NCBI GenBank assembly: GCA_029858305.1
Contig: JAOUFI010000019.1
Coordinates: 1 to 36,057, forward strand
Length of the DNA: 36,057 nt
From: Candidatus Thorarchaeota archaeon
GTDB lineage: Archaea; Asgardarchaeota; Thorarchaeia; Thorarchaeales; Thorarchaeaceae
Direction: 5' to 3'
In this document: positions 1 through 36,057 of the stretch, piece after piece
How positions within the stretch are numbered: the first letter of the stretch is position 1
How the letters are laid out: each line of letters starts with the position of its first letter
Translations under genes and position numbers: made by a program
Notes under the pieces: generated by a model
What the model saw: the letters and a program-made list of their open reading frames with translations, nothing else
Database searches by the model: none
Told to the model about the DNA's origin: nothing

Positions 1-862
1 ATTGTCCGCATATAGTGTACGCGCCTCCTTCTCTGACCAATTCAATACCCTCAGGTATTGCTCGTGCACTTCCTGTAGCTTCATAGACAATGTCTGGTCC
101 ATGTCCACCGGCTATATCTTTCAGCTTCTGCTTCCGTTCATCCAAGGTAGTTTCTCCAATATTGAGAGTATGCGTGACTCCGAATTTCTTTGCTAGCTCA
201 AGACGGTTCTTGGCCTGATCAATCATTGTGACTGAGGAGGCACCACTGATGAGAGCTATAACAGCTATCATTAGACCTACTGGACCAGAGCCCTGAATTG
301 CTACATTCATTCCCCAAGTAAGGGGGCTCCTAAGTACAGTATGAACAGCAGTTGGCATCGCACAACCAACTGCACTGGCTCCATCAAAGCTGACATGATC
401 CGGAATCTTGATGATGTGTGTACCTGGTGAGAGATAGACATACTCACTATACCCACCGATGATATAGGGTGGTTTCTGAGAGTCCATTGTAATTCCATAT
501 ACAGTTCTATTAGTGCACTTGGTAGGCGCTTTAGCAACCAAGCAGTTCCAGCACTTGTAGCATGTATTGTACACATCATGGAATGTAACACGGTCTCCAA
601 TTTTCAATTCATTGCCATCCAGATCCTTGACTTTCTTACTGCCAAGTGATTCTATAGTTCCTACGACTTCATGACCAGGGATGAGAGGATATGGCACTCC
701 AGCCAATTTGCCATGCCACAAATGTACATCTGTCCCACAGACACCAGCATTGGCAACTTTCAGAAGCACTGCGCCTGAAGCGAGTTCGGGAATCTCAAAT
801 TCCTCTATTGACAGAGGAGCGCTTGGTTTAGGGACCACAGCAGCCCTGCTTGTTTTTGCCAT
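1..862 (-). CDS. Zinc-dependent alcohol/polyol dehydrogenase (MDR family), C-terminus cut off
   Basis: Reading leftward from an ATG at 862, 287 codons stay open to the window edge, so the C-terminus is missing. The protein is a medium-chain dehydrogenase. Near the N-terminus is C42-G-T-D, the catalytic zinc cysteine, followed by the G-H-E motif (H64, E65). Cysteines 101, 104, 107 and 116 have the CxxCxxCx8C spacing of the structural zinc lobe. A Rossmann motif GSGPVG lies at 191-196. The family oxidises alcohols, polyols or threonine with NAD(P); the substrate cannot be read here. A GGTGA-type ribosome site lies just before the ATG. It is divergent from the tusA-iscS-iscU operon. Annotation tools can miss it because it has no stop codon in the window. 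Confidence 0.93.
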   Translation of the reverse strand, partial: MAKTSRAAVVPKPSAPLSIEEFEIPELASGAVLLKVANAGVCGTDVHLWHGKLAGVPYPLIPGHEVVGTIESLGSKKVKDLDGNELKIGDRVTFHDVYNTCYKCWNCLVAKAPTKCTNRTVYGITMDSQKPPYIIGGYSEYVYLSPGTHIIKIPDHVSFDGASAVGCAMPTAVHTVLRSPLTWGMNVAIQGSGPVGLMIAVIALISGASSVTMIDQAKNRLELAKKFGVTHTLNIGETTLDERKQKLKDIAGGHGPDIVYEATGSARAIPEGIELVREGGAYTICGQ

Positions 863-956
863 CTTTTCACCAACTTCAGAGAGGTTTTGTCGGAAATAGA
901 AAACTCAGATAAAAAGAAGCTCAAATGACGTAAATCAGTTATTATCTATGAATAAT

Positions 957-966
957 CTTATAAGTT
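957..966 (+). promoter_or_regulatory. TATA-like box for the tusA-iscS-iscU operon
   Basis: CTTATAAGTT lies about 28-37 bases before the tusA start at 994. With normal archaeal TATA-to-start spacing, transcription would begin only a few bases before the ATG. This suits the absence of a clear ribosome-binding site and suggests a short-leader or leaderless mRNA. This is inference from spacing only. Confidence 0.45.
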
Positions 967-993
967 AAATTAACAATAGTTCATTCAATAGAG

Positions 994-1251
994 ATGGTGA
1001 AAGCCGTGACAGAAATGAAACCAGATGAAAGTCTGGATTGTGTGGGATTGTTTTGTCCTCAACCACTTTTCCAGACAAAACAAGCCATTGAAAGCATTGA
1101 ACCAGGTCAAATTCTTGAGATACTTGCAGATGATCCTGCGGCGGAGGAAGACATCAAAAGATTCTGCAAGAGAACAGGTCATGAATTCGTCAGTGCCAAA
1201 AATCTTCCAGACGGAGTTAAGAGAATCTTAGTGCGACGGAAGAAAGATTAA
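994..1251 (+). CDS. tusA: TusA/SirA-family sulfur carrier protein
   Basis: An 85-residue protein with the TusA fold pattern. The sulfur-accepting motif Cys-Pro-x-Pro sits at residues 21-24 (CPQP), after a short strand ending in D-x-x-G-L-F. The body follows the family order of helix, strand (ILEILADDPAAEEDIKRF) and C-terminal strand. TusA proteins accept persulfide sulfur from cysteine desulfurases and pass it to tRNA thiolation, molybdenum cofactor or other pathways. It is the first gene of a rightward run, 41 bases before the IscS-like gene. That partner lacks its PLP lysine, so the real sulfur donor is uncertain. A second ATG at 1015 would also keep the whole domain; the first is used because the TATA-like box fits it. 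Confidence 0.88.
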   Translation: MVKAVTEMKPDESLDCVGLFCPQPLFQTKQAIESIEPGQILEILADDPAAEEDIKRFCKRTGHEFVSAKNLPDGVKRILVRRKKD

Positions 1252-1292
1252 TCACGGACAGGTCAGAAATAACGGTTTAAGGTTGGGATCAT

Positions 1293-2456
1293 ATGAAACA
1301 GGTCTATCTTGATTACCAGAGCGCAAAACCAGTTGATCCCAGAGTCGTGGAGGGCATGAAACCATACTTCAGTGAAAAGTATGGAAATCCATCAGCTTTA
1401 CACTCAATTGGGGATGAAGGAACAGAGGCTCTTGAAGAGAGTAGAAAGACAATTGCTCGGTTCATAAATGCTGATGAAGATGAGATCATCTTCACTTCAG
1501 GAGCAACCGAAGCAATCAATTTAGGAATAATCGGATATGCCCTGAAAAATCAAAAGAAAGGTAACCACATAATCATCTCCGAGATTGAGCATATTTCAAT
1601 ACACAATATCGCAAAACATCTTGAGCGCTCTGGTTTCGAGATATCAAAAGTCCCGGTAGACCAATTCGGCCGTGTGAATCTGAGAAAACTTGAGCAGAGG
1701 ATTACGGACAAGACTATTCTAATCTCTGTAGGCTATGCAAGTAATGAGATAGGGACAATTCAACCTATCCGTGAGATTGGTAAACTGGCAGAAGAGAAAG
1801 GAGTTGCATTTCACTCAGATGCAGTAGCTGCAGAAGGTTTGCTGCCAATTGATGTCAAACGAGATGGCATTCACCTTATGGCACTTTCATCAAACGACAT
1901 CTATGGTCCAAAAGGAGTCGGTGTTCTCTATATGCGAAAGAAGTTCCGAGTCAACCCTCTCATTATTGGTGGAGGACAGGAACAGGGTTTAAGGTCAGGG
2001 AGTGAAGATGTCCCTGGTATAGTGGGTATGAGCCTAGCTGCTGAGTTAATGCAGAAGGAGATGCCAAAAGAGGTGAAACGATTCACTTCGTATCGCGATA
2101 GGATGATCAGACAAATTCTCGAGGAAATTCCTGATAGTCATCTCAATGGTCATCCAACAGAGCGACTTGCAAGTAATACGCATGTAAGATTCGATGGAAT
2201 TGAAGGAGAATCAATCCTCTTGTCTTTCAAAGATAGAGGCATAGCAATCTCAACGGGCTCAGCATGCACATCAAAGACTCTAGAGCCATCACACACATTG
2301 ATTGCAACCGGTCTCCTTCATGAGGAGGCGCATGGCTCTTTGCAAATCACAACTGGAAGATTCAATACAGATCAAGACATAGATAGCGTCCTTGAGTTCG
2401 TGCCAGAAATAGTGACACGACTTCGAGAGCTATCTCCAATTTACAAATCGAATTAG
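1293..2456 (+). CDS. IscS/NifS-like cysteine desulfurase homologue with Asp in place of the PLP lysine
   Basis: A 387-residue fold-type I aminotransferase-class protein of full IscS length. The cofactor-stacking histidine is kept (E-I-E-H100), and the mobile-loop cysteine is present in STGSACTSK (C325). At the Schiff-base position the usual S-A-H-K-I-Y-G-P-K-G reads S-S-N-D-I-Y-G-P-K-G, so lysine is replaced by D202 (codon GAC at 1896-1898). The usual pyridine-ring glutamine region reads HSDAVAAEG, with Ala for Gln. The same Asp substitution is known in Archaeoglobus fulgidus IscS, reported to lack desulfurase activity while its cysteine can still ligate the cluster on IscU. Here too it sits 12 bases before an IscU gene. 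I infer a scaffold or cluster-assembly partner rather than a normal desulfurase. Confidence 0.93.
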   Translation: MKQVYLDYQSAKPVDPRVVEGMKPYFSEKYGNPSALHSIGDEGTEALEESRKTIARFINADEDEIIFTSGATEAINLGIIGYALKNQKKGNHIIISEIEHISIHNIAKHLERSGFEISKVPVDQFGRVNLRKLEQRITDKTILISVGYASNEIGTIQPIREIGKLAEEKGVAFHSDAVAAEGLLPIDVKRDGIHLMALSSNDIYGPKGVGVLYMRKKFRVNPLIIGGGQEQGLRSGSEDVPGIVGMSLAAELMQKEMPKEVKRFTSYRDRMIRQILEEIPDSHLNGHPTERLASNTHVRFDGIEGESILLSFKDRGIAISTGSACTSKTLEPSHTLIATGLLHEEAHGSLQITTGRFNTDQDIDSVLEFVPEIVTRLRELSPIYKSN

Positions 2457-2468
2457 GAGATGAAATAA

Positions 2469-3248
2469 ATGAAATCAACAAAATACAGCGAAAAGGTTCT
2501 GGATCACTTCAGAAATCCTCGAAACGTCGGTACTCTTGAGGGAAACGATGTTGCTGTCGGAAAAGTAGGCAATCCCACATGTGGGGATATCATGGAGGTA
2601 TTCATCCGTATCGATGGAGATAAAATTACAGACGCAAAGTTCAGGACTTTTGGCTGTGGCTCAGCCATCGCAACAACAAGTATGACGACTGAGATGGTCA
2701 AGGGGATGACCTTGGATGAGGCAATGAAGCTGACTCGTCAGGATGTTGCTGAGGAACTAGATGGCCTACCGCCAATCAAAATGCACTGCTCAAACCTCGC
2801 AGCTGATGCTCTTCATGAGGCAATCAAGAGCTATAGAAAAGGTAGAGGAGAGGAAGTGGCAGATGATAAGGAAAAGGTGGAGGAAGAAGTTGAGTGTCTC
2901 GTTGGAAAAGATGAGTTCCTCGATAAAGGCGTCTACACAGGCGTTGATAATCTGCAGGATTTTGAAAATCGTAGAACTTTGATTCTTTATACAGGTGACA
3001 AGTCAGTCGAGAAGGCAATCGAGCTAACAGAGGTTACCGGACGTGTAATCCTTCTCACACCTGATGAGTCTCTTGTTCTTAGTCCAGAGCTAGCTGAGAA
3101 ACTTGCAGCCTCTACTGTAAAAGTACTATATGAGTCAAGACTCCTTGAGATACGCGGAGAGGTCGAGGTAGAGAAAGCGCTCATTCGAAATCTAGATGAA
3201 GATGAGGACTACGAACTCTTCGTTGACGCGGTTGTCATTATCGATTAG
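2469..3248 (+). CDS. iscU: IscU Fe-S scaffold fused to a degenerate thioredoxin-reductase-like NAD domain
   Basis: Residues 1-125 are a complete IscU/NifU N-terminal scaffold: C38 in GNPTCGD, D40, C63 in FGCGSA, and H106-C107 in KMHCSNLA. A charged linker (about 125-142) follows. Residues 144-259 can be aligned by eye with the NAD(P)-binding domain of thioredoxin reductase, from the E-F-L-x-K-G-V entry strand through R-V-I-L-L-T to the final L-x-V-D-x-V-x-I strand. The redox CxxC of that domain (SYCATCD in true reductases) is replaced by VYTGVD, and the Gly-rich loop is reduced to Y-T-G-D-K-S-V. The tail therefore looks non-catalytic. Ordinary IscU is about 125-155 residues, so the fusion doubles its size. 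It is the third gene of the tusA-iscS run. The alignment was done without software. Confidence 0.88.
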   Translation: MKSTKYSEKVLDHFRNPRNVGTLEGNDVAVGKVGNPTCGDIMEVFIRIDGDKITDAKFRTFGCGSAIATTSMTTEMVKGMTLDEAMKLTRQDVAEELDGLPPIKMHCSNLAADALHEAIKSYRKGRGEEVADDKEKVEEEVECLVGKDEFLDKGVYTGVDNLQDFENRRTLILYTGDKSVEKAIELTEVTGRVILLTPDESLVLSPELAEKLAASTVKVLYESRLLEIRGEVEVEKALIRNLDEDEDYELFVDAVVIID

Positions 3249-3295
3249 TTCAAGGCAGTAAGTACAAATCAGATACTTGCTGCAACTGAGGTGAC

Positions 3296-3757
3296 ATGAT
3301 AGAGATAAGACCTGCAAGAGAAGAGGATAGAAACCTCCTCAAAACCATGTATCTATCTGAAGTTGAAAACCATGATGACCGTGCAGTGGCATTCGCGGAA
3401 CGATTGATTGGCCATTTTAATACATTACTAGCACTGCACGACAATAAGTTGTGTGGAACACTCACCTGGGATACAAGAGGGGGGTATGATGATGGTGTTG
3501 TGGAGCTTGTAGCGCTTGGTGTTAACAACGAGTTCCGGCGACAGCGTATTGCTACTAAATTGGTTGAGAGAATGATTGAAGATGCTGCGCTTTTCTACTC
3601 TGAACGGAATTATACGCTTAGAGTCATAATCCTATTCATGGAAGGTGGAAACGAGAACGCAAGGAAGTTCTATTCTCAAATTGGATTCTCAGAGGTTGCG
3701 AGAATATCTAATTTATACCCTCATGATGATGGAGTGATCTGGACTCGATATCTCTAG
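3296..3757 (+). CDS. GNAT-family N-acetyltransferase
   Basis: A 153-residue single-domain protein opening with IEIRPAREEDRNLL, the usual first strand and helix of GNAT enzymes. The acetyl-CoA pyrophosphate loop is at about residues 80-90 (R-R-Q-R-I-A-T-K-L, the R/Q-x-x-G/A-x-G/A signature), after the strand VELVALGV. The C-terminal N-A-R-K-F-Y-S-Q-I-G-F-S motif completes the fold. The substrate is unknown. It starts 47 bases after iscU and may be co-transcribed. A GAGGTGA ribosome site at 3288-3294 ends only one base before the ATG, which is closer than usual, but no better start exists. Confidence 0.88.
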   Translation: MIEIRPAREEDRNLLKTMYLSEVENHDDRAVAFAERLIGHFNTLLALHDNKLCGTLTWDTRGGYDDGVVELVALGVNNEFRRQRIATKLVERMIEDAALFYSERNYTLRVIILFMEGGNENARKFYSQIGFSEVARISNLYPHDDGVIWTRYL

Positions 3758-3821
3758 AGTAATTTGTATTAACGACATAATAGAACCTTCAATAAACAAA
3801 TGAATTAGTGTGATTCTCATT

Positions 3822-4505
3822 ATGGAAAACGGAGGCGGCATTGGAACACTGCAGGAACGCTCGTTACACGCCGCAATAAAGAAAATGTATGCAGGACCAG
3901 AAACTCAGATGGAGGTTGCAATCGACGGCTATGTAGTAGATGTTGTCCGGGATGGTTTACTCATCGAAATCCAGACAAGAAATTTCACTGCAATCAAGGA
4001 TAAATTATTCACACTCATGAAGAATCACCGTATTAGACTTGTATACCCTATACCGTATGAGAAGTGGATTGTTCGTCAGAGTCCAGATGGAATAAACGAG
4101 ATAAGCAGGAGGCGTTCACCGAAACAGTTGGGAATTGCCAATGTTTTTGAAGAATTAGTGAGCATTCCAACTTTTCTTCGCCATAAGAACTTCTCTCTGG
4201 AGGTCATCCTAATTAGAGAAGAGGAGATCAGAATTCAGAATGGGAAGGGGAGCTGGAGAAGGAGAGGGTGGAGTAATAGTGATAGAAAACTTCTCGAAGT
4301 AATAGAAAGACACCTGTACAGTGAACCATCGGACTTCTTACATTTTATTCCAAATACACTGGAAAGACCGTTCACAACAAATGAACTTGCAGAGGTTTCA
4401 GATATACCTAAACGTATTGCTCAGAAGATGACATATTGTATGCGAAAGATGGGAATTCTAAAGATTGTTGGCAAAGACAGGAATGCATATCTCTATACCA
4501 CCTGA
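3822..4505 (+). CDS. Unknown protein: PD-(D/E)xK nuclease-like N-domain plus winged helix
   Basis: About 227 residues from the ATG at 3822; an in-frame GTG at 3810 would add four. With numbering from the GTG, the N-terminal third has an ordered set of acidic residues resembling a restriction-endonuclease-like fold: a helix with E16, a strand ending at D39, the strand VVDVV (D44), then L-I-E-I-Q-T (E53, Q55), like the ExK/ExQ half of PD-(D/E)xK sites. A strand LVYPIPYEKW follows. The C-terminal 60 residues (FTTNELAEVSDIPKRIAQKM and on) look like a winged helix. No family name is assigned. It precedes a small wHTH regulator on the same strand. It could be a DNA-binding regulator with an inactive nuclease fold. 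Confidence 0.65.
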   Translation: MENGGGIGTLQERSLHAAIKKMYAGPETQMEVAIDGYVVDVVRDGLLIEIQTRNFTAIKDKLFTLMKNHRIRLVYPIPYEKWIVRQSPDGINEISRRRSPKQLGIANVFEELVSIPTFLRHKNFSLEVILIREEEIRIQNGKGSWRRRGWSNSDRKLLEVIERHLYSEPSDFLHFIPNTLERPFTTNELAEVSDIPKRIAQKMTYCMRKMGILKIVGKDRNAYLYTT

Positions 4506-4634
4506 TAGAATATCAAATACTTTATTGGCAATGCTTATTATAACATAAATCGTAGTTATAGTAAGCGTCAGAAGTGGGCAAGTGGCGATTGAAATATAAT
4601 CTCCTTACTTGCACGCTGTGTACCGGTGATTAGA

Positions 4635-4919
4635 ATGAGTCTGCATATCAATCTCACAAAGAGTACGCTCATTGTGCTGGACGAATTGGCAAAGGATGGT
4701 CCAATGTGTCCTCAAGAGATTGCTAACAAGAGCGGACTAGCAATGAGAACGGTAACACTTGCTCTGAAGACTCTTCAGTCTGGTAATTTCTGTAGAAAGG
4801 TACCTAATCTTAGTGATATGAGAAAACCTCTCTATCACGCGGATATTGATAAGATTATGGAACTCCAGAGAAACCACGAGATTTGGCGAAGCCTGATCAA
4901 TCTTCGAGTCACAAGATGA
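4635..4919 (+). CDS. Small winged-helix (MarR/ArsR-like) DNA-binding protein
   Basis: A 94-residue protein that is almost entirely one winged helix-turn-helix. Helix 1 is STLIVLDELAKDG, the turn motif is C-P-Q-E-I-A-N-K-S-G-L, the recognition helix is M-R-T-V-T-L-A-L-K-T-L, and the wing is around FCRKVPNLSDMRKPLY. No ligand domain is present. The ATG at 4635 is preferred over the in-frame GTG at 4626 because GGTGATT at 4625-4631 is a strong archaeal ribosome site correctly placed for it. Its target is unknown; the neighbouring nuclease-like gene also ends in a winged helix. Confidence 0.82.
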   Translation: MSLHINLTKSTLIVLDELAKDGPMCPQEIANKSGLAMRTVTLALKTLQSGNFCRKVPNLSDMRKPLYHADIDKIMELQRNHEIWRSLINLRVTR

Positions 4920-4982
4920 AGTGGATCCAATCGTAAGAAGGGCACTTGGGCAATCGTTCCCTAGAGTTCGCCATCAATACAA

Positions 4983-5318
4983 TTATTCTGAGAAACAACC
5001 TTTGAGTACCGCGTGCATGACAGCTCCTCGCGCTACATCCATATCTGGTATGCCTGTCAATACTTCTTGACAGATTCTCATTGCAGGAAGACTTACTGGT
5101 GGTGGTACAGTACAACCATCATACTCAGCTGTGACATCAATCTTGCGAATAACATTAGTTGAAAGACCAAAATCAGAAATGACAGAATACATGATTTCAA
5201 GAGCAGCATCACATAGTATACAATGTTCACTGCTATAGAGAATAATGCAACTGCATCTACCACAGTCACATTTTTTCTGCTCAGCATAAGTCGAGATTGA
5301 TTCTGTTCTTATCATCAT
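4983..5318 (-). CDS. Thioredoxin-like small redoxin with N-terminal cysteine cluster
   Basis: A 111-residue protein. The core reads C-I-I-L-Y-S-S-E-H-C33-I-L-C36, a strand followed by a CxxC at the start of a helix as in thioredoxin/glutaredoxin folds, with the expected cis-proline at P78 (V-S-L-P). Unlike the two other redoxins in the window, it starts with an extra cysteine cluster (C17, C19, C22, C24; CDCGRCSC) that could bind a metal. More cysteines are at 69, 83 and 108. It is likely a cytosolic thiol-disulfide or metal-handling protein. It stands alone between the wHTH gene and the PLP enzyme. Confidence 0.75.
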   Translation of the reverse strand: MMIRTESISTYAEQKKCDCGRCSCIILYSSEHCILCDAALEIMYSVISDFGLSTNVIRKIDVTAEYDGCTVPPPVSLPAMRICQEVLTGIPDMDVARGAVMHAVLKGCFSE

Positions 5319-5526
5319 TTCTTATCAGTAGATAGATAACAAATCCTCAATATAACAGGTATCTGCAAATACTCCTCCTCCAGAATGCCTTAATTTGCCA
5401 TATTGCACCATTCTGTGAAGGGTCGCAAGGATAAGTTCATTCTTTTCATTCTCCACGACATCCCTATTGACTGGTCCCAACATTTAGCAAGACAGACGCC
5501 TTAACAAATGGCCACATATCTAGATA

Positions 5527-6711
5527 TTATGTATTCAATGAATCAAGAGCAGCCAGCAGATCTTTGAGCAAGTCAGTTGCATCCTCAATTCCGACAGAAA
5601 GCCGAACTGTAGAATCACAGATTCCCGCTTCACTAAGAATCTTTTCACCCAGACCATAATGTGTTGTGAGAACAGGAATACTAGCCAAGCTTTCGACACC
5701 GCCGAGTGATACAGCATTAAGGAAAATGTCTAATGAATCAACAAACTGACGAGTTCCTGCCAAATCAGAATCCAAGTCGAGTGATAACATTCCTCCAAAA
5801 CCATTCATCTGTCGTCTTGCAACTTGGTGATGGGGATGACTTGGCAGACCAGGATAATGAACCTGTTTGATTCGACTATCTTGAGAAAGTTTCTCAGCCA
5901 GATAAATTGCATTTGCATTATGCCGCTCCATTCTCACACTAAGCGTTTTAATTCCGCGGTCTAGAAGGAATGAGGCGAACGGATCCATTGTTCCTCCGAG
6001 AAGCTTTGCAGCACTCCGGACTCGCGCCATTAGTTCATTTGAACCAGATATGGTACCAGCAATGATATCGCTGTGACCTCCAAGATACTTGGTTGCACTG
6101 TGCATTACAAGATCCACACCGAATTCATGGGGGCGTTGATTAATTGGTGAACCAAATGTACTATCTATCATACTTATCGTTCCTACTGCAATAGCGGCAT
6201 CAGCTACTTGTTTCATATCAATAATCTTCAAGGTAGGATTCGTGGGGGTCTCAAAGAAACAAAGTTTGTACTTCTCTTGAGAATCTAGTAGTGCATCAGC
6301 TACTTCATCTGTATCAACATAATCTACGTGGATTCCATTCTGGGGAAGAATCTCATTAAAGAGATGAACTGTGCCACCATAAATTGAATCGCTTGATAGA
6401 ATCCGCTCACCACCCTTCACAAGACCCATTATAGCGGAAGAAATCGCAGCCATCCCAGATGCTACAACATGGGTGTCGTCTGTACCCTCGAGCGCACTGA
6501 TTTTTTCCTCAACACTTTTAGTGGTTGGATTACTCCACCTTGTGTATACATGGTTGCCAGATTTTCCTTGTACCGAGTCCAACATATGTTGCTGATTCTC
6601 GAAAACAAAAGTAGACGTCTGTACAATCGGTACCACTGCAGGTCCTGCTGTTTGCGAATGCGTTCCTTGGACGCAGAGAGTAGGAGGACTCCTCTTCTTC
6701 GGATTCAACAT
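5527..6711 (-). CDS. Cys/Met-metabolism PLP enzyme (cystathionine gamma-synthase/lyase or acylhomoserine sulfhydrylase type)
   Basis: A 394-residue trans-sulfuration-family enzyme. The PLP lysine is K208 in S-A-T-K-Y-L-G-G-H, the phosphate-binding Y-T-R-W-S-N-P-T motif (Y56, R58) belongs to the neighbouring subunit's site, and ET-P-T-N-P and D-S-T-F complete the cofactor pocket. The loop after Y111 reads Y-G-G-T; the cysteine found there in methionine gamma-lyases is absent, so a cystathionine or acylhomoserine enzyme is more likely. It makes or breaks C-S bonds between homoserine and cysteine compounds. The ATG at 6711 is used rather than the TTG at 6726 because GGAGTG lies just before it and a TATA-like box sits 21-30 bases upstream. 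No other methionine gene is adjacent. Confidence 0.92.
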   Translation of the reverse strand: MLNPKKRSPPTLCVQGTHSQTAGPAVVPIVQTSTFVFENQQHMLDSVQGKSGNHVYTRWSNPTTKSVEEKISALEGTDDTHVVASGMAAISSAIMGLVKGGERILSSDSIYGGTVHLFNEILPQNGIHVDYVDTDEVADALLDSQEKYKLCFFETPTNPTLKIIDMKQVADAAIAVGTISMIDSTFGSPINQRPHEFGVDLVMHSATKYLGGHSDIIAGTISGSNELMARVRSAAKLLGGTMDPFASFLLDRGIKTLSVRMERHNANAIYLAEKLSQDSRIKQVHYPGLPSHPHHQVARRQMNGFGGMLSLDLDSDLAGTRQFVDSLDIFLNAVSLGGVESLASIPVLTTHYGLGEKILSEAGICDSTVRLSVGIEDATDLLKDLLAALDSLNT

Positions 6712-6731
6712 TTTCACTCCAAACAATTTCT

Positions 6732-6741
6732 ATTTTATAAG
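6732..6741 (-). promoter_or_regulatory. TATA-like box upstream of the PLP enzyme
   Basis: On the minus strand CTTATAAAAT lies 21-30 bases before the ATG at 6711. This is the normal archaeal distance from TATA box to transcription start, so the leader would be very short. It supports the ATG at 6711 over the TTG at 6726. Confidence 0.45.
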
Positions 6742-6900
6742 ATGAATCATTGCATCTGAGGTTTATAGATGGATGCAAACAGGCACTCTCAAGAGATTTT
6801 TCCAATTGCCAACTTGATCTGAAGCTAGCCGTTCAATGTCCATTGTCTAGAATACATATCTATGAATTGATGATAGAAACAGCAAGTCGTAATTTTTCTG

Positions 6901-7116
6901 CTAAGGTTCTTCAGGAATGATTAAAGCTGCAATAAGATATGCAAGTAAGCCAGCACCATAAACGAGAGTAAATAGGACCCAGAGGATTCGGATGATTGTC
7001 GGATCTGTGTTGTAGTACTTGCCAATACCGCCGCAGATGCCAAAAAGAACCTTATTATCACGGGAGCGATATAACTTGCCACCACTGCCTCCAGATGCAA
7101 TTGGTATCTCTGCCAT
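6901..7116 (-). CDS. PspC-domain small membrane protein
   Basis: A 71-residue protein from the ATG at 7116. The central K-L-Y-R-S-R-D-N-K-V-L-F-G-I-C-G-G-I-G-K-Y-Y is the classic PspC entry motif, followed by a D-P-T-I-I-R-I-L-W segment and one membrane helix (VLFTLVYGAGLLAYLIAALII) ending in P-E-E-P. PspC proteins sense or protect membrane integrity in bacteria; the archaeal role is unclear. An upstream in-frame start at 7194 would add 26 non-family residues. The ATG at 7116 has a GTGGTGGT ribosome site and gives the normal PspC length. Confidence 0.88.
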   Translation of the reverse strand: MAEIPIASGGSGGKLYRSRDNKVLFGICGGIGKYYNTDPTIIRILWVLFTLVYGAGLLAYLIAALIIPEEP

Positions 7117-7302
7117 TTTACCACCACAAAGCCACACTGTTAAGGGGATATTAAACATTTGCAGTTGAAACGATTTATGCCATGATTTAGCCACCGTTCT
7201 TCATTAAAGCCAAATCCATGGTCTTGCCGCTCAATAAGCGGATTTATGGAAAGGATATGAGAACAGTAAGTGTTATACATAACATAAAGACAAGTAGCGA
7301 AA

Positions 7303-8334
7303 ATGAACTCTCTGGAGGCAATTCGCGCATTACCCAAAGTCGAGTTGCATGTACACGTCCTTGGCTCGATACGTCCGTCTACGCTTCTTGATATCATCAT
7401 TGAAGATGATATCAAAGTTGCCTACAAGACTGAACAGGATATAATTAATCGGTTTCAATATACAGACTTTGCCAACTTCATCAGTGTCTATATGGAGATA
7501 ATCAAGTGTATCAAGGATGGAAAGCATTTTGAAACCATCACTTACGAGATGCTTGAAAATTGTGCCAGCTGTAATACGCAGTATGTGGAACTTAGTTTCT
7601 CTCCCATGGATCACATCAAACAAGGCATTGAGTTTGTTACAATAGTTAACGCCATCAATAAAGGTATAAAACGAGCTCACAAAGAGTTTGGGATTCTAAC
7701 AAACATTAGAGTAGACCTCGTTCGCGACTCCGCCATGGAGGAGGCAATGAATATTCTCAGAAGTATTAAAGCCAACTCACATAATATCGTATCAATAGAT
7801 ATTGGAGGAAATGAGAGCGCACACTCGCCGAAGCCCTTTGCTCCAGTCTACAAATGTGCTAGAGAAATGGGTTTGCATCTTGTCGCGCATGCAGGAGAGG
7901 CTGCTGGACCGAAATCGATTTGGGATGCCATTCGATACCTGAATGTAGAGAGGATAGGACATGGAGTCACGGCGCAAGAGGATCCCAACCTTATGGAGTA
8001 TCTGAAGAGAGAAAGAATCGCTATTGAGATGTGCCCTGTAAGCAATTTGAGAACTGGTGTCATTTCATCGATGAGGAATCATCCTATCAGGGATTTCTTT
8101 GATAGAGGGCTATTTGTAAATGTGAATAGCGACGACCCATCTCTCTTTCATACTGACCTGAATAATGAGTACATACAACTACACAAGCATCTTGACTTTA
8201 CACTACCTGAACTTTTTCAGATATCACTGAACGGTGTCGATGCAGCCTTTGTTAATCTACAAAGAAAGACTCAACTAAGAACTCTTTTCATCCGTGAATA
8301 CGATAGGATTCTGGAGTTGATGACACGCTATTGA
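7303..8334 (+). CDS. Adenosine-deaminase-family amidohydrolase
   Basis: A 343-residue TIM-barrel deaminase. Metal ligands and catalytic residues are in place: H16-x-H18 in ELHVH, H196 and E199 in HAGE, H220 in R-I-G-H-G, and D277-D278 in N-S-D-D-P. The S-N-L-R-T-G-V motif near 247-253 is also present. One family position is odd: the first motif reads H-V-H-V-L-G, where adenosine deaminases have H-x-H-L-D-G; that Asp contacts the ribose 5'-OH in the mouse enzyme. The substrate may therefore be adenosine, adenine or another purine-like amine. It is convergent with the next gene, overlapping by seven bases. A purine-salvage role fits but is not shown. Confidence 0.9.
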   Translation: MNSLEAIRALPKVELHVHVLGSIRPSTLLDIIIEDDIKVAYKTEQDIINRFQYTDFANFISVYMEIIKCIKDGKHFETITYEMLENCASCNTQYVELSFSPMDHIKQGIEFVTIVNAINKGIKRAHKEFGILTNIRVDLVRDSAMEEAMNILRSIKANSHNIVSIDIGGNESAHSPKPFAPVYKCAREMGLHLVAHAGEAAGPKSIWDAIRYLNVERIGHGVTAQEDPNLMEYLKRERIAIEMCPVSNLRTGVISSMRNHPIRDFFDRGLFVNVNSDDPSLFHTDLNNEYIQLHKHLDFTLPELFQISLNGVDAAFVNLQRKTQLRTLFIREYDRILELMTRY

Positions 8335-8912
8335 GGTTCTGTCGTTGCCGGAGCCGACTGCTGGGGCGAGGGTGCTTCTTTTTTCATCAAGCTATCTCGC
8401 AGAACTCGTCCGATAACGCCTCCTGCTACCGCAAAGATAAACGAGGAGAGATAGATTATAGGTGAAATGATTATCATCACGACAAGATATAGAAGACCAA
8501 CAATTATGACCTCTATGAGATCACCTTCATAGGTAAAGGAATACACTCCTCGTAGTGAATAAATGACTACAAAGACGAATAGTGTAAGGTATGATTGCTC
8601 CGGTGCCAAGTAATCCACAAAGACCATTGGCGCAATAAGAATAGCAATCAGAATCCCAAATACCCATGTCAAAAGAGTACTCAAAAGAGCATAACCAATT
8701 TTCCCAGCAATAATGCCAATAATTACAGCCATAATGAATATCACTGGGATTGGGCCAGATACCATTGTTAACCAACCAAATACTAAATCGGTTTCGAAGA
8801 TGATTATACCGATAATAACTGCAAGTACTAAATCTCTACTAACCACGTCTTCAACCTCCATAAGCAATAGATTGCACGCATGCATTATGCGACACCATAA
8901 TTGATTACTCAT
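8328..8912 (-). CDS. Polytopic membrane protein, unknown function
   Basis: About 194 residues with roughly five hydrophobic segments rich in Ile, Val and Leu: around DLVLAVIIGIIIF, GPIPVIFIMAVIIGIIAG, LLTWVFGILIAILIAPMVF, YLTLFVFVVIYSL and VIIVGLLYLVVMIIISPIIYL. The C-terminus is a short Pro/Ala/Glu-rich cytoplasmic-looking tail (SPQQSAPATTEPQ). No recognisable active-site motif. ATG at 8912 is used; an ATG at 8861 (MEVEDVV) is possible and would drop 17 polar residues before the first helix. Its last codons overlap the end of the deaminase gene on the other strand. Confidence 0.75.
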   Translation of the reverse strand: MSNQLWCRIMHACNLLLMEVEDVVSRDLVLAVIIGIIIFETDLVFGWLTMVSGPIPVIFIMAVIIGIIAGKIGYALLSTLLTWVFGILIAILIAPMVFVDYLAPEQSYLTLFVFVVIYSLRGVYSFTYEGDLIEVIIVGLLYLVVMIIISPIIYLSSFIFAVAGGVIGRVLRDSLMKKEAPSPQQSAPATTEPQ

Positions 8913-9032
8913 TTTCTTATCAATTCGATGTTCTCAAAAATAGTGCTTGCTTTCCAAGAATTTATAGCAGAGGTCTCTTTTACACTCTGATATCAATTCA
9001 AAAAGATTGATACTGTTGTAAGGTGCGGGATA

Positions 9033-9743
9033 ATGACAAAGGTTCTAGCCATTAATGGCAGCGCACGAATGGAAAAGGGATTCACAAAGAAACTACTGAA
9101 TGCGTTTCTTGAGGGCATGAAGGAAGAGGATGCTACGATTGATTTAGTCTATGCTAAACGGCTCAAAATCAGACCTTGTCTGGGGGATTTTGATTGCTGG
9201 TATGAGAAGGTTGGAGAGTGCGTTCAAGCCGATGATATGCAGGATCTTTATGTTAAGCTGCGAGGGACGGATATACTAATACTTGCTACTCCTATATACC
9301 TACCACTCCCGGGGGAAATGCAAAACCTCCTAAATCGGCTTATGCCACTTGTTGAGCCAATTCTCGAATTCCAAGATGGAAGAACTCGTGCACGTTTTCA
9401 TGAGAACGTGAGAATTTCAAAGATAGTCCTAGTCACAGTTGGCGGCTGGTGGGAGAAAGCAAATGCAGATACTGTGGTACGCATCGCAGAAGAGCTTGCA
9501 AAGGACCTCAGCGTTGAATTTTCGGGAGCACTCATCAGACCCCACGCTTTTCTTTTGAGTGAGAACGAAGAGAAAGCCTTTGAGGTTTTAAATGCTGCAA
9601 AGATTGCTGGTGCTCAGCTAGTAAGAGAGGGTAAGATGTCAAAGGACACATTAGAGATTATCAGTCAACCACTCATATCCGAGGAAGACCTCAGAGAGAG
9701 ATACAATAAGATGTATCAAAAAACGAAGAAATCTACTCTTTAA
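9033..9743 (+). CDS. NADPH-dependent FMN reductase / iron-sulfur-flavoprotein-like protein
   Basis: A 236-residue flavodoxin-fold protein. It opens with K-V-L-A-I-N-G-S-A-R, the FMN-phosphate loop of the NADPH-dependent FMN reductase family, followed by G-F-T-K-K-L-L helix entry. Residues near 85-97 (D-I-L-I-L-A-T-P-I-Y-L) form the second FMN loop. Three cysteines (P-C-L-G-D-F-D-C and G-E-C-V) lie where iron-sulfur flavoproteins carry their cluster cysteines, but spacing differs and only three are seen. It probably moves electrons with bound FMN in the cytoplasm. It stands alone with its own upstream region and a GGTG site before the ATG. Confidence 0.85.
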   Translation: MTKVLAINGSARMEKGFTKKLLNAFLEGMKEEDATIDLVYAKRLKIRPCLGDFDCWYEKVGECVQADDMQDLYVKLRGTDILILATPIYLPLPGEMQNLLNRLMPLVEPILEFQDGRTRARFHENVRISKIVLVTVGGWWEKANADTVVRIAEELAKDLSVEFSGALIRPHAFLLSENEEKAFEVLNAAKIAGAQLVREGKMSKDTLEIISQPLISEEDLRERYNKMYQKTKKSTL

Positions 9744-9833
9744 TCTAGAACAGGTTGAAGAGTATTACTACCTCATACGGATCTCCCTTGAAACTTCTAG
9801 TTATATCTCAAAGCAGCATATCGACGAATTGGT

Positions 9834-12644
9834 TTATCGCCTACGACGCATAAGAATATACACTATCAACAATAGTACGATGACAGATCCAATTACAATG
9901 GGTAAATTGTCGATTAGAAACGCGATGATGTCAGTTGCTTCAGATGCTGGAGCTTGTACTGTATAAGAGCCTTCAGCTGATACGGCAATATTTCCTGCAA
10001 AATCAGTTGCTTTGACACGGTATTTGACTGTCATGTCAACAGGTGCAGGAGGTATAAAGCCCGTGTGCACTCCACTGAGGTAAGTCGTGAACATCGTATT
10101 GACAGAAGCCCAGTTATCAAGAGAGAACTCAATAATCACTGATGCCAATCCAGAGGCGTTTGGTGGCTCTGAAGCAGTAGCTGTGACTATGACATAGCTT
10201 CCTTCATAGACAGCTGCAGTTGCATTGTGCTCTACTAAAGATATAATTGGACTGATTCTATCATCGACAAGATACGAGAATCCTAGGTTTAGGCTGGCAA
10301 TAGCGCTGTTATTCGTAGAAATAATTACGTAGTCAATCTGAGTGCCATAACTATGGGCAGCAACTGTTGTTGAATAGATACCTCCTGAAAGAGTCATATT
10401 AACTAGTGTCAAACTTTGCCAATCATCATCGGTCCATTGGAACGAGATGTAGTCTGCATTTGATATATTTGCAGTCACAGTGACTGCGTCAATGTATTGA
10501 GGTGAAACTGGATTCTGATTTATTTCATGAATGATTGGTATCTTTTTAGTTTCTAATATCGCACGACTCACATTGAGTTTGCCATATCCCCATGCATTAT
10601 TGCCTATTGCGGGAAACGGAGAAATAGCTCCTGTATAAGCATCAGTATAAGCTGAAGCTTCGATGATGTACTTCGCAAGAGAACCACAGTCTTTGTTTAG
10701 CTGCAACATTAAGGCTACTGCGCCAGCAACATGAGGACCGGCAGCACTTGTTCCACTGAAGAGCTGATATCCTCCAAACATTGGATTCAACGGTAATCCA
10801 CCAACCCCCGTCATCCAACTAGCCCAAGCAGAATCACTTGACCAGGAAGATACAACATCCCACCCACCGGGAGCGGAAACCGACATCTTTGGAATGTTAT
10901 CAATTCGAGGCCCACATGAAGAATAAGGAGCTATAAAACCATAGCCTGGTGACCAGAGATTTCGAGACATATAAGATGCTACAGATATTGCTGTATCAGC
11001 GGTAGAAGGCCAGGTGATGGTGAATTGGTTATTCCACCAACCATCACTTATAGTCCAGATAGCACCTCCACTCCATGATGTTGCGTCATCTGCAATATAG
11101 AAGTGATAACCTGCGGAGTTGGGATTTATTATATCGACATGCCAAGGAGTTGTGTCTTTGATAGTACCTTTGATATTAATGGCGATCATTGAGGTACCTC
11201 TCATCGATTTCGCCGTAAATGACTGAACAGTAACATTCAAGGTAGCTGGACTGCTTACCCAATTGTTATACCCAGTGCCAGGATTCAAAATATGCGAAAT
11301 AAAGCCAGTTGGAACAGGCTCTTGAATGATTATCTGTGCTTGGTTAACTGGTTGATTGCAGAGGATTGTTATATACAATTCAGAAATTCCAAGCCCGGAG
11401 GGAACTTCAAAGCGCGTTGTGAATATGATATTTGACAATCCAGTTCTCTGGGCATGACGGTATCCACCAAACAGATTTCCAGCAGGAACAATTACTGGAA
11501 TTCCGCTTCTTGTTAAGGAGTCAATCATGAGCTCGACATTACTTGACCCGTCGAGATATTCATAGGTCCAAGAACCTACCTCGATAATAATGACATCTGC
11601 GCCATGATCCCGCGCCCAGATTAAACCTTCTTCTACAGTTAAGCCGTCAGAGTCAAAGATGTCAATCATCATTAATTCAGCATCTGGTGCAATACCTACG
11701 AATTGGCGATAGCCTAGCTGTCCACCATTGAGAATTCCAGCTACTCCCGTGCCATGTCCATGGGTGTCGTAGTGAGTACTTGAGGTGAGATTCACTCCTC
11801 GCTCCCAGACCTCTATATTCAGACCATTCTTCTCGACAATATACTTTGTTTTTGGTGTTTTGAGAGCAATAAGATTCTCTCCAATGTTCAGAACATTATT
11901 AGAGTTTGTATCAGCCACAACGAAAAAGGTATCACCATCATCAATAGCTCCCAGAATTGTCCCATTGTCCAGCCAGATCCAATCAATATCAGTCTCATAG
12001 ACAGAGTTTCTGTTGGTATCGGTGACATAGAGAATCTCATTGCTCGAAATAGCAAAGTCATTATTGAGGTCGATGCCATCAGTTCCATTGTCAAACTGCA
12101 AGTTCCCAGGACTATACCAATTATACGATTCACCGTCTGCGTAGAAGAAGTCTGGGTGACGCCACTGAATTCCTGTGTCAAGGTCGGCAATTAAAATGTC
12201 TTTTCCTGTAAGATTCTGTAATTCATAATCCTTCATAGACCAAGCTAAATTTGTGTATGTTTCAGCAATTGAAACATCCCGAGGTGAGTGGTAATTCTGA
12301 TTCTTCAAGGGTTCAGCGTTCCGATACAACGGATGCAAAGCAAGTGTGTTAAGTGCACTCTCTGAAACCTCAACGATATAGACTGAACCAATATGCTGTG
12401 GATTCAATCCAAAAGATATCCCCATATTCTCAAATTCTAGAATCTCACTATTTGTCAATTCACGTTCAAAAGAAATTGAAACACGACTGACCGGTTCATC
12501 AAGATTAAGGATTGAGAGTTCAGGCTCAACAACAGATTCTGGAAATTCCATCTGATTTGAAGTATTCATGTTGGAACTTGGAACAGGTCCAACACTCAAC
12601 ATCAAAAAGACAAGTATGATAGACAAAATTGCTTTTGAAGGCAT
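9834..12644 (-). CDS. Secreted, membrane-anchored subtilisin-like serine protease (S8)
   Basis: A 936-residue protein from the ATG at 12644, which has GAGGGAG just upstream (an in-frame GTG at 12683 is less likely). A signal peptide covers about residues 1-22, followed by a propeptide-like region. The catalytic triad is D156 (A-D-L-D-T-G), H297 (G-H-G-T-G-V-A-G) and S633 (F-S-G-T-S-A-A-G-P); N390 in V-P-A-G-N is the oxyanion residue. Between Asp and His is an insert of about 140 residues with Asp/Asn-rich calcium-loop-like segments. The C-terminal part has beta-sandwich-like segments, then a membrane helix (IVIGSVIVLLLIVYIL) and a final MRRRR anchor. It should act outside the cell, held to the membrane. 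Confidence 0.93.
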   Translation of the reverse strand: MPSKAILSIILVFLMLSVGPVPSSNMNTSNQMEFPESVVEPELSILNLDEPVSRVSISFERELTNSEILEFENMGISFGLNPQHIGSVYIVEVSESALNTLALHPLYRNAEPLKNQNYHSPRDVSIAETYTNLAWSMKDYELQNLTGKDILIADLDTGIQWRHPDFFYADGESYNWYSPGNLQFDNGTDGIDLNNDFAISSNEILYVTDTNRNSVYETDIDWIWLDNGTILGAIDDGDTFFVVADTNSNNVLNIGENLIALKTPKTKYIVEKNGLNIEVWERGVNLTSSTHYDTHGHGTGVAGILNGGQLGYRQFVGIAPDAELMMIDIFDSDGLTVEEGLIWARDHGADVIIIEVGSWTYEYLDGSSNVELMIDSLTRSGIPVIVPAGNLFGGYRHAQRTGLSNIIFTTRFEVPSGLGISELYITILCNQPVNQAQIIIQEPVPTGFISHILNPGTGYNNWVSSPATLNVTVQSFTAKSMRGTSMIAINIKGTIKDTTPWHVDIINPNSAGYHFYIADDATSWSGGAIWTISDGWWNNQFTITWPSTADTAISVASYMSRNLWSPGYGFIAPYSSCGPRIDNIPKMSVSAPGGWDVVSSWSSDSAWASWMTGVGGLPLNPMFGGYQLFSGTSAAGPHVAGAVALMLQLNKDCGSLAKYIIEASAYTDAYTGAISPFPAIGNNAWGYGKLNVSRAILETKKIPIIHEINQNPVSPQYIDAVTVTANISNADYISFQWTDDDWQSLTLVNMTLSGGIYSTTVAAHSYGTQIDYVIISTNNSAIASLNLGFSYLVDDRISPIISLVEHNATAAVYEGSYVIVTATASEPPNASGLASVIIEFSLDNWASVNTMFTTYLSGVHTGFIPPAPVDMTVKYRVKATDFAGNIAVSAEGSYTVQAPASEATDIIAFLIDNLPIVIGSVIVLLLIVYILMRRRR

Positions 12645-12788
12645 GGCGCTCCCTCTTTCACGATGGAGTGCATAATTGCACACATACTAATAAGTTCATT
12701 CTGACTCATTTGGCTCATCCAAACGAAGTACAAGATTAGAATATATTTCTGCGATAGATAGGAGTACATCCATTAGGAGATAGTACGA

Positions 12789-13688
12789 ATGGATGAGAGC
12801 GATGAACACACGGAGAAATTTGAAACAAAGACTAAAATCTCATGGAAATTTGTTATATCAATCGAACTGCTTGTAATCACAACTATTGCAATCACAGTTT
12901 ATTTCACATACCGTGGTATGTTCCCATTTGATGCCGAACGTGGTATCTACAGGATACTGCCTGGAGATACTCTAGTTGATTTCATTTGGCTGTACATACT
13001 TTCAGGCCTTACTGGGTTAGTGTTGTTTTTTATCACGCCAAATATATCCAAAGCCCTACTAAGAGTGCACAGATCAATTCGCGGCAAGAATGCTCGTTAC
13101 TACTTCCAGACAATCGATCATCAAGTAAACGGCATTGGTCAATTAAGAAGAACGTTAATTCCAGCATTTGCCGCCCTAGGCATAGCCTATTCTATCTCAA
13201 ATATACAGACAATCGCCAATGCGATTTTTGTCTCAGAAGGTTTTATCGCTATAGAGGAAACTCAAACTATTATTTCCAGCCTGTCACTCCTCTTTATTCT
13301 TCTACTATTTGCGTGTTTCATCTTGATTGTATTTACCCCCATATGGCTATTGCAGGATAGTGGATTGGTCTGTGAATTAGAAAAGAAGCCAGGAGCTATT
13401 TCAGAGATTGAAGGGGTTGGGAACTGGTATCTGAAGATGATGAAGGGATTTGCAGGAATTTCAACAATTGTCGCATACATCTTCACCGTTATACAGACTA
13501 TAGGGTGGTATCAATCGGCGCTGCAGTCGCCACCAGAAGGCGGATTTTCTGTACTGATCCTCCTAGTGCCCGTCGCAGCTGTTGCAGCTGCACCATTACT
13601 TGCGCTAGGTCCTATACTGCTCATATTTGTCGCGTATGAGGTTTCTCTTAGAAGGAGCCTTCCTAAGCTTCAGGGTGTAGAGCATTGA
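12789..13688 (+). CDS. Polytopic membrane protein, unknown function
   Basis: A 299-residue protein with an acidic, soluble N-terminus (MDESDEHTEKF) and about six membrane helices. Segments include FVISIELLVITTIAITVYF, LYILSGLTGLVLFFI, LIPAFAALGIAYSI, LSLLFILLLFACFILIVF, IVAYIFTVIQTIGW and LLVPVAAVAAAPLLALGPILLI. No catalytic motif was found. GGAGAT precedes the ATG by a normal distance. It is divergent from the subtilase gene and convergent with the beta-helix gene. Confidence 0.75.
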   Translation: MDESDEHTEKFETKTKISWKFVISIELLVITTIAITVYFTYRGMFPFDAERGIYRILPGDTLVDFIWLYILSGLTGLVLFFITPNISKALLRVHRSIRGKNARYYFQTIDHQVNGIGQLRRTLIPAFAALGIAYSISNIQTIANAIFVSEGFIAIEETQTIISSLSLLFILLLFACFILIVFTPIWLLQDSGLVCELEKKPGAISEIEGVGNWYLKMMKGFAGISTIVAYIFTVIQTIGWYQSALQSPPEGGFSVLILLVPVAAVAAAPLLALGPILLIFVAYEVSLRRSLPKLQGVEH

Positions 13689-13726
13689 GTTTCAATCCAG
13701 ATACCAATAGGATGACACTTCACCCG

Positions 13727-14437
13727 TTACTCTGCTTTACCATTGCTAAACCGGGAAACCTGTAGCAGTGCTACGAACGGAGTTAAGGGGAGAGGTATTG
13801 TCAAGGTAAAGAGGCCTAGAAGAATCATAACAACTAGGACCGACAGAACGATGCGTTTCATTCGGAGATGATCAATCTCACCTCCAGCATAGAGCCAGAA
13901 GCTTCTAACCACCAAAGCTGAGAGCAAGAACCATAGCAAGCCAAATAGAACATAATAGAGAGAAATCTGAAAATCACCTGTTAATGGAAAGATGAATTCT
14001 AATGGATGATGTCCCCACGAGGGATATTCTGTCCAAGATATAACACCAAACGGAGTAGCTCCTAAGACAAGCCAACGAGAGGGGCTATAGGCAGGGAAGT
14101 ATAGGAAAACATCAGTGGGCAAGAGTGCTGCGATTAAAAGAGGTAATGTGAGTCGTTCTTTGAAATCCCAATCAGTGGAATACCGATCGATAAGAGCTCT
14201 CCGCCTTATGCGCTTTGTTCCTATGGTTATAAGGATGAAGCAGCCAAGGAATACGAGGAAGATTGATGCAGTCATACCGACAATAAGGACATTGTTCTTT
14301 GGTGAAGGATCAGTATCAAAGGATCCTGCTGAACCAGGGATGGGATACCAACCATAACCAATATAGTCGTCCCACCAGTTTTGGAACCATAAATTATCTT
14401 CTCCATTATCTTCAGCATTAAGGTAAATAGTTGGCAC
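13727..14437 (-). pseudogene. C-terminal half of a frameshifted beta-helix membrane protein (membrane part)
   Basis: 236 codons in the frame after the break. The first 40 residues (Y-L-N-A-E-D-N-G-E-D-N through W-W-D-D-Y-I-G-Y-G and Y-P-I-P-G-S-A-G-S) are the typical last turn of a NosD/right-handed beta-helix domain, not a natural N-terminus. About five hydrophobic segments follow, starting with VLIVGMTASIFLVFLGCFILI and ending with IVLSVLVVMILLGLFTLTI. Its first codon is a GTG without a ribosome site. I read it as the continuation of the 14418-15416 frame. If the frameshift is real, this half may be untranslated; if it is an assembly error, the two are one gene. Confidence 0.75.
14418..14423 (-). 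other. Single-base frameshift site joining the two beta-helix frames
   Basis: On the minus strand the join reads AAC TAT TTA CCT TAA TGC. Removing one T gives AAC TAT TTA CCT AAT GCT GAA GAT, or N-Y-L-P-N-A-E-D-N-G, which continues the beta-helix end motif without a gap. The extra base therefore lies in the CCTTAA stretch. Confidence 0.75.
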
Positions 14438-15416
14438 CGAACATGTTTCTCGAGTAATTACAGTTGGTACTCCATGTCAATAGACCTTGATCATTATTAT
14501 GAATTATATTGGACTCGAATAGGCAGTCATGACCATTAAAAATAGATCCATATCGGTATGTGGATACATTATTGTTGACAATCCTAGAATTCGTCACATT
14601 GTACAAAGACAATCCACAAGAGCCTTGAGGCCCTATAGTACATTGAACGGTGTTGTTAACAATTGCACCACCATGTGAAGAATAGATGAAAATCCCCTCA
14701 TCAGAAAAACTCTGGACGCTATTATTTCGAATCATAAAATTAGGGCACATGCCTACTATAATTCCATCATCACCATTAATACCACTAATATTGTTTAATG
14801 CCACTTCAAGGCTTGGGCAATCGTATGCCCAGATTCCGTCAACTGACGAAAACAGAATTGAACTCAAAATGGTGCATGTGAGACAGCTTTCAAGGCGGAC
14901 ACACCACCACCCAGTATCAAAAACACATTCTTCAATAGAGCAGTCTTCACAATTCTCGAGGAAGATACCAGAAGCATATGATTCGATTGAGGAATTTTCA
15001 ATACGACCATTTGTCACATTCTGGAAATGCACGCTATATCGACCAGCTTCACTATTAGTTTGAAGTAAGCAACCAGATACTGCGAAGAACACGTTCGTGT
15101 TTGATATGTTCAAACAACATCCATCGAAATCTATGCTCAATGCTTCGATTACATACGGACTCTCTTCGGTTCCATTTCCAGGCCATCCTTGGAGAATAAA
15201 GTCTTGATTGCTTGAGATATTGATCGAGCTATGTGGTGTAGTATCAGCCAAGCTTACGCCTTTAACCCCTTCAGGAGCTGCAATCCTGTTTTGAATGAAA
15301 AACGCGGACTGAAAAACTGGACCAAAGAAAGATTGTGCGACCAAAAGAAGTGCACATAGTAACATCACTCTAGCGTGATACACAGCTCTCAACTCTATCT
15401 CCGCATACATTTGCAT
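14418..15416 (-). pseudogene. N-terminal half of a frameshifted secreted beta-helix (NosD-like) protein
   Basis: 332 codons. A signal peptide covers about residues 16-36 (RVMLLCALLLVAQSFFGPVF). From about 60 on, repeated short turns rich in Asn, Ser and Ile (I-S-N-T-N-V, G-I-F-L-E-N-C-E-D-C-S-I, R-I-V-N-N-N-V) mark a right-handed parallel beta-helix like those in periplasmic copper-binding NosD and pectate-lyase-fold proteins. The frame stops at a TAA within the last helix turn, 14418-14420, exactly where the next frame continues the fold. This half alone would be released from the cell; with the second half it would be membrane-bound. Confidence 0.8.
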
Positions 15417-15552
15417 ACAGAGGAATATAACCTCTGTGGAGTTTCACACTCGAAAGTTTGGGGCTATCAAGTAAATTGAAGTATATCAATCAGAAAGCTG
15501 CGTTGAACGGCAAGATAATATCGGACATCCAATATAGATTAGATGAACAAAG

Positions 15553-15900
15553 ATGACGCGTTTAAGCGAACCGAGTTTCGAAGATATCATCACTCTTGTT
15601 GCGCAGCTTGTTCCTGACATCCCTGAACCAAGTAAGATAATGTTCGAAATTGAACATAAAGACAAGGTTCTTTGGCTTGAAGGCTGGTGCGACGGGTGTA
15701 TAGCGGGAAAGGGATTCCCACCTAAGGGAAAAGGAAAGCTTCAAGAAAAATTAGATCACATTAGAAATCTGACCCCGGGATTCTTGAAGGAGCGAGCAGA
15801 AGAGAAAGGCATGATAGTACAGCATTCAGGATTCATACCACTGGATGATAAGGAGTTCCTCTATGGAGTGTCCTGGGCAATTTTCAAAGAGATGAAATGA
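15553..15900 (+). CDS. Small unknown protein with a CxxC motif
   Basis: A 115-residue soluble protein, family not recognised. Visible pieces are an N-terminal helix (FEDIITLVAQLVPDI), a hydrophobic strand (VLWLEGW), a W-C46-D-G-C49-I-A-G-K-G motif with a Gly/Lys-rich loop after it, and a C-terminal stretch (FIPLDDKEFLYGVSWAIFKEM). The CxxC followed by a basic glycine loop could bind a metal or nucleotide, but that is a guess. It lies alone between two secreted-protein genes on the other strand. No clear ribosome site precedes the ATG. Confidence 0.65.
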   Translation: MTRLSEPSFEDIITLVAQLVPDIPEPSKIMFEIEHKDKVLWLEGWCDGCIAGKGFPPKGKGKLQEKLDHIRNLTPGFLKERAEEKGMIVQHSGFIPLDDKEFLYGVSWAIFKEMK

Positions 15901-15951
15901 TCTCAATCCTGGTTTCCTCTAATTATCGCCTCCGTTGACTAGTGAAATGCA

Positions 15952-17151
15952 TCACAACCCCCAGTATGCCTGGAGAAAGTCCCACCACCCTTCATGCGGA
16001 AACTGCATGGCTAGATACAAGTCGCCATGCCAGAGGACATTATTGCTGAAGGATCCATAGGAACTTGGGAAAAAGATTCCCATACCTTCAGCTGAGGATA
16101 AAGCGGTACTTGTCACAACATAGATTGATGTCGAGAGAGTTCCATTCAATTCTGCCGCATAGGGGACATTGTTAACTGCCAAGGATTTTACGAATGTTGG
16201 CAGATCGATGTATGCTTCCCAACCATACTCGGACCAACCCAAATTACCCTCGCCCTTTGCTTCTGCAATCATTTCGTGAGCCGTTTCTCTATCAGCAAGA
16301 AGAAGACTCTCCAAAGCGTCGGTCATACTCCCGAGTTGCTGGACTATCAAGTCAACAAAACTCATGTCAATGGAAGCTAGCTCCACAAGCCGCGAGGCAG
16401 GGCGTTTTGCTTCATAGAATGCGATATAATTATCAACAATGGTCTTCGATAGATCAAATGCACTCATTGTTGGACTTGCAACTAGGTCTTCAAGTATCAT
16501 TCCGTAGGGATAGCCCCAGTTTGGCACGTATCCCTCTGTGGCAACTAGATATTCAATGTCCAAGCCTGCCCAGACATATTCGTACGCAACTTCAATCATT
16601 CCCTCAACACAAGCATCAAAGGCTAGAATGTCAATTTGGAAGCCTGAGAGAGCACTCGATATTTCTTGATGAGATAAGTAATCCTCAGGGTGGTCATCCC
16701 AACAACAACCCCTGAAGTCATCGCCATGGTCCCACAACACAAGAGCATAGTTGTCAGCTCTGAAATGCTTTGTTGAGAACTTGACAAAATCCGTGAGTGT
16801 ATCGGGATCGCCCATGTTTGTTTCAATCCCATTGAGTGCGAATCCGTCTACCAAATTAAGAATTCCAGCGTCGACCTTGTATAAATTGGCCACATCATCG
16901 TACCTGTCCCAGAGTACAATTACATTGACGTTCTCGGTTGATCCTACGGTCATCATATCCTCAACGTTCACGCTGCTATAGTAATCAAGATTGTTGTCTG
17001 CATCCAGATACACCATAATAGTCCATTGGGCTCCTGGTCTTGCATGAACAGATATGACGGGTAGAATTGCTGGAACTACAAGAATCATAGCCAGCATTAC
17101 CGTGATGATTTTCTTAAGAGTAGGTTGAATTCCTACATGTTCTCTAATCAT
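15952..17151 (-). CDS. Secreted clostripain-like (C11) cysteine peptidase
   Basis: A 399-residue protein from the ATG at 17151, chosen over a TTG at 17202 because GGAGTG/GAGCGAG lies immediately before it. A signal peptide spans about residues 14-38 (IITVMLAMILVVPAILPVISVHA). The mature part starts with W-T-I-M-V-Y-L-D-A-D-N-N-L, the hallmark first strand of C11 peptidases. The catalytic dyad is H142 in L-W-D-H-G-D and C181 in A-F-D-A-C-V-E-G. These caspase-fold enzymes usually cut after Arg or Lys. No membrane anchor is seen, so it should be free outside the cell. It has the same orientation as nrdD; the displaced nrdD tails lie upstream of it. Confidence 0.92.
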   Translation of the reverse strand: MIREHVGIQPTLKKIITVMLAMILVVPAILPVISVHARPGAQWTIMVYLDADNNLDYYSSVNVEDMMTVGSTENVNVIVLWDRYDDVANLYKVDAGILNLVDGFALNGIETNMGDPDTLTDFVKFSTKHFRADNYALVLWDHGDDFRGCCWDDHPEDYLSHQEISSALSGFQIDILAFDACVEGMIEVAYEYVWAGLDIEYLVATEGYVPNWGYPYGMILEDLVASPTMSAFDLSKTIVDNYIAFYEAKRPASRLVELASIDMSFVDLIVQQLGSMTDALESLLLADRETAHEMIAEAKGEGNLGWSEYGWEAYIDLPTFVKSLAVNNVPYAAELNGTLSTSIYVVTSTALSSAEGMGIFFPSSYGSFSNNVLWHGDLYLAMQFPHEGWWDFLQAYWGL

Positions 17152-17219
17152 TTCTCGCTCCACTCCATTAACGCGAACTGAAGTGAGCTTATACCTAAAC
17201 AATATCTTGAATTAAACCC

Positions 17220-17297
17220 TTACGATTGGAGTCATGCCCTGTCTAAGAACTCCTGCTTTTAGGCAGGATTGAATGACGAAAAGCTTTGTAAGTAACC
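17220..17297 (-). repeat. Displaced, decayed copy A of the nrdD 3' end (26 codons)
   Basis: Read on the minus strand this translates as GYLQSFSSFNPA, stop, KQEFLDRA, stop, then LQS and a final TAA. The end of nrdD is GYLQALSSYNPAKKQEFLDR followed by HRYSL. The match starts at the glycyl-radical glycine codon, and both stretches are exactly 26 codons including the stop. The internal AAG has become TAA, so it cannot encode the tail. It lies between the C11 peptidase and the luciferase-like gene. Confidence 0.85.
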
Positions 17298-17321
17298 TCA
17301 GAAAAAACACTCAGAAAAAAC
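17297..17321 (+). repeat. Tandem 12-base repeat at the edge of nrdD-tail copy A
   Basis: CTCAGAAAAAAC occurs at 17297-17308 and again at 17310-17321, a period of 13. It begins on the exact base where the match to nrdD ends. It could be a scar of insertion or simple slippage. Confidence 0.6.
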
Positions 17322-17372
17322 GAGTGAACATGATATTACAAAGTTTCTCAACTCGTTCGCTTGTGTACTGCG

Positions 17373-18185
17373 ATGAAATATGGAGTCTATATCTCTAACT
17401 ACGCACTTCAAGGAGATCCCAATAAATTCCTTGAATTGGCAGTTGCTGCTGAAGATGCAAAGTGGGATGGGTTCTTTATGTGGGACCACAATTATGCAGG
17501 AAAGGATGAATTGATTGCAGACCCATGGATCACACTTGCAGGCATAGCAGCACGCACTGAAAAGATTAGAATCGGCACAACAGTGACACCTCTACCAAGA
17601 CGACGCCCACAGGATGTAGCAAGGGAGGTCGCTACACTAGATATTCTTTCTAAGGGTAGGTTCATTCTAGGAGTTGGATTAGGGGGTTCTTCTGACAATG
17701 ATTATGGAAGTTTCGGAGAAGATACTGACCTCAAAGTAAGGGCTGAGAAACTAGACGAGTCATTAGCTATTCTTGAGGGTCTTTGGTCTGGTAAACCATT
17801 TTCATTCTCTGGAAAGCACTACAATATTCATGAGGTCACATTCAATCCTCGCCCGATTCAGCGACCACGCGTGCCAATATGGTGTGCAGGTACTTGGCCA
17901 ATAAAAGCTCCATTCAGAAGAGCGGCAAGATACGATGGTGTGTTTCCATTATCGATGAGCGAAGACATGTCTCTGGAGGAATATTCCGAGGTAGTAAACT
18001 ATGTCAAAAAGCATCGAGGATCCATGAAGGATTTTGATGTGGTAATTATGGGGACAACTACTGGGGATGAAAAGGTCTCGTGGATTGGTGAATCCGAGGC
18101 TCTTGGTATGACTTGGTATGTTGAAGTCATGATGGGAGATGATTTTAACAAGTTCTATGAAAGAGTTGTAAAAGGGCCTCCTTGA
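17373..18185 (+). CDS. Luciferase-like (LLM class, probably F420-dependent) oxidoreductase
   Basis: A 270-residue TIM-barrel protein of the bacterial-luciferase superfamily. It opens with M-K-Y-G-V-Y-I-S-N-Y and has the family landmarks W-D-G-F-F-M-W-D-H-N, T-E-K-I-R-I-G-T-T-V-T-P-L-P-R-R-R-P, and L-S-K-G-R-F-I-L-G-V-G-L-G near residue 95-105. Archaeal members usually use F420. The ATG at 17373 is used rather than a TTG at 17361. It is slightly short of common 290-340-residue members, with the barrel ending early. It lies between copies A and B of the nrdD tail, which points to it having arrived as cargo. The substrate is unknown. Confidence 0.88.
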   Translation: MKYGVYISNYALQGDPNKFLELAVAAEDAKWDGFFMWDHNYAGKDELIADPWITLAGIAARTEKIRIGTTVTPLPRRRPQDVAREVATLDILSKGRFILGVGLGGSSDNDYGSFGEDTDLKVRAEKLDESLAILEGLWSGKPFSFSGKHYNIHEVTFNPRPIQRPRVPIWCAGTWPIKAPFRRAARYDGVFPLSMSEDMSLEEYSEVVNYVKKHRGSMKDFDVVIMGTTTGDEKVSWIGESEALGMTWYVEVMMGDDFNKFYERVVKGPP

Positions 18186-18192
18186 AAAAATC

Positions 18193-18270
18193 CTACAGTG
18201 AATACCTGTGTCTATCTAGGAACTCCTGCTTCTTCGCAGGGTTGTTTGAAGATAGGTCTTGCAAATACAC
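18193..18270 (-). repeat. Displaced copy B of the nrdD 3' end (26 codons, peptide intact)
   Basis: On the minus strand this reads VYLQDLSSN followed by NPAKKQEFLDRHRYSL and a TAG. The last 16 residues equal the nrdD C-terminus exactly, while many codons differ at the third base (for example CTA for CTT, GAT for GAC, CTG for TTA). The glycyl-radical Gly codon is GTG (Val) here. It starts eight bases after the stop of the luciferase-like gene. There is no nrdD body attached. Confidence 0.9.
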
Positions 18271-18350
18271 AATAAACATAAATTAAAAGATGAGTTGATG
18301 AATTTAGCATTCCTCTTACGATGAGGGAGAATTGAAGGTGGCCTGGTAGG

Positions 18351-19694
18351 ATGATGTGGAGAATACGATATTGTTCTGCCATATTTGTTTGTTTCACACT
18401 CATTCTGGTTTCTACTCATTCAATCGCAACCGAGACCACGAATGCAGAGCCAAGTTTCGGACCCAATTCAATACCAAACATCTACACCCAAAGTAGTGTA
18501 AATGAAACAGCAGCATATGGACCGCCCTTTGTAGTATTCGTTAATTGGGGTTGGACAGGCAATCTCACATACACATATTGGGATCTAAACGGGGATAAGG
18601 GCATTCCTAATGCTAATGTCACATGTCTATCCTTCGTATGTGATGGGATTTATGACCTAGGAAACGGTTCTTATTTGGTCAAAGTAAACACTACCTATTC
18701 CTGGGCTCCGGAGTATCTGTATCTAATTGTTGCCTTCGATAAAACAGGATTTGAGAATCAAGTTGTTGTGACTGAAATGCATTTGTATCCCGCACCCACA
18801 AATCTTGTTGTTGTTATACCAGAAGAGAACCAGATTGATAACTACCCTCTTTGGCTTATGATCCCCCTCGGTGATGCAATAGACATTCAATTTTTCTATA
18901 ACGACACAGATGACTCTGATGGTCATGTGGGAGGACTAGCTGGCGCATCCGCTAGTGCAACCATCGTTGGTCCCACGCTTACTGAGCAATATGTACAACT
19001 CACAGACCAAGAGAATGGGTATTATAATCTGACATTTGATACAACATCTGAATGGCTGTATGAATCTGTAGGATGTACGCCTAGGTCAAATTGGTTGCCT
19101 TATTATATTCACATTCAGCTCGCTCTTGAGAACAGAGTTCCATGGGATCGTACAATCGAAATCACCATCATAGATATACCAACAGAAATCCAAATAACTC
19201 CTCATTATGAACCATTATATCCATTACATCTTATCCCGAGTGGCAACTTCATATTCGTCTCTTTGGTGGATATCTGGCCTTCTCATGAAGAGGCGCTCGT
19301 TCGGGATGTAAGCATTTCAGTAGAAACTTATAACTCATCATTCATAGAGGTTCGTTCAATCACCGAAGATCCTGAAAATCCAGGAGTCTATGAAATCGTA
19401 TTGTTCAATAATGTTCCAGCTTCAGTACAAGCGACCATTCCCAATGGTGGATGTATACCAAACGAAATCACGTATGCATCAATAGTATTCTCAATCTTTG
19501 TCGAGAAAGAAGGGTATGCAAGTCAGGAAATCACAATTGCGGCAGATCTTATAGCGGTCGGTGGGGGGGGCTGGGGACCTCAGCCACTGGCGGGTGTTCC
19601 AATATTAATTGTAATTGCAGTTATAGTTGGAGCTCACTATTTCCGGAAACAACGACAGCTGCATTCTACAGTAGCATCAACTGAAATTGATTAA
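18351..19694 (+). CDS. Secreted membrane-anchored beta-sandwich protein, unknown function
   Basis: A 447-residue surface protein. A signal peptide spans about residues 7-27 (YCSAIFVCFTLILVSTHSIA). The long middle is beta-rich with many N-x-S/T sites, and contains at least two segments of Ig/transthyretin style (D-L-N-G-D-K-G-I-P-N-A-N-V followed by G-N-G-S-Y-L-V-K-V; and G-Y-Y-N-L-T-F-D-T). A Gly/Pro hinge (GGGGWGPQPLAG) leads to a C-terminal membrane helix (VPILIVIAVIVGAHYF) and a basic tail. ATG at 18351 has AAGGTGG nine bases before it. It lies between nrdD-tail copies B and C and points toward nrdD. Possible receptor or adhesin; no enzyme motif seen. Confidence 0.8.
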   Translation: MMWRIRYCSAIFVCFTLILVSTHSIATETTNAEPSFGPNSIPNIYTQSSVNETAAYGPPFVVFVNWGWTGNLTYTYWDLNGDKGIPNANVTCLSFVCDGIYDLGNGSYLVKVNTTYSWAPEYLYLIVAFDKTGFENQVVVTEMHLYPAPTNLVVVIPEENQIDNYPLWLMIPLGDAIDIQFFYNDTDDSDGHVGGLAGASASATIVGPTLTEQYVQLTDQENGYYNLTFDTTSEWLYESVGCTPRSNWLPYYIHIQLALENRVPWDRTIEITIIDIPTEIQITPHYEPLYPLHLIPSGNFIFVSLVDIWPSHEEALVRDVSISVETYNSSFIEVRSITEDPENPGVYEIVLFNNVPASVQATIPNGGCIPNEITYASIVFSIFVEKEGYASQEITIAADLIAVGGGGWGPQPLAGVPILIVIAVIVGAHYFRKQRQLHSTVASTEID

Positions 19695-19708
19695 GGGGTA
19701 CTTCTCAG

Positions 19709-19786
19709 TCATAACGAATATCGGTGCCTGTCAAGGAACTCCTGCTTCTTTGCAGGATTATATGACGAGAGCGCTTGCAAATAGCC
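19709..19786 (-). repeat. Copy C: live nrdD 3' end, source member of the three-copy tail repeat
   Basis: These last 26 codons of nrdD, from the glycyl-radical Gly to the stop, match copies A and B. All three contain a short inverted repeat, TCCTGC-N6-GCAGGA in A and C and with one mismatched outer base in B, around codons 10-16. The arms are kept while the six-base centre varies. Confidence 0.88.
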
Positions 19787-21850
19787 TGTTATTCTGCTGA
19801 ACACCTCGACTCCCACAAATCCGCACTTCGGACAGGGGATTTTTGAGAGGTCATCAATAGACGCAAACCTTGCACTCCGCCAATCAATACCACTCTGATA
19901 GTTGCAGTTCGGGCACTGTAAAACATCCTTTGTGAAGCTCCAATATGAGTTCAGAGTCTCTGTAGCAATCTTCTTTGTCAGCTCCCAAAGCGCATCAGGA
20001 TCTGGATTTGATTCACCAAGGTAGACATGAGTGAGAGCACCTCCATCCATGTACGGATGGAACATCCCTTCCTTCTTGATCCGTTGTGTCAGAGGAAGTT
20101 TCGCACCTACGTAGAGGGTCGTGCTGTTGGTATAGTAGACATTGGAACCATCACCCTTGAGATATTTCCTGATTCCAGGATACGCCTTGTAGTCCTTCAC
20201 CGCAAGACGACCTGCTGCGCTCTCAGCTGGAGTACGAGTGACACCAAAGTGGAGACCGGTCTCTTTCTGGAACTCTGCGGCTTTCGCTTTCAGGTGCTTG
20301 AGGACTTTGATTCCGAAACGTGTTCCCTCTGGTTCATGTAGATGGTGGCCAGTTATAACTTCAGCCATCTCGTCAAAACCAACCGTGCCCAACAGGAACT
20401 CACGTCGATTCATATCGATGAGAGGCTCACCATTTGGCTTGGGCTGTGTATAGAAAGGAACACTCCCGCTAGCAATCAGCTTGTCCATCAGCCGCTTCTT
20501 CTCAAGGATGACTTGTTTTGATAGTTCGACGTACTCGTCTATCTTCTCAAAGAAATGTTCCTCATCAGCTCTGCCTAGCCACGCGGCACGACCGAAGTTT
20601 GGTGTGACCATCTGCGAGGCTCCAAAGACCATATTTCCACTCAGGAACTCATCAAGTTCCTCATCACTACTCGCAGTCCAGAGATGTGAACAACAACTAC
20701 TGCAACCAGCCTCTATCTTTGATCGCCAGTTCAAGTAGTTCTCGAAATAGGGAGAACCATGTTTTACAGTGAGCTCAGCGACAAGCCGCCATGACTCATC
20801 ATACTCAGGTCCCATGAACTCTTTCCGAAGCACGATGTTGGGCTTTGGAAAACCGAAGCCCTTGCCCTTCGCATCACCCTTAATCATGACTTCCATGAAG
20901 GCATTGAAGAACAACCGCGCTTCTTCCTCATAGTCGCCATATGTGACCTCGGAAACCTTACCGCCAGGAAGTATTGCTGGAATATTACGCATAATCTTAG
21001 GAATACCGGGAGTAAGGTCAACACTACTGAATATCACCTGACCACCGCGCGCTACATACTGTTGGGTCAAAGTGAAGATCAACTGCTGCGCAGCTTGTTT
21101 GATCTTATTGTATGGCAGCCCTTTCATGAAGGGAGCTAAGAATGTATTGAAGTAGAAATATCCCTGACCGCCTGCAAAGGAGCTCTGAGCAGCAGCCAGC
21201 CAGATAGCGGCATGGTTTACTGCAACAGAGAGGTGTTGTGCAGGACCTGCGGCACTTGAGTGCATGCCACCAAGCCCATCAGGTGCAATACCTAGCGTAA
21301 GGACCTGTCGCATATCCCATGTGGCACAATAATCACGCGTTGAAAAATACTCTCTATCTTTGATGTAGATATCGCCTTTCAAATGAGCATCTGCTAGATG
21401 AGATGGTATTGAGAGGTAGGTATGTTGTTCCATCACCTGGTCGTGAACAAGTTTTGCAATCGTCTCAGGATTTCGCATGAGATTCGCATTGGATGTATGA
21501 GCACCGGGGTTATTAATGAGCAGACCGAGGTCGTACATAGGAATTCCAACACGAGTATAGAGGATACGTTCTTTCTCAAATCCCAGCTCAGCAAGGACAC
21601 TGTTGCACATCTCTCGAATTAGAGGACCGGATAGGAATTTGATACCAGAGGCAACAAGTCTATCCATGACCTTGACTGCCACAAGATGAGCATCAGCATG
21701 CGCGAGGTTAGCTTCCAATACAAGACTTTCAATGATTTTACTAGCATCGAAGGTCTCCATAGTACTGCTGGTGGTTCTGACCTTTGGCATCTTTTTCTCT
21801 CTGATGCGAAGGTCATCTGCATCTGAAATAGTGCTTCGAATGTCAGTCAC
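19709..21850 (-). CDS. nrdD: Anaerobic (class III) ribonucleoside-triphosphate reductase
   Basis: A 713-residue glycyl-radical enzyme that makes deoxyribonucleotides without oxygen. Residues about 20-105 form an ATP-cone regulatory domain (V-R-T-T-S-S-T-M-E-T-F-D-A-S-K-I). The catalytic barrel follows, with R-D-Y-C near 172 and the E-A-G-C-S-S-C-C region. A zinc site uses C646, C649, C673 and C676 (two CPxC pairs). The glycyl-radical residue is G689 in R-I-T-G-Y-L, 25 residues from the end. GTG at 21850 is used as start because it overlaps the stop of the upstream redoxin gene (GTGA). The activase NrdG is not in the window. The last 26 codons are duplicated twice downstream. Confidence 0.95.
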   Translation of the reverse strand: MTDIRSTISDADDLRIREKKMPKVRTTSSTMETFDASKIIESLVLEANLAHADAHLVAVKVMDRLVASGIKFLSGPLIREMCNSVLAELGFEKERILYTRVGIPMYDLGLLINNPGAHTSNANLMRNPETIAKLVHDQVMEQHTYLSIPSHLADAHLKGDIYIKDREYFSTRDYCATWDMRQVLTLGIAPDGLGGMHSSAAGPAQHLSVAVNHAAIWLAAAQSSFAGGQGYFYFNTFLAPFMKGLPYNKIKQAAQQLIFTLTQQYVARGGQVIFSSVDLTPGIPKIMRNIPAILPGGKVSEVTYGDYEEEARLFFNAFMEVMIKGDAKGKGFGFPKPNIVLRKEFMGPEYDESWRLVAELTVKHGSPYFENYLNWRSKIEAGCSSCCSHLWTASSDEELDEFLSGNMVFGASQMVTPNFGRAAWLGRADEEHFFEKIDEYVELSKQVILEKKRLMDKLIASGSVPFYTQPKPNGEPLIDMNRREFLLGTVGFDEMAEVITGHHLHEPEGTRFGIKVLKHLKAKAAEFQKETGLHFGVTRTPAESAAGRLAVKDYKAYPGIRKYLKGDGSNVYYTNSTTLYVGAKLPLTQRIKKEGMFHPYMDGGALTHVYLGESNPDPDALWELTKKIATETLNSYWSFTKDVLQCPNCNYQSGIDWRSARFASIDDLSKIPCPKCGFVGVEVFSRITGYLQALSSYNPAKKQEFLDRHRYSL

Positions 21851-22155
21851 CGGAACTCACGTACCTCCCTTCTGATGGTTTCAATGTCAGGTATCTGACC
21901 ACTATAGAGCATCTTCATGTTGCCATTATTCTCAACAATAATCGATGGGGTGCTAGCTATGAAGATCTGATGTTCTAATAGAATGTACTCAAAATCCGAG
22001 TCCATTTCTCTTAGGTCTACTGTCTTAATCAAAACATCAGAATCGCAAAAAGCCTCGTTAATCACTGCTTTTGCCGCAGGACAATTGACACATCCGTCCT
22101 GAGTGAATAGATATAGAGTCGGCTTCGTAGCTAATCCTCCCGGCTGATGAATCAT
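21847..22155 (-). CDS. Thioredoxin/glutaredoxin-like redoxin, coupled to nrdD
   Basis: A 102-residue redoxin. Strand T-L-Y-L-F-T-Q leads to C22-V-N-C25 at the helix start, and the cis-proline is P70 (A-S-T-P). The ATG at 22155 has GGGAGGGAG just before it. A longer reading to 22278 adds 41 Arg/Ser-rich residues without fold features and is not used. Its stop overlaps the nrdD start by four bases, so the two are translated together. Some class III reductases use a thiol redoxin as reductant, so it is a plausible electron donor for NrdD. That role is inferred from position. Confidence 0.82.
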   Translation of the reverse strand: MIHQPGGLATKPTLYLFTQDGCVNCPAAKAVINEAFCDSDVLIKTVDLREMDSDFEYILLEHQIFIASTPSIIVENNGNMKMLYSGQIPDIETIRREVREFR

Positions 22156-22552
22156 AAACTCCCTCCCGGCATGAAGGGGCAAACTACTCTTAGTCCTATG
22201 AGAAATAAAAGCATTGTCACGGTCGGAATCGGCTTCTCGTCTAGCTCTAAGCCTTCGGAGAGAGGGAGTCGTTCGCACATTATCCTAAGATTTCATTCCC
22301 TTGAGTACCTATTAAGGTCCTAGAGAACTAGAGTATGTTAGCACCGTTTAGAAGCATAGTTTTACTGTTCAAGGTCCTTCCAACTGAACAAGTATCTAGT
22401 AAAGGATACCAAAATATGATACAAATGAATATTCCATTTGGCGCGGAATATGAATGCTACTTGTGGGCTTGGAAGAGGGAGCGTCTTAAATGGAAAACCT
22501 AGAATAGGCATACCGCTTAGCATTCTTGTTGACTAGGCTCGGTGAAACTGAT
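22156..22552. promoter_or_regulatory. Divergent control region between redoxin-nrdD and thymidylate synthase
   Basis: No convincing gene in about 400 bases. It must carry both promoters. Two inverted repeats are visible: TGTTCA/TGAACA (around 22368-22389) and ATATTCC at 22429-22435 facing GGAATAT at 22445-22451 with nine bases between. The second contains the palindrome GAATATTC and could be an operator shared by two dNTP-synthesis units. No tRNA or known riboswitch was recognised. Function is inferred from position only. Confidence 0.4.
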
Positions 22553-23176
22553 ATGCCAATATACATCAAGGCTAAGACACCAGAGGACGGTTGGGTCCGA
22601 GTTGTCAGAAAAATTATGGATAGTGGAATGACACGGATCGATGAACGAGGTAGTCAGACACGATGGCATGATAATGTGATGATTCATATTAGCAATCCAT
22701 ATTCGAACAGAGTGAGTAAAAAATATCCATTCAGTGAAACTGTCCTCCGCGAGAAATATGCGACCCAGTTGCTCAATCCCAATCGTATGGATTTTGATTA
22801 TACCTATGGAGAGCGACTCAATGCATGGGGCGGTGAAACGATTAACCAAATTGAGTATGTCATTAACAAGTTGCGAGAGAATCGAAATTCAAGACGAGCA
22901 GTTGCTACTACATGGGACCCAAGAAAAGATACACGTGTTGATGAGGTTCCGTGTCTGAATCACTTTGTCTTCATGACGCGGCAGGATTTGATTGACTTGT
23001 CTGTAATGATTAGGTCGAATGATATGTACGGTGCATGGCCAGCCAATGTGTATGCACTTGGTGAACTACTGACATATGTAGCTGAGAAAACTAGCCTCAG
23101 CCCTGGCACTGTGACTACGCTCTCTGTGAATGCTCACATCTACAAGAATGATTGGAGCAAAGCAGAACTTATCTGA
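22553..23176 (+). CDS. thyA: Thymidylate synthase, archaeal short type
   Basis: A 207-residue protein matching the compact thymidylate synthases of methanogens and relatives. The nucleophile is C134 in V-P-C-L-N-H, the dUMP-phosphate arginines include the R113/R114 pair (N-S-R-R-A-V), and the R-S-N-D motif (153-156) and H195 in V-N-A-H-I-Y complete the active site. The enzyme makes dTMP from dUMP with a folate or methanopterin methylene donor. ATG at 22553 follows GGTGAAACTGAT; an in-frame TTG at 22526 is not preferred. It is divergent from redoxin-nrdD, so both deoxynucleotide units share one control region. Confidence 0.93.
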   Translation: MPIYIKAKTPEDGWVRVVRKIMDSGMTRIDERGSQTRWHDNVMIHISNPYSNRVSKKYPFSETVLREKYATQLLNPNRMDFDYTYGERLNAWGGETINQIEYVINKLRENRNSRRAVATTWDPRKDTRVDEVPCLNHFVFMTRQDLIDLSVMIRSNDMYGAWPANVYALGELLTYVAEKTSLSPGTVTTLSVNAHIYKNDWSKAELI

Positions 23177-23283
23177 TTTCTCCTTTCCGTGTCATTCATA
23201 TACTCCTTTAACTTGGGTAACCATAACGGTTACATAACGTAATCAAGTATATGGGACCGGTTCCACAGGACGAGTGAAATAAA

Positions 23284-23901
23284 ATGGATGACCTTGACAA
23301 GAGATTAGTGTCAATCCTTCAGAAGAATGGACGAACGAGTCTCTCTGAGATTGGAGAGAGTCTCGGAATGTCACATGTAGCTGTAAGTAAACGACTTGAC
23401 AAGCTAATGAAGACAGACATGGTGAAGCTTACTGCAGGGATAAACTCTGAATACCTTGATACCAAAGTTCTGTTTATGGGCCTTGAAACCGAGAGCTTGG
23501 ATGTTGCAGAGAGAATCAAGCAGAAGTATGAGAAATGCCCAAGACTTGTGATGTTTGCTCCAGTCACAGGACGATACAATGTCTTTGCAGTAATGATTGC
23601 TGAGGATACTTGGAGTCTAGAATCAATCCTTGGCACATGTAGTATGAGAACCGAGCCCGGAGTTAGAAAATCTGAAAGTTGGTTTGGCAATGCTCCACTC
23701 ATGCCACAATATCTCACGATAGATATTAATCCAAAACAGACCGGTGATTCAGCTGGACCCTGCAAGATGGACTGCAAGGCCTGCAAGAGATACACCACCG
23801 AAAAGTGTGTAGGATGCCCAAGTACATCAGCGTACAAAGGCAAATTGTTTGCAGCACCTATTAAACAACAGAAGAGAAAACGTGAGAAGAGCAAGAGTTA
23901 A
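23284..23901 (+). CDS. Lrp/AsnC-family regulator with C-terminal five-cysteine cluster
   Basis: A 205-residue protein. Residues 1-50 are the Lrp helix-turn-helix (D-D-L-D-K-R-L-V-S-I-L-Q-K-N-G-R, then S-H-V-A-V-S-K-R-L). Residues about 60-145 fit the ligand-binding RAM fold (V-T-G-R-Y-N-V-F-A-V-M). The tail has C160, C164, C167, C175 and C178 (PCKMDCKACKRYTTEKCVGC), typical of zinc or Fe-S binding and absent from standard Lrp, and ends in a Lys/Arg-rich stretch. It may tie transcription to metal or redox state. It lies between thyA and a sugar acetyltransferase; which genes it controls is unknown. Confidence 0.88.
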   Translation: MDDLDKRLVSILQKNGRTSLSEIGESLGMSHVAVSKRLDKLMKTDMVKLTAGINSEYLDTKVLFMGLETESLDVAERIKQKYEKCPRLVMFAPVTGRYNVFAVMIAEDTWSLESILGTCSMRTEPGVRKSESWFGNAPLMPQYLTIDINPKQTGDSAGPCKMDCKACKRYTTEKCVGCPSTSAYKGKLFAAPIKQQKRKREKSKS

Positions 23902-23935
23902 CTCGACAGTAGGGCATCATAACATTGTGAACCAA

Positions 23936-24526
23936 ATGAATGCTGTCTTTATACACCCGTTGGCTGTTGTCGATGATGGAGCTGACATCGGAGAGGGTAC
24001 TCGAATCTGGCATTTTGCACATGTGAGAAGTACTGCTAAGATTGGAAAAGGCTGCAATATTGGGAAAGACGTCTACATTGATGGGGATGTAATCATTGGA
24101 AACAATGTGAAGATACAGAATGGCGTGTCAGTCTATCATGGTGTTATCATAGAGGATGACGTCTTTTGTGGACCACACATGACATTTACTAATGATATGT
24201 ATCCTCGCGCATTTGGCGACGGGTGGCAGGTTTTCAAGACGCTCGTGAAGAGAGGTGCATCAATTGGAGCACATGCAACAATAATCTGTGATACAACATT
24301 GGGAGAATATTGTATGGTGGGTAGTGGAGCTGTTGTTTCACACGATGTACCTGCTCATGGTCTTGTTGTGGGAAATCCTGCACGACTTGTTGGTTTTGTG
24401 TGCAAATGTGGCCAACCCTTGAAAGATGAGGTCTCGAGGGACAGCGATTCAATCAAATTGAGATGCTCCAAATGCAATGAAGTGACTATACTACCATTAA
24501 CAATGTATAACAAAAAGGTCAGGTAA
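23936..24526 (+). CDS. Left-handed beta-helix (hexapeptide) acyltransferase with zinc-ribbon-like tail
   Basis: A 196-residue protein from the ATG at 23936; an earlier in-frame ATG at 23849 lies inside the Lrp gene and is not used. Hexapeptide turns run from I-H-P-L-A-V-V-D-D-G-A to about residue 145 (I-G-E-G-T-R-I, I-G-K-G-C-N-I, I-G-N-N-V-K-I, I-G-A-H-A-T-I). W-H-F-A-H-V and T-F-T-N-D match the WbpD/WlbB sugar N-acetyltransferases that act on UDP-amino-sugars for surface glycans. The tail holds C-x-C-G and C-S-K-C pairs like a small zinc ribbon. It ends eight bases before the EF-2-like gene. Confidence 0.88.
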   Translation: MNAVFIHPLAVVDDGADIGEGTRIWHFAHVRSTAKIGKGCNIGKDVYIDGDVIIGNNVKIQNGVSVYHGVIIEDDVFCGPHMTFTNDMYPRAFGDGWQVFKTLVKRGASIGAHATIICDTTLGEYCMVGSGAVVSHDVPAHGLVVGNPARLVGFVCKCGQPLKDEVSRDSDSIKLRCSKCNEVTILPLTMYNKKVR

Positions 24527-24533
24527 GACGACA

Positions 24534-26630
24534 TTGTCCCACCTCTATAAGAAGTTCGTTAAGGAACGAGTAGCAGCACTAGTAGCAGAAACAGAGCAGA
24601 TTAGAAACATCACTGTTATTGCTCATATTGATCACGGAAAGACCACGCTCACCGATTCTCTTATCGCAGATTCTGGATTACTCTCCAAGGAAGTTGCAGC
24701 ATCAGCAAGACTCCTTGATTACGACCAAATCGAGCAACAGAGAGGGATTACAATCAAGGCATCCGGAATCTCTCTCCTACATTCATTCAATGAGCGGGAG
24801 TATCTCATCAACCTAATTGATACACCAGGACACATTGATTTCTCAAGCCATGTAACACGAGGTCTCCGTTTAACGGATGGTGCCATTATAGTCGTTGATG
24901 CTATTGAAGGAATCATGGTCCAGACTGAAACTGTGACAAGGCAAGCAATGCAAGAGTTTGTGAAACCTGTATTGTTCATTAACAAAGTAGACAGGCTAAT
25001 GAGAGAAAGACGATTGAGCCCGAGAAAAACAGCCGAGGAAATCACACGCGTTGTCCGTGAATTCAATGCGATGTTGGGCAAGTATCTTGATGACGACCTC
25101 TTAGAAAAATGGGAGGTTTCCTTCAATAGAGGCTCATTGACCGTCGGTTCTGCATTGGACAAATGGGGAGTGGATATAGAAACTCTCAAGGCAAGAACAC
25201 ATGGTAGTGAAAAGAAAGTCGATCTTGGAAAAGCCTTCATAGAAATCCTCAAGGAAATTGATGAGATATATCGTGCAGAGAAACGCAAAGAGTTGATGGA
25301 TATCTTTCCAGTCGCACCAGTCGTTTTAAATTCTGTAATAAGAACTGTGCCAAATCCTTCCACCGCCCAGACGTATCGAGTACCGTTGTTCTGGAGAGGA
25401 GATTTGGAGTCAGAAACGGGTAGGTCTCTGCTCGAGTGCAATACAAAAGGAAGATGTGTCTGCCTTGTTGGTGATGTTCAACCAGATAGGCATGCAACTT
25501 CAGTTTCTGCAGTCAGAGTCTTTTCTGGTACACTTAGCAGAGCCGAACTATTGACTAATGTGAGAACAGGCAAACCAGCAAAGTCCCTTCAAATCGGACT
25601 CTTCATGTCCAAGACTCGAGTCGACCTTCCTACGATTCCTGCAGGGAATTTGGCCTTTATCACGGGATTAAAGGACATAGCCGTGGGGGACACATTGACT
25701 GGTGAAGGTAATGATCCTGTAGCACCTATGAGTGGACTTCAATATCCTATGGAGCCGGTTGTGACATATGCTGTCGAACCAAAGAAACTTTCAGAATTAA
25801 GTTCGATACAACAACCAATTGAAGAATACGTGAGATCAGACCCCGCATTGGAGTTTGAAGTCAACTCGGAAACTGGAGAGATGCTCCTCTCAGGTGCTGG
25901 AGAACTTCATGTCGAAATCACTATTGAGAAGATGGCGAGAACCGGCATCAATGTAACTCTAGGCACTCCAATGGTAATGCTCCGAGAGCAAATTACCAAG
26001 GATGGTGAAAGTCGAACCAGTGGAGGCCTAGATGTGAGTACATTTACTGTAATTGCCAAATTGCCTCAAACAGATACCTCCCCTGAGTCGTTGGGAGTAA
26101 TCGTTGATTCAGAGCCTAGTTCGAATTGCTGGCTTATCGACGCATCAGGGAAAATCAATCCATATGGTGAAGAAATTGAATGGGTGAAAGAAGGTTTCAG
26201 AACTCTAATTCGTAACGGTCCATTAAAAGGAGAGAAGATGCGAAAGCTATTGATTATCATCAAGAAGCTAGACTTAAAATTCACTGCACCAGAGGCTTCA
26301 TGGAGAGAAATTACTCAGCCTTTACTTCAAGCCTCAAGAGAGAGTGTGCTGAGTGGAAACCCGACCGTATTAGAACCATGGATTAGACTCGAGATCAGTG
26401 CACCTGAGGAGCATATTGGAAACCTTTCATCAATACTAGCTAAGAGAAAAGGTCACATTTTAGAAATCAATTCAGAGCGCACTCTTTACAGGATTGATGC
26501 AGAGATACCTGTAAGAGAATCGTTTGGTCTTGCTAATGAGATCCGTACATCGACTTCTGGGTGGGCAACATGGGGCGCTCGCTCTGGAGGTTTTAGAAGT
26601 TTAAAGAATCCAGATATTCGATACGACTAA
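24534..26630 (+). CDS. EF-2-like translation GTPase paralogue lacking the diphthamide motif
   Basis: A 698-residue protein with the domain order of archaeal/eukaryotic elongation factor 2. GTPase motifs are normal: A-H-I-D-H-G-K-T at 30-37, Q-Q-R-G-I-T-I-K, D-T-P-G-H, and N-K-V-D. Domains II, III and V also align (G-E-L-H-V-E, and P-V-R-E-S-F-G near the end). In domain IV the diphthamide loop, usually D-A-I-H-R-G-x-x-Q, reads K-L-D-L-K-F-T-A-P-E-A-S-W from residue 578, with no histidine. The usual S-P-N-K-H-N loop is replaced by S-R-T-S-G-G. It is probably a second EF-2 with another role. A TTG at 24534 is the only start that fits. Confidence 0.92.
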   Translation: MSHLYKKFVKERVAALVAETEQIRNITVIAHIDHGKTTLTDSLIADSGLLSKEVAASARLLDYDQIEQQRGITIKASGISLLHSFNEREYLINLIDTPGHIDFSSHVTRGLRLTDGAIIVVDAIEGIMVQTETVTRQAMQEFVKPVLFINKVDRLMRERRLSPRKTAEEITRVVREFNAMLGKYLDDDLLEKWEVSFNRGSLTVGSALDKWGVDIETLKARTHGSEKKVDLGKAFIEILKEIDEIYRAEKRKELMDIFPVAPVVLNSVIRTVPNPSTAQTYRVPLFWRGDLESETGRSLLECNTKGRCVCLVGDVQPDRHATSVSAVRVFSGTLSRAELLTNVRTGKPAKSLQIGLFMSKTRVDLPTIPAGNLAFITGLKDIAVGDTLTGEGNDPVAPMSGLQYPMEPVVTYAVEPKKLSELSSIQQPIEEYVRSDPALEFEVNSETGEMLLSGAGELHVEITIEKMARTGINVTLGTPMVMLREQITKDGESRTSGGLDVSTFTVIAKLPQTDTSPESLGVIVDSEPSSNCWLIDASGKINPYGEEIEWVKEGFRTLIRNGPLKGEKMRKLLIIIKKLDLKFTAPEASWREITQPLLQASRESVLSGNPTVLEPWIRLEISAPEEHIGNLSSILAKRKGHILEINSERTLYRIDAEIPVRESFGLANEIRTSTSGWATWGARSGGFRSLKNPDIRYD

Positions 26631-26639
26631 GCAGGTTCA

Positions 26640-28937
26640 TCACATACGAAGGTAAAAACGGCTATTCATCACAGCACCTATTGGAGCTATAACCCTGCGG
26701 TCAATAAGGGATACATTATCCATCATTTTCAGGGCTCGATTGATATTCGAAAAAACAGCATTCAGATATGGTTGTGCCTCGACCATCTCTGATTCTTCAA
26801 CCATCTGAAGATATGCATTGGCGATTTTGATCAATCCTAACCAGTCCTCAGATAGAATAAAGCTATATTGGTTTTCGTCAATAGCGGGTGGAGTTCCTGG
26901 GATTGTTGCTCTATCAATATATGCTGCATAGTGGTTTTCTAGGGTCAATGCAAATCTGCGAAGTACTTGCGACAATGAGGCGGAGGTTGCTTTGATGAAT
27001 TCAACCGATTCATCGAATTCAGGTTCAATGCGTAAAACTTCACCAAAGGCTACAGCAGCGCTGTATAATCCCGTCGCCATTTCAGAATAGTCTTTATTGG
27101 CAAAAAATGCTCTGATGGTCTGAATCAGATATGTTTCACCCAACCAGTATTGTGCGAGGAGAGGATCAACACGTTGAACTTCATCATCAACAGAAGGCTG
27201 AACCCGTCGTCCTAGCTCAATGTTCAAAGATTCAAGATTTAGCTTCGTTATGGATAAAGCCGCTGTAAGTTTTGCAACATCTGCTAGCGCATTATCAGAG
27301 TTGGCCATTCTCTTTGAACGTTCAAGAAGGGTTGGCCAAGATTTCTCAAGGAAAGGAACAAGTAGTGAAACGCTTTCAATGAACAGAGATTCTTGAGGTG
27401 CATCAATCAACATCCTATCAATATCTTCGAAGAGACGTTGTAGCCGTTGGGATATGTTACGACCATGTCGTGTGATTAGCCAAACAACATCATATGTTGC
27501 AATGGCAATTTCCTCGTAGGCTCGACGGTCTGTTGGAAAAAGAGGGATATATTGAACGAGTATATTTCGGATTGGCTCCAGAAAATCATCTGAATCAGAT
27601 CGATCTGAAATCCTCATCATGGAGAGTGCGAGACCAATTCGTGTTCCTAGAAGTTCAATATCGGAAACACTGCCCTTCTTCAAGAAATCTTCACGAATCT
27701 CTTCTGCCCATTTGAATGCCTTGATTCCCAAATCCCAGAATTCAGTAGATTCTGTAGATAAACTCAACCAACCAATCGTGTTTTCTACCTTTGCCTTTTC
27801 TAGTTCTACGTCAGGCATCTCATCATCTATCTCATCCAAAATACTTCTGGCTTGGGTTAATAGCTCAATCGCCTTGTTCATACTGTCATAGTCATTCATA
27901 AAACCATGAGCAAATCCGAGCCCACACAAGGTTTTGTACACATGAAATAATTGGATAGATGTCTTATTCTCTATACCCTCGTATATTTCAAGTCCAGACT
28001 CAAGACGCTCGATTGCCTCTGAAACACCCTCTCTCCAGCCATTAGCTAGGATACTTGATCCAATCACAAGATGTGCCAATCCAACTTCATCACGACTAAC
28101 CAGATCGGACTTCAAAGCAATATCATAAAGCTCTGCGGCTTTGTCCCCAATCTTTCGTGCAACTTTATACGATATTGAATCGTCGCGAGTTTCGTTCACT
28201 GCAAGTTGGAGAGTAACTTCAGCTAGTCTGAGAGCATCTTTGCTTGAACGTGCCTCTTTCTCTAGATTGTTGAGAATGTCGCGGGATTGGTCATACATTC
28301 CAAGTTCTGTCAATACACAGGCGTAATCAAAGGTTGCTTCGAAATGTAGTTCCTTCTGTCCGGCTTCTCTGGATATTTCTATCACTCGGTTGAGTAAGAG
28401 TTCAGCACCCTCAAAGAATCCAGCTTCAATCAAAATCCAAGCAAGATAATGAACCTCATGAAGCGCAAGTGTTGTTGTACCATCATGCCTTCGGTCGTAA
28501 ATTGCACCTAACGTTAGTGAAGCTTCATCGGTCAAGAAAGGTAGAACTGGCCGCAGATTGAGTCTAATTGTAGAGGTTATTGCTTGTGACAGTTCACCTA
28601 GAATGTCCACAAGTGTTGGGAGAGCCTCAATGTCGGGCAGGAGCTCGCATTCGGATCGTCTATTACTATTCGTGTATCTAGTATCAAGTAGTATTAGTGA
28701 TTCAGGTAGAGTTCGATTTTTCTTGAAGGATAGACGAACTGCTATCTCAGTCAGTTTTGCACTCGCTAGGCCAGGCCTTCTGAGAATAATTTCCTCAATC
28801 GCCCTTGCAATATCGAATAGAAGATTAGATTCCTCGCTGTCCCTAGCTGAAATGTTTTGAATCATTGAGAGACCATCATCGAGAGAGAGGGATGCACAGA
28901 GTATATCACGTAGTGCAGTCAATAGCAAGGATTCCAC
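26640..28937 (-). CDS. Large TPR-like alpha-solenoid protein
   Basis: A 765-residue, almost fully helical soluble protein. Between about 160 and 420, successive helix pairs of about 34-40 residues have TPR-like patterns (W-I-L-I-E-A-G-F-F-E-G-A-E-L-L-L; A-C-V-L-T-E-L-G-M-Y-D-Q-S-R-D-I-L; E-A-I-E-R-L-E-S-G-L-E-I-Y). The rest is helical but less regular. No enzyme motif or membrane helix is visible. It is the last gene of a leftward run with two KaiC-like ATPases, a redoxin and a roadblock protein, so it may be a scaffold for them. It is convergent with the EF-2 gene. The start is GTG at 28937 with GAGAGG upstream. Confidence 0.8.
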   Translation of the reverse strand: MESLLLTALRDILCASLSLDDGLSMIQNISARDSEESNLLFDIARAIEEIILRRPGLASAKLTEIAVRLSFKKNRTLPESLILLDTRYTNSNRRSECELLPDIEALPTLVDILGELSQAITSTIRLNLRPVLPFLTDEASLTLGAIYDRRHDGTTTLALHEVHYLAWILIEAGFFEGAELLLNRVIEISREAGQKELHFEATFDYACVLTELGMYDQSRDILNNLEKEARSSKDALRLAEVTLQLAVNETRDDSISYKVARKIGDKAAELYDIALKSDLVSRDEVGLAHLVIGSSILANGWREGVSEAIERLESGLEIYEGIENKTSIQLFHVYKTLCGLGFAHGFMNDYDSMNKAIELLTQARSILDEIDDEMPDVELEKAKVENTIGWLSLSTESTEFWDLGIKAFKWAEEIREDFLKKGSVSDIELLGTRIGLALSMMRISDRSDSDDFLEPIRNILVQYIPLFPTDRRAYEEIAIATYDVVWLITRHGRNISQRLQRLFEDIDRMLIDAPQESLFIESVSLLVPFLEKSWPTLLERSKRMANSDNALADVAKLTAALSITKLNLESLNIELGRRVQPSVDDEVQRVDPLLAQYWLGETYLIQTIRAFFANKDYSEMATGLYSAAVAFGEVLRIEPEFDESVEFIKATSASLSQVLRRFALTLENHYAAYIDRATIPGTPPAIDENQYSFILSEDWLGLIKIANAYLQMVEESEMVEAQPYLNAVFSNINRALKMMDNVSLIDRRVIAPIGAVMNSRFYLRM

Positions 28938-28995
28938 TCTTCAAGCCTCTCTGTAAAGATGCGGTTTGATACTCCTTTAAAGCTTTCACAGCAAA

Positions 28996-29700
28996 CTATC
29001 GCTCAATAGTGAAGTCATGCCACTCCCGAGATGTTTCCGTCCCACGCATACGTTCCATACGTACTTGATGTTTAGGAATAGGTTCGATATCATTGATTCT
29101 AAAACGAAGTACTGCATCAGCAAGATAAGAAAATGTGGCATAGGTTTTTTCATCATGTACACCTTCTTCAAGCACATACATGATACTATGAGAGCTCTGT
29201 GTGATTCTTCCACTAAGTCGTTGAATTGCCTTTGGCATTGTTGCAGGATTTGAATGGAGAATCAAGGTGGAAAGACTATCAATGACGACACGAGCAACAA
29301 CTACATTTTCTAGAACCTCTGAGAGGACTATTCCTAGCTCGCTGATGTCATCAACTTTGGCAAGAGACCTTGCAGATCCTGTTTTTGGTGCGCCCATTCT
29401 CTCCGAGTAGCCATCTATGAATACAAACTGACCTGCTGCTTCTTGTGCCTCAGTTGCCCAGCCATGACGACTCATATCATTGCGAATGACTCTGGGAGAT
29501 ACATCGGTCGTGACAAATATAGCAGGAAATCCCTGATCAATACCCTCCGCAAGAAAAGCCTCTGCGTACGTAGTCTTACCTGCTCCTAGAGGGCCAACAA
29601 GCATGTAAGATACCTGAGTCAACTGTCCAAACTTAACAAGATCACTAATCATTGGATGTGCACGTGCAGGTTTTTGTGTTGAACTCTCTGAGCTATTCAA
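28996..29700 (-). CDS. KaiC/RAD55-like single-domain ATPase (second of pair)
   Basis: A 234-residue RecA-fold protein. Walker A is G36-P-L-G-A-G-K-T43 and Walker B is V-V-I-D-S-L-S. The F-V-T-T-D-V-S-P strand after Walker A replaces the E-E-S found in true KaiC, so the catalytic glutamates of KaiC are not clearly kept. The N-terminal 30 residues are unlike KaiC. It starts 20 bases after the other KaiC-like gene ends. TTG at 29700 is used with TGTGGC upstream; an ATG at 29652 would also keep Walker A. It may act as a partner of the upstream KaiC-like protein. Confidence 0.82.
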   Translation of the reverse strand: MNSSESSTQKPARAHPMISDLVKFGQLTQVSYMLVGPLGAGKTTYAEAFLAEGIDQGFPAIFVTTDVSPRVIRNDMSRHGWATEAQEAAGQFVFIDGYSERMGAPKTGSARSLAKVDDISELGIVLSEVLENVVVARVVIDSLSTLILHSNPATMPKAIQRLSGRITQSSHSIMYVLEEGVHDEKTYATFSYLADAVLRFRINDIEPIPKHQVRMERMRGTETSREWHDFTIER

Positions 29701-29719
29701 TTTGCCACATCCCAGTCAG

Positions 29720-30466
29720 CTAGCTTCCTGGACTTATTTCGCCAGGCCAGACTCTTATACCTTCGTCTGTAATTCGCATTGAGTGTATCCTCGAGCTGTG
29801 CTTTGATCCTCTGAGCTTTAAGACCTCAATTGAACGAGAACGTGATGTGTCTGAAATCTTTTCGTTATAGAGAACAATGACTCCTGAGGCTAGAAAAGCT
29901 TCGATATCGAACACACCTAAGCCTGTTTCTTGTGCTGGAATCTCACTTGTAATCAAAAGGGTGCAGCCTGTTCGTGTGATGTTTGCTGCAAGTCTAAAGA
30001 ACTCCTCCCGGAGGATATCTCGACTTCTAAACTTATAGGCCATGATTGAGAGGGTATCAAGCACGACACGAGTAGCATTGATTTTCTTGATATGATTCAT
30101 AATTATTGCCTGTAGACCAGATAGATCGAAACTGGGGTATTCCCCTATCGTGGCAGGTGTCGCCTCCTTTGAAGGAGAAAGATCAACGATGGAAATCTTG
30201 CCCTCCTTTTCGAGCTTTTCAAGATCCATCCCAAACCTTAGCATGTTTCTCTTTATCAGGATGGGAGATTCTTCTAGAGTCACAAACACTCCTGGTTCAT
30301 TATACTCTGTGACCCCCTTGTAGATGAACTGAGTTGCAAGGATGCTTTTGCCAGTACCAGCTTTCCCTGCGATGAGAATTGTATCGCCCTTTGGAAAACC
30401 GCCCTCAATCAACTCATCAAGGCCTGGAATACCAGTCTTTACTCGTTCTATTGTATAATCACTCAT
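29720..30466 (-). CDS. KaiC-family ATPase, single RecA domain
   Basis: A 248-residue protein with the complete single-domain KaiC pattern. It opens V-K-T-G-I-P-G-L-D-E-L-I-E-G-G-F-P, Walker A is G-K-A-G-T-G-K-S at 34-41, the V-T-L-E-E-S pair supplies the catalytic glutamates, Walker B is V-V-L-D-T-L-S, and L-K-L-R-G-S-K-H-S is the conserved late strand. Archaeal KaiC-like proteins are ATP-driven signalling oligomers. Its ATG shares one base with the stop of the upstream redoxin gene (TGATG), so the two are made together. Confidence 0.92.
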   Translation of the reverse strand: MSDYTIERVKTGIPGLDELIEGGFPKGDTILIAGKAGTGKSILATQFIYKGVTEYNEPGVFVTLEESPILIKRNMLRFGMDLEKLEKEGKISIVDLSPSKEATPATIGEYPSFDLSGLQAIIMNHIKKINATRVVLDTLSIMAYKFRSRDILREEFFRLAANITRTGCTLLITSEIPAQETGLGVFDIEAFLASGVIVLYNEKISDTSRSRSIEVLKLRGSKHSSRIHSMRITDEGIRVWPGEISPGS

Positions 30467-30744
30467 CAGGATTCACCCTTCTTCTTGGTCATGACCTTGG
30501 CCCCGAGTACCATCTTCATCAACATCTCTGGCTCCGGGATTCCAGTGATAGAGACTCCGCCAATCATAACTGTGGGTAGGGCAAATATACCATACTCCTC
30601 AGCAGCCTCTGGATTCTCACTTACATTGATTATTACAAGCTTGAATGTATCAAGCCCAAAGTCATTAATCGTTTCTCGAATCACTTCTTCAGCCCTTGGA
30701 CAAAACGCGCATGAATCAGATTTGAAGAACACAACCTCAATCAT
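30466..30744 (-). CDS. Thioredoxin-like redoxin coupled to a KaiC-family gene
   Basis: A 92-residue redoxin from the ATG at 30744. V-V-F-F-K-S-D-S-C12-A-F-C15 places CxxC at the helix start, and F-A-L-P-T-V-M-I-G-G is the cis-proline strand. A longer GTG start at 30795 would add 17 acidic residues, but the ribosome-like bases overlap that codon, while GGATGATT stands well placed before 30744. It overlaps the KaiC-like gene by one base. It resembles the nrdD-linked redoxin. It may feed redox state to the KaiC module, which is inference. Confidence 0.82.
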   Translation of the reverse strand: MIEVVFFKSDSCAFCPRAEEVIRETINDFGLDTFKLVIINVSENPEAAEEYGIFALPTVMIGGVSITGIPEPEMLMKMVLGAKVMTKKKGES

Positions 30745-30886
30745 ATTGGAATCATCCGCCTCTGACTCGGTTGGTTCAGTCTTCAAATCGCGCACTCCTA
30801 GGATGAAGAAACGGTACCATCAAGTAACGTGGAAATCACTTGAATGTTTTGAGAGCGTGTAATACGCATTTGAAAAAGCCATTTCT

Positions 30887-31270
30887 TCACTTATAGCCCA
30901 TAAGGATACGAATTCTTGTAGTAGCTTTTCCGATTGCTCGGGCATGGTAACGGATATTCTTCGGCACCAGAGCTCCGATAATCAATGTCTCATCGCCTCG
31001 TGCTCCTACACGTTTGAATACGGCTTTTCCATCTTGGCAGCGAAGACTGATATCCCTAATTTCACCTAGCATCAGTTCTTTCCGCACACGCTCAGCAACA
31101 TCAGCAATCATTCCACACATAGCTGCAACGATATCTTGATTGGTCTTAGGAGATGTGGCGGATGAGACTAGCAGACCATTTCCTCTTGCAAGAACAGAAG
31201 CTGAATAATTGCCTTCTTTATTCATGGTCTCTAGAATCTTTGGAAGTTCGCGATAATCTGGCCGTTCCAT
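30887..31270 (-). CDS. Roadblock/LC7-domain protein
   Basis: A 127-residue single-domain protein. The pattern I-L-E-T-M-N-K-E-G-N-Y-S-A-S-V-L-A-R-G-N-G-L-L-V, a central helix (I-V-A-A-M-C-G-M-I-A-D-V-A-E-R-V) and a final T-R-I-R-I-L strand match the roadblock/LC7 fold. These proteins dimerise and regulate small GTPases, as MglB does for MglA and Ragulator does for Rag. It heads the leftward KaiC run, and a small GTPase starts 135 bases away on the other strand. Pairing of the two is a reasonable guess from position. Confidence 0.9.
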   Translation of the reverse strand: MERPDYRELPKILETMNKEGNYSASVLARGNGLLVSSATSPKTNQDIVAAMCGMIADVAERVRKELMLGEIRDISLRCQDGKAVFKRVGARGDETLIIGALVPKNIRYHARAIGKATTRIRILMGYK

Positions 31271-31405
31271 ATGGACACACCATCTATCCTTGGAGTACTT
31301 GTCGCATTGTGTGTTTGCCTATTAAATAGTTTGAGACTATCTATATTTCCACAGTAGAGATTTAAATGTCCATGAACCCTCTTCTTGAATGTGGAGTTGA
31401 GCTGT

Positions 31406-31954
31406 ATGTCTACAGATTACCGTTTCAAAATTGTCATGTTAGGAGACGGTGCAGTAGGCAAGACAGCCATGACTGCTAGGTTCACCCAAGACTATTTTGA
31501 AGCAGACTACAAGAGAACCATTGGCACTGATTTCTCTGTCAAGCGAATGAACATTCCTGAAATTGAGGCTCACGTCACGCTGCAAATATGGGATCTCGCA
31601 GGTCAACCCAGGTTTGAGTTTGTGCGACAAGGATTCTATAGAGGCTCTAGAGGAGGTCTCCTATTATACGACGTGACCAGACGAAGAACCTTCATCAACG
31701 CGGAAGCTTGGAAGGATGAGGCCTTCAAGAATCTGAAGGGTGAGATACCTCTTGTTTTGGTAGCTAACAAGGTGGATCTCACTGACAGTAGAGCTGTAAC
31801 AACCGAAGAAGGCGAGGAATTCGCCAAAAAGAATGGATTCCTGTACGTCGAGTCGAGTGCTCTCACAGGTGAAAATGTAGAACAAGCCTACATTGAGTTA
31901 TGTAAAATCATGATTGAAGAGGGAAAAACGAAATCTAGTGGACCAATAATATAG
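31406..31954 (+). CDS. Ras/Rab-superfamily small GTPase
   Basis: A 182-residue GTPase with all five G motifs: G13-D-G-A-V-G-K-T20, T38 in T-I-G-T-D-F, W62-D-L-A-G-Q67, N121-K-V-D124 and S-S-A-L at 150-153. The Rab-like Q67 for hydrolysis is present. No C-terminal cysteine exists for prenylation; the tail ends G-P-I-I. The ATG at 31406 is used rather than the TTG at 31385, with GGAG upstream. TTTAAA near 31363 is a possible TATA box. It is divergent from the roadblock gene and convergent with the WD40 gene, eight bases apart. Confidence 0.95.
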   Translation: MSTDYRFKIVMLGDGAVGKTAMTARFTQDYFEADYKRTIGTDFSVKRMNIPEIEAHVTLQIWDLAGQPRFEFVRQGFYRGSRGGLLLYDVTRRRTFINAEAWKDEAFKNLKGEIPLVLVANKVDLTDSRAVTTEEGEEFAKKNGFLYVESSALTGENVEQAYIELCKIMIEEGKTKSSGPII

Positions 31955-31961
31955 CCACAGT

Positions 31962-33170
31962 TCATTGGCGCGTGTTTCCTTTTAACAGTCCCAGAGCTCG
32001 CTTGCATTGCCAGACAACATAGAACATACGTTTTGTCTGTAGTGTTTCCTCATCATATTGTGCATAGAGTGCTTCGTATTTCTGAATGAACTCATCTCTG
32101 CGATTCGGATCGTTTGTTGATTCTATCTCCTTCAATAATAACTGAAATGGCTCAAGCATTTCATTCATATCCTCTACTTCCCACCGAATGATGGCTCCAG
32201 TGCCATCAGCAGTAAGGAAAGCATTACGAGATGGATACCATTCTATCCCATCAATCTCGCCCATTGTGGATGCTTCACCCTGAACTGTCTGGGTAGCAAC
32301 ATCCCAAAGATAGATTGTCCTATCACCAGACCCTGATGCGAGATAGCGCCCATCACTACTGAACCCCAATGAACGAACTTCGCTCTCATGACGTTGAAGT
32401 GTTTGTTCTAATTTCATTGGTTTGAATGTTGCATTCCATAATAGCATTGTCAAATCCGACGAACCAGACACAAGGCGGGATCCATCAGGATTGAAGCGCA
32501 CCTCTCTGACCGCAGCCCTATGGTCATCATGACGAGCAATCATCGCCCCAGTTTCTGCATTCCATTCGCAGATGTTTGCATCTACAGAGCCAGATACGAT
32601 ACGACTACCTTGCGGATCCCAATCAACTGTGACAACATAGAATCCATGACCCTTCATCTGACGAATCAATGAGCGATTTTCAACATCCCAGATAATGAGA
32701 GTTGTATCCCCACTTCCTGATACAAGCTTATTCCCATCAGGGGAGAACGAGAGAGACAATACAGGGTATGTATGTCCTTCTAGTATCCCAATACATTCGC
32801 CTGAACGTATATCCCAGAGCTTCACTAATCTCTCAACTGTTCCAGAGGCAACAATATCGCCTCTCGGACTGAACGCAAGAGAGGTGCTGAGAAAATCATC
32901 CTGCATCCGTTGCATCTCTGTGCAGTCATCAGCTGCATAAAGTCGAATACTTCGGTCTTGAAGAGCTGCTGCAAACATACGACCTACACGATTCATTGCA
33001 AAACGACGTGTTATCTCAGAGCCATGTTCTGCCTGTGGCTTGAGGATTGTAGGCTTCAAAAAGATGCTTAGCTCGTCATGCTCCATTGACATCACGCGCG
33101 GCGTAATCAAAGGCCCGTAAATATGTTGTGAAAGAGAATCTGAGGAATATTCAAGATAGTAGATTATCAT
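31962..33170 (-). CDS. WD40 beta-propeller protein
   Basis: About 402 residues. Six clear WD40 blades run from about 65 to 325, each with the strand pattern F-S-P-D/R-G then L-V/A-S-G-S and ending in W-D/N/E (K-L-W-D-I, I-I-W-D-V, C-E-W-N-A, L-L-W-N-A, Y-L-W-D-V, I-R-W-E-V), with a less regular first blade making about seven. The last 80 residues are helical (F-Q-L-L-L-K-E-I, Y-E-A-L-Y-A-Q-Y-D). The ATG at 33170 has AGGTAG just before it; a TTG at 33185 and internal ATGs are possible. It is an interaction scaffold next to small GTPases. No membrane segment. Confidence 0.9.
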   Translation of the reverse strand: MIIYYLEYSSDSLSQHIYGPLITPRVMSMEHDELSIFLKPTILKPQAEHGSEITRRFAMNRVGRMFAAALQDRSIRLYAADDCTEMQRMQDDFLSTSLAFSPRGDIVASGTVERLVKLWDIRSGECIGILEGHTYPVLSLSFSPDGNKLVSGSGDTTLIIWDVENRSLIRQMKGHGFYVVTVDWDPQGSRIVSGSVDANICEWNAETGAMIARHDDHRAAVREVRFNPDGSRLVSGSSDLTMLLWNATFKPMKLEQTLQRHESEVRSLGFSSDGRYLASGSGDRTIYLWDVATQTVQGEASTMGEIDGIEWYPSRNAFLTADGTGAIIRWEVEDMNEMLEPFQLLLKEIESTNDPNRRDEFIQKYEALYAQYDEETLQTKRMFYVVWQCKRALGLLKGNTRQ

Positions 33171-33221
33171 GTCTACCTGTTTCAAAATTATATTTCAATA
33201 ATGATTTGCTAGGAAAATTGA

Positions 33222-34196
33222 ATGAGCACATTTCAATTCTCAAAAAAAGGGAACTCCATCATACTTATTTTATTGAAAGGATTGCAATTGCGCAGAGGAA
33301 ACAATGTAATGTGGATACTGACACTACTCCTAATTGGTGGGTCTTTATGCATTTGGATATTTACAGCAATAACGTTCCAAAAACAGCTACGCTTTGCTAC
33401 TCTGCTGTTTGATCTGCTTCCATTTTATCCACTAATAGAAGTAGTAGCAGCAATATCTTTCACTATTGGGTTGCATTTATGGTTACCATTAGAGTATGTG
33501 ATATTTTTCGGTTGCATAGGATGGGTAATAGCACTCCTGTTGATGCATCAGTTCATAAAATGGGGAAGAGGGTATCGTTTAGATCAATATCGGATGTTTT
33601 TACATACAATTAAAGATGATAGATTTGAGATTGTACTCTTCAATGACCATCTACATGGTGAGTTTAGTAAGAATAAGGTAAATGTCTTGTTACGACACGA
33701 TGTAGATATTTCACTCTCGCGGGCTAGAAAAATGTATGAGATTGAAAAGGAGCAAGGAATCAAATCTACCTACTTCTTTCGCATGCATGCAGAGAAGTAT
33801 AGCTATAATGAAGCAAAATCATTGATTGCACAACTTGTCAATGATGGCTATGGAATTGGTTTGCATTACGATGAACTTTCATTCACTAGGGGAAACAAAG
33901 AGAAAGCAATTGCGTTGTTTAAAGAGGATCTATCAGAACTTCGTAAAATCGGAACAACGCATATTGTTTGTGCCCATGGACATAGTAAATACAAGAATCG
34001 TGCGATGTGGGAAGAATTAGATCGTGAATCCCTGCAGGTTTGGTCAGCCTATGACATAATACATGATTTGTACATCAGCGAAGCGGGTGGAAAAAGAATA
34101 GTAGATTCAGAAGGTAAACATATCCTTCAAAAAATAGAAGAAACTACAATAGGGCAAGTTATACAGGTGCTAATTCACCCCGATTGGTGGTTTTAG
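33222..34196 (+). CDS. Polysaccharide-deacetylase-like (NodB-fold) protein with N-terminal membrane helices
   Basis: A 324-residue protein. Residues about 29-107 hold three membrane helices (MWILTLLLIGGSLCIWIF; LLPFYPLIEVVAAISFTIGL; YVIFFGCIGWVIALLLM). The soluble part starts near 120 and has R-H-D-V-D (158-162), the metal/catalytic Asp pair of NodB, then G-I-G-L-H-Y-D near 211-217 and a closing I-H-P-D-W-W-F at the very end. Such proteins remove acyl groups from polysaccharides; the divergent motif set makes this uncertain. The gene looks visibly more AT-rich than its neighbours, so horizontal gain is possible. Confidence 0.75.
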   Translation: MSTFQFSKKGNSIILILLKGLQLRRGNNVMWILTLLLIGGSLCIWIFTAITFQKQLRFATLLFDLLPFYPLIEVVAAISFTIGLHLWLPLEYVIFFGCIGWVIALLLMHQFIKWGRGYRLDQYRMFLHTIKDDRFEIVLFNDHLHGEFSKNKVNVLLRHDVDISLSRARKMYEIEKEQGIKSTYFFRMHAEKYSYNEAKSLIAQLVNDGYGIGLHYDELSFTRGNKEKAIALFKEDLSELRKIGTTHIVCAHGHSKYKNRAMWEELDRESLQVWSAYDIIHDLYISEAGGKRIVDSEGKHILQKIEETTIGQVIQVLIHPDWWF

Positions 34197-34342
34197 TTGA
34201 GAGGGAAGATGATATTTGATTTTCAACTCGGGTAATAATGAATTCGAAAAGACCTCATGCTATCATAAATACAATTTTCAATTCTCTCAACATTCCAATA
34301 AGATGAATTCTAGACCAAGAGGGAAATTCAGGAGGGTGTTCA

Positions 34343-35563
34343 TTGTCTAGAAAACCAGATAGAGTCGTGTCAAGAGCATTAGGGGGCGGAGAATCAGTCA
34401 ATCGTCTAAAGAAGGCAATGAAGAATATCTTCAAGTCATCTGAGGATAAGATCCAGAAAATGCTGGATGAAATTACAAGTATTCAAGCCTGTAGAGACGC
34501 TGCGTTGACAGGAGATGATGATTTACGACTACTTGCAATTTGTAGATTAGGTGAATTTGGAGCGGAGGCCTACGAATCTCTTGATATTGCATTAAACGAT
34601 GAAAATCCCATCATTCGAACCGTAGCAGCAGGTATGTTGGCATACACAAAGAGAAGTGATGCTTTGCCAATTCTCAAAGAGCATACGAATGACAACAACA
34701 CCACTGTGAAGGAAACAGTGGAATTTGCGTCAGAGTGGTTACTACGATATGGAAAAGAAGCTCCAAGAGGGAAAACAATACCTAAATCCCTTGAGAACCC
34801 AACCGAGATTCTCATTGATACCGAACCAATTCCTCTCCGAACAACCGATGATGTCTTGGTAGTTAATGAGTATACAATAACATCCGATACGCTCGAATAT
34901 GGTATAACCATCAAGAATGAGGGCAGTACTCCAATCAATGATGTTTCTGTGAGAATTCTTACATACCCACAGGAAGCGATCATACTTGTAGACCCTATGA
35001 CTCAAATGATAGAAACTATAGATTCAGGAGACTCGGGTTCACTCATTTTTGGATTTTCAATTTATGGAGAGTGCATCGAGGGTGAGATTATAACATCTGT
35101 AAACCTCGTGGACTCAAAAGGGGAAGTTCTCTCAGCAAAGGCAGGGAATGTATTCGTACGTTCGCTATTCAATCAATTCAATCCTCTTGAAACGGCTGCT
35201 GACGATTTTATTCGCCTGAAAACTGACATGAAACAATGGAACAGGGAGCATACTATTCTTGCTGAAGCAACTGAACTTCATGAATCTGTACTGCTTATTC
35301 TCGAAGGCAAAAACCTTCATGTGTTCCAAAGGGATGCTATAGAAAGAGAGGGTGTTTTCATGGGAGTGCAGACAGGACTCGCAGAGGGCAAGTTCAGTAA
35401 AACTAGAATTGCCGTGACCATGACAGTTGTCGGCAGTATGAATGATAGTCTATCAAAGATGAGAATTGATATTTTTGCAGATGATCCCGAGATACTTCAG
35501 ACAGCTGCCAGTGACCTCTTTGAAACAATACAGAGAGACCTTGGAGTGCTAGAAGAAAAATAA
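34343..35563 (+). CDS. HEAT-repeat protein with beta-sandwich (appendage-like) and C-terminal alpha/beta domain
   Basis: A 406-residue soluble protein. Residues about 35-138 are helical HEAT-like repeats (L-R-L-L-A-I-C-R-L-G-E-F-G; I-R-T-V-A-A-G-M-L-A-Y-T). After a Pro-rich linker, residues about 170-275 form a beta-sandwich with an adaptin-ear or CARDB-like pattern (Y-G-I-T-I-K-N-E-G-S-T-P-I-N-D-V-S-V-R-I). Residues about 285-400 are an alpha/beta domain. HEAT solenoid, Ig-like ear and platform-type domain is the layout of coat-adaptor appendages; whether this is homology cannot be told by eye. The TTG start at 34343 is backed by GGAGGGTG at 34331-34338. It sits beside a second small GTPase. 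Confidence 0.78.
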   Translation: MSRKPDRVVSRALGGGESVNRLKKAMKNIFKSSEDKIQKMLDEITSIQACRDAALTGDDDLRLLAICRLGEFGAEAYESLDIALNDENPIIRTVAAGMLAYTKRSDALPILKEHTNDNNTTVKETVEFASEWLLRYGKEAPRGKTIPKSLENPTEILIDTEPIPLRTTDDVLVVNEYTITSDTLEYGITIKNEGSTPINDVSVRILTYPQEAIILVDPMTQMIETIDSGDSGSLIFGFSIYGECIEGEIITSVNLVDSKGEVLSAKAGNVFVRSLFNQFNPLETAADDFIRLKTDMKQWNREHTILAEATELHESVLLILEGKNLHVFQRDAIEREGVFMGVQTGLAEGKFSKTRIAVTMTVVGSMNDSLSKMRIDIFADDPEILQTAASDLFETIQRDLGVLEEK

Positions 35564-35574
35564 GAGCCTTCTTT

Positions 35575-36057
35575 CTATGTGAGTCCGCCTGCTTCAAGGA
35601 TTTTGATTGCTAACTCTAGGAAAGCAGCCTCAACATTTATTCCTGTCTTTGCACTTGTTTCAAGAAATGATGTAATGACACCTTGATTCGCAATCTTTTC
35701 TGCGAGTTTCTGTCCTTCCTCAGTGGTCACAATGGTCTGAGCCATCACAGGATTGTCTTTGAATTGATCCCTTAGGTCTATCTTATTGGCGATTAGAACA
35801 ATAGGTATCTTCTTACCAGCATTTGTCCAGCATTCATCCACCCAGTTCATGAGATTGTCAAAAGACCCACGTTCAACTGTAGAATAAACTGCTAGCGCAC
35901 CCTGTGCGCCTCTATAGAAAGTGGAACGTACACTCTTGAAGTGTTCCTGGCCTGCGAGATCCCAAATCTGAATGCTAACATCATGACCACCCTCAAGTTG
36001 CATCTTCTTGACAGCAAAATCAGCACCGATAGTGATCATGTAGTTGGCTCGGAAACC
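35575..36057 (-). CDS. Ras/Rab-superfamily small GTPase, N-terminus cut by the window edge
   Basis: 161 codons remain, open through the edge. The ATG at 36039 is not the start: six more codons upstream (G-F-R-A-N-Y) continue the switch-I segment into T-I-G-A-D-F. G3 is W-D-L-A-G-Q-E, G4 is N-K-I-D and G5 is E-T-S-A-K. The P-loop lies outside the window. The Q after G3 is kept. No C-terminal lipid cysteine (ends A-G-G-L-T). It is convergent with the HEAT/appendage gene, 11 bases apart. It is a close relative in pattern to the GTPase at 31406. Confidence 0.93.
   Translation of the reverse strand, partial: GFRANYMITIGADFAVKKMQLEGGHDVSIQIWDLAGQEHFKSVRSTFYRGAQGALAVYSTVERGSFDNLMNWVDECWTNAGKKIPIVLIANKIDLRDQFKDNPVMAQTIVTTEEGQKLAEKIANQGVITSFLETSAKTGINVEAAFLELAIKILEAGGLT

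Follow-up and report, generated by a model that had tools for sequence, protein, structure and literature searches.

Serial insertion at the nrdD gene end of Thorarchaeota, a candidate case of C-terminus-replacing homing

Introduction

Integrase elements and SCC-type islands insert at the 3' ends of protein genes, such as icd, guaA, and rlmH, and restore these ends. To our knowledge, the seizing and replacement of the end of an essential gene is known so far only from fungal mitochondria. In the fungal mitochondrial mORFs, a foreign C-terminus is inserted together with an endonuclease open reading frame (ORF), and the displaced native C-terminus is the one nearer to those of relatives; the targets are atp6 in Allomyces and atp6, atp9, cox2, and nad3 in Glomus (PMC3630166). 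The nrdD gene of T4 and its neighbours are also homing targets, and homing there comes with co-conversion of flanking sequence, with the free-standing HNH enzymes of the T-even group including mobC at nrdG/nrdD and mobE at nrdA/nrdB (PMC2988022). For mobE, the title of a reference in the same review puts the trans homing of a defunct element on record (PMC2988022). Integrons have been reported in Asgard archaea (PMC9668308).

The thorarchaeal nrdD 3' end described here resembles each of these systems in part. Like the fungal mORFs (PMC3630166), it has an endonuclease ORF by the gene end, an in-frame foreign C-terminus, and a native C-terminus displaced downstream, the DNA of which is nearer to that of relatives than the inserted one is, with mostly synonymous differences. 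Unlike them, it lies in an archaeal chromosome, its endonuclease is of the HNH-NUMOD3 type rather than LAGLIDADG or GIY-YIG, the HNH gene is convergent with its target, arrays of up to seven tails occur with cargo between the tails, and the nrdD-linked endonuclease is usually decayed or gone. The likeness to the T-even enzymes lies in an HNH endonuclease at ribonucleotide reductase genes, with a conserved, essential coding sequence as the target; however, the T-even endonucleases are intergenic, and PMC2988022 does not report that they leave displaced gene-end copies or cargo arrays. As in integrons, single-gene cassettes, each with its repeated site, form arrays that grow from one fixed end and gain and lose members dynamically. 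The differences are that the window genome has no IntI and the tails no conserved attC core motifs, that the coding end of nrdD serves as the repeated site, and that old sites decay instead of being maintained. Integrase and SCC-type elements share with the nrdD segments the element-borne copy of a gene end and the tandem accretion that yields multiple attachment-site copies, but the nrdD segments are only 0.5 to 3.3 kb long, lack a recombinase, and have variable junction lengths. A search covering part of the literature found no account of nrdD as such a target in archaea.

Results

Three copies of the nrdD tail and two cargo genes

The window, that is, the whole 36,057-nucleotide stretch of DNA that was analysed, belongs to a Thorarchaeota genome (G000) of 3.04 Mb in 205 contigs with a completeness of 88.9%, and it was compared with 15 other species in the genus and with 47 genomes in the family. 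The insertion target is the 3' end of nrdD (19709-21850, minus strand), which was identified by its translation and by TIGR02487 (E=4e-130) as encoding an anaerobic ribonucleoside-triphosphate reductase, and the protein of which ends in RITGYLQALSSYNPAKKQEFLDRHRYSL* (asterisks denote stops). The live tail, tail C, consists of the last 25 codons and the stop, counted from the glycyl-radical Gly codon (19709-19786, minus strand). Its right arm (NPAKKQEFLDRHRYSL*; 19709-19759, minus strand) is the portion that detached copies throughout the genus conserve. Two displaced tails follow on the same strand and in the same register as the nrdD 3' end. Tail B (VYLQDLSSNNPAKKQEFLDRHRYSL*; 18193-18270, minus strand) has an intact peptide, and tail A (GYLQSFSSFNPA*KQEFLDRA*LQS*; 17220-17297, minus strand), which has internal stops, is the oldest. 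In searches with a tail profile, built from a set that included both sequences, tail B had an E value of 5e-19 and tail A one of 2e-13. A fourth, decayed tail of the window genome lies on contig C2 (L061).

Each interval between tails holds one gene, opposite in direction to nrdD. Between tail B and nrdD is a surface-type protein gene (18351-19694, plus strand) with an N-terminal signal and a C-terminal transmembrane stretch, which matched no family in a Pfam search; its stop codon is 14 nucleotides (nt) from that of nrdD, and a homologue with 48% identity adjoins a tail in G011 (L050:1-510). Between tails A and B is a gene for a luciferase-like (LLM class) oxidoreductase/monooxygenase (17361-18185, plus strand; PF00296, E=3e-45). 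The first-pass annotation had described these three codirectional tails, the single opposed gene in each interval, and a decay order with A worst, B intact in peptide, and C live, and all of this, including every coordinate, is correct. Its 26-codon repeat unit does recur at A and B, but detached copies preserve only its last 16 codons well.

Detached tails in the Thorarchaeota family

In searches with the nrdD protein, many matches to residues ~688 to 713 alone were obtained besides the full genes. In total, about 44 detached tails were counted in 18 Thorarchaeota family genomes, by hand, over the protein search, a degenerate tail pattern, and the tail profile; the reversed tail pattern, used as a control, had 0 matches in the 47 family genomes. 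The annotation had proposed a search of related genomes for tails detached from nrdD, and this search thus returned them in quantity. The longest array has seven tails in a row (G009, L043), and its tails are increasingly decayed with distance from the nrdD side; four occur in G011 (L050), and three each in G006, G013, and one contig of G010. All tails within an array share the direction of nrdD. The segments between them, 0.5 to 3.3 kb in size, are mostly single-gene cassettes, each with the repeated site. One pair of tails in G034 lies 2.1 Mb from nrdD. The annotation had also raised the reading that A and B are conserved RNA or regulatory elements found far from any nrdD, whereas the tails are degenerating coding remnants.

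A comparison of 21 detached tails from the genus showed good conservation of the final 16 codons (NPAKKQEFLDRHRYxL*) and degeneracy of the first nine, which start from the glycyl-radical codon. Because the last 16 codons are kept and the preceding nine are lost, the usual junction is placed near codon 697/698. The junction is not fixed, with longer displaced pieces starting near codon 616 in G026, 646 in G009, and 672 in G010. The long decayed 3' pieces in G026 (codons 616 to 711) and G009 (about 646 to 713) are what might be expected if nrdD had been duplicated in tandem long ago and everything except the 3' ends deleted. This origin is hardly credible, since none of the tails comes with remnants of the 5' or central parts of nrdD, most tails end sharply near codon 689 to 698, the cassette genes are mutually unrelated, and empty-site relatives exist.

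Mosaic structure of tail B

Tail B is a mosaic from two sources. At the positions that distinguish the G000 live tail from that of its relative G001, the left 27 nt of tail B agree 10:1 with the former, and the right 51 nt agree 9:1 with the latter; the switch of source is significant (Fisher p=3.5e-4), in what is one strictly tested case on a short sequence. In the right arm, 47 of 51 positions are identical to the G001 live tail, versus 39 of 51 to that of G000, its own genome. The displaced copy is therefore nearer to a relative than the inserted copy is, for this one arm, which indicates that a native end was displaced by a foreign end rather than copied by target-site duplication. Duplication of the tail by a transposase- or casposase-like insertion would account for the direct repeats that flank each insert, and it predicts that B should be closest to its own live tail, contrary to the right-arm identities. 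The left arms of live and detached tails also differ even in serine codon families, and the repeats, at ~50 to 290 bp, far exceed the target duplications known for such enzymes; this origin is accordingly very improbable. A conversion tract was sought by sliding identity along nrdD, and the candidate was rejected: the 3' ~70 codons of the window gene are somewhat more divergent, but other pairs drop too.

Empty sites and hybrid tails

The annotation had suggested comparing what lies downstream of nrdD in close relatives. In G001, the luciferase gene directly follows the live nrdD tail, which makes it an empty site relative to the window and runs counter to the case, named in the annotation as refuting, that all relatives share the same three tails. 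The luciferase cassette is also flanked by tails in G006, G012, and G015, with proteins 82 to 88% identical. The tail beside the luciferase gene is detached in the window, G012, and G015, where another gene lies upstream, and in G006 the contig begins inside this tail. The tails adjoining the luciferase gene share the ending TATTCACTGTAG in four of five cases, and decayed tails orthologous to A follow the cassette in G001, G006, G012, and G015. From the arrangement in G001 compared with those in the window, G012, G015, and G006, it follows that the luciferase segment is the older one and that a later insertion placed the surface-protein segment ahead of it.

Hybrid tails were found in G005, whose array is shorter than that of G009, and they give two more empty/occupied pairs. 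Tail d1 of G005 combines the left arm of G009 d5 with the right arm of G009 d4, and G005 lacks the TPR-EVE cassette that separates these two tails in G009; likewise, G005 d2 combines the left arm of G009 d3 with the right arm of G009 d1. Whether read as gain or as loss, these pairs clearly point to recombination of tails with tails. Since relatives show both empty-site and hybrid-tail variants, insertion at the nrdD tail was stepwise. These gene arrangements thus strongly support the proposal that segments entered the nrdD tail one after another, with every entry supplying a new 3' end and moving the previous one farther out; the ~44 detached tails, the empty site of G001, the G005/G009 pairs, and mosaic tail B all bear it out. 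The phenomenon is real, strongly nonrandom, and a repeated process.

Search for recombinases

A site-specific recombinase of the tyrosine or serine type, supplied in trans, could insert small circular cassettes into nrdD through an attachment site derived from the tail, as in integrons and integrase elements at gene 3' ends. The single-gene cassettes of 0.5 to 3.3 kb, the growth at one array end, the restored gene end, and the narrow zone within which hybrid tails switch would all suit such an enzyme, and the restoring copy is borne by the element itself, with no integrase encoded beside it. In agreement with the annotation, in which no integrase was seen, neither PF00589 (tyrosine integrase) nor PF07508 (large serine recombinase) had any match in the 88.9%-complete window genome, the window itself included, so that no IntI is found there either. 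In the family, PF00589 matched in 18 of 47 genomes and shared a contig with a tail only in G018, 11 kb apart, and PF07508 matched in 1 of 47. Both types are also absent from most array-bearing relatives, nearly all of which are draft metagenome-assembled genomes, in which an integrase might sit on an unassembled contig. When the tail profile was run on 30 PF00589 loci of the family, the proposed linkage of integrases with nearby tails yielded no convincing tail.

The attC cores RYYYAAC and GTTRRRY occur together in only 5 of 56 tails, with no shared position, and attC-type motifs are not conserved. An inverted repeat, TCCTGC-NAAGAA-GCAGGA, lies at the junction zone of many tails and would also speak for a recombinase; it was dropped as a core because the codons for PAKKQE explain it and it is not strictly kept (CAAGAA variants). 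In addition, a fixed crossover would not give displaced tails that start from codon 616, ~646, and ~672. For an integrase reading no enzyme was found, and we consider a recombinase unlikely as the agent. The comparison with integrases at tRNA ends, which the annotation had drawn, finds no support as the mechanism: the arrays have no linked integrase, and the recurrent neighbour of the tails is an HNH-NUMOD3 gene. A viral origin was also considered and set aside, the exact tail pattern and the alignment of the third gene of the element described below having no match in IMG/VR.

HNH-NUMOD3 remnants beside tails

The 3' end of an HNH endonuclease gene, convergent to nrdD, lies downstream of several live and detached tails. 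With a profile of the last 34 residues, HNH C-terminal remnants were found just beyond the stop, at a near-constant offset, for 12 of 69 tails, as against 0 of 223 control gene ends, the controls being other gene ends in the same loci. Seven of the 12 were in the training set; the five held out scored 9.8 to 21.9 bits, and the best control scored 4.6. The remnants adjoin live tails in G010, G017, G022, G032, G034, and G061 and detached tails in G002, G010, G061, and G063. The gene combines an HNH nuclease domain (PF01844, E=2e-7 in G017) with a homing-type DNA-binding module, NUMOD3 (PF07460, E=1e-6 in G032). All nrdD-linked copies found are truncated or carry stops or frameshifts, and intact homologues occur elsewhere, unlinked to nrdD (PF01844, E=1.5e-12). 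In G061, three units of tail, HNH remnant, and cargo follow one another (L094), the cargo being first a NERD nuclease, then MoxR and vWA, and then one further gene. G032 retains most of an element, bounded by the live tail on one side and by a displaced, decayed tail on the other (L062:5744-9127).

An endonuclease thus adjoins the duplicated gene end in relatives, and no HNH gene or clear remnant was found in the two cassettes of the window, nor any match in the window genome with the nrdD-linked query at E<=0.01. Most array intervals in the genus are likewise without an HNH remnant. Four remnants seen by eye (G000:C2, G006 d2, G009 d2, and G018 d1) were not counted because two of them scored only 3.8 to 4.1 bits, against a best control of 2.6.

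At other loci of the family, the HNH gene closes a four-gene operon (L200, L201, L203, and L204), preceded in order by genes for a ~100-amino acid (aa) protein, a PriS-like primase (match to 1zt2, E=1.6e-5), and a 565-aa protein. The gene for the 565-aa protein, just upstream of that for HNH, has seven copies among 228 phylum genomes, three of them at the nrdD 3' end; by our own estimate, with nrdD +/-5 kb taken as ~0.3% of the genome, the chance of this is of the order of 1e-6. A TGT/DpdA-like assignment of the 565-aa protein was not confirmed, with no sequence matches in Pfam, NCBIfam, or the PDB and a structure model of pLDDT 42 whose best folds were generic TIM barrels.

In G029, an HNH gene of this family adjoins a ZIP transporter gene, and past the end of that transporter gene its C-terminus is repeated in decayed form (L202:10978-11064). 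This case is a weaker hint that the process may extend beyond nrdD.

The HNH gene could be one passenger of a hotspot created by something else. Plain homologous recombination or gene conversion between related nrdD loci, with no dedicated nuclease and HNH as an independent visitor, would need homology alone to make the tail-by-tail hybrids, and the cargo is similar to genes common in the neighbourhood. In this reading, tails that have become repeated would serve as short stretches of homology through which segments come and go. It leaves unexplained, however, the first insertion of nonhomologous DNA, the restriction to a single gene end, and the HNH enrichment, and ~50 to 78 bp of homology at 70 to 90% identity is a poor substrate for unaided recombination. 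Such unaided exchange as the whole explanation therefore seems quite improbable to us.

Discussion

The anatomy of the arrays shows that segments of one or a few genes have been inserted successively into the nrdD tail, with a junction near codon 697/698. After each event, nrdD ends in the tail that came with the inserted segment, and the previous tail, now on the far side of the cargo, decays. Recombination between tails has also led to cassettes being gained or lost inside arrays. On balance, we regard it as probable that the tails were left behind by repeated rounds of C-terminus-replacing homing at this gene end. The same anatomy supports the system as a candidate member of this class: the native C-terminus is displaced downstream of the inserted one, as in tails A and B relative to the empty site of G001. 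The driver would be, as we infer, the free-standing HNH-NUMOD3 homing endonuclease.

Under such homing, the element would lie with its 3' end convergent to nrdD, 10 to 30 nt past the nrdD stop, and the HNH enzyme would cut the conserved tail sequence of element-free alleles, its putative cleavage site. The element-bearing nrdD locus would then serve as the repair template, so that its tail and the adjoining DNA would be copied in, the incoming tail being a functional and presumably uncut replacement, and the far junction would form in the old tail of the recipient. The endonuclease gene would subsequently decay, and some neighbouring donor genes may stay as cargo. Since the window cassettes and most intervals of the genus hold no HNH remnant, either this decay or mobilisation in trans is needed, and cassettes without an endonuclease could be mobilised in the latter way. 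In the window, the luciferase segment would have come first and the surface-protein segment second, and it is proposed that the live tail, in whole or in its 3' part, arrived with the surface-protein cassette.

A broader reading, which we put forward only tentatively, is that the nrdD 3' end is a standing gene-capture platform, integron-like in effect, founded on essential protein-coding DNA, and driven by the homing endonuclease partly in trans. Tail-bearing cassettes, among them those for surface proteins, EVE and restriction-type nucleases, and MoxR-vWA, would then be gained, stacked, and lost through tail-by-tail recombination, and the C-terminus of nrdD would be swapped at every capture.

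With these arrays, the selfish strategy of replacing a gene end would be met in an Asgard chromosome, iterated many times and with cargo. The origin of natural cleave-and-replace elements, and of integron-like arrays without an integrase, is thereby opened to testing. For the Thorarchaeota, the nrdD 3' end is a defined hotspot of gene gain, and the repeated tail arrays account for the recurrent assembly breaks at nrdD. Each displaced tail would mark one insertion, and the arrays may thus be read as a dated record of the genes that these archaea have gained at this site.

Variation at the nrdD 3′ end

Assembly forks recur at the 3′ end of nrdD, the anaerobic ribonucleoside-triphosphate reductase gene, across several MAGs (G008, G015, G011, and G006), which suggests that this end varies between strains. 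The nrdD-bearing contigs of G008, G015, and G011 terminate at nrdD codons 610 to 653 (loci L055, L056, and L057), and the start of G006 contig C110 falls inside an nrdD tail. In G009, nrdD codons ~646 to 713 are found on contig C101 (L051:1-5197), fused to genes for a 661-aa ATPase-like protein and a 218-aa protein and to the primase-like gene; this nrdD end, which is unusually long, is either displaced or chimeric.

In G018, a detached tail is found 16 kb downstream of nrdD, and type I restriction-like genes (L059:12088-17696) lie between the two. In G030, nrdD and the third gene of the operon described below are followed by an LRR protein gene paired with a LAGLIDADG-like gene, a pair that occurs repeatedly (L187:5546-11540). 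In the one-contig genome G034, two nrdD tails (L092:9189-9240 and 10856-10898; at ~400 kb on C1) bound a 1.6-kb segment 2.1 Mb away from nrdD, and the end of a sulfatase gene (its 3′ end) overlaps with one of them.

A four-gene HNH operon

Four Thorarchaeota loci (L200:1376-5155, L201:6302-10098, L203:5795-9864, and L204:112-4103) share an operon encoding, in order, a ~100-aa "KTRIN-SK" protein, a PriS-like primase, a 565- to 600-aa protein, and an HNH endonuclease. The 565- to 600-aa protein contains a CxCxxC...H motif and matched no family. Among 228 genomes of the phylum, the operon was confined to the Thorarchaeaceae, and it looks like a mobile element.

In G029 (L202:10978-11827), a decayed duplicate of the last ~29 codons of a ZIP transporter gene lies no more than 2 nt downstream of that gene, and an HNH gene from the operon's HNH family is close by; the orthologous G018 locus lacks this second end. 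In G026, a second copy of the final 29 codons of the operon's HNH gene lies upstream of the element (L201:5784-5870), which points to tandem insertion at this site as well.

Follow-up and report, generated by a model that had tools for sequence, protein, structure and literature searches.

We propose that the 3' end of nrdD, a gene for anaerobic ribonucleotide reductase, has served as a recombination site for serial gene insertion in a family of Thorarchaeota and that displaced copies of this end have built up an array, a reading that we favor with moderate confidence. The array appears in the window (the whole 36,057-nucleotide stretch of DNA analyzed here, which is contig C129 of G000, a metagenome-assembled genome, or MAG, of 88.9% completeness) and in many relatives; newcomers would bring fresh last codons for an essential-type gene of DNA synthesis and push the old copy away. 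The displaced tails are a readable record in which traces of past insertions are kept. They also raise the question of what recombines the nrdD tail sites when neither common class of site-specific recombinase was detected in G000.

Coordinates for the locus are listed in Table 1. We take the anchor gene to be nrdD from its glycyl-radical motif. Tails B and C lie 3' of the nrdD stop in the same orientation as nrdD, and the order is tail A, the 447-aa gene, tail B, the luciferase-like monooxygenase (LLM) gene, and tail C, with both genes on the strand opposite nrdD. A 48% homologue of the 447-aa gene adjoins a tail in another genome (G011, L069). Many compared loci have in common thioredoxin-like and thymidylate-synthase-like genes upstream and a far block ending in nifU-nifS-tusA. 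Array-free loci exist as well, either with nrdD about 1.7 kb from nifU (L135, L053) or with a short interval without tails (L072). The nrdD-nifU interval is otherwise compact, and the array fills it. Elsewhere in the window (28996-33185 and 35575-36057), two small GTPase-like genes, one Roadblock-like gene, two KaiC/RadA-like ATPase genes, and a gene for a WD40 protein, all named by eye, are clustered. A fourth partial tail of the same genome lies on contig C2 (L119:4187-4230), after a gene for a beta-helix (NosD-like) protein.

Table 1. Features of the nrdD locus in the window, with coordinates counted from its first nucleotide.
Feature	Position	Strand	Basis
nrdD, anaerobic ribonucleotide reductase, 713 aa, anchor gene	19709..21850	-	
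Tail A, live site, Gly codon to stop; core AATCCTGC at 19752-19759	19709..19786	-	
nrdD 3' part, codons ~641 to stop, apparently replaced	19709..19930	-	aa identity to relatives
Cassette 1 gene, 447 aa, likely secreted (by eye), no Pfam family	18351..19694	+	
Tail B, displaced, chimeric, Gly codon now GTG; core AACCCTGC at 18236-18243	18193..18270	-	
Cassette 2 gene, luciferase-like (LLM) monooxygenase, PF00296, likely ATG at 17373	17361..18185	+	
Tail C, older displaced, decayed, in-frame TAA, 3' part lost	17220..17297 (model match 17238-17296)	-	
tusA-nifS-nifU-like genes (named by eye), far anchor of the variable interval starting at the nrdD 3' end	994..3248	+	

The recombination site would span about 75 bp of the nrdD 3' end, starting at the Tyr codon that follows the radical Gly and ending with the stop. 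An incoming mobile unit, in most cases a single gene, would bring its own copy of the site; recombination near AATCCTGC would join the downstream half-site of the unit to the resident nrdD, so that a full C-terminus is rebuilt, and would leave beyond the new gene a chimeric tail composed of the unit's upstream half and the old host downstream half. Repeated rounds would build an array in which the newest unit adjoins nrdD. Protein selection would act on the nrdD-proximal tail alone, and the displaced tails would decay. Three parts of this scheme are inferred: that the unit exists in a free and probably circular form, that a site-specific recombinase works on the site in trans, and that the insertions took place in this order. 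Homologous recombination through the tails and nrdD probably also shifts units between lineages.

Protein searches recovered detached tails in genomes of the same genus, some of them on contigs other than that of the live gene. With R1, a 78-position DNA model built from 38 tails, matches (E<=0.01) were obtained in 34 of 47 family genomes, and 18 of the 47 had at least two, the live tail counted. The richest contig, from G009, has seven tails by R1 and eight by nhmmer, the weakest at 17.9 bits. Both orientations occurred together in none of the 45 loci with tails; in 10 of these, a live tail is accompanied by further copies, all in one orientation. A search of 158 genomes of the phylum, under stricter filters and with a model tuned to the family that decayed tails elsewhere may escape, gave a single match in each of 10 genomes from other families; we read these matches as probable live genes. 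Bit scores tend to drop with distance from the live tail (68, 29, and 20 in L071; 78, 71, and 26 in L065; 69, 66, and 48 in the window). L039 is an exception (58, 59, 51), and the G009 array, with no live nrdD in view, is irregular (76, 65, 57, 75, 64, 44, 18, 39).

Detached tails under 40 bits were excluded from all boundary, frame, and Pro-codon counts, which leaves 30. Among these, the Pro codon is CCT in 18 of the 19 with a readable motif, against 7 of the 11 readable among 27 live tails. This codon also stands out in synonymous conservation, albeit in few sequences. Constraint at the DNA level on the whole tail was considered and rejected, as 9-codon windows over the tail are not conserved above the gene average.

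Two tail placements are unusual. In G034, a single-contig genome, two well-kept tail halves (L118, C1:394000-408000) lie at least 1 Mb from nrdD and are unlike the host's own tail. The pair is outside the nrdD and nifU neighborhoods, about 20 kb on either side includes just two weak matches (35-36%) to neighborhood genes, and a matching empty site was not found in eight relatives; a secondary insertion site is possible. In G061, live-type nrdD ends occur on two contigs (L039 on C275, L128 on C223) with further tails after each, possibly because of two strains or mis-binning (7% contamination).

Between tails there is usually one gene or operon, in either direction. The genes found there encode LLM monooxygenase, a Zn-ribbon protein, EVE-like and TPR proteins, a ParA-like pair, a NERD nuclease, MoxR with VWA, beta-helix surface proteins, a hydrolase-like protein, and TPR proteins, some of the Pfam matches (for example, EVE in L062 and the hydrolase) falling below the curated cut-off. 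A metallophosphatase/SMC-like pair lies between tails in G013. In G018, the live tail is 16 kb from the next, and the interval harbors type I restriction-modification genes, a PD-(D/E)XK nuclease gene, and a TBP-like gene; these need not be one unit, because the glycosylase gene of the conserved neighborhood is also among them. By eye, genes for look-alike small membrane proteins (122-145 aa) repeatedly come first after an nrdD tail and point toward it (L065:1394-1807, L062:15588-16025, L073:37-465, L070:5087-5455).

Horizontal spread is shown for one unit, the LLM gene. It adjoins a tail in seven of eight close copies, six in genomes of the genus and one in G033 of another genus, a single case that could instead be mis-binning of a MAG; the eighth copy (G014), which contains a stop, has no tail beside it. 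Of the six tail-adjoining copies in the genus, one comes immediately after live nrdD (L071, G001), four have upstream flanks other than nrdD that are mutually non-homologous (the window, L067 in G015, L068 in G012, and L132 in G003), and one has its upstream flank cut by a contig end (L066, G006). Such varied flanks imply that the same joint was hit repeatedly. Silent divergence of the LLM gene is low, with pS of 0.25-0.43 in all 15 genus pairs, whereas the neighbor genes nifU, grx, cysmet, and glyc show pS of 0.59-0.95 (in the LLM genomes and two further genus genomes); for nrdD codons 1-640, dS is about 2 or saturated. Because its pS is far below that of its neighbors, the gene has moved horizontally, and its dN/dS of 0.11-0.35 shows that it is under selection. 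The spread of LLM was thus recent and horizontal, and its tail half travelled along.

The tails themselves are chimeric. The part from AATCCTGC to the stop tracks the downstream gene, and the 24 bp before AATCCTGC track the upstream gene. In nine pairs with a shared downstream gene (seven of them LLM), positions 36-78 agree at 32-40 of 43 (background 0.68) and positions 4-27 at only 8-14 of 24 (background 0.46). The pattern is reversed in the Zn-ribbon-end pair, which has the upstream gene in common (24/24 at positions 4-27, 10/43 at positions 36-78), and four LLM-end pairs agree at 14-20 of 24 and 17-26 of 43, respectively. These 9 + 5 pairs were hand-picked among the matches listed. Wider, unselected sets (21 right-homologous and 21 left-homologous pairs) point in the same direction more weakly, with some tails misaligned by one base, and in the left-homologous set, some of whose tails are decayed, agreement over the downstream arm is lower than background. 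Arm-wise agreement places the switch near AATCCTGC, at positions 28-35. A crossover at the Gly codon itself was rejected, as tails of the same cassette have discordant upstream arms. Target-site duplication of the 24-bp arm was likewise set aside: tails A and B agree at 18/24, yet in L065, L064, L071, L050, and L039 the live tail agrees with the first detached one at only 12-14 of 24.

Where present, the upstream arm begins right after the Gly codon, at the Tyr codon. Across 26 independent upstream contexts, T4 and A5 are each kept in 18 and the whole TAY in 14; each of the two G bases in the Gly codon is kept in 7, and conserved bases upstream of that codon in 5-9. In the subset of 21 of the 30 tails that start at position 5 or earlier (17 contexts), a choice that itself favors TAY, the counts are 16 each for T4, A5, and Y6, 14 for TAY, and 3 for GG. 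The remaining 9 of the 30 start later than position 5, so that the upstream arm is partly or wholly absent. Three fragments extend further upstream into nrdD (L073, from about codon 646, L063, and L012). The first of these is an 85-aa ORF in G009 (L073:460-1348), which contains the nrdD 3' fragment from near codon 646 and follows two unrelated genes, a layout that hints at insertions more distant from the nrdD stop as well.

The nrdD gene is also a mosaic at its 3' end. In the window, codons 301-600 are closest to G001 at 0.94 amino acid identity, and codons 641-687 reach just 0.70 to the same gene. The G005 gene behaves similarly relative to G012 (0.94, then 0.72 in codons 641-687). This region evolves faster in general, and other pairs drop too; G001, G010, and G012 agree there at 0.87-0.91. 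The conflict between codons 641-687 and codons 1-640 of the window gene is the clearest sign of import within nrdD itself, and the identities suggest that tail A came with a foreign nrdD 3' segment through homologous recombination. Near the mosaic break, three contigs (L046 in G008, L049 in G011, and L044 in G015) end inside nrdD at codons 610-653, which may reflect strain variation at the nrdD end.

The mosaic gives weight to the alternative that homologous recombination acts alone. The DNA of relatives would cross in the nrdD body and in any tail copy, and the tails would be short homologies for the exchange, gain, and loss of downstream genes. We regard this as a serious possibility, if a rather unlikely one. 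It accommodates the mosaic 3' ends in the window and G005, the lack of a detected recombinase in G000, the nine tails that start late, and intervals of any size and gene direction such as the 16-kb stretch of G018 that includes type I restriction genes; moreover, conservation along the tail is highest in the crossover zone (background identities of 0.73 and 0.68 vs 0.46). It leaves unexplained why unrelated upstream genes so often join the tail directly behind the Gly codon (of 26 contexts, 14 keep TAY and 7 keep each G) and why detached tails are biased toward CCT (18/19). The left edge and the CCT bias favor a site-specific reaction, and the mosaic nrdD, the tails without an upstream arm, and the lack of a recombinase favor a homologous one; we consider the former the likelier, though rather less than twice as likely as the latter. 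One uniform reaction is insufficient, because of the 9 of 30 tails with a partial or absent upstream arm, the upstream-reaching fragments of L073, L063, and L012, and the distant tails of G034.

The search for a recombinase and a free unit was negative within its scope. Neither a tyrosine recombinase (PF00589; present in 6 of 16 genus genomes) nor a serine recombinase (PF00239; present in 5 of 16) was detected in G000, and both families are absent from 6 of the 11 genus genomes with at least two tail matches. MAG incompleteness is unlikely to explain these absences in full. A Pfam scan of 40 proteins from array loci found no member of either family, and the short flanks (1.8-3.5 kb) of 21 recombinase loci contained no tail, the best match scoring 7.9 bits. 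In L125, an rve (DDE) fragment is separated from a weak tail by about 0.9 kb. Viral contigs, searched with two tail patterns and the LLM protein, yielded no relative of a free unit; three stretches fit one pattern, and none is related. The cassette model thus has several points against it: no recombinase or free unit was found, synonymous conservation is not raised when the whole tail is considered, nrdD is a mosaic, unselected pairs give a weaker chimera pattern, cassette genes face either way, and the genomes are MAGs.

A bolder form of the cassette model is possible and is put forward tentatively. It envisages an integron-like gene capture in which the coding end of nrdD is the attachment site, each insertion would rewrite the last residues of the enzyme, and only units that supply a working C-terminus would survive next to nrdD, with a recombinase of unknown kind or acting in trans; so far, it would concern one Thorarchaeota family.

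That the array is instead a canonical integron or CALIN, with attC cassettes moved by an IntI-type integrase, appears very improbable. A GTT core (G/TT) marks the crossover of attC sites and is missing from the crossover zone AATCCTGC. Folding of single strands gave no general attC-type signal: among eight folds of four tails (z from -0.27 to -2.60), six were not clearly better than shuffles (-0.27 to -1.11), and both of those below -2 came from tail B (-2.11 and -2.60). An attC site was accordingly rejected, and no PF00589 protein occurs in G000. The array does consist of mostly single-gene units with a common site, and Asgard MAGs are described as enriched in integrons and CALINs as lacking a neighboring IntI by definition (PMC9668308). 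Because CALINs lack it, the absence of PF00589 counts against a complete integron only.

Returning to serial insertion, tail B illustrates how a displaced copy reads. Its peptide is VYLQDLSSNNPAKKQEFLDRHRYSL followed by a stop, and the live NrdD C-terminus is GYLQALSSYNPAKKQEFLDRHRYSL, also followed by a stop. The preliminary description of this DNA had noticed that tail B keeps 16 NrdD residues despite silent changes and that its Gly-radical codon has become GTG (Val), and both observations hold: NPAKKQEFLDRHRYSL is the same in tails A and B, while 8 of its 16 codons and 10 of its 48 nucleotides differ, all silently. In a simulation of 200,000, the probability that the peptide stays intact after ten random substitutions was about 5e-6, so nearly all A-B divergence in this part arose while both tails were working C-termini, as the description had supposed when it placed the divergence inside a working nrdD and not in a drifting local duplicate.

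The downstream half of tail B has its nearest relative elsewhere. Over positions 28-78 (51 bp), B agrees best with the live tail of G001 (47/51) among 27 tails classed as live by upstream peptide, two of which are really fragments (L012_422 and L073_537). The next-best live tail reaches 42/51, and host tail A, sixth of the 27, reaches 39/51; a detached tail from G009 equals G001 at 47/51. The G001 live tail directly precedes an LLM gene, as does tail B. For the upstream 24 bp, the nearest is host tail A, at 18/24. The foreign origin that had been suggested for B consequently applies to the downstream half, which accompanies an LLM cassette of low silent divergence and does not cluster with host nrdD alone, and not to the upstream 24 bp. 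Nor did B arrive with a whole gene body and later lose it, since it is chimeric and its upstream 24 bp match the G001 tail at only 9/24. So tail B is a former live tail that was brought by a gene cassette and then displaced by tail A and its gene, in support of the suggestion that a newer tail had replaced it.

Simple duplication of the nrdD end in place, followed by drift, would explain why the repeats adjoin nrdD and why B's upstream arm is nearest to A's (18/24), but it is hardly credible against silent-only divergence (5e-6) and the presence of the same cassette in different settings elsewhere, and the greater closeness of B's downstream half to G001 than to A already refutes it. The tails are also unlikely to be conserved, translated short peptides: of the 30 detached tails that score above 40 bits, 3 are interrupted by a stop within the last 16 codons, in one case owing to a one-base frame shift in the analysis, and 9 have an in-frame ATG upstream. 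We give almost no credence to the idea that they are spare parts for oxygen-cleaved NrdD, as GrcA/YfiD is for pyruvate formate-lyase: the left edge does adjoin the glycyl-radical residue, at which oxygen cleaves such enzymes, but Gly is lost in B, C has a stop, an in-frame ATG is present in just 9 of 30, and, unlike in GrcA/YfiD, the radical Gly is generally not kept (each G in 7 of 26 contexts), so that the sequences probably do not encode a small protein of that kind.

Finally, the array can be compared with known systems. An nrdD with an attachment site and integrase, or anything alike, was not found in the open-access journal literature searched. The SCC elements of staphylococci insert serially at the 3' end of rlmH, with the gene end restored each time, and in both respects they resemble the units proposed here; unlike these, SCC elements are large and carry Ccr serine recombinases, and G000 has no PF00239 protein. 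Most integron cassettes carry genes that face one way, whereas gene direction is mixed here, the site is the coding 3' end of nrdD rather than attC, and no integrase was found. As in integrons and CALINs, including archaeal ones (PMC9668308), the array is made of small gene cassettes split by a common site, and the newest unit would adjoin the anchor. In Islander-type elements (PMC4383910), insertion rebuilds the 3' end of the target, the displaced fragment keeps the same orientation, and elements stack in tandem; the array shares these traits, and 10 loci here combine a live tail with further copies in one orientation. Acceptance of a tandem by Islander requires an integrase in every island, and tandems of three or more number 4 in the published table, next to 3919 islands (PMC4383910). 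In contrast, the target here is a protein gene, the units are mostly one gene with no integrase in those scanned, and one G009 contig carries seven or eight tails. Although defining features of each were looked for and not found, the nrdD array works like Islander-type integration and like an integron array.
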